A stretch of DNA of 35,039 nucleotides, from contig CANFNX010000012.1 of assembly GCA_947448495.1 (NCBI GenBank), forward strand, positions 1 to 35,039, given 5' to 3'. Positions 1 through 35,039 of the stretch are shown here, piece by piece. Below the pieces are notes generated by a model. The model ran no database searches and was not told the origin of the DNA. It was given only the letters and a program-made list of their open reading frames with translations. A program made the translations under genes and the position numbers. The first letter of the stretch is position 1. Each line of letters opens with the position of its first letter. The stretch is from Bacteriovoracaceae bacterium. GTDB taxonomy: Bacteria; Bdellovibrionota; Bacteriovoracia; Bacteriovoracales; Bacteriovoracaceae.

Positions 1-391
1 CAGGGTATTCCTGAAGAATTTGCCAGCTTATTTCTGGGTGCTACTTCATGATAAGAAATTCATCTTCGGAAAGACGTGAGGGTTTATTATGTACGGCATC
101 AGGAGTTCCAATTTTACCGATATCGTGAAAGATTGCAGAGAGTTCAAGCTCATGCATTTCTTCTTTGGAGAGACTCGCTTCAGTTCCTGTGACGAGTGAA
201 AAATACGCCACTCGCATGCTGTGACCAAATGTATAGCTATCTTTGACATCAAGAGCTTTTAGTATCGTTCGGGCGGCCAATTCGCTGATCTTACGATTCT
301 CTTCTTTTAGCGCCTCAACTTGACCGGCCATTCCCAAAAGTGAGAGAGCGGTGCTCAAAGATGGAAGCTCGAATACATTGTTTTTTTTCAT
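1..391 (-). pseudogene. HD-GYP domain protein, 3' partial, interrupted by an in-frame TAG
   Basis: HD-GYP domains hydrolyse cyclic di-GMP. From ATG at 391 (GGATGA lies upstream; a GTG at 436 is an alternative) the protein shows a short N-terminal helix, an HSMRVAYFS helix carrying the first histidine, and then FHDIGKIGTPD with the HD pair. NKPSRLSEDEFLIMK follows, which is the standard spacing. At 41-43 the minus strand reads TAG. Directly behind it, in the same frame, the sequence continues as HPEISWQILQEYP, which is exactly the HP-E-I motif expected after IMK in this family. The stop therefore replaces one residue inside the domain and no frame change is needed. The GYP part would lie beyond the left edge. 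Other genes here use TAG as a normal stop, so genetic recoding is unlikely. A nonsense mutation, a base-call error, or readthrough are the options. It is divergent from the PP2C-like gene at 541. Confidence 0.75.
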
Positions 392-456
392 GTCTTCATC
401 CAACTTAATAAACCTGATGAACCTTAAAAAAGGCACACCTGATGAATTCTCTTCGG

Positions 457-485
457 TTGTTTTGCGGAAAAATAAACAGTAAAAT
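457..485 (+). promoter_or_regulatory. Possible sigma-70-type promoter for the PP2C-like gene
   Basis: TTGTTT at 457-462, a 17-base spacer, and TAAAAT at 480-485 lie 55 bases before the ATG at 541, in the gap between divergent genes. The -10 matches 5 of 6 consensus positions and the -35 only about half, so this is tentative. Confidence 0.3.
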
Positions 486-540
486 GAAAGGGGTCTACAA
501 ATCAGACTTAAGTGATTGAAAAAACGGGAATAATGAAGTT

Positions 541-1671
541 ATGGTCCTTCTGGATGAGAGAAATTTTATTGAGACACAACTTGAAGCTCAGGGATTACAA
601 ATCTTTGATTTTTACCAGTCCCCAAAAACATTTGATATGCTTAGTTTTTGTAGCATGGATCTTACCAGACGAGCTGAAGTTCTTTTAGTCGACACGGAAA
701 CCATCCTTAATCATCCTGAGCTTCAAGAAAAATTTAAAGTTGTTCTCAATACATATTATGGCGTCATCTTTTTTCATGAAGCTAAAAATGGCAAAGCCGC
801 CAGGTGGATTGAAGACCAAGCATCGTTTTTAAATAAGATTATTGCAGAGATCTCTATCCCCGCGAGTCCACTGCAATGGACTATGGTTACGAATCAATTG
901 CAATTTATGTGGTCGCTTCTTCAAGAGCAAAAATCTCTTCAGGAGCATCTGGTTAAATTCAGCCAAGAGCTGGATCAGGCCTTGCAAACGGCAGAAATTG
1001 AAATGCAAAAAGCAAAAAAAATTCATGAGGTTTTGATTCCTAAACGATCTGAAGAGATCAAAGGGATTCATTTTTTAAATAAATATGCTGCTGGAGATGG
1101 TGGAGGCGGTGAGTTCTATGATCTTCATCAGACGGGGTCAAAAATTTATCAAATATTGATCTCAAGTCAGTCCTACCTGATTTCCAGCTCTTTGATTGGA
1201 ATCTTAAATCAACATAAGCAAAAAGAATTTAATCCAAGCTCTTTTCTCACTGATTCGCAGAATGAGATTCTGCTCATAAACGGATCAAAAAAGAAAAAGT
1301 CCGAAGCCGATGTCACAATCTTTGAGATAGATACGACTAGTCTCGAACTAAAAGTGATTGGTCCCTCAAAAGCAGAAGTTTTGAGTTTAAAATCTGGGAA
1401 TGTTCAAAGGATAGGCACTGACTCCACTTATCAGCTTGCTAAAGGCGAGAAACTTTTGATTCTTTCCTCAGGCTTTTTATTTAATTGGAAGGAAGGACAA
1501 ATCAAGCAAGACTTATATTCTTTTTTAAATAATCATCATAAGCTGTCGCAAACAGAACTCATGATGGAGCTTTTTTTGCAGCTGAGCTCAGTAAAAGATT
1601 CTGACTTTTTTAAGAAAGATGCCACGGCCATCATGATGGAGGTAAATCGTCATGGAATTCATCAAATTTAG
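541..1671 (+). CDS. SpoIIE/PP2C-family protein with degenerate active site
   Basis: The 376-residue protein has an N-terminal region of about 110 residues that looks like a weak receiver-type alpha/beta domain (LLVDTE near residue 50). A helical, probably coiled-coil linker follows (about 120-175), then a C-terminal SpoIIE/RsbU-like phosphatase domain. AAGDGGGGEFYDL (183-195) corresponds to the family's GGDYYD motif. LLILSSGF (about 305-312) corresponds to the TDG motif, and KKDATAIMMEV (358 onward) to DDATLLVV. In known PP2C/SpoIIE phosphatases acidic residues at these points bind Mn/Mg. Here E191 replaces the first Asp, S310 stands where the TDG aspartate is expected, and only one Asp of the DD pair remains. 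The DxSGHG segment appears as ISSQSYLISSS. I infer a pseudophosphatase acting by binding partners, perhaps anti-sigma or anti-anti-sigma factors. The gene is divergent from the HD-GYP gene, and its 3' end overlaps the next gene by 20 bases. Confidence 0.7.
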   Translation: MVLLDERNFIETQLEAQGLQIFDFYQSPKTFDMLSFCSMDLTRRAEVLLVDTETILNHPELQEKFKVVLNTYYGVIFFHEAKNGKAARWIEDQASFLNKIIAEISIPASPLQWTMVTNQLQFMWSLLQEQKSLQEHLVKFSQELDQALQTAEIEMQKAKKIHEVLIPKRSEEIKGIHFLNKYAAGDGGGGEFYDLHQTGSKIYQILISSQSYLISSSLIGILNQHKQKEFNPSSFLTDSQNEILLINGSKKKKSEADVTIFEIDTTSLELKVIGPSKAEVLSLKSGNVQRIGTDSTYQLAKGEKLLILSSGFLFNWKEGQIKQDLYSFLNNHHKLSQTELMMELFLQLSSVKDSDFFKKDATAIMMEVNRHGIHQI

Positions 1672-2296
1672 TTTTCTTTTTCTCGTTTTGTTAGGACAGG
1701 CCTATGCTCAGGCAAGGTTTAGCCCAAAAAGCTGTTTAGATTCTTCCTATAAAATGACGATGATAAGAAAAGGACCATTGTTTGGTCTTTTTAAACAAGA
1801 ATTTATCTTGGAAAAGAAAAGTTGTATCATCCATATCACGCATCGCAAATACTTACCGAAGGAGTGGGTGATAGACGTTTGTCGCGAGCCCGTACACATT
1901 AAGGTCACTTCTGCGACTGGAGTTGATGTGGCGAAAAAAGAAGCAGAATGTTTAAAAAATGATAATTCGAGAGATACAAGTGATTTTTGTTCTCAGTATT
2001 TTACGATGATGGATGTTATTCAAGATGATGGACTAATTTTTGCTCAAGGTGATCGTGATAATCTTTATTCTGATCATGGCAGAACTTATTGCAGTTACTT
2101 GCTCTTGAAAAAATATTTGAATGAATCGATTATTTTTAGTCGTTACACCGAAGTTCCAGATATCTTTATTGAAAAATCCAAGGCCCAGCCATTGCCTATA
2201 TCACCTTCGACGCCTGCTCCTGAAGTGCAAGTGAAGCCTGAGGTCCAGCAAACAAAAGTTGAGGACCATCAGGCAGTGCCAAAGGCGAATTTTTAA
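1652..2296 (+). CDS. Exported protein of unknown function with Pro-rich tail
   Basis: I do not recognise a family. The 214-residue protein starts with a clear Sec signal peptide (basic start, hydrophobic FLFLVLLGQ, AYAQA cleavage region). The mature part has about seven cysteines, which suggests periplasmic disulfides. The last 40 residues are rich in Pro, Val, Gln and Lys (PSTPAPEVQVKPEVQQ), typical of an extended, disordered linker. The ATG at 1652 lies inside the 3' end of the PP2C-like gene (20-base overlap) and is preceded by GATGGAGG, so the two genes are probably translationally coupled and the protein may belong to the same response. Its stop overlaps the convergent PLP-enzyme gene by 4 bases. 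Confidence 0.6.
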   Translation: MEFIKFSFLFLVLLGQAYAQARFSPKSCLDSSYKMTMIRKGPLFGLFKQEFILEKKSCIIHITHRKYLPKEWVIDVCREPVHIKVTSATGVDVAKKEAECLKNDNSRDTSDFCSQYFTMMDVIQDDGLIFAQGDRDNLYSDHGRTYCSYLLLKKYLNESIIFSRYTEVPDIFIEKSKAQPLPISPSTPAPEVQVKPEVQQTKVEDHQAVPKANF

Positions 2297-3444
2297 GATT
2301 TACTAAAGGCCTTCTCAAGGTCTTTCATGAGATCTTCACAGTCTTCGATTCCTACTGAGAGTCGAATCAGATTGTCATAGATGCCTAAGCTTTCTCTGAC
2401 ATTCTTAGGGATTGAAGCGTGGGTCATGATGGCAGGATGATCAACAAGACTTTCGACTCCCCCGAGGCTTTCTGCGAGAGAGAAAAGTTTAACGTTTTCT
2501 AGGAATCGTCTGGATTCTTCAATTCCACCCTTTAGAAAAAAAGTGATCATTCCGCCGAAGCCTTTCATTTGTTTACGACCAAGATCATGCTGAGGATGCG
2601 AGGCAAGACCAGGATAAACAACACGCTCAACTTTAGGATGCTGTTCTAGGAATTGTGCTATCCTCATGGCATTTTGTTCGTGCGCTTTCATTCGAATCGC
2701 TAACGTTTTAATTCCTCGAAGTACAAGCCAGCTATCAAAAGGTGACTGACAAGGACCAATCGCGTTTTGATAAAAGAAGAGCTTGTCTCTGAGCTCTGTT
2801 GAATTCATCATCATCGCTCCACCAACCACATCAGAGTGACCATTAATGAATTTCGTCATTGAGTGAAGAACAATATCTGCTCCGTGATCTAGGGGATTTT
2901 GAAAAAATGGGCTCATAAAAGTGTTATCAACGACTGTTAAGGCACCGACTTTTTTTGCCATTTTTGATATTGCTGCAATATCAGAGATTTTCAAAAGTGG
3001 ATTTGTTGGTGTTTCAAGCCAAATCAACGCTGGTTTCGTCGTCTCAATTTCTTTTTCTAGTTTAGATAAATTTGTCGTGTCGACGAATTGATAATGGTGA
3101 ATATCAGGAAAGACTTTCGAAAAGAGGCGATAAGTTCCGCCGTAGACATCGTCCCCACAGATAACTTTTGATCCCTTGGGAAGCATATGCATGATGAGAC
3201 TGGAGGCCGAGAGTCCGCTGGCGGTTACAAGACAGTGTTTGGCATTTTCAATTGAGGCCAAGCACTCTTCAAGTCGAGATCGAGTAGGGTTGTGAGATCG
3301 AGTATACTCATATCCTTTATGTTCGCCCGGGGAGGATTGTACATAAGTCGAAGTTTGGTAAATAGGGGGCATAATTGCACCCGTTGTAGGATCAGGTTCA
3401 CCACCAACATGAATAACTTTAGTTTCAAATTTCATTTCATTCAT
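2293..3444 (-). CDS. Cystathionine gamma-synthase / gamma-lyase family PLP enzyme
   Basis: A cytosolic PLP-dependent enzyme of the Cys/Met metabolism family, 383 residues (usual size about 380-400). Visible hallmarks are PPIYQTSTY near the N-terminus, the YEYTRSHNPTR phosphate/substrate loop (45-55), ASGLSA (75-80), LETPTNP (143-149), VVDNTF (171-176), and the PLP lysine K198 in HSMTKFINGHSDV. Members either make cystathionine from an activated homoserine and cysteine (MetB) or split cystathionine into cysteine, 2-oxobutyrate and ammonia (gamma-lyase). Sequence inspection alone does not decide. Lying three bases downstream of gshA favours a cysteine-supplying lyase role feeding gamma-glutamylcysteine synthesis (inference). 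GGAG in the end of gshA, 7 bases before ATG 3444, is the ribosome site. It is the last gene of the six-gene minus-strand operon. Confidence 0.9.
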   Translation of the reverse strand: MNEMKFETKVIHVGGEPDPTTGAIMPPIYQTSTYVQSSPGEHKGYEYTRSHNPTRSRLEECLASIENAKHCLVTASGLSASSLIMHMLPKGSKVICGDDVYGGTYRLFSKVFPDIHHYQFVDTTNLSKLEKEIETTKPALIWLETPTNPLLKISDIAAISKMAKKVGALTVVDNTFMSPFFQNPLDHGADIVLHSMTKFINGHSDVVGGAMMMNSTELRDKLFFYQNAIGPCQSPFDSWLVLRGIKTLAIRMKAHEQNAMRIAQFLEQHPKVERVVYPGLASHPQHDLGRKQMKGFGGMITFFLKGGIEESRRFLENVKLFSLAESLGGVESLVDHPAIMTHASIPKNVRESLGIYDNLIRLSVGIEDCEDLMKDLEKAFSKS

Positions 3445-3447
3445 AGA

Positions 3448-4683
3448 CTACTCCATTAACTCTTTCATTTCGTAAGATGCTGCTAGTGTTGAGAGACGAG
3501 CGATAATTGAATAAACAGCTTCCTTAATTTTATGATCACTGTCTTGTTTAATATCAGAGAGGCAAAGTTTTTGATAAATCATCCCTTGAGCATTTAAATT
3601 TGCTTGAGGACCCTTCAGGGGATTGGCCCGCATAAAACCACCTGAACTTTTACCATCTACGAGGTAAATGGTGACTTCAGCAGGGGCATTATCGTATTTC
3701 ACTACCGTTTCGATTCCTTCCTGAATAAGGACAGAAGTGAATTTAAGTTTATTTTTTCCAATATCCATCTTGTTACGAACCTTACGATTCATGGTGCGAA
3801 TTTCTTCTCCGCTAGAAACGACGGAAATGCCCATGCCGTAGGTGCCTTGTGAAGCTTTGACAAAGACTGAGGACTCGGGTGGTAGAGTATGAAGTAATTG
3901 ATCCACCTGATTGGCCAATTCATCCAATCCTTCTTTGGTATTGAAATCAATATTCTCAACGGCGGAGAAATGCGCCTGAATTAAATCTGGATCAATATCA
4001 AATTGAGAGGCAAATTGATCGGCAATTTTTTTGTACCACTTAAAGTGTAGATTTTTTTGTCTTTTATACCATCCCACAAGCGGTGAGGGAAAAACGGGAG
4101 TGACAATCTTTTGCCATTCTACCGGTAGGGGATTTGATTGGTCATGATTGAGTACAACAAGGTCAAATTGAAATTCCATTTTAGGATTGAGTGAAACGAA
4201 TGTTCCACCCTCTTCAACGGCCTGATGAATTTCGAGATGGAAGCCAGACTGGGATTCGAGCTGGATAACTGGTTGCTGCACTTCCAGGAATAATTCTTGA
4301 TCTGGAGAAAAAATGATCACTTCTGTTCCTGCCATTTCAATCGTGGATTTTAATTTAAATAAGTGATCAAGATAGAATTTATTTTTTGTGTGAGACTCTG
4401 GCAATAGTCCAATCCGCTTGATATTTGGACGGATTTTTTGGAAAGCCTCTTTAAAACGATCGGCACAGTGTAGGAGATCCTTACTGCAGAGATTATTAAA
4501 ACCTGCTGGATACATATTGTGATCAACAGGAGCAAATTTTGTTCGGCTTTCTCTCACATCAACGCTAGAGGTAAGTGGTTGAGGTAATTTTGATTGCTCG
4601 AGATCAAGCCAATTATTTATGTCGTTCCAATGATGACACACAAATTGTTCAAGATCTGCTTTTGACGAAATTTTATTTGGCAT
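3448..4683 (-). CDS. gshA: Glutamate-cysteine ligase (ferrooxidans-type, ATP-grasp-like)
   Basis: Catalyses ATP-dependent joining of L-glutamate and L-cysteine to gamma-glutamylcysteine, the first step of glutathione synthesis. The sequence fits the proteobacterial GshA family named after Thiobacillus ferrooxidans (Pfam GshA), not the E. coli type. Recognisable blocks are VDVRESRTKFAPVDHNMYPAGFNNLC in the N-terminal third, VFVKASQGTYGMGISVV (ATP-grasp-like nucleotide loop), the basic NRKVRNKMDIGKNK segment, IQEGIETVV, and GGFMRANP...NLNAQGM near the C-terminus. I chose ATG 4683 (411 residues), which overlaps the 3' end of the upstream ATPase gene by 11 bases. ATG 4716 and TTG 4722 are in-frame alternatives, and none has a strong ribosome site. 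No gshB is visible in the window, so the second glutathione step must be elsewhere or be absent. Confidence 0.88.
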   Translation of the reverse strand: MPNKISSKADLEQFVCHHWNDINNWLDLEQSKLPQPLTSSVDVRESRTKFAPVDHNMYPAGFNNLCSKDLLHCADRFKEAFQKIRPNIKRIGLLPESHTKNKFYLDHLFKLKSTIEMAGTEVIIFSPDQELFLEVQQPVIQLESQSGFHLEIHQAVEEGGTFVSLNPKMEFQFDLVVLNHDQSNPLPVEWQKIVTPVFPSPLVGWYKRQKNLHFKWYKKIADQFASQFDIDPDLIQAHFSAVENIDFNTKEGLDELANQVDQLLHTLPPESSVFVKASQGTYGMGISVVSSGEEIRTMNRKVRNKMDIGKNKLKFTSVLIQEGIETVVKYDNAPAEVTIYLVDGKSSGGFMRANPLKGPQANLNAQGMIYQKLCLSDIKQDSDHKIKEAVYSIIARLSTLAASYEMKELME

Positions 4684-5713
4684 AGCTGGCCCATTTTTTT
4701 GTGAGGTTATTAACATGTTCAATAGGGTCTTTACTCATGATTTCTGGAAATTCGAGAACCACAGGGAATTGGCTTTTAAGATTTTTTTTGAGTTCTTTTT
4801 CTCTTGTTTCTAAAGAGTTTTTTAATGCCATTAGATTTGAAGCCTCTGGAAACCAGTTCATCATTTCCTGCTCTAAGCATTTATTAAGCACAAGAAAATG
4901 ATCTTGATGAATAAAATGAGTTGCATGGGACTTCATTTCAACCGCCTCAGCTGCTTTTCCTTGTTCAACAGAAGTAACTAAAAACCAATTGCATTCTGAA
5001 TTGGACTTGAGCCTATCTTGAAGATTGAGTCCTTTAAGGAAAGCTTCTTTTGATTGATATATAATTTGAACCGCTTCAATGAAGTCATCAATGAATTTTG
5101 CATCCGTGACCTTCTGAAGATAACTCAGGAGTTTTTTGACTCCGCCAGAAATCACCTTATTAATGATCCGAATGCCAAGCATTCGTTTACTTGCGTGAGC
5201 TGTTTTTGTTCCAAGGTAGCTAAACATCTCAACAAAACTTTGATCGAAAAATGAGCGTATCTTGCTGATACCTTCAAGGAAGTCTAAAAAGTGTGCTCCA
5301 GGGGGAGTGTCTAAAACAATCACGTCATATTGAGAGGTTTCAAATTGCATTTGAACCTCAACGAGTGAAAGAATTTCATTCATACCACCATAGGGCTTAG
5401 AAAGAATTTTAACAATTCGATTGGAAGCTAAATCTGGAGTTTGGTATTTTTTAGACATGCGCTGAATCGTTTTCTCTGGAGACATCAGCAGGGCATGTAA
5501 CTTGATTCCATTCATATCAACTGCTGTCACTTCTCCAATAGAATCGTTTGAGAGGCCTAGGAGATCTTTGAGTCTACGAGCTGGATCAATAGTGATTAAA
5601 AGAACTCGGTGCTCCTGGGCCGCAAGCGCAAGGGCGCGCGAAGTCGCAAGGGTCGTTTTCCCAACTCCACCAGTTCCGCAAAAAATTTCAAATGATTTAG
5701 TGAAAATCGTCAC
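4673..5713 (-). CDS. ArsA/Get3-like ATPase, second of a pair (signature lysine missing)
   Basis: A 346-residue P-loop ATPase of the ArsA/Get3 group within the MinD/SIMIBI class. FCGTGGVGKTT (residues 11-21) is the P loop, VLLITIDPARRLKDLLGL follows, and DVIVLDTPPGAHFLDFL (about 130-146) contains switch/Walker B residues. The family's deviant Walker A is normally GKGGVGKT, whose first Lys reaches across the dimer. Here that position is Thr (GTGGVGKT). The neighbouring ATPase keeps the Lys, so a heterodimer with one complementing lysine is plausible. The start codon is GTG at 5713, nine bases after the stop of the first ATPase, without an obvious ribosome site, so coupling to upstream translation is likely. 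There is no arsenite pump, ArsR or ArsC nearby, so an arsenic role is not supported. The mycobacterial Rv3679/Rv3680 pair is the closest described analogue I know. Confidence 0.85.
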   Translation of the reverse strand: MTIFTKSFEIFCGTGGVGKTTLATSRALALAAQEHRVLLITIDPARRLKDLLGLSNDSIGEVTAVDMNGIKLHALLMSPEKTIQRMSKKYQTPDLASNRIVKILSKPYGGMNEILSLVEVQMQFETSQYDVIVLDTPPGAHFLDFLEGISKIRSFFDQSFVEMFSYLGTKTAHASKRMLGIRIINKVISGGVKKLLSYLQKVTDAKFIDDFIEAVQIIYQSKEAFLKGLNLQDRLKSNSECNWFLVTSVEQGKAAEAVEMKSHATHFIHQDHFLVLNKCLEQEMMNWFPEASNLMALKNSLETREKELKKNLKSQFPVVLEFPEIMSKDPIEHVNNLTKKWASYAK

Positions 5714-5722
5714 TATGGGATT

Positions 5723-6544
5723 CTATATGAGTTTTGAGAGAGAACCTACTAAATCCATCTCAATATTAAGAGAATCGGAATTGAGGGAGTGCGGGAGAAT
5801 GCATTGCATCTCAGATTTATGATCTTCAATCAGCTGTTTTTCATTCAGGGATTTTTCTTTTAACCCATTCGGTAAATCTGAAAGGTTTTGCTCAACTAAA
5901 GGGAAGAGGCAATTATTGACGGTGATATCGACTTCCACCGGGCTCCGTTCCTTGAGACCAGTTTTTAATTCAATCGCTTCTTGCCAGGACATCTGGCTAG
6001 GTAAACTAATCACATGGATCTTGGTGTAAGTGGGGTCATTGAGTCGTGCCAACATTTTATGAGTATCTTCGAAGATGACACCGGATTCAAAAATGTGCTG
6101 AAAATTGCTGGTTGATTCAACCATTGTTAGGGCATGACCAGAAGCAGGTGCATCGAGAACGATGATGAGCTCTGGATTTTCTTTTCCCATTTCTAAAACT
6201 TTACCCAGGTAAATAAGATAATTAAACCCGGGGATCATATTAACAAGGGCCCGAAAAAACGGTGTTTTCACGATCCAGCCTGCTATCATTTTAGAATTCA
6301 ATCGTCGCTCGATGTAGCCCTTCGCCGATTCTTCTAAATCAAGCAAAACCTCTCTGATGCCGTTTATTTCAATATCGGAGTTTTTCTCCTCATGCACTTC
6401 GCTGAGGGCCTGATTTTTAAATGTGAGATAGAGGGCTTGGTAGTTCTGGCTTTGGAGATGGCGAACAAAGGCTTTGCTAAGAGTGGTTTTTCCCACGCCG
6501 CCCTTGCCGGTAAATATGTAGAGGCGACGTGGTTTTTGGTTCAT
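5723..6544 (-). CDS. ArsA/Get3-like ATPase, first of a pair
   Basis: A 273-residue ATPase of the ArsA/Get3 family. RRLYIFTGKGGVGKTTLSKAF (6-26) is a complete deviant Walker A with the signature lysine. ELIIVLDAPASGHALTMVES (about 125-145) matches the switch region (the family usually has DTAPTGHTLR). It is shorter than its partner and than classical ArsA halves (about 300). ATG 6544 overlaps the stop of the upstream outer-membrane protein gene by one base (TAATG), a sign of translational coupling. In this family paired adjacent genes can replace the fused A1-A2 halves of ArsA. The client could be a membrane protein tail, an anion or metabolite, or a metabolic complex, and the sequence does not tell which. 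Confidence 0.85.
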   Translation of the reverse strand: MNQKPRRLYIFTGKGGVGKTTLSKAFVRHLQSQNYQALYLTFKNQALSEVHEEKNSDIEINGIREVLLDLEESAKGYIERRLNSKMIAGWIVKTPFFRALVNMIPGFNYLIYLGKVLEMGKENPELIIVLDAPASGHALTMVESTSNFQHIFESGVIFEDTHKMLARLNDPTYTKIHVISLPSQMSWQEAIELKTGLKERSPVEVDITVNNCLFPLVEQNLSDLPNGLKEKSLNEKQLIEDHKSEMQCILPHSLNSDSLNIEMDLVGSLSKLI

Positions 6545-7272
6545 TAGAAGAGGTACATTCCAGTCAGAAGAAGTTTAAAGTAATAGCCTTTAATATCAGA
6601 TCCAGAATCTTGTTTAATCGTAAATGGCCAGTGAACTTGACCAAGTAGACCCACAACAAATTGATCGTTCAGTCTAAGATCTGCTCCACCACCAAAGTTC
6701 ATTCCAAAAGTCACTTTCTGATCAGACCACTTGTATTGCGTTCCCACCATTCTTTTCGCCTGAGGGGCATAAAAACCAAGTCCACCCAGAACAAAGGGAG
6801 AAAAGTTATCATACTCAACGACACGAGCTTTAATTGAGCTGTTGAGTCCTAGGAGCTTCATTCTTTCATTGTTTGCCTTATGCTCTGACATATGGGCATT
6901 AACCAGAAGATCAAAAGAGTAACTAGCAGCATACGAGTAGAGCACATCAGCCGTTATTTTATCTTCGCCATACTTTGAATAATTTCCCATAAGGAATGTC
7001 TCACCGAGACCAAGACCTAGGCCATGCTGACGTAAACGTCTTTGAGAGAAATTCTCATTCGAGGCTTTAGACTTGGTCACGGGAGCTTCATCTTCAACTT
7101 CTTCAGAGGTTGCGTTCGATGGCTTTTCATCAACAAGTTGTTTCTTCGTATTAGGAGTCTTGATCTTAAAGGCTTGAGACTTGGAGTCGGCTTGAGCAAA
7201 GGAGTAAGTTGTCTTAAAACAACTCATGGCCACAAGGGCCATGAGTATTAGCGTAAAATTTTGTTTTCTCAT
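6544..7272 (-). CDS. Outer-membrane beta-barrel-like exported protein
   Basis: A 242-residue exported protein. It has a signal peptide (MRKQNFTLILMALVAMSC...SFAQA, cleavage near residue 27), then a low-complexity Lys/Glu/Ser linker (about 30-75). The remainder has alternating polar and hydrophobic short strands with many aromatic and Gly residues (GLGLGLGETFLMGNY, FVLGGLGFYAP, FGMNFGGGADLRL, FVVGLLGQVHW), and it ends in the strand YYFKLLLTGMYLF with a terminal Phe. This is the pattern of a small OmpA/OmpW-like eight-stranded barrel recognised by the BAM machinery. The start is ATG 7272, nine bases after the PhaR-like gene's stop. Finding it between a PHA-type regulator and Get3-like ATPases is unusual and may point to a client relationship (speculative). 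Confidence 0.7.
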   Translation of the reverse strand: MRKQNFTLILMALVAMSCFKTTYSFAQADSKSQAFKIKTPNTKKQLVDEKPSNATSEEVEDEAPVTKSKASNENFSQRRLRQHGLGLGLGETFLMGNYSKYGEDKITADVLYSYAASYSFDLLVNAHMSEHKANNERMKLLGLNSSIKARVVEYDNFSPFVLGGLGFYAPQAKRMVGTQYKWSDQKVTFGMNFGGGADLRLNDQFVVGLLGQVHWPFTIKQDSGSDIKGYYFKLLLTGMYLF

Positions 7273-7281
7273 GAACCTAGA

Positions 7282-7671
7282 TTAGTTCAGAGTCGTTGAA
7301 TTTTCCATAGAAGAATTCAAATTTGTCGCCATGAAAGGCATTGCAGCTTCAGCAGCAACTGGAGCTTCGAAAGTAAGGTTGAGCTTGCTTTCAAGAGCTT
7401 GGATATAACCAGTAAGAGTGCCTTCTTCAGAACGGATAACGCGCTTAAGAAGCTCAACGTTACCTGGCTTAAGAGACTTTCTTTCTTGATCAAAAAGAAG
7501 CTGAATTTGAGTCATGTAAGTGATGTCGTTTTTTGACTTATTGTCGATCACTTGAATTTCGTGACCTTCACGGATGATCTGAGCAATTTCTTCTAAAGTT
7601 ACGTAACAGCTTTGGAAAGTGTCGTAAAGCTTGCGGTTCTGGTAACGCTTGATGATACGTACGTCTTTCAT
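7282..7671 (-). CDS. phaR: Polyhydroxyalkanoate synthesis regulator PhaR-like protein
   Basis: A 129-residue protein whose first 60 residues match the PHB/PHA accumulation regulator DNA-binding domain: VRIIKRYQNRKLYDT (4-18), then CYVTLEEIAQIIREGHEIQVIDNKSKNDIT. LLFDQE and a helical region follow. In PHA producers PhaR represses phasin and its own gene and binds the polymer. Many Bdellovibrionota and Myxococcota keep this protein without an obvious PHA synthase, and none is seen here. A GGGG stretch 6-10 bases upstream of ATG 7671 can serve as ribosome site. It is the first gene of the six-gene minus-strand operon and is divergent from the TPR lipoprotein gene. The C-terminal Ala/Thr/Asn-rich tail looks disordered. 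Confidence 0.82.
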   Translation of the reverse strand: MKDVRIIKRYQNRKLYDTFQSCYVTLEEIAQIIREGHEIQVIDNKSKNDITYMTQIQLLFDQERKSLKPGNVELLKRVIRSEEGTLTGYIQALESKLNLTFEAPVAAEAAMPFMATNLNSSMENSTTLN

Positions 7672-8058
7672 GTTATTCCCCTATTTGTGGTTTATACCTG
7701 GTAAATCATTTTCAAGGTATATGTTAATATTTGATGACTCTGGAGAGTTGCAGGCCCAAAGAACTTTTGTTTTTGCGCGCTGGTAACAAACCATTTATTC
7801 GGAGGGGGTTTTACTAATCCCCATCAAACAAGTCAACCCACTCAGTCAAAAATAATTCATAAGGAAAATAATTCTTCCTTAAGATGGTAAAAATTTCCCT
7901 TTTCCTCTTAAGGTTTTAACAAGATTTCAGATACTTAAGAGCTCTTCCTAGGGTCTATTAAGTGAACTGGTAAATCTTAAATTTTCTAAAAAAGCCCGTC
8001 AGGATGCCGAAAAGTAGATGAAAGGCCAATTGGATGGCCGAATCGAGACAGGATGCCC
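7672..8058. promoter_or_regulatory. Divergent intergenic region with repeats and hairpins
   Basis: This gap between the divergent PhaR-led operon and the TPR gene holds no convincing full-size gene. It contains an inverted repeat TATACC/GGTATA (7693-7698 and 7716-7721, 17-base spacer) just upstream of phaR. A 10-base direct repeat CTGGTAAATC occurs at 7698-7707 and 7967-7976, with a partial CTGGTAA at 7780-7786. There is a GC-rich hairpin (7804-7822), the palindrome AAGAGCTCTT (7937-7946), and a second small hairpin GGCCA/TGGCC (8024-8039). I see no strong sigma-70 promoter by eye. PhaR proteins are typically autoregulatory, so operators here are plausible (inference). Confidence 0.5.
7804..7822. 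other. Hairpin, 7-bp stem with 5-base loop
   Basis: GGGGGTT at 7804-7810 pairs with AATCCCC at 7816-7822 (one G-U in RNA) around the loop TTACT. No T-run follows on either strand, so it does not look like an intrinsic terminator. It lies about 130 bases upstream of phaR and 230 bases upstream of the TPR gene. Confidence 0.45.
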
Positions 8059-8062
8059 ATGA
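8004..8062 (+). other. Two tandem micro-ORFs chained by ATGA overlaps into the TPR gene start
   Basis: ATG 8004 opens a 5-codon frame (MPKSR) whose TGA overlaps ATG 8018. That opens a 14-codon frame (MKGQLDGRIETGCP) whose TGA (8060-8062) overlaps ATG 8059, the preferred start of the TPR lipoprotein. CAGGATGCC occurs both at 8000-8008 and at 8049-8057, each just at a start site. This may be a translational-coupling leader or chance. Confidence 0.3.
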
Positions 8063-9912
8063 GAGTTTTACTACCGATTATCGTTGCTGTTCCCCTGACA
8101 TTTGTGAGCTGTACGATGGTGCCTCAGAAGCCTGAAGCCCAATCGGAGTTAGTGCAGCTCGAAATTGATAAGCAGGATAAGAAGGCCTATGAGTTGGCCC
8201 TCAAGCAGATGGATGCGTTGGTGACAAAGGCTAAAAGTCATCCTGAAACAAAATCCTATATTTCCAGTGACCTTTTTTTAAAAGGGAATATGTCTCTTTT
8301 GGAAGGAGACTATGTCACAGCGTCTATTTTATTTAAGACAATTACCGAAATTGACCCGAGCGATGTTTTTGTTCAGAAAAAATATGCCATAAGCTTGATT
8401 CGACTCGGAGATCTTGAGGGAGCGCAGTTTGTTTTAGAAAATTTATATAAAACAACTAAAGAAGAGAAAGTAGGCATGATTTTGGCCGGTGTCTACACTG
8501 GGATCGATCAAGAGAGCAAAGCCCAGAAACTTTATCAGCAACTTCTTGTTGGAAATCCAAAAAATGAAGATGCCTGCGTCTTTTTGGGCAAATCCTATGC
8601 TCTGAATAAGGAGCTTAAAAAGGCTACGACCCAACTACAAGTTTGCGCTAAGAACAACCCTGAAAGCGGTATCTTTGATTATTATTTAGGGAAATTGAGT
8701 ATTGATCAGGGGCAGCCCGTGAAGGCCATGAGTTCCTTTGCGACAGCAGTAAAAAAACAACCAGGATTAACTCAAGCTGTAAGTGCACTGGGAATCATGT
8801 ATGAGGATAAGGAACAGTTTGCTCAAGCGATCAATCTTTATGAGAAACACCTTAAGGTAGATGCGAATGATAATGTCATTTTGAATCGAATGGTCCAGAT
8901 ACTTTTTCAAAAAGAAAAGTATCAGGATGTCATTCCTTATGCAGAGAGATTAAGTGACTTAGAACCCGAAAATTTAAATTTAAAAGTTAAGCTCGGCGTT
9001 CTTTACACTGATGCCAAAAAATTTCCAGAAGCAGTTTCAGTCTTTAAAGACTTATTATCGGCTGCTCCGGAATCCGATAAAATTCTCTATTATCTCGGTG
9101 CTATCTATCAAGAGATGCAAGAGTTCCAAGAATCGATTGAATACTTTAATCAAATTCCCTCCAGCAGCGGCCTTTATGCAGACAGTTCGGTTCAGATGGC
9201 CAATATGCTCTCTTCGCTGGCCCAAGCCGAGTTCATGGATAAAGAAGGAGATAAGTGGCAGTCAAAGTTCCTGAGTTTCATCAATACAAAGATGAGTGAA
9301 CTCAAGGATCTTAAAACTGAACTTACCGTCCTGAAAGCAGGTTACTTTGAGGGAATAGGGCACTTTTCAAAAGCACTAGGATCTTTGGCCACTGTTCAAA
9401 ATGAAAAAAACTTTTCTACGAGTCATAAATTTTACTTGGCGAGTCTTTATGAGAAAGAAAAAAATTATGAAAACTCCAAATCTATCATTCTTTCAGTGAT
9501 TGACCAAGACCCAAAAAATGCTCACGCCTGGAATTATCTTGGATATTCAATGCTCGTGAGAGATGAAGACGTTGAAAAGGCTCATGAGTACATCAAAAAA
9601 GCCTTGGCCATGAGTCCAAATGATGGATACATCATGGACTCTATGGGCTGGTATTATTATAAAAAAGGGGAACTCAAAAAAGCTCTTGGTCATCTACAAG
9701 TTGCTCATAAACGAGTTCCTGATGATGTTGAAATTCTGAAACATCTTGCCATCATTCACGGCGAGCTCAAAGACATTCCGAAGGCGAAATTTTATTTGGA
9801 AACAGCTTTAAAACATACTCGGCTTCCTTATGAGAAACTCGAATTGATTGGCTCTCTTGAGAAGCTCGATTCTGATCGTCTCCCTGCTTCTCAAAAGCAG
9901 AGTGGAGAATAA
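8059..9912 (+). CDS. Tetratricopeptide-repeat lipoprotein
   Basis: The start at ATG 8059 is preferred over ATG 8053 because GACAGG then sits six bases upstream. The product has 617 residues. The N-terminus (MRVLLPIIVAVPLTFVSC) looks like a lipoprotein signal with Cys18, although Phe at -3 is not the classical lipobox. The remainder is a solenoid of about a dozen TPR units, with recurring A-x-x-x-Y/F and P-x-x-A patterns. The best ones are near the C-terminus: AWNYLGYSMLVRDEDVEKAHEYIKKAL, YIMDSMGWYYYKKGELKKALGHLQVA and EILKHLAIIHGELKDIPKAKFYLETAL. Such proteins scaffold envelope complexes. In Pseudomonas a similar large TPR lipoprotein gene precedes lolB, and the next gene here is a short lipoprotein with LolB-like features, so a role near lipoprotein or outer-membrane assembly is an inference. 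Confidence 0.8.
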   Translation: MRVLLPIIVAVPLTFVSCTMVPQKPEAQSELVQLEIDKQDKKAYELALKQMDALVTKAKSHPETKSYISSDLFLKGNMSLLEGDYVTASILFKTITEIDPSDVFVQKKYAISLIRLGDLEGAQFVLENLYKTTKEEKVGMILAGVYTGIDQESKAQKLYQQLLVGNPKNEDACVFLGKSYALNKELKKATTQLQVCAKNNPESGIFDYYLGKLSIDQGQPVKAMSSFATAVKKQPGLTQAVSALGIMYEDKEQFAQAINLYEKHLKVDANDNVILNRMVQILFQKEKYQDVIPYAERLSDLEPENLNLKVKLGVLYTDAKKFPEAVSVFKDLLSAAPESDKILYYLGAIYQEMQEFQESIEYFNQIPSSSGLYADSSVQMANMLSSLAQAEFMDKEGDKWQSKFLSFINTKMSELKDLKTELTVLKAGYFEGIGHFSKALGSLATVQNEKNFSTSHKFYLASLYEKEKNYENSKSIILSVIDQDPKNAHAWNYLGYSMLVRDEDVEKAHEYIKKALAMSPNDGYIMDSMGWYYYKKGELKKALGHLQVAHKRVPDDVEILKHLAIIHGELKDIPKAKFYLETALKHTRLPYEKLELIGSLEKLDSDRLPASQKQSGE

Positions 9913-9953
9913 GAAAACTTGCGTTTCGAACCTTTTACTTTCAAAATTTAATA

Positions 9954-10610
9954 ATGAGAAATTTGCTATCTAATTTTGTATTAACTGTTTTATTTTCATC
10001 TTGTGCCATGGTGAATTATCCAGGGCTATTTCAGAAATCTATACCTGAACTGATTAGTTCCTTAAAAGGGGAGGGTGAGGGGAAAGGACGCTTAGGACTA
10101 GGAGAGCATCAATATTTATTTAGTTTTGAATCATTGATCAAAGATGATCAAGACTGGATCCTCGCAGCGAGTATCCCACTTCACGGTGAGGAAATTCTTA
10201 GTTTAAAAAATATTCGAGAAAAAACTGATTCAACTAAAGAGTATGGTCGCTTTGAGTTAAGAATGGTTCGAGGCATTAAAGATTTTTTGATTTCTCAGAA
10301 AAAATCACCGGAATTGGCCGATAATTTTCTTCAAGAGTTTCGATCAATCATTCGACTGATGTTGCACAGAAAACTTGGATTAAAAATTGAATGCGAATCT
10401 CAATGCCGGTTTGAAGAACAAATTTATCAATTAGAATTAACGAAATCTCATCTCTCTTTCAAAAAAGAGATTTTAAAAGATTATGAAATTGAACTCGTGG
10501 AATCGAATCTTACAGGATCTTTCTTCAAACGAACGAGTATCTTTTTCCGTCTCAAAGGCGCTTCTTTATCCTCTCCTCCATTGCTCTCCTTAGAGCTCTT
10601 TTGGAATTAA
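9954..10610 (+). CDS. Putative outer-membrane lipoprotein, possibly LolB-like
   Basis: 218 residues. MRNLLSNFVLTVLFSSC gives a lipoprotein-type signal with Cys17. The mature part starts with a short linker and then KGRLGLGEHQYLFSFESL...WILAASIPLHGEEILSLKN. This resembles the G-R-x-x-V...SF-x-W...P-x-G-E pattern of LolB and DUF4292 lipoproteins, in which a half-barrel of antiparallel strands accepts lipoproteins from LolA. The length (LolB about 200) fits. Two mature cysteines (CESQC, about residues 144-148) are not typical of LolB. It lies 41 bases downstream of the TPR lipoprotein gene, the same order as TPR-lolB in Pseudomonas. Similarity is by eye only, so the family call is weak, while the lipoprotein call is firmer. 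No clear ribosome site precedes ATG 9954. Confidence 0.5.
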   Translation: MRNLLSNFVLTVLFSSCAMVNYPGLFQKSIPELISSLKGEGEGKGRLGLGEHQYLFSFESLIKDDQDWILAASIPLHGEEILSLKNIREKTDSTKEYGRFELRMVRGIKDFLISQKKSPELADNFLQEFRSIIRLMLHRKLGLKIECESQCRFEEQIYQLELTKSHLSFKKEILKDYEIELVESNLTGSFFKRTSIFFRLKGASLSSPPLLSLELFWN

Positions 10611-10654
10611 TTTTTTAATACCTGACTTACTTGGTGGCAAAAAGCACCTCTTGT

Positions 10655-10672
10655 CGGAGACTTTCCGTTTTT
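10655..10672 (+). terminator. Weak intrinsic terminator candidate
   Basis: CGGAG (10655-10659) pairs with TTCCG (10663-10667) around a 3-base loop and is followed by five T. The stem is short, so efficiency is doubtful. It is well placed to separate the lipoprotein gene from the peptide-transporter operon. Confidence 0.35.
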
Positions 10673-10736
10673 GTAGTGAATAAATAAGGGATACGAATAC
10701 AATATTGTTATCCATTTTTTTAGGAGCTCAAGAGCT

Positions 10737-12494
10737 ATGAAACGTTTAGTCCTTTTATTTGGCGGGATATTTTTAATTCTCTGTGGTTGTTCAAAAGAAC
10801 GAAACTTTGATGAGCGCGAGTTACATTTTATTTCTCCTGAAAAAATAGTCGGTTTTGATCCCATTCATGCCTCTGACATGTACTCTGGCAATGAAGTCGG
10901 TAAAGTTTACGAGGGGTTATTTGAATTTCATCCCTTAAAGCGTCCTTATGAGTTGATGCCAAATTTGGCAGAGTCTTTACCGTCTGTCAGTGAAGATGGA
11001 CTGACCTACACTTTTAAATTGAAAAAGAATGTTCTCTTTCATGATTCTCCAGCTTTCAAAGATGGTAAGGGCCGTGAAATGAAGTCAGATGATATAATTT
11101 TTTCCATCAAGAGACTTGCAGATCCTAAATTACAGGCCAAAGGCTGGTGGCTTTATGATGATAAAATTGCAGGTTTAAATGAGTGGCGAGAAAAGTACGC
11201 TTCTCAAGAAACAACAAATTACAGTGATGAGATTGAGGGGATAAAAAAGATTGATGATTATTCTTTTTCAATCAAGTTAAAAAAACCATATCCTCAATTC
11301 CTTTATGCTCTTGCCATGCCTTATTCATTTGTCGTGGCCAAGGAAGCTGTTCAACATTTTGGAAAAGAGTTTCTAAATCATCCTGTTGGGACTGGTCCTT
11401 TTATCCTTCCCGTTTTTGATCAGAGCAACAGAATTGTTTATCTTAAGAACCCAACCTTTAGAGAGAAGCTTTACCCATCTGAAGGTGAGGAAGGTGATGA
11501 TAAGTTAGGTCTGCTCGCCGACGCTGGAAAAAGAATTCCTCTTGTTGACAAGATTGTTGTGGATATTGTTGTTGAATCGCAGCCTAAATGGCTTTCGTTT
11601 CAAAAGGCTAAAGCAGACTTATTAGAGATTCCAAAAGACAACTTTGACTCTGCTGTGATTGCTGGAAAAGAAATCGCTCCAGAATTAAAGAGTAAAGGGA
11701 TTCGACTTTATGCAAATGCTCAATTAGATGATACGTTTTTTGCTTTTAATCATGATGATCCGCTTTTTAAAAATAAAAAACTTCGTCAAGCGATGTCAGT
11801 GGCCTGGGATCGCCAAGAGGCCAATAAGCTTTTTTATAATGGCTCGGCAGTTGAATCTCAAAGTGTCATTCCGCAAGGCCTAGGAGGCTATCGTAAAGAA
11901 TTTAAAAATCCTTACGTAAAATTTGATCTTGAGATGGCCAAAAAGCTATTAGCAGAAGCTGGATATCCAAATGGTAAAGGACTTCCGTCTATTACCATCC
12001 AAACTCGAAACGAAACAGTAGCACGCCAAATGATCGAGCATTTTGCAAAAAATCTCGAAAAAATTGGTATTACAATTAAAGTGGGCATGAATACTTGGCC
12101 AGAACTCATCAATAAAGTCACCAAGCGCCAACACCAGATGTATACCATGGCCTGGGGTGCTGATTACCCAGATGCAGAAAACTTTCTGGGACTTCTTTAC
12201 TGTCCAAATTCATCTCCCGGCTCAAATGGGTCAAATTATTGTAACCCTGATTTTGATAATCTTTATAAAACAGCCACAATTCTTCAGGATGGACCTGAAA
12301 GAAACATTATGTATGAAAAGATGAATGAAATGATCGCTCTTGATATGCCATGGATTTTTGGCTTCAACAGAACTAAGTTTTATCTCTCACAAGCATGGTT
12401 AAAGAACTATAAATTCATGGAATTTAATCATTCTCAATTTCAATACTTAAATTTGGATTTAGAAGTCAAAAAAGAATTGATAAAGAAATTTTAA
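10737..12494 (+). CDS. Peptide ABC transporter substrate-binding lipoprotein (SBP family 5)
   Basis: A 585-residue periplasmic binding protein of the OppA/DppA class, tethered through Cys18 (lipobox LCGC). Family features are FDPIHASDMYSGNEVGKVYEGLFEF near the mature N-terminus, LAESLPSVSEDGLTYTFKLKKNVLFHD (the SBP_bac_5 signature region), VGTGPFIL around residue 220, LRQAMSVAWDRQEAN, and AWGADYPDAENFLGLLYCPN near the C-terminus. It captures oligopeptides or similar ligands and delivers them to the two permeases encoded directly downstream. A strong AGGAG lies before ATG 10737. It is the first gene of a four-gene plus-strand operon. The exact ligand cannot be read from the sequence. Confidence 0.93.
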   Translation: MKRLVLLFGGIFLILCGCSKERNFDERELHFISPEKIVGFDPIHASDMYSGNEVGKVYEGLFEFHPLKRPYELMPNLAESLPSVSEDGLTYTFKLKKNVLFHDSPAFKDGKGREMKSDDIIFSIKRLADPKLQAKGWWLYDDKIAGLNEWREKYASQETTNYSDEIEGIKKIDDYSFSIKLKKPYPQFLYALAMPYSFVVAKEAVQHFGKEFLNHPVGTGPFILPVFDQSNRIVYLKNPTFREKLYPSEGEEGDDKLGLLADAGKRIPLVDKIVVDIVVESQPKWLSFQKAKADLLEIPKDNFDSAVIAGKEIAPELKSKGIRLYANAQLDDTFFAFNHDDPLFKNKKLRQAMSVAWDRQEANKLFYNGSAVESQSVIPQGLGGYRKEFKNPYVKFDLEMAKKLLAEAGYPNGKGLPSITIQTRNETVARQMIEHFAKNLEKIGITIKVGMNTWPELINKVTKRQHQMYTMAWGADYPDAENFLGLLYCPNSSPGSNGSNYCNPDFDNLYKTATILQDGPERNIMYEKMNEMIALDMPWIFGFNRTKFYLSQAWLKNYKFMEFNHSQFQYLNLDLEVKKELIKKF

Positions 12495-12502
12495 AAGGCC
12501 CA

Positions 12503-13438
12503 ATGACTAAATATATTATCAGAAGATTACTCTACATGATTCCCGTCCTCTTAGGGGTCAGTCTAATTATCTTCGTTCTATTTAATGTTGTTTCAGGTGA
12601 CCCGACTGCAGTGCTTTTAGGGAAAAACGCGACCGTAAGGCAAATGGCAGATCTAAGAGAACAGCTTGGGCTCAATAAGTCACTTTTGTCTCAATATTTT
12701 GATGTCGTTAAATCAGCTTTCACTTTTGACTTTGGTTATTCCTGGGCGACCAAGCAGGAAATCTCGCACATGATTTGGCAAGGGGCCTATCCCTCTCTCT
12801 GTCTATCTGTTCCTGCTTTTGTTATTTCGACGATCTTGTCACTTCTGATTTCACTTATGGTTGCTTATTACAGAGGAAAAGGGATTGATCTCTTCGTACG
12901 GATTATCTGTATTGCAGGAATGAGTATTTCAGCTCTTGCCTACATCCTTTTTTTCCAATGGTTCTTTGCTTATAAATTAGGCTGGTTTGAGATCTCAGGA
13001 TTTGAGCCTGAATTTCCCGCCTTTATTTCTTATGTGGCGTTGCCTGCTGTTATTTGGATTGTTCTGAGTATTGGCCCAGATGTTAGGTTCTTTAGGACTG
13101 TTATTCTTGATGAGATATATCAAGACTATGTCCGGACCGCCCGGGCCAAGGGGATATCTGAGATGACGATCCTGTTTAGACACGTCCTGAGAAATGCTCT
13201 CATTCCGATTATTACTTATGTTGTGATTCAGATTCCTTCACTTATCCTGGGAGCTTTGCTCCTGGAAAATTTTTTTAGTATTCCTGGTCTCGGAGGAATG
13301 ACATTGAATGCCTTAAACTCATCTGACTTCCCAGTCATGAAAGCGATGGCGGTGATGTCGAGTGTTGGTTACATCTTGTTTGGACTTTTGGCGGATATTC
13401 TTTATACCGCTGCTGATCCTCGCATAAAGTTTAAATAG
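12503..13438 (+). CDS. Peptide ABC transporter permease (OppB/DppB-type)
   Basis: A 311-residue inner-membrane permease with six predicted segments. It shows the family N-terminus YIIRRLLYMIPVLLGVSLIIFVL, the GDPTAVLLGKNAT...LREQLGLNKSLLSQYFD region, and the ABC-contact EAA loop DYVRTARAKGISEMTILFRHVLRNALIPIIT. It ends in DILYTAADPRIKFK, the usual terminal motif. ATG 12503 is eight bases after the binding-protein stop, with AAAGG upstream. It pairs with the next gene to form the transmembrane channel. Confidence 0.95.
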   Translation: MTKYIIRRLLYMIPVLLGVSLIIFVLFNVVSGDPTAVLLGKNATVRQMADLREQLGLNKSLLSQYFDVVKSAFTFDFGYSWATKQEISHMIWQGAYPSLCLSVPAFVISTILSLLISLMVAYYRGKGIDLFVRIICIAGMSISALAYILFFQWFFAYKLGWFEISGFEPEFPAFISYVALPAVIWIVLSIGPDVRFFRTVILDEIYQDYVRTARAKGISEMTILFRHVLRNALIPIITYVVIQIPSLILGALLLENFFSIPGLGGMTLNALNSSDFPVMKAMAVMSSVGYILFGLLADILYTAADPRIKFK

Positions 13439-13447
13439 GACAAGAAA

Positions 13448-14299
13448 ATGAAGACGAACACATTATGGAAAGATGCTTTTAAAAGACTCTCAAATGATAA
13501 ACTGGCCTTGGTTGCTTTAGTCATTGTTTGTTTCTACTTTCTCATCGCCATTCTCTCTTCACTTGGTTTTGTTGCAAGTGGCTGGTCGCAGGAAGTGGGG
13601 GCTTCAAATTTGGCCCCATCAATGAATCATTTTTTTGGAACAGACATCTTTGGTCGGAGTGTCTTATTAAAAGTTATTAGAGGAACTCAAATTGCGATGT
13701 CCGTTGGAGTCGCTGCCTCTATTATCGCTATCCCAATTGGCGTTATTCTGGGTGCTTTGGCCGGTTATTTTGGAGGGTGGGTGGATGATATCATCACTTG
13801 GTTCTACACCACGTTCTCTTCAGTTCCAAATATCATGCTCCTCATTTCGATCACACTCATCCTTGGGAAAGGAATTTTTGCCGTTTACATCGCACTTGGA
13901 GCGACTAGTTGGGTGACTTTATGTCGACTGATTCGTGGTGAAGTGATGAAGCATAAGGAGCGAGAATATGTACAAGCTGCTGGGGCCATTGGTGGGGGGC
14001 ATTTAAGAAAACTCTTTCGTCACATCCTGCCCAACGTTTCACATATCATCATTATCAATACCTCAATGCAGTTTCAAATTGCGATTAAATCTGAAGTTAT
14101 TCTTTCCTATCTCGGTCTTGGCGTTCAAGGTGAGCCAAGCTGGGGAACGATGATTGATGATGCTAAGCTTGAGCTCGTTCGAGGTGTCTGGTGGCAACTG
14201 GCCGGTGCCACGCTTGCCATGTTTCTTATTCTTCTCGCATTTAATATTTTAGGGGATGCACTTCGTGATGCCCTTGATCCAAAGTTAAAAGGAAAATAA
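13448..14299 (+). CDS. Peptide ABC transporter permease (OppC/DppC-type)
   Basis: A 283-residue inner-membrane permease. HFFGTDIFGRSVLLKVIRGTQIAMSVG is the characteristic FGTDxxGRD-type motif, and EYVQAAGAIGGGHLRKLFRHILPN is the EAA loop docking onto the ATPase. LSYLGLGVQGEPSWGTMIDDA and GDALRDALDPKLKGK complete the family pattern. ATG 13448 is preceded by AGGACAAG, nine bases after the stop of the first permease. The gene ends three bases before the fused ATPase gene. Confidence 0.95.
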   Translation: MKTNTLWKDAFKRLSNDKLALVALVIVCFYFLIAILSSLGFVASGWSQEVGASNLAPSMNHFFGTDIFGRSVLLKVIRGTQIAMSVGVAASIIAIPIGVILGALAGYFGGWVDDIITWFYTTFSSVPNIMLLISITLILGKGIFAVYIALGATSWVTLCRLIRGEVMKHKEREYVQAAGAIGGGHLRKLFRHILPNVSHIIIINTSMQFQIAIKSEVILSYLGLGVQGEPSWGTMIDDAKLELVRGVWWQLAGATLAMFLILLAFNILGDALRDALDPKLKGK

Positions 14300-14302
14300 C
14301 TT

Positions 14303-16033
14303 ATGACATCGTTACCACTACTTTCAGTAAGAGATCTTGTGGTTGAGTTTCAAACCGGTGAAGGAATCGTGCGGGCCGTGAATAATGTGTCCTTCGATAT
14401 TCCTCAAGGTAAAACGATTGGAATTGTGGGGGAGTCCGGCTCTGGAAAAAGTGTCACTTCTCTTGCCGTTATGGGTCTTCTGCAAAAGCCGGCCGGAAAA
14501 ATCCCGCAGGGACAAATTCTTTTTGAAGGTCAAGATCTCCTCAAATACAATGAAGACCAGATGAGAAAGATCCGCGGGAATCAGATCTCAATGATTTTCC
14601 AAGAGCCTATGACTAGTTTAAATCCAGTCTTTAAAGTGGGAGAGCAAATTGCTGAAGCCTTAAGAATTCACAAAAATTTGTCAAAAAAAGAAGCTTGGGA
14701 AAAAGCTGTTCATCTGATGAACCAAGTTGGCATTCCTCATCCTGAAATAAGTGCCCATAAATTTCCTCATGAAATGTCAGGCGGGCAAAAACAACGAGTC
14801 ATGATTGCAATGGCGATTTCTTGCGAACCGAAATTACTTATCGCTGATGAACCGACAACGGCGCTCGATGTAACAATTCAAAAACAAGTCTTAGAGCTGC
14901 TTTATAAATTACAACAAGAATACCGTATGAGTATGATGTTTATTACACATGATTTGGGTGTCATTGGGGACATCGCTGATGATGTTGTCGTTATGTACCG
15001 ATCAAACGTCGTTGAAAAAAATCATGCATCTAATATTTTCATGTCAGCTCAACATCCCTATACCAAGGGGCTTCTGGCATGTCGGCCGAAGCTTGGCGCC
15101 AATCCAAAACGCTTACTTACGGTGAGTGATTTTATGACTGAAGATGGTCAGGAAAAAATTGTTCCATCTGAAAGAGTCCAGGTCTTTGACAAAGAATCAG
15201 TCATTGAAAAAGATGAAAAAGTTCTACTTGAAGTGAAGGATTTGGTGACGCAGTTTCCAATCAAAGGCGGACTTTTTGGCCGTACGGTGGATCATTTTAA
15301 GGCCGTGAATGGCGTTAGCTTTCAACTTAAGAAGGGGAAGACTCTAGGTCTTGTGGGGGAATCAGGATGCGGTAAAACGACTCTTGGGAGAACGATTCTT
15401 AGATTAGTTGAACCAGCTTCTGGGAATATTATCTACGATGGCAAAGACATTACCCATGTCTATCATGAGGAGCTTCGGCAATTGAGAAGGAAAATGCAGA
15501 TTATTTTCCAAGATCCCTATTCTTCACTCAACCCCAGAATGACGATATCAGATATTCTCACTGAGCCACTCAATATTCATAAAATTGGCGGATCGAGGGC
15601 GGAAAAATTGGATATGGCCCGGGAGCTGATTGAAAAAGTTGGTTTAAAATCCAATCAGATGAGTCGATACCCTCACGAATTTTCTGGAGGTCAGAGACAA
15701 AGAATATGTATTGCAAGAGCATTGATGCTTAAGCCTGAGTTTGTTATTTGTGATGAGTCTGTCTCTGCCCTTGATGTTTCCATTCAAGCGCAGGTTTTGA
15801 ATCTACTTCTCGATCTCCAGCAGGAGTTTGGGCTCACTTATGTCTTTATTTCACACGATTTGAGTGTCGTGAATTTTATCGCTGACGAAGTGGGTGTCAT
15901 GTATGCGGGAAAAATTATTGAGATGGATAAGGCGAGTCGCATTTATAAAAATGCGACTCAAGAATACACCCGCTCACTTCTCTCAGCAATTCCAAAAGGG
16001 CAGACTAAGCAAGCTCCGACGTTAACGGTCTGA
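14303..16033 (+). CDS. Fused double ATP-binding subunit of the peptide ABC transporter
   Basis: 576 residues contain both ATPase halves that are separate as OppD and OppF in many bacteria. The fused layout resembles YejF and GsiA. Half 1 has Walker A GESGSGKS (43-50), signature MSGGQKQR (about 157-164) and Walker B LLIADEPTTALD (about 178-189), plus the peptide-transporter C-terminal motif HPYTKGLLACRP. A linker of about 60 residues follows. Half 2 has Walker A GESGCGKTT (351-359), signature FSGGQRQR (about 457-464) and FVICDESVSALD. Both halves look catalytically intact. One oddity is VVVMYRSNVVEKN in half 1, where the family usually has a MYAGxIVE segment. The last 29 bases overlap the convergent symporter gene. 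Confidence 0.94.
   Translation: MTSLPLLSVRDLVVEFQTGEGIVRAVNNVSFDIPQGKTIGIVGESGSGKSVTSLAVMGLLQKPAGKIPQGQILFEGQDLLKYNEDQMRKIRGNQISMIFQEPMTSLNPVFKVGEQIAEALRIHKNLSKKEAWEKAVHLMNQVGIPHPEISAHKFPHEMSGGQKQRVMIAMAISCEPKLLIADEPTTALDVTIQKQVLELLYKLQQEYRMSMMFITHDLGVIGDIADDVVVMYRSNVVEKNHASNIFMSAQHPYTKGLLACRPKLGANPKRLLTVSDFMTEDGQEKIVPSERVQVFDKESVIEKDEKVLLEVKDLVTQFPIKGGLFGRTVDHFKAVNGVSFQLKKGKTLGLVGESGCGKTTLGRTILRLVEPASGNIIYDGKDITHVYHEELRQLRRKMQIIFQDPYSSLNPRMTISDILTEPLNIHKIGGSRAEKLDMARELIEKVGLKSNQMSRYPHEFSGGQRQRICIARALMLKPEFVICDESVSALDVSIQAQVLNLLLDLQQEFGLTYVFISHDLSVVNFIADEVGVMYAGKIIEMDKASRIYKNATQEYTRSLLSAIPKGQTKQAPTLTV
15934..15959 (+). repeat. Perfect 9-bp inverted repeat inside the ATPase gene
   Basis: GAGTCGCAT (15934-15942) and ATGCGACTC (15951-15959) flank an 8-base AT loop. 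It lies 75 bases before the stop, in codons for the conserved but variable tail (ASRIYKNATQEYT). It could form an mRNA hairpin and be a site of termination or processing near the convergent gene end. Confidence 0.5.
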
Positions 16034-17465
16034 GCTTTGTATAAATGGCAATAAATATTGTGCTTAGGATGAAGCCCCAATACACATTGAGATTCCAATC
16101 CCAATTGAGAATCATAGTGTTCAAATATACTCCACACATCCCGCATGCATAGGCACCAATGACAACGGTTGGAGTGAGTCGGTAATTAAACCATTTTTTC
16201 AAGATAACTTTGGTTGCAAAGAGCGCGAGAAGTGAGCCCCCCGTCCAAGATTGTGCTCTTAAGCCCAAGAGTAGAAGACCATCACTTTTTGCTGCGATGA
16301 TGGCAACAGTCAAAATAAGACCAGCGACAATGATGGAATCAATGATCCCATAAAATTTCATTCGTTTTGGATCTCGCTTGGGAAAGATATCATTGTAAAA
16401 AGTTGCACAGAGGGCATTGATTGTAGAATCAAGAACACTCATCGTGGCGGCCAATACTCCTGCGACCATGATACCTCTAAGCCCCGTGGGAAAGTAGTTC
16501 ACAATGAAATGGGGGAAAAGGTGATCAGCATTTGGGACTGAAGCCGGAATAGGATGAGATTGGTAGTGGGCCCACAGGAGCGCACCAACACTCAAGAAGA
16601 GTAAACCAACAGCAATAGAAATAAATGATGAAAAGAATATGGCGTATTGACCACCTCGAATATTTCGGTTCGCTGTTATACGTTGAGCAAAATCTTGATC
16701 CACACCATGGGTGGACATATCAAAAAGAAAACCACCCATAATTCCTATGACAAATGGCCAGGGATTAGTGAAATCAAGAATGGTTGTTTTTCCCGCATGC
16801 TGGGCTACCAGCATTAAGTCAGACCAACTTGTCCCACTGACCTTAGGAATAAGATAATGAGCGAGAAGTCCTCCGAAAATGAACAAGGAGAGTTGTAAAA
16901 TATCAGTTCTGACAACGGCCTTCAATCCACCCACTTGGATATAAACCAGTGTGAGTAGTGTGACACTGAGAAGCGCCATGGGAATTGAAAGTTGAAAAAA
17001 TTGTGCCACCAAAATGGAACCAGAGAAAAGTCTTACTCCGACTGAAATGATTTTACTACATGAATAAAAAAGCGCCACGGTTCTTCTGCCTGAAGGCAAG
17101 CCTGTGTGCTTGGCCATCACTTCATATATAGTTAAGCCTTGATCATAGACTCGAGGAAGAAATACTACAGCGATTACAAAACGAGCGGCGATCGCACCCA
17201 TATAGATTTGGATAAAAGAAAAATTATTTTTAAAAGCAAAGGCCGGAATACCTACAAAAGTAAGGGCCGAAACCTCGGTTGCAATAATGGAGCAAATGGA
17301 CTCAAAAAAGGTGAGGGATTTGTTGGCCATGTACTTTTCCTGAGCTATTTCCTCGGGTGTCTTGAGCTCAGACTCGTGCATGGTTTCCCTTGAAACCAAA
17401 GCAATCGCAAAGATGGCCACCACGTAAGCAATTACGAAAAACCAGTCAATTAGTTGAATATCCAT
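16005..17465 (-). CDS. Sodium:solute symporter (SSS family)
   Basis: A 486-residue polytopic inner-membrane protein (about 13 hydrophobic segments) of the SSS family, which uses the Na+ gradient to import solutes such as sugars, proline, pantothenate or carboxylates. Visible family segments are ESICSIIATEVSALTFVGIPAFAF (segment with the helix break near the Na/substrate site), FVIAVVFLPRVYDQGLTIYEVMAKHTG, and GGLKAVVRTDILQLSLFIFGG, the strongest SSS signature. DQDFAQRITANRNIRGGQYAIFFSSFI and GIMVAGVLAATMSVLDSTINALC complete the core. The substrate cannot be assigned. ATG 17465 has AAGGAC upstream. Its 3' end overlaps the convergent ABC ATPase gene by 29 bases, so the two transcripts are antisense there. 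Confidence 0.92.
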   Translation of the reverse strand: MDIQLIDWFFVIAYVVAIFAIALVSRETMHESELKTPEEIAQEKYMANKSLTFFESICSIIATEVSALTFVGIPAFAFKNNFSFIQIYMGAIAARFVIAVVFLPRVYDQGLTIYEVMAKHTGLPSGRRTVALFYSCSKIISVGVRLFSGSILVAQFFQLSIPMALLSVTLLTLVYIQVGGLKAVVRTDILQLSLFIFGGLLAHYLIPKVSGTSWSDLMLVAQHAGKTTILDFTNPWPFVIGIMGGFLFDMSTHGVDQDFAQRITANRNIRGGQYAIFFSSFISIAVGLLFLSVGALLWAHYQSHPIPASVPNADHLFPHFIVNYFPTGLRGIMVAGVLAATMSVLDSTINALCATFYNDIFPKRDPKRMKFYGIIDSIIVAGLILTVAIIAAKSDGLLLLGLRAQSWTGGSLLALFATKVILKKWFNYRLTPTVVIGAYACGMCGVYLNTMILNWDWNLNVYWGFILSTIFIAIYTKLRPLTSELA

Positions 17466-17597
17466 GTGAATGTCCTTTTGGTCAGTGTATGTTACCAGAT
17501 CGCTTAAGTCTACTTTTCCGCTTCAAAAGCTGTTCTGATTTTGTCCTCAATCTCCCCTCAAAATGTCCCGATAGGTATTGAGAAACATTGGATTTTT

Positions 17598-18599
17598 ATG
17601 AAGCCCATGACAGAAAACTTTGTGCCTTTAGCGATAAAAGATTTTGCAAAAAAAATCATTAGCGATGGGCATCTTTATTTGCGCACAAAAGATGGGCGTA
17701 GATTTTATTTGATGAAGCCGGGAATTTTTATCGACGAATCTTTTGTCAAAAAACATGCTACCAACCAAACTGTGTTTGATTATTTTCCTGTGACAGATGA
17801 GGTTCTCATCTCTCAATTTCAAACGTTGTTTAAGGAATTAAAATATCTTCAGTTCGAAAAAGATTTGCGACTGAAAACAGTTCAAATTGTTTCTTTTTTT
17901 AAAGAGATCTTTTTGACTGAAAAACATTTTTTAAGTTTTGCCCTGGCCTGCTTCTCTGAGTTTTGTGATCTCTCAGTTGATGACTTAAAAAAGATGCACG
18001 AAACAGACTTATACCTTTTTAGAAAATCTCTTTATTCATCAGCTTTTGCAGTTATCATTGGCCTTACGAATGACTTCTATCATTATCCCATGATTAAAGA
18101 TTTTTATAATCTTACACTTGGACTAGATATCGGTCTTTGTGACGCTCGTTATAGCTATTTTGTTGCCGAAGCATGTAATCGAGAGAATCAATCTCCTGGT
18201 TCGGGGATCGAATGGATGAAAAATGAAGGCGCGTCTGTGCTTGAGATTGATGTCTTTCTTAAGCATCCTGAGAGAAGTTATGATTATTTTAAAAATCAAT
18301 CTGAATTACTGGCCTATCCTGAGCTCAAAGAAATAGCTCTCTACCAACATGAGTTATCCCAGGGGAATGGGTTCCCGAGAGGAATTCCAAAGGGACAAGT
18401 TTCAAGTTGGGAAGCTGTCGTTATCCTTGCCAGTACAATGGTTGAAATCAAAGATGAGTACCATTTTGAAACAGATGTTCTGAATTATATTCTCAATTTC
18501 CAAAACCAAAAATTGACAGAGCTGCCAGTTCAGAGAGTTTACAAAAAACTCTGTATGAGCTTAGGCGATGTCTTTCAGGTAAAGGAGACTGCTGGTTGA
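17598..18599 (+). CDS. Degenerate HD-GYP domain protein
   Basis: 333 residues from ATG 17598 (ATG 17607 and an upstream TTG at 17541 are alternatives). The N-terminal part (about 1-100) has a small domain with LYLRTKDGRRFYLMKPG, a common front of Bdellovibrio HD-GYP proteins. The C-terminal half aligns by eye with HD-GYP. TLGLDIGLCD (173-182) sits where HDIGKI is expected, so the catalytic His of the HD pair is Leu176. KHPERSYDYF (222-231) matches the HPExGYxIL motif. YQHELSQGNGFPRGIPKG (249-266) matches HHExxDGxGYPxGLxG with GYP changed to GFP. Loss of metal ligands suggests a non-catalytic cyclic di-GMP receptor or partner-binding domain. An unconventional HD-GYP protein from Bdellovibrio (Bd1817) has been described. 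The stop overlaps the TTG start of the next gene, implying a shared function. Confidence 0.7.
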   Translation: MKPMTENFVPLAIKDFAKKIISDGHLYLRTKDGRRFYLMKPGIFIDESFVKKHATNQTVFDYFPVTDEVLISQFQTLFKELKYLQFEKDLRLKTVQIVSFFKEIFLTEKHFLSFALACFSEFCDLSVDDLKKMHETDLYLFRKSLYSSAFAVIIGLTNDFYHYPMIKDFYNLTLGLDIGLCDARYSYFVAEACNRENQSPGSGIEWMKNEGASVLEIDVFLKHPERSYDYFKNQSELLAYPELKEIALYQHELSQGNGFPRGIPKGQVSSWEAVVILASTMVEIKDEYHFETDVLNYILNFQNQKLTELPVQRVYKKLCMSLGDVFQVKETAG

Positions 18600-21500
18600 G
18601 TACTGAAATGGTTAAAAAGAAAATGGCCATTTTAAATCTCGCCGGAGCGCTAGCTCCTGAGATTATGCAGTACTTTGCCAAAAAAGGGATTGAGATATTC
18701 TCTCCAGAACAAAATCTTCACCTGGATTGGACTCATATTCTTACTTCAGGCCAGATTGATTTTTTCGCCATCAGCGCTGAGTACGATACCATTAAGAAGA
18801 ATATTAAGCTTGTCTCAATTTCTCCATTAGATGACTTACAACCATTTGTCATGTCGAACGGTAAATTAATACTAGATGATGTTTGGTTTAAGCACGGATT
18901 TGGAGAATTCATTTTAGATAAGTTTTTTCAGGATTTTGGTGGGATTGCCCTGGGTGATAGCTATCCTGTTTTCAAGGAAAGAGGCTCATTCAATATTACC
19001 AATCCGTTTAATACGGGTGAATATCTTGACCGCCTTGTGCACACTGCTTTCCTAGATGGGATGAGCGGGCTTTCCATAAAAACTTTCTTCGATCATCTCG
19101 TCATGTATTTAACAGGACTAAAAAATAAAGGGAAACTAGGATTACCAATTGAAGTGACCTATGGCTACTTCGAGGATGTCTTTGGGATTCAGCTTCATTT
19201 CTTTACCAAAGATCTCATTTTGGAAGATCTTACGTTAAGTCTTTCGAGCGAAATATCAAAAAAGGCTGAAGAGTATTTGCTTAATATCTCAGTCCACTCT
19301 TGCGATTTTTTTGACCTCACCTTCCTCCAGGAAGTCAATAAAGCCGTTGTCACTGGACTTTGGACCAAAGATGACAGTATCAAGATTGAAAATCGCGGAT
19401 TGTTAATTAGCAATCTCTCTTCAACATCGGCCATAACTCATTATCCTTCAGAAGGTGTAACATCTTATCAAGGAACTGAACCCGTTCTTACTGATCTCTC
19501 CGAAAAAATTGTTTTACCGGGATCAAGTCCTAGAGAATCATTCGGGGATAAATTTGATGTTCCAGATAATCAAATCGATGATGAGGATGTGACTCAGACT
19601 ATCGGTGGTGGACCTTACAGCAATGATGAGCAAGCAACTCTTGTAAAGGGTACCAAAGATTTATCGGAAGATATTCAACGAATTGCTGGCGGATCTAGTG
19701 CTGAAAAAGAGTCATCGACCATAGTAAAAGGTACTCAGGCCGATGTTGATGATGCGGCGACACTAGTTAAAGGAACCCGAGAAGAGAAAGAGTCTACTCA
19801 GACAATAGCTGGTGGGCCTGCTTCGAAAAAAGAGCAAGTTTCAATTGTTAAAGGGACCAAAGCAGCGCCAGATGAGGTAATGAAAATTTCAGGTGATAGC
19901 GAATCAAGTGATGATGAATCGCTAGAGATGATAAAAGGTGCTGCTAGTCGAACACAGCAAGCTCTTAAAATAAAATCTTTGAATCCCAATAATCAAGTTG
20001 ATGAAGAAAATCAGGTTGATGCGACCAATCCTATAGATCAGAACCAGCTCATTGGAACTAAGACTAATCCACCAAGAAAAGTAACTTCCTCCATTTCGCC
20101 TGCAGATGACAAAACAGATTCCGAGAATTCGATTGATTCGCGAAAAAATCAACGAGAGATGGCAAACCAGCGACAGAATGAGATGGCGATAGAGGATCAA
20201 GAGCTGGAGTTCGAAGCACCTGCCGGAACTCTTTTGAAAGACAAGCATTTGGTCAAGGGGAGCAAGGAAGAAGAAAATGCCAAGCAAGTGATTCAGCAGG
20301 AGCGGGCAAAAATCCAAGAGATTCTCAAGATTAAATCTTTGAAGAGTGAGTTCCCTGCGGAGCTGAAAAATAAATTTAATGATCATCTTATCTCGCAAGA
20401 TAAGACATTGGCCCAGGCGACAGAGAAAGATCTTGAGGAATTTAAAAAACAACAAATTCAGCATGCTATAAAAAATGCCTCAGCTCCGCTTGAAAGTCGC
20501 ATGATAGGCAAATCTTCAGGAGTTCCTCAGGAAGTTGCTAGCTCTGGCAATGACAGGGCCAGTGAACTAAAAATGATGGCCCTAACTGCAGAAAATGAGA
20601 ATTTAAAATCAAAAATGAAAACACTTTTGAGTGAAGTGAAAATTCTCAAGGACTCAAAATCTCAAATGGCCGACTTTCATCGCAAGGCGATGGAAACAGC
20701 AGAAACCATAACTCAAAATCAACAGAGTGCTCAGCTTGATCAGTTATTACGTGAACAAATGTTGCAGAAAATTAAGTCAGAGAATGGTCTCAGCGGGCCA
20801 GACGCTAAGAAGCTTGTGGATCTTATGGAGCGAGAAACCCAATTCGTTCAAGGTTCTAAAGAGATTGAAGCTCGCTTGAAAAAAGCACAAATCGAATTAA
20901 ATCAGAAAGAGACTTTTTTTACACAGGAAATTGAAAAGCTTAACAGGCAACTAAAAGCAAAAGAAACAGTGATTACGAAGTCGAAAGAAAATGTCACGGC
21001 GATGTTTGAAAAGAAAGATCAAGAGATCTTTATGCTTAATGAAAAACTAAAAGAAGCCAATAAAGTTGCCATGACCAATAATCCTCAGGCGCAGCAATTG
21101 TACGTTAAGGAGCTTGAGAAACAAGTTTCCAATCATCAGAAAATGATTGAGATATATAAAGAGAAGCTGTCCCAGTTTCCAATGGCAAAGACTGATGATG
21201 AAATTAGCAAAGAAGAAAATCGTAAACTTCAAATGATGAATACCCAATTCAAAAATCAGTTAGATATTGCCAAAAAAGAAATTCAAAAGTTTCAGGATAA
21301 GATGTCCCATGACTCCGAGCAATTGATAAATCTCAAAACGGAGAAATTAAAACTTGAAGAAAGTCTTAAGAAGGCGAATATGGCGGTTAAAAAAGAAGAA
21401 CTCGCGAGCAATACGCCTTCTCAACTAGAAAGCGAAGTGAAGAAACTTAAAGGCCTTTGTGAATTTTATGAGGTTCAAATTAAAGAAGCCCAAACTCGTA

Positions 21501-21796
21501 ATAGAGAGCAGGATGTTAAGCTTCAAGCGGCCCTGAAAAATCAAAAGAAAGATAATATTGCCGATGAATCAGGAAAGGGCCGACTGGGTCAGCTTGAAAA
21601 CAATGTGCGTAAGTTAACCCAGGATCTGGTAGAAAGTCGTAACCAATTAGCCGAGATGAAAAAAGACGCTAGTAAGTTAAAACTAGAAAAAGTCGCACTT
21701 CAGAACCAGTTGGATAAATATAAAAAGGCCGAAAAGACCGATAAGGCGAAGCCTGCACTGCCCAAAAAGCCAGGAACTGGCGGAAAAGCCGCTTAA
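18596..21796 (+). CDS. Large repeat and coiled-coil protein of unknown family
   Basis: 1066 residues, not recognised. I chose TTG 18596: AAAGGAG lies eight bases upstream and the codon overlaps the preceding stop (TTGA). ATG 18608 would leave the ribosome site 20 bases away. The layout is as follows. Residues 1-270 are a globular alpha/beta region starting AILNLAGALAPEIMQYFAKKGIEI. Residues 270-325 are a Pro/Ser linker. Residues 328-450 hold tandem VKGT-type repeats. Residues 450-640 are a charged, Gln/Asn-rich disordered stretch with two IKSL motifs and another VKGSKEEE. Residues 640-1045 are almost continuous coiled coil, and the tail ends in KPALPKKPGTGGKAA. No signal peptide or membrane segment is seen, so it is probably cytoplasmic. 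Coupling to a degenerate HD-GYP gene suggests a scaffold responding to that protein. The terminal basic Pro/Lys tail could bind nucleic acid or membrane. Confidence 0.72.
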   Translation: MSTEMVKKKMAILNLAGALAPEIMQYFAKKGIEIFSPEQNLHLDWTHILTSGQIDFFAISAEYDTIKKNIKLVSISPLDDLQPFVMSNGKLILDDVWFKHGFGEFILDKFFQDFGGIALGDSYPVFKERGSFNITNPFNTGEYLDRLVHTAFLDGMSGLSIKTFFDHLVMYLTGLKNKGKLGLPIEVTYGYFEDVFGIQLHFFTKDLILEDLTLSLSSEISKKAEEYLLNISVHSCDFFDLTFLQEVNKAVVTGLWTKDDSIKIENRGLLISNLSSTSAITHYPSEGVTSYQGTEPVLTDLSEKIVLPGSSPRESFGDKFDVPDNQIDDEDVTQTIGGGPYSNDEQATLVKGTKDLSEDIQRIAGGSSAEKESSTIVKGTQADVDDAATLVKGTREEKESTQTIAGGPASKKEQVSIVKGTKAAPDEVMKISGDSESSDDESLEMIKGAASRTQQALKIKSLNPNNQVDEENQVDATNPIDQNQLIGTKTNPPRKVTSSISPADDKTDSENSIDSRKNQREMANQRQNEMAIEDQELEFEAPAGTLLKDKHLVKGSKEEENAKQVIQQERAKIQEILKIKSLKSEFPAELKNKFNDHLISQDKTLAQATEKDLEEFKKQQIQHAIKNASAPLESRMIGKSSGVPQEVASSGNDRASELKMMALTAENENLKSKMKTLLSEVKILKDSKSQMADFHRKAMETAETITQNQQSAQLDQLLREQMLQKIKSENGLSGPDAKKLVDLMERETQFVQGSKEIEARLKKAQIELNQKETFFTQEIEKLNRQLKAKETVITKSKENVTAMFEKKDQEIFMLNEKLKEANKVAMTNNPQAQQLYVKELEKQVSNHQKMIEIYKEKLSQFPMAKTDDEISKEENRKLQMMNTQFKNQLDIAKKEIQKFQDKMSHDSEQLINLKTEKLKLEESLKKANMAVKKEELASNTPSQLESEVKKLKGLCEFYEVQIKEAQTRNREQDVKLQAALKNQKKDNIADESGKGRLGQLENNVRKLTQDLVESRNQLAEMKKDASKLKLEKVALQNQLDKYKKAEKTDKAKPALPKKPGTGGKAA
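19577..19946 (+). repeat. Tandem protein repeats encoding I-x-GG...VKGT units
   Basis: The encoded units are TQTIGGGPYSNDEQATLVKGTK, then IQRIAGGSSAEKESSTIVKGTQ, a half unit AATLVKGTREEKES, then TQTIAGGPASKKEQVSIVKGTK, and a decayed VMKISGDSESSDDESLEMIKGA. The period is about 25-27 residues with one shorter unit. DNA copies are diverged in third positions, so the array is not a recent slippage product and protein-level selection is likely. Confidence 0.75.
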
Positions 21797-21863
21797 AGAA
21801 AGATTTTTTCTTGCCAAATTTCTCCTGTTCCCTCATTATCAAACACCTCTCACATACCTAGTT

Positions 21864-21946
21864 GCCCAGTTGGTGGAATTGGTAGACACGTTAGGCTTAG
21901 AACCTAATGCGCGAGCGTGGGGGTTCGAGTCCCTCACTGGGCACCA
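21864..21946 (+). tRNA. tRNA-Leu (anticodon UAG)
   Basis: 83 bases with the acceptor stem GCCCAGT/ACTGGGC. The anticodon stem TTAGG/CCTAA encloses loop CTTAGAA, which gives anticodon TAG for CUA (and other CUN) leucine codons. The D arm contains TGGTGGAATTGGTAGACACG. The variable arm is long enough for class II, and the T loop is TTCGAGT. The discriminator A and CCA are encoded. No duplicated 3' end indicating an integrated element is seen downstream. Confidence 0.97.
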
Positions 21947-21991
21947 ACTTTTTCCGAAAGGAACAAGTTAGTAAAAGTGTGAAAGATTTTT

Positions 21992-22023
21992 AAAAGCTCC
22001 GTCTCGCGCCGGGGCTTTTTTTT
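21992..22023 (+). terminator. Intrinsic terminator after tRNA-Leu
   Basis: AAAAGCTCCG (21992-22001) pairs with CGGGGCTTTT (22010-22019) around an 8-base loop. A run of eight T follows from 22016. It is well placed to end the tRNA transcript 45 bases downstream of CCA. Confidence 0.85.
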
Positions 22024-22054
22024 GCCTATTTTTTATAAAATCTGGTGAACCTCG

Positions 22055-22489
22055 ATGAAAAACACTCTCATTAAAAATTTCCCGCTCTTTCTCATCTTTG
22101 GTGCCATGGGCATGGCGATGGAAATCTTTTTCACTGCTTTTTACGACATTATCGTTCATCATCAGACAAACGTGGCCCTCAAGGGATTTTCTTACGCCTG
22201 GATGTTACCGATTTATGGAATTGCGGCCTATGCTTTCCCGCCACTGATTGAGAAATTGAAGGCGATCGGCTGGTTGGGAAGAGGACTGGTTTTTGGCGTT
22301 GGCATCTTGATCGTTGAGTATATTGCCGGAGCTTTGCTAAAATCCCTCACTGGGGCCTGTCCCTGGGAGTATAAAGAGGGGTGGCATCTTCACGGCTTTA
22401 TCCGCTTTGATTTTTATCCGCTCTGGACTATCTTTGCCATGGCCGTGGAGAAGCTTCTTCTATGGCTGAAACCTCGGTTGATGCTGTAG
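22055..22489 (+). CDS. Small CmpB-type membrane protein (putative ABC permease family)
   Basis: 144 residues with about four hydrophobic segments: FLIFGAMGMAMEIFFTAFYD, FSYAWMLPIYGIAAYAF, GRGLVFGVGILIVEYIAGALL and FDFYPLWTIFAMAVEKLLLWL. The MEIFFT start, the IVEYIAG segment and the CPWEYKEGWHLHGFIRFDFYPLW stretch fit the family annotated as putative ABC transporter permease CmpB (PF06541). The actual function of that family is poorly known. It stands alone on the plus strand after the tRNA terminator and ends five bases before the convergent membrane protein gene. The ribosome site before ATG 22055 is weak. Confidence 0.7.
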   Translation: MKNTLIKNFPLFLIFGAMGMAMEIFFTAFYDIIVHHQTNVALKGFSYAWMLPIYGIAAYAFPPLIEKLKAIGWLGRGLVFGVGILIVEYIAGALLKSLTGACPWEYKEGWHLHGFIRFDFYPLWTIFAMAVEKLLLWLKPRLML

Positions 22490-22494
22490 ATGAT

Positions 22495-22965
22495 CTAAGA
22501 AAATTTTTTGATTCGCCAAAAGACTTCCAGACCTAAAACAGCACTGAGAACGGCCCCAGTGAGCCATGCCATAAACATCACGAATTGAAATTTAACCCCA
22601 AAAATCATAAAGCAAATGAGTGCGATGGCACCGATAGAGGTAAAAGAGGGTAGTTCTATTTTTCTTAAAACTCGCAGCTCGTCGTGATTGAGTATAAAAA
22701 CAGAAATAACGGATCCAAGCCCTAAAAATATCGCTCCACAGGCGATATTACACGCGAGCTCTCCCCAACTCATCAAGATATGCCCCAGAAAAGAATGCGG
22801 ATTAAAACCGAGGTCGAATTGTGGGCAAATGCTCAGCACGATGAAACTTGCAAAGAATTGAATGATGGCGAGTTTAATAAAAACTCTGATCCATGCAGGT
22901 GAAAGTTTAGACTTTATGTCGGATTGGATTTTCTTTTTTAAATCAAGTGGCATGTGATTATTCAT
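22495..22965 (-). CDS. Four-helix membrane protein, putative anti-sigma partner
   Basis: 156 residues. A short charged cytoplasmic N-terminus (MPLDLKKKIQSDIKSKLSPAW) is followed by four hydrophobic segments at about 27-48, 65-95, 108-126 and 128-148. It starts eight bases after the ECF sigma gene's stop with a good GAGGTAAAAG site, so the two are cotranscribed. ECF factors are usually co-encoded with a membrane anti-sigma factor. This one lacks the zinc-type HxxxCxxC anti-sigma motif. It is reminiscent of NrsF/DUF1109 only in being multi-spanning and sigma-linked, and it is shorter than that family. Four cysteines sit in or near the membrane segments and could sense redox or metals. The anti-sigma role rests on context. 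Confidence 0.55.
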   Translation of the reverse strand: MNNHMPLDLKKKIQSDIKSKLSPAWIRVFIKLAIIQFFASFIVLSICPQFDLGFNPHSFLGHILMSWGELACNIACGAIFLGLGSVISVFILNHDELRVLRKIELPSFTSIGAIALICFMIFGVKFQFVMFMAWLTGAVLSAVLGLEVFWRIKKFS

Positions 22966-22973
22966 CTTTTACC

Positions 22974-23459
22974 TCATTGTTTTTTTCTTAGCAAGCGAAG
23001 GGAGCGGCTGATGATTTGTCTGATATTCGCTGGTGTAGAATTAAGCTTCTTTGCTATTTCTTCAAAACTCATGTCCGCTAGATATTTCATTTCAATAATG
23101 GAACGATTTTTTTTATTCAGTGCGTGAAGGGATTCATCAATATCAATCTCGTTTTTTTCATTCATCAAAAATTCTTTTAGCTCTTCAAGATTGATTTTAG
23201 ACGATTTTCGAAGGTGATCATAAAGAACACTGCGAGCAATCACAAATAACCAGGCATCGAAAGGGTGTTTCGGGTCATATTTTTCTTTTGTTGAGTGAAG
23301 TTTGAAGAAAATATTTTGAGTCACATCTTCGACTTCATTTTTTGAAAAGAGGTGTTTTGAGACATAGGCATAGACTCTTTGATGAATTCTCTCAAATAAT
23401 TCATCAAAGGCGCTGGCATCACCATCAGCATATCGAAGCATGAGTTCTTCGTTCGTCAA
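22974..23459 (-). CDS. ECF-type RNA polymerase sigma factor
   Basis: 161 residues from TTG 23459. Region 2 is DASAFDELFERIHQRVYAYVSKHLFSKNEVEDVTQNIFFKLH...FDAWLFVIARSVLYDHLRK (about 13-85). Region 4 is LNKKNRSIIEMKYLADMSFEEIAKKLNSTPANIRQIISRSLRLLRKK (about 110-158). An in-frame ATG at 23495 gives a longer reading, but a very strong AGGGGGGAGG lies just before TTG 23459. MTNEELMLRYADGD is the typical ECF start, and the longer version would begin upstream of the predicted transcription start. It drives, by inference, its own operon and the divergent cysteine-rich gene. Confidence 0.9.
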   Translation of the reverse strand: MTNEELMLRYADGDASAFDELFERIHQRVYAYVSKHLFSKNEVEDVTQNIFFKLHSTKEKYDPKHPFDAWLFVIARSVLYDHLRKSSKINLEELKEFLMNEKNEIDIDESLHALNKKNRSIIEMKYLADMSFEEIAKKLNSTPANIRQIISRSLRLLRKKQ

Positions 23460-23486
23460 ACGGCCCTCCCCCCTAGCTATATAGTA

Positions 23487-23513
23487 TACGATCATTTTTT
23501 ATAATTTGTGACA
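23487..23513 (-). promoter_or_regulatory. ECF-type promoter of the sigma factor operon
   Basis: Read on the minus strand: -35 element TGTCACA (plus 23507-23513), 16-base spacer, -10 element CGTA (plus 23487-23490). The expected transcript start is about 23478-23481, which leaves room for the ribosome site before TTG 23459. It has the same elements and spacing as the plus-strand promoter next to it. Confidence 0.7.
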
Positions 23514-23525
23514 AGGTTGTCACAA
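23506..23525. repeat. Perfect inverted repeat shared by two divergent ECF promoters
   Basis: TTGTGACAA (23506-23514) and TTGTCACAA (23517-23525) are exact reverse complements separated by GG. Each arm contains the -35 element of one of the two divergent promoters. It could also serve as a dimeric operator. Confidence 0.85.
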
Positions 23526-23544
23526 AAGCCTCATCTTATGCGTA
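23518..23544 (+). promoter_or_regulatory. ECF-type promoter of the cysteine-rich peptide gene
   Basis: TGTCACA (23518-23524), 16-base spacer, CGTA (23541-23544). The predicted start is about 23551, ahead of AAAGGAGG and ATG 23576. Identical spacing to the divergent copy strongly suggests recognition by the same sigma factor. Confidence 0.7.
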
Positions 23545-23575
23545 TTCCTTGATGAGGTTAATAAAGGAGGACTTT

Positions 23576-23764
23576 ATGTCAAAATTAGCTACATTTTCAT
23601 TACTTATGGCGCTTGCTGCTCCAGTGGCCTTCGCGACAGAACATCAGAACGAAAAAGAAAAATGTTCTTGCTCGAAAGAATGCAAAGAAAAGTGCCAAAA
23701 AGGGAAATCAGAAGACTGTCAGTGCAAGGAATGCGATTGTAAAAAAAGTCATCAGTGCCATTAA
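23576..23764 (+). CDS. Small exported cysteine-rich (metallothionein-like) peptide
   Basis: 62 residues from ATG 23576, chosen because AAAGGAGG lies five to six bases upstream and it gives a clean signal peptide (MSKLATFSLLMALAAPVAFA, cleavage after AFA). The mature peptide of about 42 residues has nine cysteines in CxC and CxxxC arrangements (KCSCSKECKEKC, DCQCKECDC, ending CH), with many Lys and Glu and two His. This suggests metal binding in the periplasm or outside the cell. It is not a recognised metallothionein family. DUF2282 peptides (bufferins) controlled by ECF factors in Caulobacter are a functional analogue only. The stop codon overlaps the convergent alkD-like stop at a shared TTAA. 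Regulation by the divergent ECF factor is inferred from the mirrored promoter. Confidence 0.78.
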   Translation: MSKLATFSLLMALAAPVAFATEHQNEKEKCSCSKECKEKCQKGKSEDCQCKECDCKKSHQCH

Positions 23765-24483
23765 CACTTCTTACTCGATAGTGTTTGACTTAAAATTTTC
23801 TTCCTCTCAAGAGGAGAAAATTTCTCAATCGAGTAGCGAAGCATAGTTCTCGGCATCTCTGGCCCATGGGTTTTAAGAAAGTTGCGCAGCCCTTGAGGAT
23901 CGCGCTTTCCTGCTTCTCTTAACATCCATCCAGTCGCCTTATGCATGAGATCTTCGCGGTCTTTCAAAAGCAATTGAGCATATTTAAAGGTAAGTGCTGT
24001 TTCTGAATTTCTTATAAAGGCGAGAGTGGCGACAATGGCCGTTCTTCTTTCCCAATGTTGCTTTGACTTGATCATTTTATCTAAGATCAAAGTTTCCTGG
24101 TTGTTAAAAGAGTGGGCTCCCAAAATGAAGTAGGCCGATTGATCCACAAGGTCCCAATTATTGACGAATTTTTTATGCTTCAAATAGAAGCGTATAATTT
24201 TCTCTCGTCCCTCATGATTCGCTTTTTTGAAATTGAAAACGAGAATGAAGATTGCCAGAAGTCTTTCCTCGTGAATAGGGCTCTGAATAAGCAGACTGAG
24301 CTCGGAATGAGATGTCGAGAGATATTGCTTAGCGATTCTTCTGAGATCCGGAACCTGAACGCCGATGAAAACATCACCCTCACCGTACTGACCCTTACCA
24401 GTTTTAAAAAAGGATTTGAGAACTTTGGCCTTAGCAGGAGATGAGTGTCTTTTTAAGGCGAATTTTATTTTTTGATAATTCAA
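23761..24483 (-). CDS. AlkD-like DNA alkylation repair glycosylase
   Basis: 240 residues, matching the HEAT-like-repeat AlkD family that excises N3- and N7-alkylated purines without base flipping. Characteristic parts are GKGQYGEGDVFIGVQVPDLRRIAKQY (about 29-54), HEERLLAIFILV, FVNNWDLVDQSA (about 106-117, containing the Trp and Asp that contact the lesion), HWERRTAIVAT, MHKATGWMLREAGKRD (about 189-204, second key Trp) and PRTMLRYSIEKF. The start appears to be TTG 24483, since no early in-frame ATG exists and GGAT lies upstream. It is convergent with the cysteine-rich gene and divergent from kup. Confidence 0.9.
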   Translation of the reverse strand: MNYQKIKFALKRHSSPAKAKVLKSFFKTGKGQYGEGDVFIGVQVPDLRRIAKQYLSTSHSELSLLIQSPIHEERLLAIFILVFNFKKANHEGREKIIRFYLKHKKFVNNWDLVDQSAYFILGAHSFNNQETLILDKMIKSKQHWERRTAIVATLAFIRNSETALTFKYAQLLLKDREDLMHKATGWMLREAGKRDPQGLRNFLKTHGPEMPRTMLRYSIEKFSPLERKKILSQTLSSKKC

Positions 24484-24836
24484 ATTTTATTTTATCCAGA
24501 AAAATTAATAAATTCTTCATGTTATTGTCAAAAGTTATAAACTCTTAGTCTATCACTGAAGTGTTACATGTTCTTGCGTCAAATTGGGAGAAGTTGGGAA
24601 AACATTAATAAATCCCGAAAAGTAGCGATTCTTAATATCGAAAGTCAATTATTTAGATGAGCTTTATCGATGGGGGGAGGGGAGTATCCTCCTTTATTTC
24701 AAAATGAAGCTCGCTTCGACCAGTTAATTTACAACTCTTATCGGTTTATTTAAAATATGACGACGGATTTGAACTTTGCAGCTTATGCACAACCAGAATG
24801 TTACTGGTTGATTACTTTTTACTATTTGAGAATTGC
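24484..24836 (+). promoter_or_regulatory. kup leader region with candidate switch-like RNA structure
   Basis: There is no gene in this stretch. GAGCTT (24659-24664) pairs with AAGCTC (24707-24712) and encloses a GGAGG/CCTCC hairpin (24676-24680 and 24688-24692). Near the start codon AACCAG (24791-24796) can pair with CTGGTT (24804-24809). Alternatively ACTGGT (24803-24808) can pair perfectly with ACCAGT (24719-24724). The two pairings exclude each other, as in riboswitch expression platforms. I could not match it to a known riboswitch consensus. A TTGTCA at 24525-24530 is a possible -35, without a good -10. Confidence 0.4.
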
Positions 24837-26711
24837 ATGAAAAAAGATGGTTTGAAAGCAGGTCTTGTTCTTAGTGCCTTGGGTGTTGTTTATGGAGATA
24901 TTGGTACAAGCCCTCTCTATGCTCTCAAGGAGTCGCTTCACCACACTCACGGCGTGGCCCTTAGTGAGGCCAATATTTTTGGGGTTCTTTCCCTCATCTT
25001 TTGGTCCCTCATACTCATTATTTCTCTGAAGTACCATTTGCTTATTTTGAAAGCAGATAATAAGGGTGAGGGAGGCATTCTAGCTCTGACGGCACTCATC
25101 ACAAATATCTTTAAAAAGGATCCAAAAAGATTAAAATTTTTGACGATGTTTGGACTTTTTGGAACTGCCTTGTTGTACGGAGATGGGATGATCACACCTG
25201 CTATTTCAGTTCTTTCGGCAGTAGAGGGACTTGAGTTAGTACAACCAGGCTTGCATCCATTCATCATTCCAATAACGGTTGTCATTCTTATTGGTTTATT
25301 TTCAGTGCAAAAACATGGCACAAGTGCAGTGGGTAAAGTTTTTGGTCCCATTACTTTGGCTTGGTTTCTCATTTTAGGATTACTGGGACTAAATAAGATT
25401 ATTTCCAACCCTCATGTCCTCGTCGCATTAAATCCCCAATATGCATTAGATTTTTTTGTCATGAACGGGATGAAATCATTTTTTGTGCTTGGATCGGTAT
25501 TTTTAGTAGTGACTGGAGGCGAGGCCCTTTATTCTGATCTTGGACATTTTGGCAGACATCCAATTGATGCTGCTTGGTTTAGTTGTGTCCTTCCATGTTT
25601 GATTTTAAATTATTTTGGCCAAGGAGCATTGCTGTTGGAAAATCCAGCTGCTGTGAAGAATCCTTTTTACTTTTTGGCACCGGATTGGGCCCTTGTTCCT
25701 CTAGTCATTATGGCCACTCTTGCAACAGTCATTGCCTCTCAAGCTCTAATTACGGGTGTTTTTTCTTTAACTATGCAGGCAGTCCAGCTGCAGTACTTTC
25801 CAAGAACACAAATTTCACATACTTCTGAGACTGAGTTTGGGCAAATTTATGTAGCGATTATGAATACCCTCTTAATGATTTGTTGTATTGCCTTAGTCAT
25901 TGCTTTCGGTTCTTCTTCTGCGCTTGCGTCTGCGTATGGAATTGCTGTTACTATGACAATGCTCATTACAACTTTTCTTTTTTATTTTGTTGCAAGGTTT
26001 AGTTGGGGTTGGAGTAATTGGATCGCCTTATCTTTATGTGGCTTCTTTGGAGCCGTAGAGTTGTGTTTCTTTGGAGCAAACCTATTAAAAGTTATTCATG
26101 GTGGATGGTTTCCAATTGTTGTTGGGGCAATTATCTTTTTACTTATGACCACTTGGAAGCGTGGAAGACAAATTTTATCTGAGCGAATGCTCAATTATGT
26201 CATTCCTGTATCTGAAATTTTAAGTGTACTCGCCGACAAACAAATTCTGAGAAATCCTGGAGTCGCAGTTTATATGGCAGGGCAGCCGGGGTTCGCGCCA
26301 CCAGCACTTAATTTAAATATGCATCATTACAAAGCATTGCATGAGCTATTGTTGATCGTTACTGTTAAAACTGAAGAAGTTCCTTATGTTGACAATGATA
26401 ATAGATCAACTGTCACAGATGTTGGTTTCGGTCTTTATAAGATCCGATTACATTATGGATTTATGGAAGTGCCGGATGTTCCAGCAGCACTTTCTAAGGT
26501 GCAGCTAAGAGAAGGTCATAAGATTAACATGTCTCAAGTTACTTATTTTGTCGGACAGGAACACCTTAAGGCCAAGGACAATAATCAAGGAATGGCGGTT
26601 TGGAGAGAGAGATTATTTGCCCTGATGTCTAGAAATTCTCAGGCTGCGAGTAACTTTTTTAACCTACCTCCCAATCAAGTTGTTTCTGTCGGTTTGATGG
26701 TTGAGCTTTGA
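24837..26711 (+). CDS. kup: KUP-type potassium uptake transporter
   Basis: Low-affinity H+-coupled K+ importer of the inner membrane. ATG 24837 gives 624 residues (E. coli Kup 622) and the family start GLVLSALGVVYGDIGTSPLYALKE. An ATG at 24798 would add 13 residues with no counterpart in the family. Other conserved blocks are KADNKGEGGILAL, GTALLYGDGMITPAISVLSAVEGLE, QKHGTSAVGKVFGPI, GGEALYSDLGHFGRHPI, LNYFGQGALLL, PFYFLAPDW and SAYGIAVTMTM. About 12 membrane segments are followed by a C-terminal cytosolic domain (residues about 440-624) with VAVYMAGQPGFAPPALNLNMHHYKALHE. All motifs look intact. The long structured leader suggests control at the RNA level. Confidence 0.96.
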   Translation: MKKDGLKAGLVLSALGVVYGDIGTSPLYALKESLHHTHGVALSEANIFGVLSLIFWSLILIISLKYHLLILKADNKGEGGILALTALITNIFKKDPKRLKFLTMFGLFGTALLYGDGMITPAISVLSAVEGLELVQPGLHPFIIPITVVILIGLFSVQKHGTSAVGKVFGPITLAWFLILGLLGLNKIISNPHVLVALNPQYALDFFVMNGMKSFFVLGSVFLVVTGGEALYSDLGHFGRHPIDAAWFSCVLPCLILNYFGQGALLLENPAAVKNPFYFLAPDWALVPLVIMATLATVIASQALITGVFSLTMQAVQLQYFPRTQISHTSETEFGQIYVAIMNTLLMICCIALVIAFGSSSALASAYGIAVTMTMLITTFLFYFVARFSWGWSNWIALSLCGFFGAVELCFFGANLLKVIHGGWFPIVVGAIIFLLMTTWKRGRQILSERMLNYVIPVSEILSVLADKQILRNPGVAVYMAGQPGFAPPALNLNMHHYKALHELLLIVTVKTEEVPYVDNDNRSTVTDVGFGLYKIRLHYGFMEVPDVPAALSKVQLREGHKINMSQVTYFVGQEHLKAKDNNQGMAVWRERLFALMSRNSQAASNFFNLPPNQVVSVGLMVEL

Positions 26712-26761
26712 TGTAATTATTACAAACCCCTTAACCAATCATCTTAATTGATCTAGGTTAA
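26712..26761. repeat. Two palindromes between kup and the next gene
   Basis: TGTAATTATTACA (26712-26724) is a perfect 6+1+6 palindrome immediately after the kup stop. TTAACC (26731-26736) and GGTTAA (26756-26761) form a second inverted repeat with inner ATCA/TGAT pairing. A short T-run (26766-26770) follows. They may be a weak terminator and/or an operator for the gene at 26793. Confidence 0.35.
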
Positions 26762-26792
26762 CACCATTTTTGAATGTCCTTTTGGGGGCCCT

Positions 26793-27803
26793 ATGAAGTG
26801 GTTGATTTCAACTCTGGTTGTTCTAAGTTCATTTTCGGCACTTGCTAATCGCAAAGGACCGATCTTTAGTTTGGATGAGATTCCTTCTCAGAGATCGTTA
26901 TTATTCGAATACGCTAAGTTTAATGCTCTTCACACCATTGATAACAATGCTCGCTTACTTAAATTTGAAGGCGTGTACAGAGAACTCACAGCTGAGGATT
27001 TTTTGGTTTTTAAGTCACGTGAAGGCCGTCATGTTCCCAACCTCGATTTTAGTCTTGCCTTCCAAAATCATAATATGGGGTTTGAGAATAAAGATAAGAA
27101 AAATGATCAATACGGATTTTGCTTAGGTGTGACAACTGAACTTCGCAAAATGAACTTACTCGCATTTTATGACCCGGAAAATAAATACCTCGCCGAGGTG
27201 CCCTCTAAAGAAGATAGTGAGGCTTGGTTAGCCTTTTATAAGGATCTTATCGATCAAGTCATGATCAATCGTCCTGTTATTATCCCCGGCTTTGCCAATC
27301 TTCAGGAGCTCTCAGGAACGCCAGGCTTAAAGGAGTATATGGTTAGGCATGTGCTCAATCAGTGGGCGATGAAAAATGCATCGATCTACTCCGGCTTTTT
27401 TCAAATGCTACTTGGTGTAAAGCGTGAGTACTCTAAAAAAGAGGCAAACCAACTTTATAAAGAAGTAAGAGAGCGAATTGCTCGTCACTATCCTCCACGC
27501 CTTTTTCTTTCTAAGAAAAACTACGACAAACCCCTCCTCGGTGGACAGTATATTCATGTGATGGAGGCTTTTGAAATCTCAGAAATGGCCGAAGATGGAT
27601 CTTACAAGATCGGTGTCTGGCACATTAATAACCCATGGGATAAGGCAACCTATCATGTAGAAATTCGCGCTGATGGTACGGCATGGATGGAATGGAGAGA
27701 CCTTGGCGAGCTGGATATTGTCCCAGGGGATGATGCTGAGATTGCTGAAATGGTTCATCATCTCAAGCCATTTTGCGAGAAGTACAATGAACTTTGTCTT
27801 TAA
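26793..27803 (+). CDS. Exported protein, possible papain-like cysteine peptidase
   Basis: 336 residues. The signal peptide is MKWLISTLVVLSSFSALA. No family was recognised for certain. Three segments recall the papain/calpain catalytic order Cys-His-Asn: QYGFCLGVT with Cys110 at a helix start, GGQYIHVMEAFEI with His255 at the start of a strand, and GVWHINNPWDKATYHVEI with Asn280 followed by Pro-Trp (calpains show NPWG here). The region between, about 130-240, is helical. An exported peptidase would fit a predatory or scavenging lifestyle. The call rests on motif spacing only. GGGGG precedes ATG 26793, and the gene is followed by a 130-base gap. Confidence 0.5.
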   Translation: MKWLISTLVVLSSFSALANRKGPIFSLDEIPSQRSLLFEYAKFNALHTIDNNARLLKFEGVYRELTAEDFLVFKSREGRHVPNLDFSLAFQNHNMGFENKDKKNDQYGFCLGVTTELRKMNLLAFYDPENKYLAEVPSKEDSEAWLAFYKDLIDQVMINRPVIIPGFANLQELSGTPGLKEYMVRHVLNQWAMKNASIYSGFFQMLLGVKREYSKKEANQLYKEVRERIARHYPPRLFLSKKNYDKPLLGGQYIHVMEAFEISEMAEDGSYKIGVWHINNPWDKATYHVEIRADGTAWMEWRDLGELDIVPGDDAEIAEMVHHLKPFCEKYNELCL

Positions 27804-27935
27804 TCCTTTTAGAATTTCAGTAAGTTAATACATGTCGATCTGGGCGACTATTTTGACTGGGGTGAATCTTTCACTGTCTCTTGTTCAGAACGAGGACCCG
27901 ATCTAGCATAAGGGCTCCAATCATAGGAGTCGTTT

Positions 27936-28457
27936 ATGCTTAAGATGAAATTCATGACAATGATAACTCTTTTTATACTCTCGGCCTTATCCCAGGCCGC
28001 AACTTATTCCATGGCCAAAATTAATCTCGGTTACGGTAAATTAAATGTAGGTTCGGGCGGGGGAGATTTACTTGTTACGACTGATGCTCAATACAAGCTT
28101 GCGTCTATTTCAATTGACGTGAGAGCGGGATTTTTCGGAATGACCACTCCCATAAAGTACTCAGAGAACATGTACAACTTAAGTAAGGGGAGTCATCTGG
28201 AATTCTACATGGATGGTGGACGAGATGCCGTAATGACGATTAAGGCAATGGCCGGGTTTGATGAAAATGGCGGTAAACTTCAGATCTCAGTTCTTAAAAA
28301 AGAAGGCTACACTTCAAGTATAGTTCAGCTCGCACTTGATTCTGTGACGAAAAAATTCAAAGTTTTGATGAGTAATTCAGTGATCGGCCAAATCAATATC
28401 AATATGAGAGGATATAGTATTCCAGATATGTATGTTGGTTGGTATGAAATGAAATAA
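27936..28457 (+). CDS. Small exported protein of unknown function
   Basis: 173 residues with AGGAG seven bases upstream of ATG 27936. The signal peptide MLKMKFMTMITLFILSALSQAATYS ends near residue 22. The mature part of about 150 residues is predicted mainly beta: repeated short strands (KINLGYGKLNVGSGGGDLLVT, KLASISIDVRAGFF, HLEFYMDGGRDAVMTIKAMAGF, IGQININMRGYSI). It contains no cysteine, so a small periplasmic or outer-membrane beta-sandwich is likely. I recognise no family. It directly abuts the convergent YciO-type gene. Confidence 0.6.
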   Translation: MLKMKFMTMITLFILSALSQAATYSMAKINLGYGKLNVGSGGGDLLVTTDAQYKLASISIDVRAGFFGMTTPIKYSENMYNLSKGSHLEFYMDGGRDAVMTIKAMAGFDENGGKLQISVLKKEGYTSSIVQLALDSVTKKFKVLMSNSVIGQININMRGYSIPDMYVGWYEMK

Positions 28458-29093
28458 TTAACGAAGAAAACTGACTGGTCCGGCGCCTTCACGAATGATC
28501 TCGGGGGCGCCACTCGTAAAATCAATAATGGTTGTCGATTGTCCTACAAATTCATACTCCCCAGGATCTAAAATTAAGTCGATCTTATTGCCGAAATAAT
28601 CATCAATGAGAGCTCCATAAAGGGCATTCCCATCATCTTCAAGGCCGATCATTTCATGATTAAGGTGGGTGCAAATAACGACCTCGCCGTGAGTCGCGAG
28701 GAGTCTTTGACAAAGCGGAGACGGAGGGAATCGAATCCCAACCTCCTTGTCACTTTTTGAGGCTTTCAAATATTTTGTAATTTTCTTATTGGCCTCAAAT
28801 ATAAATGTGTAGGATCCAGGAATTAGTTTTTTGAGAAGGCGAAAAGCAGAATCTTCAATCAGAGAAATTTCCTGAGCTTTCTGAAAGCTCTCACAGAGCA
28901 TTGTGAAGTGCTTGGTGTTGTCGACATGACGGAGGCGATAAAGCTTATCGACTCCTTCTTTGTTGTAGGGGTCTGCAACAACAACCCAGTTTGTTTCGGT
29001 GGGAAAACAAATAAGCCCCCCATTTTTTAAAATCTGGGAGGCCTTAAGTAAAACTCTGTCGTCAGGGTTCGTTGCGACGACGTATTCAATCAT
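28458..29093 (-). CDS. YciO/YrdC/Sua5-family protein
   Basis: 211 residues, similar throughout to E. coli YciO (206). Shared segments are GGLICFPTETNWVVVADPYNKEGVDKLYRLRHVDNTKHFTMLC (the ATP/threonine-binding YrdC fold), AFRLLKKLIPGSYTFIF, VGIRFPPSPLCQRLL, IDLILDPGEYEF and TTIIDFTSGAPEIIREGAGPV at the end. YrdC and Sua5 make threonylcarbamoyl-AMP for tRNA t6A. YciO paralogues share the fold but a clear main role has not been settled to my knowledge, so a true TsaC role should not be assumed. It starts three bases after dksA on the minus strand and is probably cotranscribed with it. Confidence 0.88.
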   Translation of the reverse strand: MIEYVVATNPDDRVLLKASQILKNGGLICFPTETNWVVVADPYNKEGVDKLYRLRHVDNTKHFTMLCESFQKAQEISLIEDSAFRLLKKLIPGSYTFIFEANKKITKYLKASKSDKEVGIRFPPSPLCQRLLATHGEVVICTHLNHEMIGLEDDGNALYGALIDDYFGNKIDLILDPGEYEFVGQSTTIIDFTSGAPEIIREGAGPVSFLR

Positions 29094-29096
29094 GGT

Positions 29097-29534
29097 TTAG
29101 TGTCCGCTGACGCTCATCTCGCGACCAAGAGATTTTGAACGACGCTCAAAAAAGTTTTGAGATTCTTCACGCTCAGACTCTTCTTTGCAAAGAATGCACA
29201 TCTCAGAAGTTGGACGTGCTCCCAAGCGAGTATAGGTGATGGGATCACCACACTCATCGCACATGCCATACTGTTCTGTTTCAATTTTACTTAAAGTCTT
29301 CATAATTTTTTTATAATAAAGACTTTCGCGGTTAGAGAATCTCATATCCGCTGCAAGCAAAATATTATCATTCGCTGAGTCAACTTCATCTTTGCCGCCA
29401 GCCGCGGAACTATTTTCATACTCATTTTTCTTGAGTTGGAAATTTGTTCTAATACGTTCTGCTTCAGCTAAAAGTTTATCCTTGAGATCAATGATCTGCT
29501 TATCGGACAAGTGGCTGTTTAGTCGAACTGACAT
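29097..29534 (-). CDS. dksA: DksA/TraR-family RNA polymerase-binding regulator
   Basis: 145 residues, close to DksA (151 in E. coli). There is a long N-terminal coiled coil (about 10-75, with KDLLAEAERIRTNFQLKK and the acidic tip region KDEVDSANDN, where DksA carries its functional Asp residues). A C-terminal zinc finger CDECGDPITYTRLGARPTSEMCILCKEE with four cysteines follows. DksA binds the polymerase secondary channel and, with ppGpp, changes promoter choice during starvation. GGAG and AAGG lie before ATG 29534. It leads a two-gene operon with the YciO-type gene, and a good sigma-70-like promoter sits 48 bases upstream. Confidence 0.92.
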   Translation of the reverse strand: MSVRLNSHLSDKQIIDLKDKLLAEAERIRTNFQLKKNEYENSSAAGGKDEVDSANDNILLAADMRFSNRESLYYKKIMKTLSKIETEQYGMCDECGDPITYTRLGARPTSEMCILCKEESEREESQNFFERRSKSLGREMSVSGH

Positions 29535-29867
29535 CCTTAGTTCTCCTTGTTACAGGTGGTGTGTGTAAATGTGTTATAAAAATTAAAACAGTCTCTTTTT
29601 TGATTGCCAATCATCTCGCCCCTACGAAAAAGACGTATTATCTAACATTTGCTTTCAGGATTGAGAGGCGATGTAAGGGGCAAAAAAAATTCCAAGTACA
29701 TAAGAAACAGTTTTTATATTTTTCCATCAGGAATGACGTTTTTTTGACACCGGACTTTTCATTCAACAACGCGTAAAACCATCTTTAAATAGGAATTTAG
29801 GGGATTCGTTAGCAAAATTTCCTAGGGCGCCTTATAATTTTAAAGAAATTTTACCTAGAAGGTTCTT
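29535..29867. promoter_or_regulatory. Intergenic region between dksA and the DUF2231 gene
   Basis: No gene is seen in this AT-rich divergent gap. It holds the dksA promoter on the minus strand (29582-29610). On the plus strand a perfect TATAAT at 29833-29838 with a poor TTAGCA at 29809-29814 could serve the DUF2231 gene. An isolated TTGACA at 29744-29749 has no matching -10. Confidence 0.45.
29582..29610 (-). promoter_or_regulatory. Sigma-70-type promoter of dksA
   Basis: Minus strand: TTGGCA (plus 29605-29610), 17-base spacer, TTTAAT (plus 29582-29587). Each element has five of six consensus bases with ideal spacing. The predicted start is near 29575, about 40 bases before the ATG. Confidence 0.6.
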
Positions 29868-30485
29868 ATGAATATTCCCTTTCACCCAGTAATCGTTCAC
29901 TTTCCCATAGCCATTACATTTATCCTTCCGATTCTCATTTTGACGTTTGCTTGGATGATCAAGCAAAACAAAATGTCTCAGCAAGCGTGGCTCATCATCA
30001 TCGGTCTTCAAGTTCTTACAACTGTCACTGGGTATGTGGCCATGGAGACTGGAGAGGAAGCTGAGGAGGTGGCTGAACGGGTGATTGAAAAAAAATATAT
30101 CCATCAGCACGAAGAGAAAGCTGAGATTTTTGTAGGAGCGACTGTCGTCGCACTGGTATTATCAATCGCTGCTTTTTTTCTTAGAAAAGAAATTCAGTTT
30201 TTTGTTAAACTGGCCGTGTGTATAGTATCAATCCTAGCTTGTTTTTTGGTCTATAGAACGGGTCACTCTGGTGGCGAACTGGTCTATGAGCATGGAGCTG
30301 CAGGAGCCTATTTACAGAAAGAAAATCCAGCTCCTCAAGGCCTTCTACCGACTCCTGGTCAAAATACCTCTGAATCGGCCCATCCGACCGTTGAGAGTGA
30401 AAGTCTCAAACAAGATGATAATGATTATGGTGAATCAGATGAAGAAGAACTCATCGATGATGAGGATTCTAAACAGGAAGATTAA
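29868..30485 (+). CDS. DUF2231 membrane protein with acidic tail
   Basis: 205 residues. The N-terminus IPFHPVIVHFPIAITFILPILILTF has the two-histidine HPxxVHFPIA hallmark of DUF2231, and four hydrophobic segments follow (about 12-32, 42-60, 88-108, 113-130). The histidines in the membrane suggest heme or metal contact in this family, but its function is unproven. Residues 84-88 are charged (HEEKAE) and precede TM3. The C-terminal 50 residues are Pro/Ser then strongly acidic (DDNDYGESDEEELIDDEDSKQED), unusual for the family. AAGG lies just before ATG 29868. It ends directly against the convergent DUF486 gene. Confidence 0.82.
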   Translation: MNIPFHPVIVHFPIAITFILPILILTFAWMIKQNKMSQQAWLIIIGLQVLTTVTGYVAMETGEEAEEVAERVIEKKYIHQHEEKAEIFVGATVVALVLSIAAFFLRKEIQFFVKLAVCIVSILACFLVYRTGHSGGELVYEHGAAGAYLQKENPAPQGLLPTPGQNTSESAHPTVESESLKQDDNDYGESDEEELIDDEDSKQED

Positions 30486-30818
30486 TTATTTTTTAAAAAT
30501 GAAATAGACAGCACCCACTAAGCAAAACGAAGCGTAAATAAAGTTTCTATTGAGTGGAACTTTCATAAAAAAAATCGTGAACAGACAAAAAATAACCATC
30601 GTGATGACTTCTTGGATAATTTTGAGCTGTGGCAAAGTGAAATAAGCGAATCCTATTCTATTGGCCGGAACCTGAAAACAGTATTCAAGAAAGGCTACTC
30701 CCCAACTGATGCCAATTGCCATCCAGAGCGGTTTCCCCGCTAGAGTTTTTAAATGCCCATACCAGGCATAGGTCATGAAAATATTCGATAAAAGTAATAG
30801 ACCTATGGTTTTTAACAT
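30486..30818 (-). CDS. DUF486 (DMT-like) small membrane protein
   Basis: 110 residues with four membrane segments. TIGLLLLSNIFMTYAWYGHLK, WMAIGISWGVAFLEYCFQVPANRIG and YFTLPQLKIIQEVITMVIFCLFTIFF are the typical DUF486 signature (FEYxLQVPANRIG). The family resembles half-size drug/metabolite transporters and probably dimerises. The substrate is unknown. ATG 30818 lies two bases after the stop of the TlpA-type gene, so it is cotranscribed and possibly translationally coupled. Confidence 0.88.
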   Translation of the reverse strand: MLKTIGLLLLSNIFMTYAWYGHLKTLAGKPLWMAIGISWGVAFLEYCFQVPANRIGFAYFTLPQLKIIQEVITMVIFCLFTIFFMKVPLNRNFIYASFCLVGAVYFIFKK

Positions 30819-30820
30819 CG

Positions 30821-32029
30821 TTATTTCTTTAATAAAGCATTGATCGTTTCGTTAAATTCTTTTTTCCACTTCTCATAATATTCACCAGTGCTTGGTCCGC
30901 TAAATCCAGCATGAACTTTGACCACTTCATGATGACGATTTAAAAAAATGGTGGTGGGAAAAGAAATGAAGTTTTTTAGACCATCAAGTTTATCCATAGG
31001 CTTATCTTCACTTGTTGAGCCCGCTTGGAGAATCACGTAAGGGACATTCAGTTTTTTTTGAACTTTGAGGAGCTGCCTTGTCGCCTCTTCAGGTGATAGA
31101 CTTCTTTCAAACGCCAAAGCAATAATTTCAACTCCACGCTTATTATTTTGCTTGTACCAAGGGATGAGAAATTTCATTTCATCCATACAATTTGGGCACC
31201 AAGAACCAAAAATTTGAACGACAACTGGCCGATTTTTGAACTTCTCATGGTTTAAATTCACGCTTTGCCCTTTAAGATCAGGAAAAATAAATTTGAGATC
31301 CTTTATTTCTGTTTGCTTATAGGCATCTGGAAGTTCAGCCGCAGGATTAAGGACTCCTGTCATTCTAGACTGATAATTACTTAGTAGGGATGCTTCCATT
31401 TTTCCATCCTTGACCTGGCCTCGGAACACATAATTAAAGACCCCATCAAAGCTCGCTAACTCAAAATTAGTTCCTGAAACAAAACCTTCAAGATAGCGGT
31501 AATCACCTGTAGGAGAGATGATTGTTCCACTGACTTTCTTACCATCTTGGATAAATTTCCCAATCGCTGGAGTTTTCACGTCCTTCTCATCAGTAACTTC
31601 AAGCAACCATTTTCCATTTAGCGAGATCGTAGGATCTATTTTTGCGTTGAGATCATAGCGAGTGGTGTAACCGTACTGTCCAAAAACAGGAATTTTAATG
31701 AGTGGGTTTTTATTATGGCGAATTAAATGTCCGGCCAGTGTTTTGGAGTTTTGCTGAATAAGGACTAAGGACATTTCATAAGACTGAAGAGGTATGGTGA
31801 TTTTACCATCTTGGAGAGTTATATCCTCAAGGGGGATGGACTCAGGTCCATTCTGTAGAGTTCCAGTAAGCTTTTTATCCTTATAATCAAAATGGATGAT
31901 GAAGGGGACTTCGGCATAGGTCGTTCGAAGGATAAATTTCCACGAACCGCTATTTAATGCTTCGGCCCATACTTGAAGGTGACCTAAAAAGAGAAAGAAA
32001 CAACTCCATTGAATAACTTTTTTCATCAT
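30821..32029 (-). CDS. TlpA-like thioredoxin-fold protein, exported
   Basis: 402 residues. The signal peptide (MMKKVIQWSCFFLFLGHLQVWAEA) sends it to the periplasm. Residues about 27-235 form beta-rich repeats (GSWKFILRTTYAEVPFIIHFDYKDKKLTGTLQNG; LNGKWLLEVTDEKDVKTPAIGKFIQDGKKVSGTIISPTGDYRYLEG), similar to each other, so probably two copies of a small lipocalin-like domain. Residues about 245-400 are a TlpA/ResA thioredoxin domain with the redox motif GSWCPNCMDEMKFL (about 275-288) and the cis-proline strand ISFPTTIFLNR. A membrane-side thiol reductase or oxidase role, for example in cytochrome or disulfide handling, is inferred. A GGGG site precedes the tandem ATG start. It heads the DUF486 operon and is divergent from rapA. 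Confidence 0.85.
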   Translation of the reverse strand: MMKKVIQWSCFFLFLGHLQVWAEALNSGSWKFILRTTYAEVPFIIHFDYKDKKLTGTLQNGPESIPLEDITLQDGKITIPLQSYEMSLVLIQQNSKTLAGHLIRHNKNPLIKIPVFGQYGYTTRYDLNAKIDPTISLNGKWLLEVTDEKDVKTPAIGKFIQDGKKVSGTIISPTGDYRYLEGFVSGTNFELASFDGVFNYVFRGQVKDGKMEASLLSNYQSRMTGVLNPAAELPDAYKQTEIKDLKFIFPDLKGQSVNLNHEKFKNRPVVVQIFGSWCPNCMDEMKFLIPWYKQNNKRGVEIIALAFERSLSPEEATRQLLKVQKKLNVPYVILQAGSTSEDKPMDKLDGLKNFISFPTTIFLNRHHEVVKVHAGFSGPSTGEYYEKWKKEFNETINALLKK

Positions 32030-32104
32030 AAGCTTTTACCCCTTACCGGCATTTGATATTATCTTGATTCAAAGTTGGGTATTTGTCACTTCCTGGGGAG
32101 AAAG

Positions 32105-34843
32105 ATGAAGCAATTTATTATGGGTCAAAGATGGATCTCTGAATCAGAACCAGAGCTAGGTTTGGGGGTTATTGTTGAAGTTGAGGCGAAAACAGTGACT
32201 TGTTTTTTTCCTGCCGCTAAAGTCGATCGTCGTTATGGATCGATGACTGCTCCCCTAAGGCGCATTCGCTTTGTAGAAGGTGATGAAGTGAAGTCCCAAA
32301 CCGGGGATCATTTTATAGTGGAATCTGTTTCTGAGGCCAATGGACTTGTTATTTATATAGGGGAAGGGAAGAACCTTCCAGAAACTCAATTGGCCGACAC
32401 CCTTTCATTTTCTAAGCCTGAAGAAAGATTGTTTGCAGGAAATGTGGACTCAAATGAAATGTTTAAGCTTCGATATGATGTTCTTTTGAATCAGCGCAAG
32501 CAGTTTATTTCGACGACTCGCGGTTTTGCTGGGCCTCGCCTTAGTTTAATCCCCCATCAAATGTATGTGGCCAGCGAAGTTGCCAAAAGAACTCGTCCGC
32601 GTGTTTTACTCGCCGATGAAGTGGGGTTAGGTAAAACCATTGAGGCTGGTCTTATTTTACACCATTTGATTATCTCTGGGAGAGTGGAAAGGGCCCTGAT
32701 CTTAGTTCCTGATTCACTTGTCTATCAATGGTTTGTGGAGATGCTTCGAAAGTTCCAATTGACCTTTACCACAATTAATCATGACTCCAAATTAGAACCA
32801 GGTGATCAGCCTTTTGAAGATGGACAGCTCTTCGTTGCTTCTCTCAAATATATTATGAAAGAGGATTGGCTCATAGATCAGGTGATGGATTCAAAATGGG
32901 ATCTGTTAGTGGTAGATGAGGCTCATCAACTTCGTTGGAGCCCTGATAATTCCTCAGTTGAATATGACTTTGTAGCGGCTATAGCCAAAAGTACGCCGGG
33001 TGTCCTTTTACTTTCAGGGACTCCAGAAATTTTGGGACTGGCGGGACACTATGCACGCCTTCATCTTCTTGACTCAAATCGTTTTCATGACTTCAATCAA
33101 TTTATTGAAGAGACCATGAGCTATAAACCAATCTCTGACTTGGCGAATAAACTCATCTCCGGCAAGGCCCTGACAGCTGCAGAAAAAAAATCTCTAAAAG
33201 AGAAATTAGGCGTCGATGCTGAAAATATCGATAAAGATAAAGCTCTTCAAATGCTAGTCGATCGACATGGTACGGGACGAGTTTATTTCCGAAATACACG
33301 AAAAACGATGGCGACTTATCAGGAATTTTTTCCAAAACGAGTCTTCCATTCGTATCCATTGAAACTCGGCAAGTCTAAAAATGCTGAAAAGAAACTTTTT
33401 GAAATGAAGTCCTTGTGGTTAGCCGACTTTGTAGAAAAAAATAAAATGGATAAAATCCTCTTGATTTGCCATGAGAAAGAGATGGTGGTGGATCTAGAGA
33501 AAGTTCTGAGAGATAAAACAACGGCCAAAATAGCTTTCTTTCATTCCGGTATGAATCTCATGAACCGAGATCGTCAAGCTGCCTATTTTGCAGATCCTGA
33601 AGGTGCTGATATTCTACTTTCTACAGAGATTGGTTCAGAGGGGCGAAATTTTGAATTTGCCAAGCATCTTATCCTTTTTGATCTACCGAAACTCCCAGAC
33701 CTACTGGAGCAACGAATTGGTCGCCTTGATCGAATCGGCCAAAAAAATGATATTCAAATTCATGTTCCCTATATTGAAAGATCAGCTGATGAGCTTCTGA
33801 TGCGGTGGTATCACGAAGGATTTAATGCATTTGAATCTTCTCCCCGAGGAGCGACAGAGCTCTATGCGACTGTTCGAGCAACACTCGTTGCGCTTTTAGA
33901 AAATGCCGAAAATGGGCACTTTCTTGATGAGGAGTTTGAGAGTTTTTTAGAGCAGACCAAAGAGTTGCATCAGGAAATTGAAAAGAAATTGGAAGAAGGG
34001 CAAGATCAGTTGGTTGAGTTAAACTCTTTCCATCACGCAAAAGCGATGGAGTTTGTGGGACTTCTTAAAAATCAAGATGAATCAACAGAGTTGCGTGATT
34101 TCATGATAAGTATTTTTAATCAGCTGGGCGTTGACACTGAGGATATGAACGATCCATTCACATTTTTTATCCGGCCTGGCGACAACATGTATCTTCCCCA
34201 TTTTCCAGGTCTCGATAATGAGGGGATGACAGTAACATTTAAGCGAGAGAATGCTCTAAAACGTGAAGATATGACTTTCTTAAGTTGGGATCACCCCATG
34301 GTGATTGGAATTATGGATTTTATATCTTCCAAAGAAATGGGCAATGTCACGATCTCCAATTGGAGAACCTCATCAAAAGAGAATTTTCTTTTTGAAGGGT
34401 ATTTTCTCCTCAGCTGTATTGCGGACAAAAAATTACAGTTGCAAAAATATTTCCCTCCAACTCCTTTGCGTGTCTTGATGAATCCCCAATTTCAGGATCT
34501 CACTCAGAAACTGCCTAAAAAGTTTATTGATGAAAACACTGAAACCATGGCACACGAAAAACGTTCACAAATGAAGGAACTTCCCAAAGATTTTCTAAAA
34601 GAGTGCATAAAGAAAGGTCGTGAAATGTGTGTCGCCAGGGCCAAACAGTATAAGGATAAATTTAAAGAGGAAATGCTGAATTCACTTAATGGAGAAATCG
34701 AAAGGTTAGAATCTTTACGAAAGGTGAATCCCACCGTTTCGGAAACCGAAATCCTACTACTTAAATTTAACCGAGACACTATGCTCAAGGCGATGGATAA
34801 AGCTGAGCTCTCACTTGATTCTTTACGGATCATACTTAATTAA
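32105..34843 (+). CDS. rapA: RNA polymerase-associated ATPase RapA (SNF2 family)
   Basis: 912 residues from ATG 32105 (GGGGAGA upstream; an in-frame earlier ATG at 32075 has no support). Recycles RNA polymerase from post-termination complexes using ATP. The N-terminal domain GQRWISESEPELGLGVIVEV...VTCFFPA matches E. coli RapA (968 residues) almost word for word. The helicase core has PHQMYVASEVAKR, Walker A LLADEVGLGKTIEAGL (about 169-184), LLVVDEAHQLRW (about 267-278), LLLSGTPEILG (TATPE in E. coli), and LLSTEIGSEGRNF...LFDLPKLPDLLEQRIGRLDRIGQ (about 503-545). The C-terminal part ends ESLRKVNPTVSETEILLLKFNRDTMLKAMDKAELSLDSLRIIL, again colinear. A segment of about 40-50 residues before the second helicase lobe is missing relative to E. 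coli. Confidence 0.95.
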   Translation: MKQFIMGQRWISESEPELGLGVIVEVEAKTVTCFFPAAKVDRRYGSMTAPLRRIRFVEGDEVKSQTGDHFIVESVSEANGLVIYIGEGKNLPETQLADTLSFSKPEERLFAGNVDSNEMFKLRYDVLLNQRKQFISTTRGFAGPRLSLIPHQMYVASEVAKRTRPRVLLADEVGLGKTIEAGLILHHLIISGRVERALILVPDSLVYQWFVEMLRKFQLTFTTINHDSKLEPGDQPFEDGQLFVASLKYIMKEDWLIDQVMDSKWDLLVVDEAHQLRWSPDNSSVEYDFVAAIAKSTPGVLLLSGTPEILGLAGHYARLHLLDSNRFHDFNQFIEETMSYKPISDLANKLISGKALTAAEKKSLKEKLGVDAENIDKDKALQMLVDRHGTGRVYFRNTRKTMATYQEFFPKRVFHSYPLKLGKSKNAEKKLFEMKSLWLADFVEKNKMDKILLICHEKEMVVDLEKVLRDKTTAKIAFFHSGMNLMNRDRQAAYFADPEGADILLSTEIGSEGRNFEFAKHLILFDLPKLPDLLEQRIGRLDRIGQKNDIQIHVPYIERSADELLMRWYHEGFNAFESSPRGATELYATVRATLVALLENAENGHFLDEEFESFLEQTKELHQEIEKKLEEGQDQLVELNSFHHAKAMEFVGLLKNQDESTELRDFMISIFNQLGVDTEDMNDPFTFFIRPGDNMYLPHFPGLDNEGMTVTFKRENALKREDMTFLSWDHPMVIGIMDFISSKEMGNVTISNWRTSSKENFLFEGYFLLSCIADKKLQLQKYFPPTPLRVLMNPQFQDLTQKLPKKFIDENTETMAHEKRSQMKELPKDFLKECIKKGREMCVARAKQYKDKFKEEMLNSLNGEIERLESLRKVNPTVSETEILLLKFNRDTMLKAMDKAELSLDSLRIILN

Positions 34844-34852
34844 AGGCTGTCT

Positions 34853-35039
34853 ATGAGTGATATAAAAATTCGTCCTGGTCTCCTCTTTGATACAGGTGTG
34901 ATTGCTGAGTTTCAAGTTCGCATGGCCCTTGAGACCGAAGCTTTAAAACTTGATCCCGAAATAGTTGAAAAAGGGGTCTCTGCGGTATTTGACGATCCCT
35001 CAAAAGGAAAATACTGGGTAGCCGAAGTCGATGGTGAAG
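34853..35039 (+). CDS. GNAT-family acetyltransferase, truncated by the window edge
   Basis: The first 62 codons only (MSDIKIRPGLLFDTGVIAEFQVRMALETEAL...). The start resembles GNAT N-acetyltransferases: I-R-P/x-x-x-x-D at the N-terminus, a first helix with QVRMALETE, and then GKYWVAEVDGE, the strand preceding the acetyl-CoA loop. The catalytic and CoA-binding part lies beyond the edge. It begins nine bases after the rapA stop, so probably in the same transcript. Confidence 0.7.
   Translation, partial: MSDIKIRPGLLFDTGVIAEFQVRMALETEALKLDPEIVEKGVSAVFDDPSKGKYWVAEVDGE

What the first reader, a model, noticed from the sequence alone, without database searches (positions are those of the whole stretch)
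23459..23576. Mirror-image ECF promoters built on one inverted repeat
Between the sigma factor operon (minus) and a tiny exported Cys-rich gene (plus) there is TGTCACA-N16-CGTA on both strands, with identical spacing. Their -35 elements are the two arms of a perfect 9+2+9 inverted repeat. CGTA-type -10 elements are usual for ECF sigma factors. This predicts that the sigma factor drives both itself and the peptide gene from mutually exclusive, face-away promoters. It also moves the sigma start from ATG 23495 to TTG 23459, which follows a strong ribosome site.
Basis: partly seen in the sequence, partly recalled or inferred. Interest (0 to 1): 0.8.

Follow-up and report, generated by a model that had tools for sequence, protein, structure and literature searches.

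The report
Paired promoters of a metal-stress sigma
A probable copper-stress switch in a likely relative of Bdellovibrio bacteria appears to drive its own gene and a tiny exported Cys-rich peptide from two back-to-back promoters, an arrangement that recurs in related genomes.

Summary
TGTCACA-N16-CGTA occurs on both strands (23518-23544 +, 23513-23487 -); its -35 elements are the arms of a 10+2+10 inverted repeat. They are 2 of 3 exact matches (N15-17) in the 2.85-Mb assembly. Comparison makes the case. In 137 upstream regions of related sigma/anti-sigma operons, GTCAC[AG]-N15-17-CGT points to sigma in 99, divergently in 76, both ways in 75; base shuffles predict 0.7, 0.5 and 0.0. The two -35s abut (0-4 bases apart) in 21 of 75, interlock in 6 (one clade), and lie 46 or more bases apart in 37. 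The tree needs 13 changes of the abutting state, at least 7 across well-supported branches. So the inverted repeat is two extended -35s back to back, not an obligatory operator. All 16 Cys-rich genes found divergently beside a sigma carry the motif, 5 of them seeds. The predicted anti-sigma is a membrane protein with CPQ and CxxxC signatures and no Pfam family. Other motif-borne genes include a multicopper oxidase, a CusB-type adaptor and OEP proteins, suggesting copper or silver. TTG 23459 is supported. Mutual exclusion rests on geometry alone.

The parts
23487..23513 (-). Sigma-operon promoter: TGTCACA (-35) N16 CGTA (-10)
   Evidence: the same motif toward sigma in 99 of 137 homologous upstream regions (relaxed form)
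23518..23544 (+). Divergent promoter of the Cys-rich gene: TGTCACA N16 CGTA
   Evidence: divergent motif in 76 of 137; in 16 of 16 Cys-rich genes found divergently beside a sigma
23505..23526 (.). Inverted repeat TTTGTGACAA-GG-TTGTCACAAA formed by the two extended -35 elements
   Evidence: extended consensus (T)TGTCACAAA from 114 sites
22974..23459 (-). ECF sigma factor, 161 aa from TTG 23459; ribosome site 23473-23464
   Evidence: Pfam Sigma70_r2 and r4 above cut-off; N-terminus aligns by eye with L027 MSDEELM
22495..22965 (-). Membrane protein, predicted anti-sigma factor, 156 aa, about four TM helices, CPQF and CxxxCG signatures
   Evidence: 139 of 145 family members held lie directly after a sigma gene; no Pfam family above cut-off
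23576..23764 (+). Exported Cys-rich peptide, 62 aa, 9 Cys; ribosome site AAAGGAGG 23563-23570
   Evidence: export inferred from the hydrophobic N-terminus

Best explanation
This is a self-amplifying envelope metal-stress module, most likely for Cu(I) or Ag(I). The sigma is held at the inner membrane by the four-helix protein encoded directly after it. That protein's three near-invariant cysteines (CPQ at the outer end of helix 1, CxxxC at the start of helix 2) bind the metal or are oxidised on the periplasmic side, and this releases the sigma. RNA polymerase with the sigma then fires two promoters of the same sequence that face away from each other: one for the sigma/anti-sigma operon (feedback) and one for the exported Cys-rich peptide, which soaks up the metal. 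In this genome the two -35 elements abut, so one polymerase should occlude the other. Shown here: the motif, its pairing, its conservation and repeated abutting arrangement, the gene order and the Cys signatures. Inferred: the sigma recognises this motif; the membrane protein inhibits the sigma; its topology; the metal is copper or silver; the peptide is exported and binds metal; polymerases exclude each other.
For: Relaxed motif toward sigma 99, divergent 76, both 75 of 137; base-shuffle expectation 0.7, 0.5, 0.0; reversed pattern 2 and 0. Strict motif 70, 57 and 47 of 137. Bases not imposed by the search are conserved: A at the two positions after TGTCACA in 85% and 78%, last base of CGTN is A in 94% of 114 strict N16 sites. 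Spacer is 16 in 85 of 99 and 61 of 76 sites. 139 of 145 anti-sigma ORFs follow a sigma ORF. CxQ[FYW] in 133 of 142 and CxxxC[GAS] in 142 of 142; 8 of the other 9 have CPQL or CPQM, one has CPH. Motif upstream of 22 of 28 Cys-rich ORFs, including 16 of 16 divergent beside a sigma. In relatives the motif stands before a multicopper oxidase (L035, about 5 kb from that genome's anti-sigma gene on the same contig), a CusB-type adaptor with heavy-metal domain (L167) and OEP outer-membrane efflux proteins (5 of the 13 divergent partners scanned).
Against: No expression or binding data. 38 of 137 sigma upstream regions lack even the relaxed motif toward sigma (37 have none either way). In this genome no further regulon members stand out, and over 58 relatives the single motif has only 44 matches against 25 reversed, so an isolated motif-borne gene can be chance. 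Six of 13 scanned divergent partners match no Pfam family. Five Cys-rich seeds were themselves found beside the motif; of the other 23, 17 have it, and 11 of 11 beside a sigma. The AlphaFold model of the anti-sigma is too weak to use (mean pLDDT 57.9). Copper is inferred from partners in other genomes.
Confidence: 0.77

Rival explanations
1. The inverted repeat is the operator of a separate dimeric regulator (for example a repressor) that controls both genes, and the CGTA elements are incidental.
For: A perfect 22-bp inverted repeat between divergent genes; abutting repeats recur in 21 of 75 paired loci and some are perfect palindromes (TTTTTGTGACCGGTCACAAAAA in L125).
Against: The distance between the two half-sites ranges from -25 to 185 and 37 of 75 have them 46 or more bases apart; 24 of 137 sigma regions have only a sigma-directed copy; CGT lies at a spacing of 16 in most sites and the last A of CGTA was not imposed by the search. 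No other DNA-binding regulator is among the five genes scanned at the locus.
Confidence: 0.07
2. Both promoters are recognised by the sigma, but the abutting arrangement has no function: it is intergenic compaction, and both promoters fire independently at normal rates.
For: Gaps vary widely and many relatives use well separated promoters. Label clustering on the tree shows part of the repetition is inheritance.
Against: Gaps of 0-4 hold 21 of 75 loci while gaps of 5-45 hold 11; the abutting state needs 13 changes on the tree, at least 7 across well-supported branches, though some may be losses. Under a uniform gap of 0-90 the strict set (9 of the 44 loci with gaps up to 90) has a probability of about 0.0006, and 4 of 13 lineages about 0.004 (the lineage numbers are my estimate).
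Confidence: 0.35
3. The module answers another envelope thiol stress (oxidants, or other soft metals such as cadmium, zinc or mercury) rather than copper or silver.
For: Cys signatures alone do not name the ligand; Caulobacter SigF/NrsF responds to chromium and cadmium as well as copper (PMC3511200, PMC8224329, passages read).
Against: Motif-borne multicopper oxidase (best NCBIfam hit copper_res_A, 291.5 bits, below its cut-off of 478.95) and CusB-type adaptor with heavy-metal-binding domain.
Confidence: 0.25

Closest known systems
Caulobacter SigF/NrsF with its DUF2282 protein operon (PMC3511200, PMC8224329; passages read)
   Same: ECF sigma with a co-operonic polytopic membrane inhibitor bearing conserved cysteines thought to face the periplasm; the sigma drives its own operon and a neighbouring operon that begins with a small DUF2282 protein; needed for copper tolerance.
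   Different: Its promoter is GTAACC-N16-CGAA; NrsF is DUF1109 with six TM segments and two conserved Cys. None of the 20 anti-sigma members scanned matches DUF1109, and the window peptide matches no family above cut-off.
ECF41 sigma factors (PMC3426412; passages read)
   Same: -35 element TGTCACA with a 16-nt spacer.
   Different: ECF41 has CGTC at -10, a fused C-terminal regulatory domain and COE target genes. The window sigma has only regions 2 and 4 and uses CGTA. The paper calls the -35 consensus specific for group ECF41; these loci suggest it is not.
Myxococcus CorE/CorE2 (PMC8999054, PMC10141476; passages read)
   Same: ECF sigma factors for copper or cadmium/zinc; CorE targets include a multicopper oxidase and a copper ATPase.
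   Different: CorE senses metal with its own Cys-rich C-terminal domain; the window sigma has no cysteine at all and has a membrane partner.
Overlapping divergent promoters of plasmid pLS20 (PMC4207663; search listing and start of abstract only)
   Same: Overlapping divergent promoters forming a genetic switch.
   Different: The title names DNA looping as part of that switch; here the promoters are alike in sequence and the ECF sigma is the only regulator seen.

Membership tests
ECF (group 4) sigma factor | sigma regions 2 and 4 only | tested here: met
   Sigma70_r2 and Sigma70_r4_2/r4 above cut-off, 161 aa
ECF (group 4) sigma factor | anti-sigma gene in the same operon | tested here: inconclusive
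   Gene order fits: 139 of 145 family members held directly follow a sigma ORF; inhibition of the sigma not tested
ECF (group 4) sigma factor | positive autoregulation through a CGT-type -10 | tested here: inconclusive
   Motif conserved in front of sigma in 99 of 137; transcription not testable here
ECF41 | TGTCACA-N16-CGTC promoter | tested here: not met
   -35 identical, but last base of -10 is A in 94% of 114 strict sites
ECF41 | C-terminal regulatory extension (SnoaL-like) | tested here: not met
   No domain beyond region 4; the match ends 2-4 residues before the end of the protein
SigF/NrsF | DUF1109 anti-sigma | tested here: not met
   0 of 20 family members match it at E up to 0.01
SigF/NrsF | GTAACC-N16-CGAA promoter | tested here: not met
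   TGTCACA-N16-CGTA instead
CorE-like sigma factor | Cys-rich C-terminal domain and CxC in the linker | tested here: not met
   No cysteine in the window sigma
Metallothionein-like metal-binding peptide | binds soft metals through clustered Cys | not testable with these tools
   Nine Cys; seven Cys columns invariant in 5 rows; no family above cut-off, one of 5 members E 0.008 to Metallothio_Euk

The most novel reading that the evidence does not exclude
Across this phylum an ECF sigma/anti-sigma family with a membrane metal sensor that has no Pfam name (CPQ and CxxxC) has repeatedly evolved symmetric promoter pairs: abutting and, in one clade, interlocked so that each strand's -10 overlaps the other's -35. 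Such a pair can hold only one polymerase at a time, so each initiation is a choice between making more regulator and making the detoxifying product. This would limit the positive feedback and tie regulator and target output together without any repressor.
Probability: 0.35. Interest if true: 0.75.

Novelty: new variant of a known kind. Interest (0 to 1): 0.58.

Why it matters
It gives a testable promoter code for a sigma/anti-sigma family whose membrane partner is found in 136 of 240 sampled genomes of the phylum. It adds a candidate class of membrane metal-sensing anti-sigma factors without a Pfam name and a family of exported Cys-rich peptides. It also shows that paired promoters of one sequence can take separated, abutting or interlocked forms, a natural series for asking how one polymerase at a time shapes positive feedback.

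Tried and rejected
Helical phasing of the gap between the promoters: an apparent 10.5-bp signal (0.34 against a null of about 0.15) disappears when only distinct gaps are used (0.12 against 0.18). Rejected.

Promoter-like matches in front of the anti-sigma gene in relatives L016, L017, L019, L021, L023 and L024: in 6 of 6 the match lies inside the sigma gene and encodes the region-4 helix (..GLSQxNLRQRLSRA.. or close). Coding coincidence, rejected.

CRP-like site: the repeat has TGTGA-N8-TCACA whereas the recalled CRP consensus has N6; not pursued. A housekeeping sigma-70 promoter: 5 sites found against 3.1 expected (sd 1.9); not convincing.

Structure of the anti-sigma: model too weak (mean pLDDT 57.9, two sequences in the alignment), so no fold search was run. 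No solved relative by sequence.

Weak database hits treated as chance: Adeno_E3_14_5, DUF5325, NEMP and THH1, one anti-sigma member each; PsbZ, Ycf9, DUF6520, mini-MOMP and Shiga B-subunit models, one Cys-rich member each, probably signal-peptide resemblance. The partner in L052 reminded me of DUF3347, but Pfam gave no family (NCBIfam gave LIC13259/LIC11441 below its cut-off), so I dropped that name.

Literature: ten searches. Of those aimed at Bdellovibrio none listed a paper on copper-responsive ECF sigmas in that group. The library is open-access only.

Full report
What is there. Between the sigma gene (minus) and a small gene (plus), TGTCACA-N16-CGTA occurs on both strands at 23518-23544 (+) and 23513-23487 (-). 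The 117-nt intergenic region, base-shuffled 200,000 times, gave the motif on the plus strand 13 times and on both strands never. In the 2.85-Mb assembly (202 contigs, 86.6% complete) the pattern with N15-17 has 3 matches, these two and one more; its reversed form has 4. With N16 and one mismatch it has 16 against 14 reversed. So the pair stands out, single sites do not, and no further regulon member is evident in this genome.

The genes. The minus-strand gene is an ECF sigma (Sigma70_r2 and r4 above cut-off). The ATG at 23495 lies upstream of the -10 element and has no evident ribosome site. TTG 23459 follows GGGGGGAGGG and aligns by eye with the ATG of L027 (MSDEELM), so the start correction is sound. 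Directly after it comes a 156-aa membrane protein. The plus gene encodes a 62-aa peptide with a hydrophobic, signal-like N-terminus and nine cysteines.

Related loci. A profile of the membrane protein (A2, 20 relatives chosen by position after a related sigma, not by motif) matches 136 of 240 sampled genomes of the phylum. The phylum is probably Bdellovibrionota: the two best of five named hits to the sigma are Bdellovibrionales MAGs. I fetched 100 further loci, not every match. Among all loci held, 145 anti-sigma ORFs distinct in their last 120 residues were found, 139 with a sigma ORF immediately upstream. Two of these proved to be duplicates and were dropped, leaving 137 upstream regions.

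Conservation of the promoters. The strict motif TGTCACA-N15-17-CGTN points to sigma in 70, divergently in 57 and both ways in 47 of 137. Before the two duplicates were dropped, dinucleotide shuffles gave 0.3, 0.1 and 0.0 and the reversed pattern 0 and 0. Some bases were left free by the search and are also conserved: A at the two positions after TGTCACA (85% and 78%) and the last A of CGTA (94%) in 114 N16 sites. Regions without the strict motif showed that the first T is dispensable. With GTCAC[AG]-N15-17-CGTN within 300 nt the numbers are 99, 76 and 75 of 137, against 0.7, 0.5 and 0.0 by base shuffle and 2 and 0 for the reversed pattern. Twenty-four have a sigma-directed copy only, one a divergent copy only, and 37 none. 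Outside this context the motif is weak evidence: in 58 relatives TGTCACAA-N14-15-CGTA has 44 matches against 25 reversed.

Architecture. The distance between the two -35 elements falls into classes. It is -25 in 6 loci, an interlocked palindrome in which each strand's -10 overlaps the other's -35 by a base (for example TATACGTCACAAATTACGGTTTTGTGACGTATAC in L175). It is 0-4 in 21 loci (this window: 4), 5-45 in 11, and 46 or more in 37. On a tree of 75 sigma plus anti-sigma pairs (quick method, SH-aLRT support, 21 of 72 inner branches unresolved) the abutting class needs 13 changes, at least 7 across well-supported branches; some may be losses. The interlocked class is one clade. A careful tree of the 47 strict loci gave 6 changes for 9 abutting rows, at least 4 forced. 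The abutting inverted repeat is therefore a recurrent arrangement but not a required one. The repeat arms are what two extended -35 elements (T)TGTCACAAA placed back to back would give, so no separate operator is needed to explain them. A 10.5-bp phasing of gaps did not survive removal of repeated values.

Exclusion. With start sites about 70 bp apart (my estimate from the -10 positions), two polymerases, each covering roughly 40-55 bp upstream of its start (recalled), should not fit at once in the abutting and interlocked classes, whereas those 46 or more bases apart could. This is geometry, not a result.

What is driven. The Cys-rich profile A1 (5 seeds) matches 22 of 240 genomes. Of 28 distinct Cys-rich ORFs held (a few are fragments or have little upstream sequence), 22 have the relaxed motif within 220 nt; all 16 that lie divergently within 260 nt of a sigma have it. 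The five seeds were found beside the motif and are among the 16; of the remaining 23, 17 have it, 11 of 11 beside a sigma. Thirteen divergent partners, chosen by me from the list, were scanned with Pfam: five are OEP outer-membrane efflux proteins, one a CusB-type adaptor with a heavy-metal-binding domain, one a haem-binding protein, six match nothing. Of four genes behind motif copies that are not next to a sigma, one is a multicopper oxidase, one resembles YHS below its cut-off, two match nothing. The oxidase (L035, genome G015) had seemed to be in a genome without a related sigma, since G015 gave no match at E 1e-20; a check found the anti-sigma gene on the same contig, about 5 kb away. NCBIfam names copper_res_A best for the oxidase, below its cut-off. 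This points to copper or silver, though partners in other genomes are indirect evidence.

The anti-sigma candidate. In 20 relatives C47, Q49, C72, C76 and G77 (window numbering) are invariant. Over 142 ORFs of at least 140 aa, CxQ[FYW] is present in 133 and CxxxC[GAS] in all; eight of the other nine have CPQL or CPQM and one has CPH. Hydropathy suggests about four helices with no K or R in the first outer loop and K/R in the inner parts, which would put these cysteines at the outer face. None of the 20 members matches a Pfam family above E 0.0006 in significance, single chance-like hits aside, and none matches DUF1109; NCBIfam was tried for the window member only. No solved relative was found. 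The structure model was too weak to use.

Comparison. Caulobacter SigF/NrsF is what this works like: a membrane inhibitor with conserved cysteines, a sigma that drives its own operon and a neighbouring small-protein operon, and a role in copper tolerance (PMC3511200, PMC8224329; passages). It is not a member: promoter, anti-sigma family and peptide family all differ. ECF41 shares the -35 TGTCACA and the spacer (PMC3426412, passages) but not the -10 or the fused domain. CorE senses metal through its own cysteines (PMC8999054, passages), which this sigma lacks.

Verdict. The finding is correct and better supported than its reader could know. The module type is known; the sensor family, the peptide family and the series of paired-promoter geometries did not appear in ten searches of an open-access library, which is not proof that they are undescribed.

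Noticed in passing
L175, L176, L179, L190, L192, L199 (upstream of sigma): Interlocked, nearly palindromic promoter pairs in which the -10 of each strand overlaps the -35 of the other.
   Followed up: partly
L012, L080, L125, L152, L154, L166, L174, L175, L177, L182 (divergent partners): A signal-bearing family of about 210-220 aa beginning HPV..KG or similar, without Pfam match in the two members scanned (L080, L166), repeatedly the divergent partner of these sigmas.
   Followed up: no
window 23529-23535 and 23551-23557: A second small inverted repeat (CCTCATC / GATGAGG) spans the spacer and start region of the plus promoter; may be chance.
   Followed up: no
   Followed up: no
L070, L071, L072, L074, L077, L116, L143, L144 (divergent partners): Small proteins with a CFDCH or CLQCH motif as sigma partners; the one scanned, L070, matches Haem_bd.
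   Followed up: no
L100, L073: Cys-rich genes that carry the motif without a sigma gene divergently beside them in the stretch held; L073's lies beyond the far end of a sigma/anti-sigma operon.
   Followed up: partly
window 22055-22489 (+): Small membrane protein matching ABC_trans_CmpB (PF06541), convergent with the anti-sigma gene.
   Followed up: no
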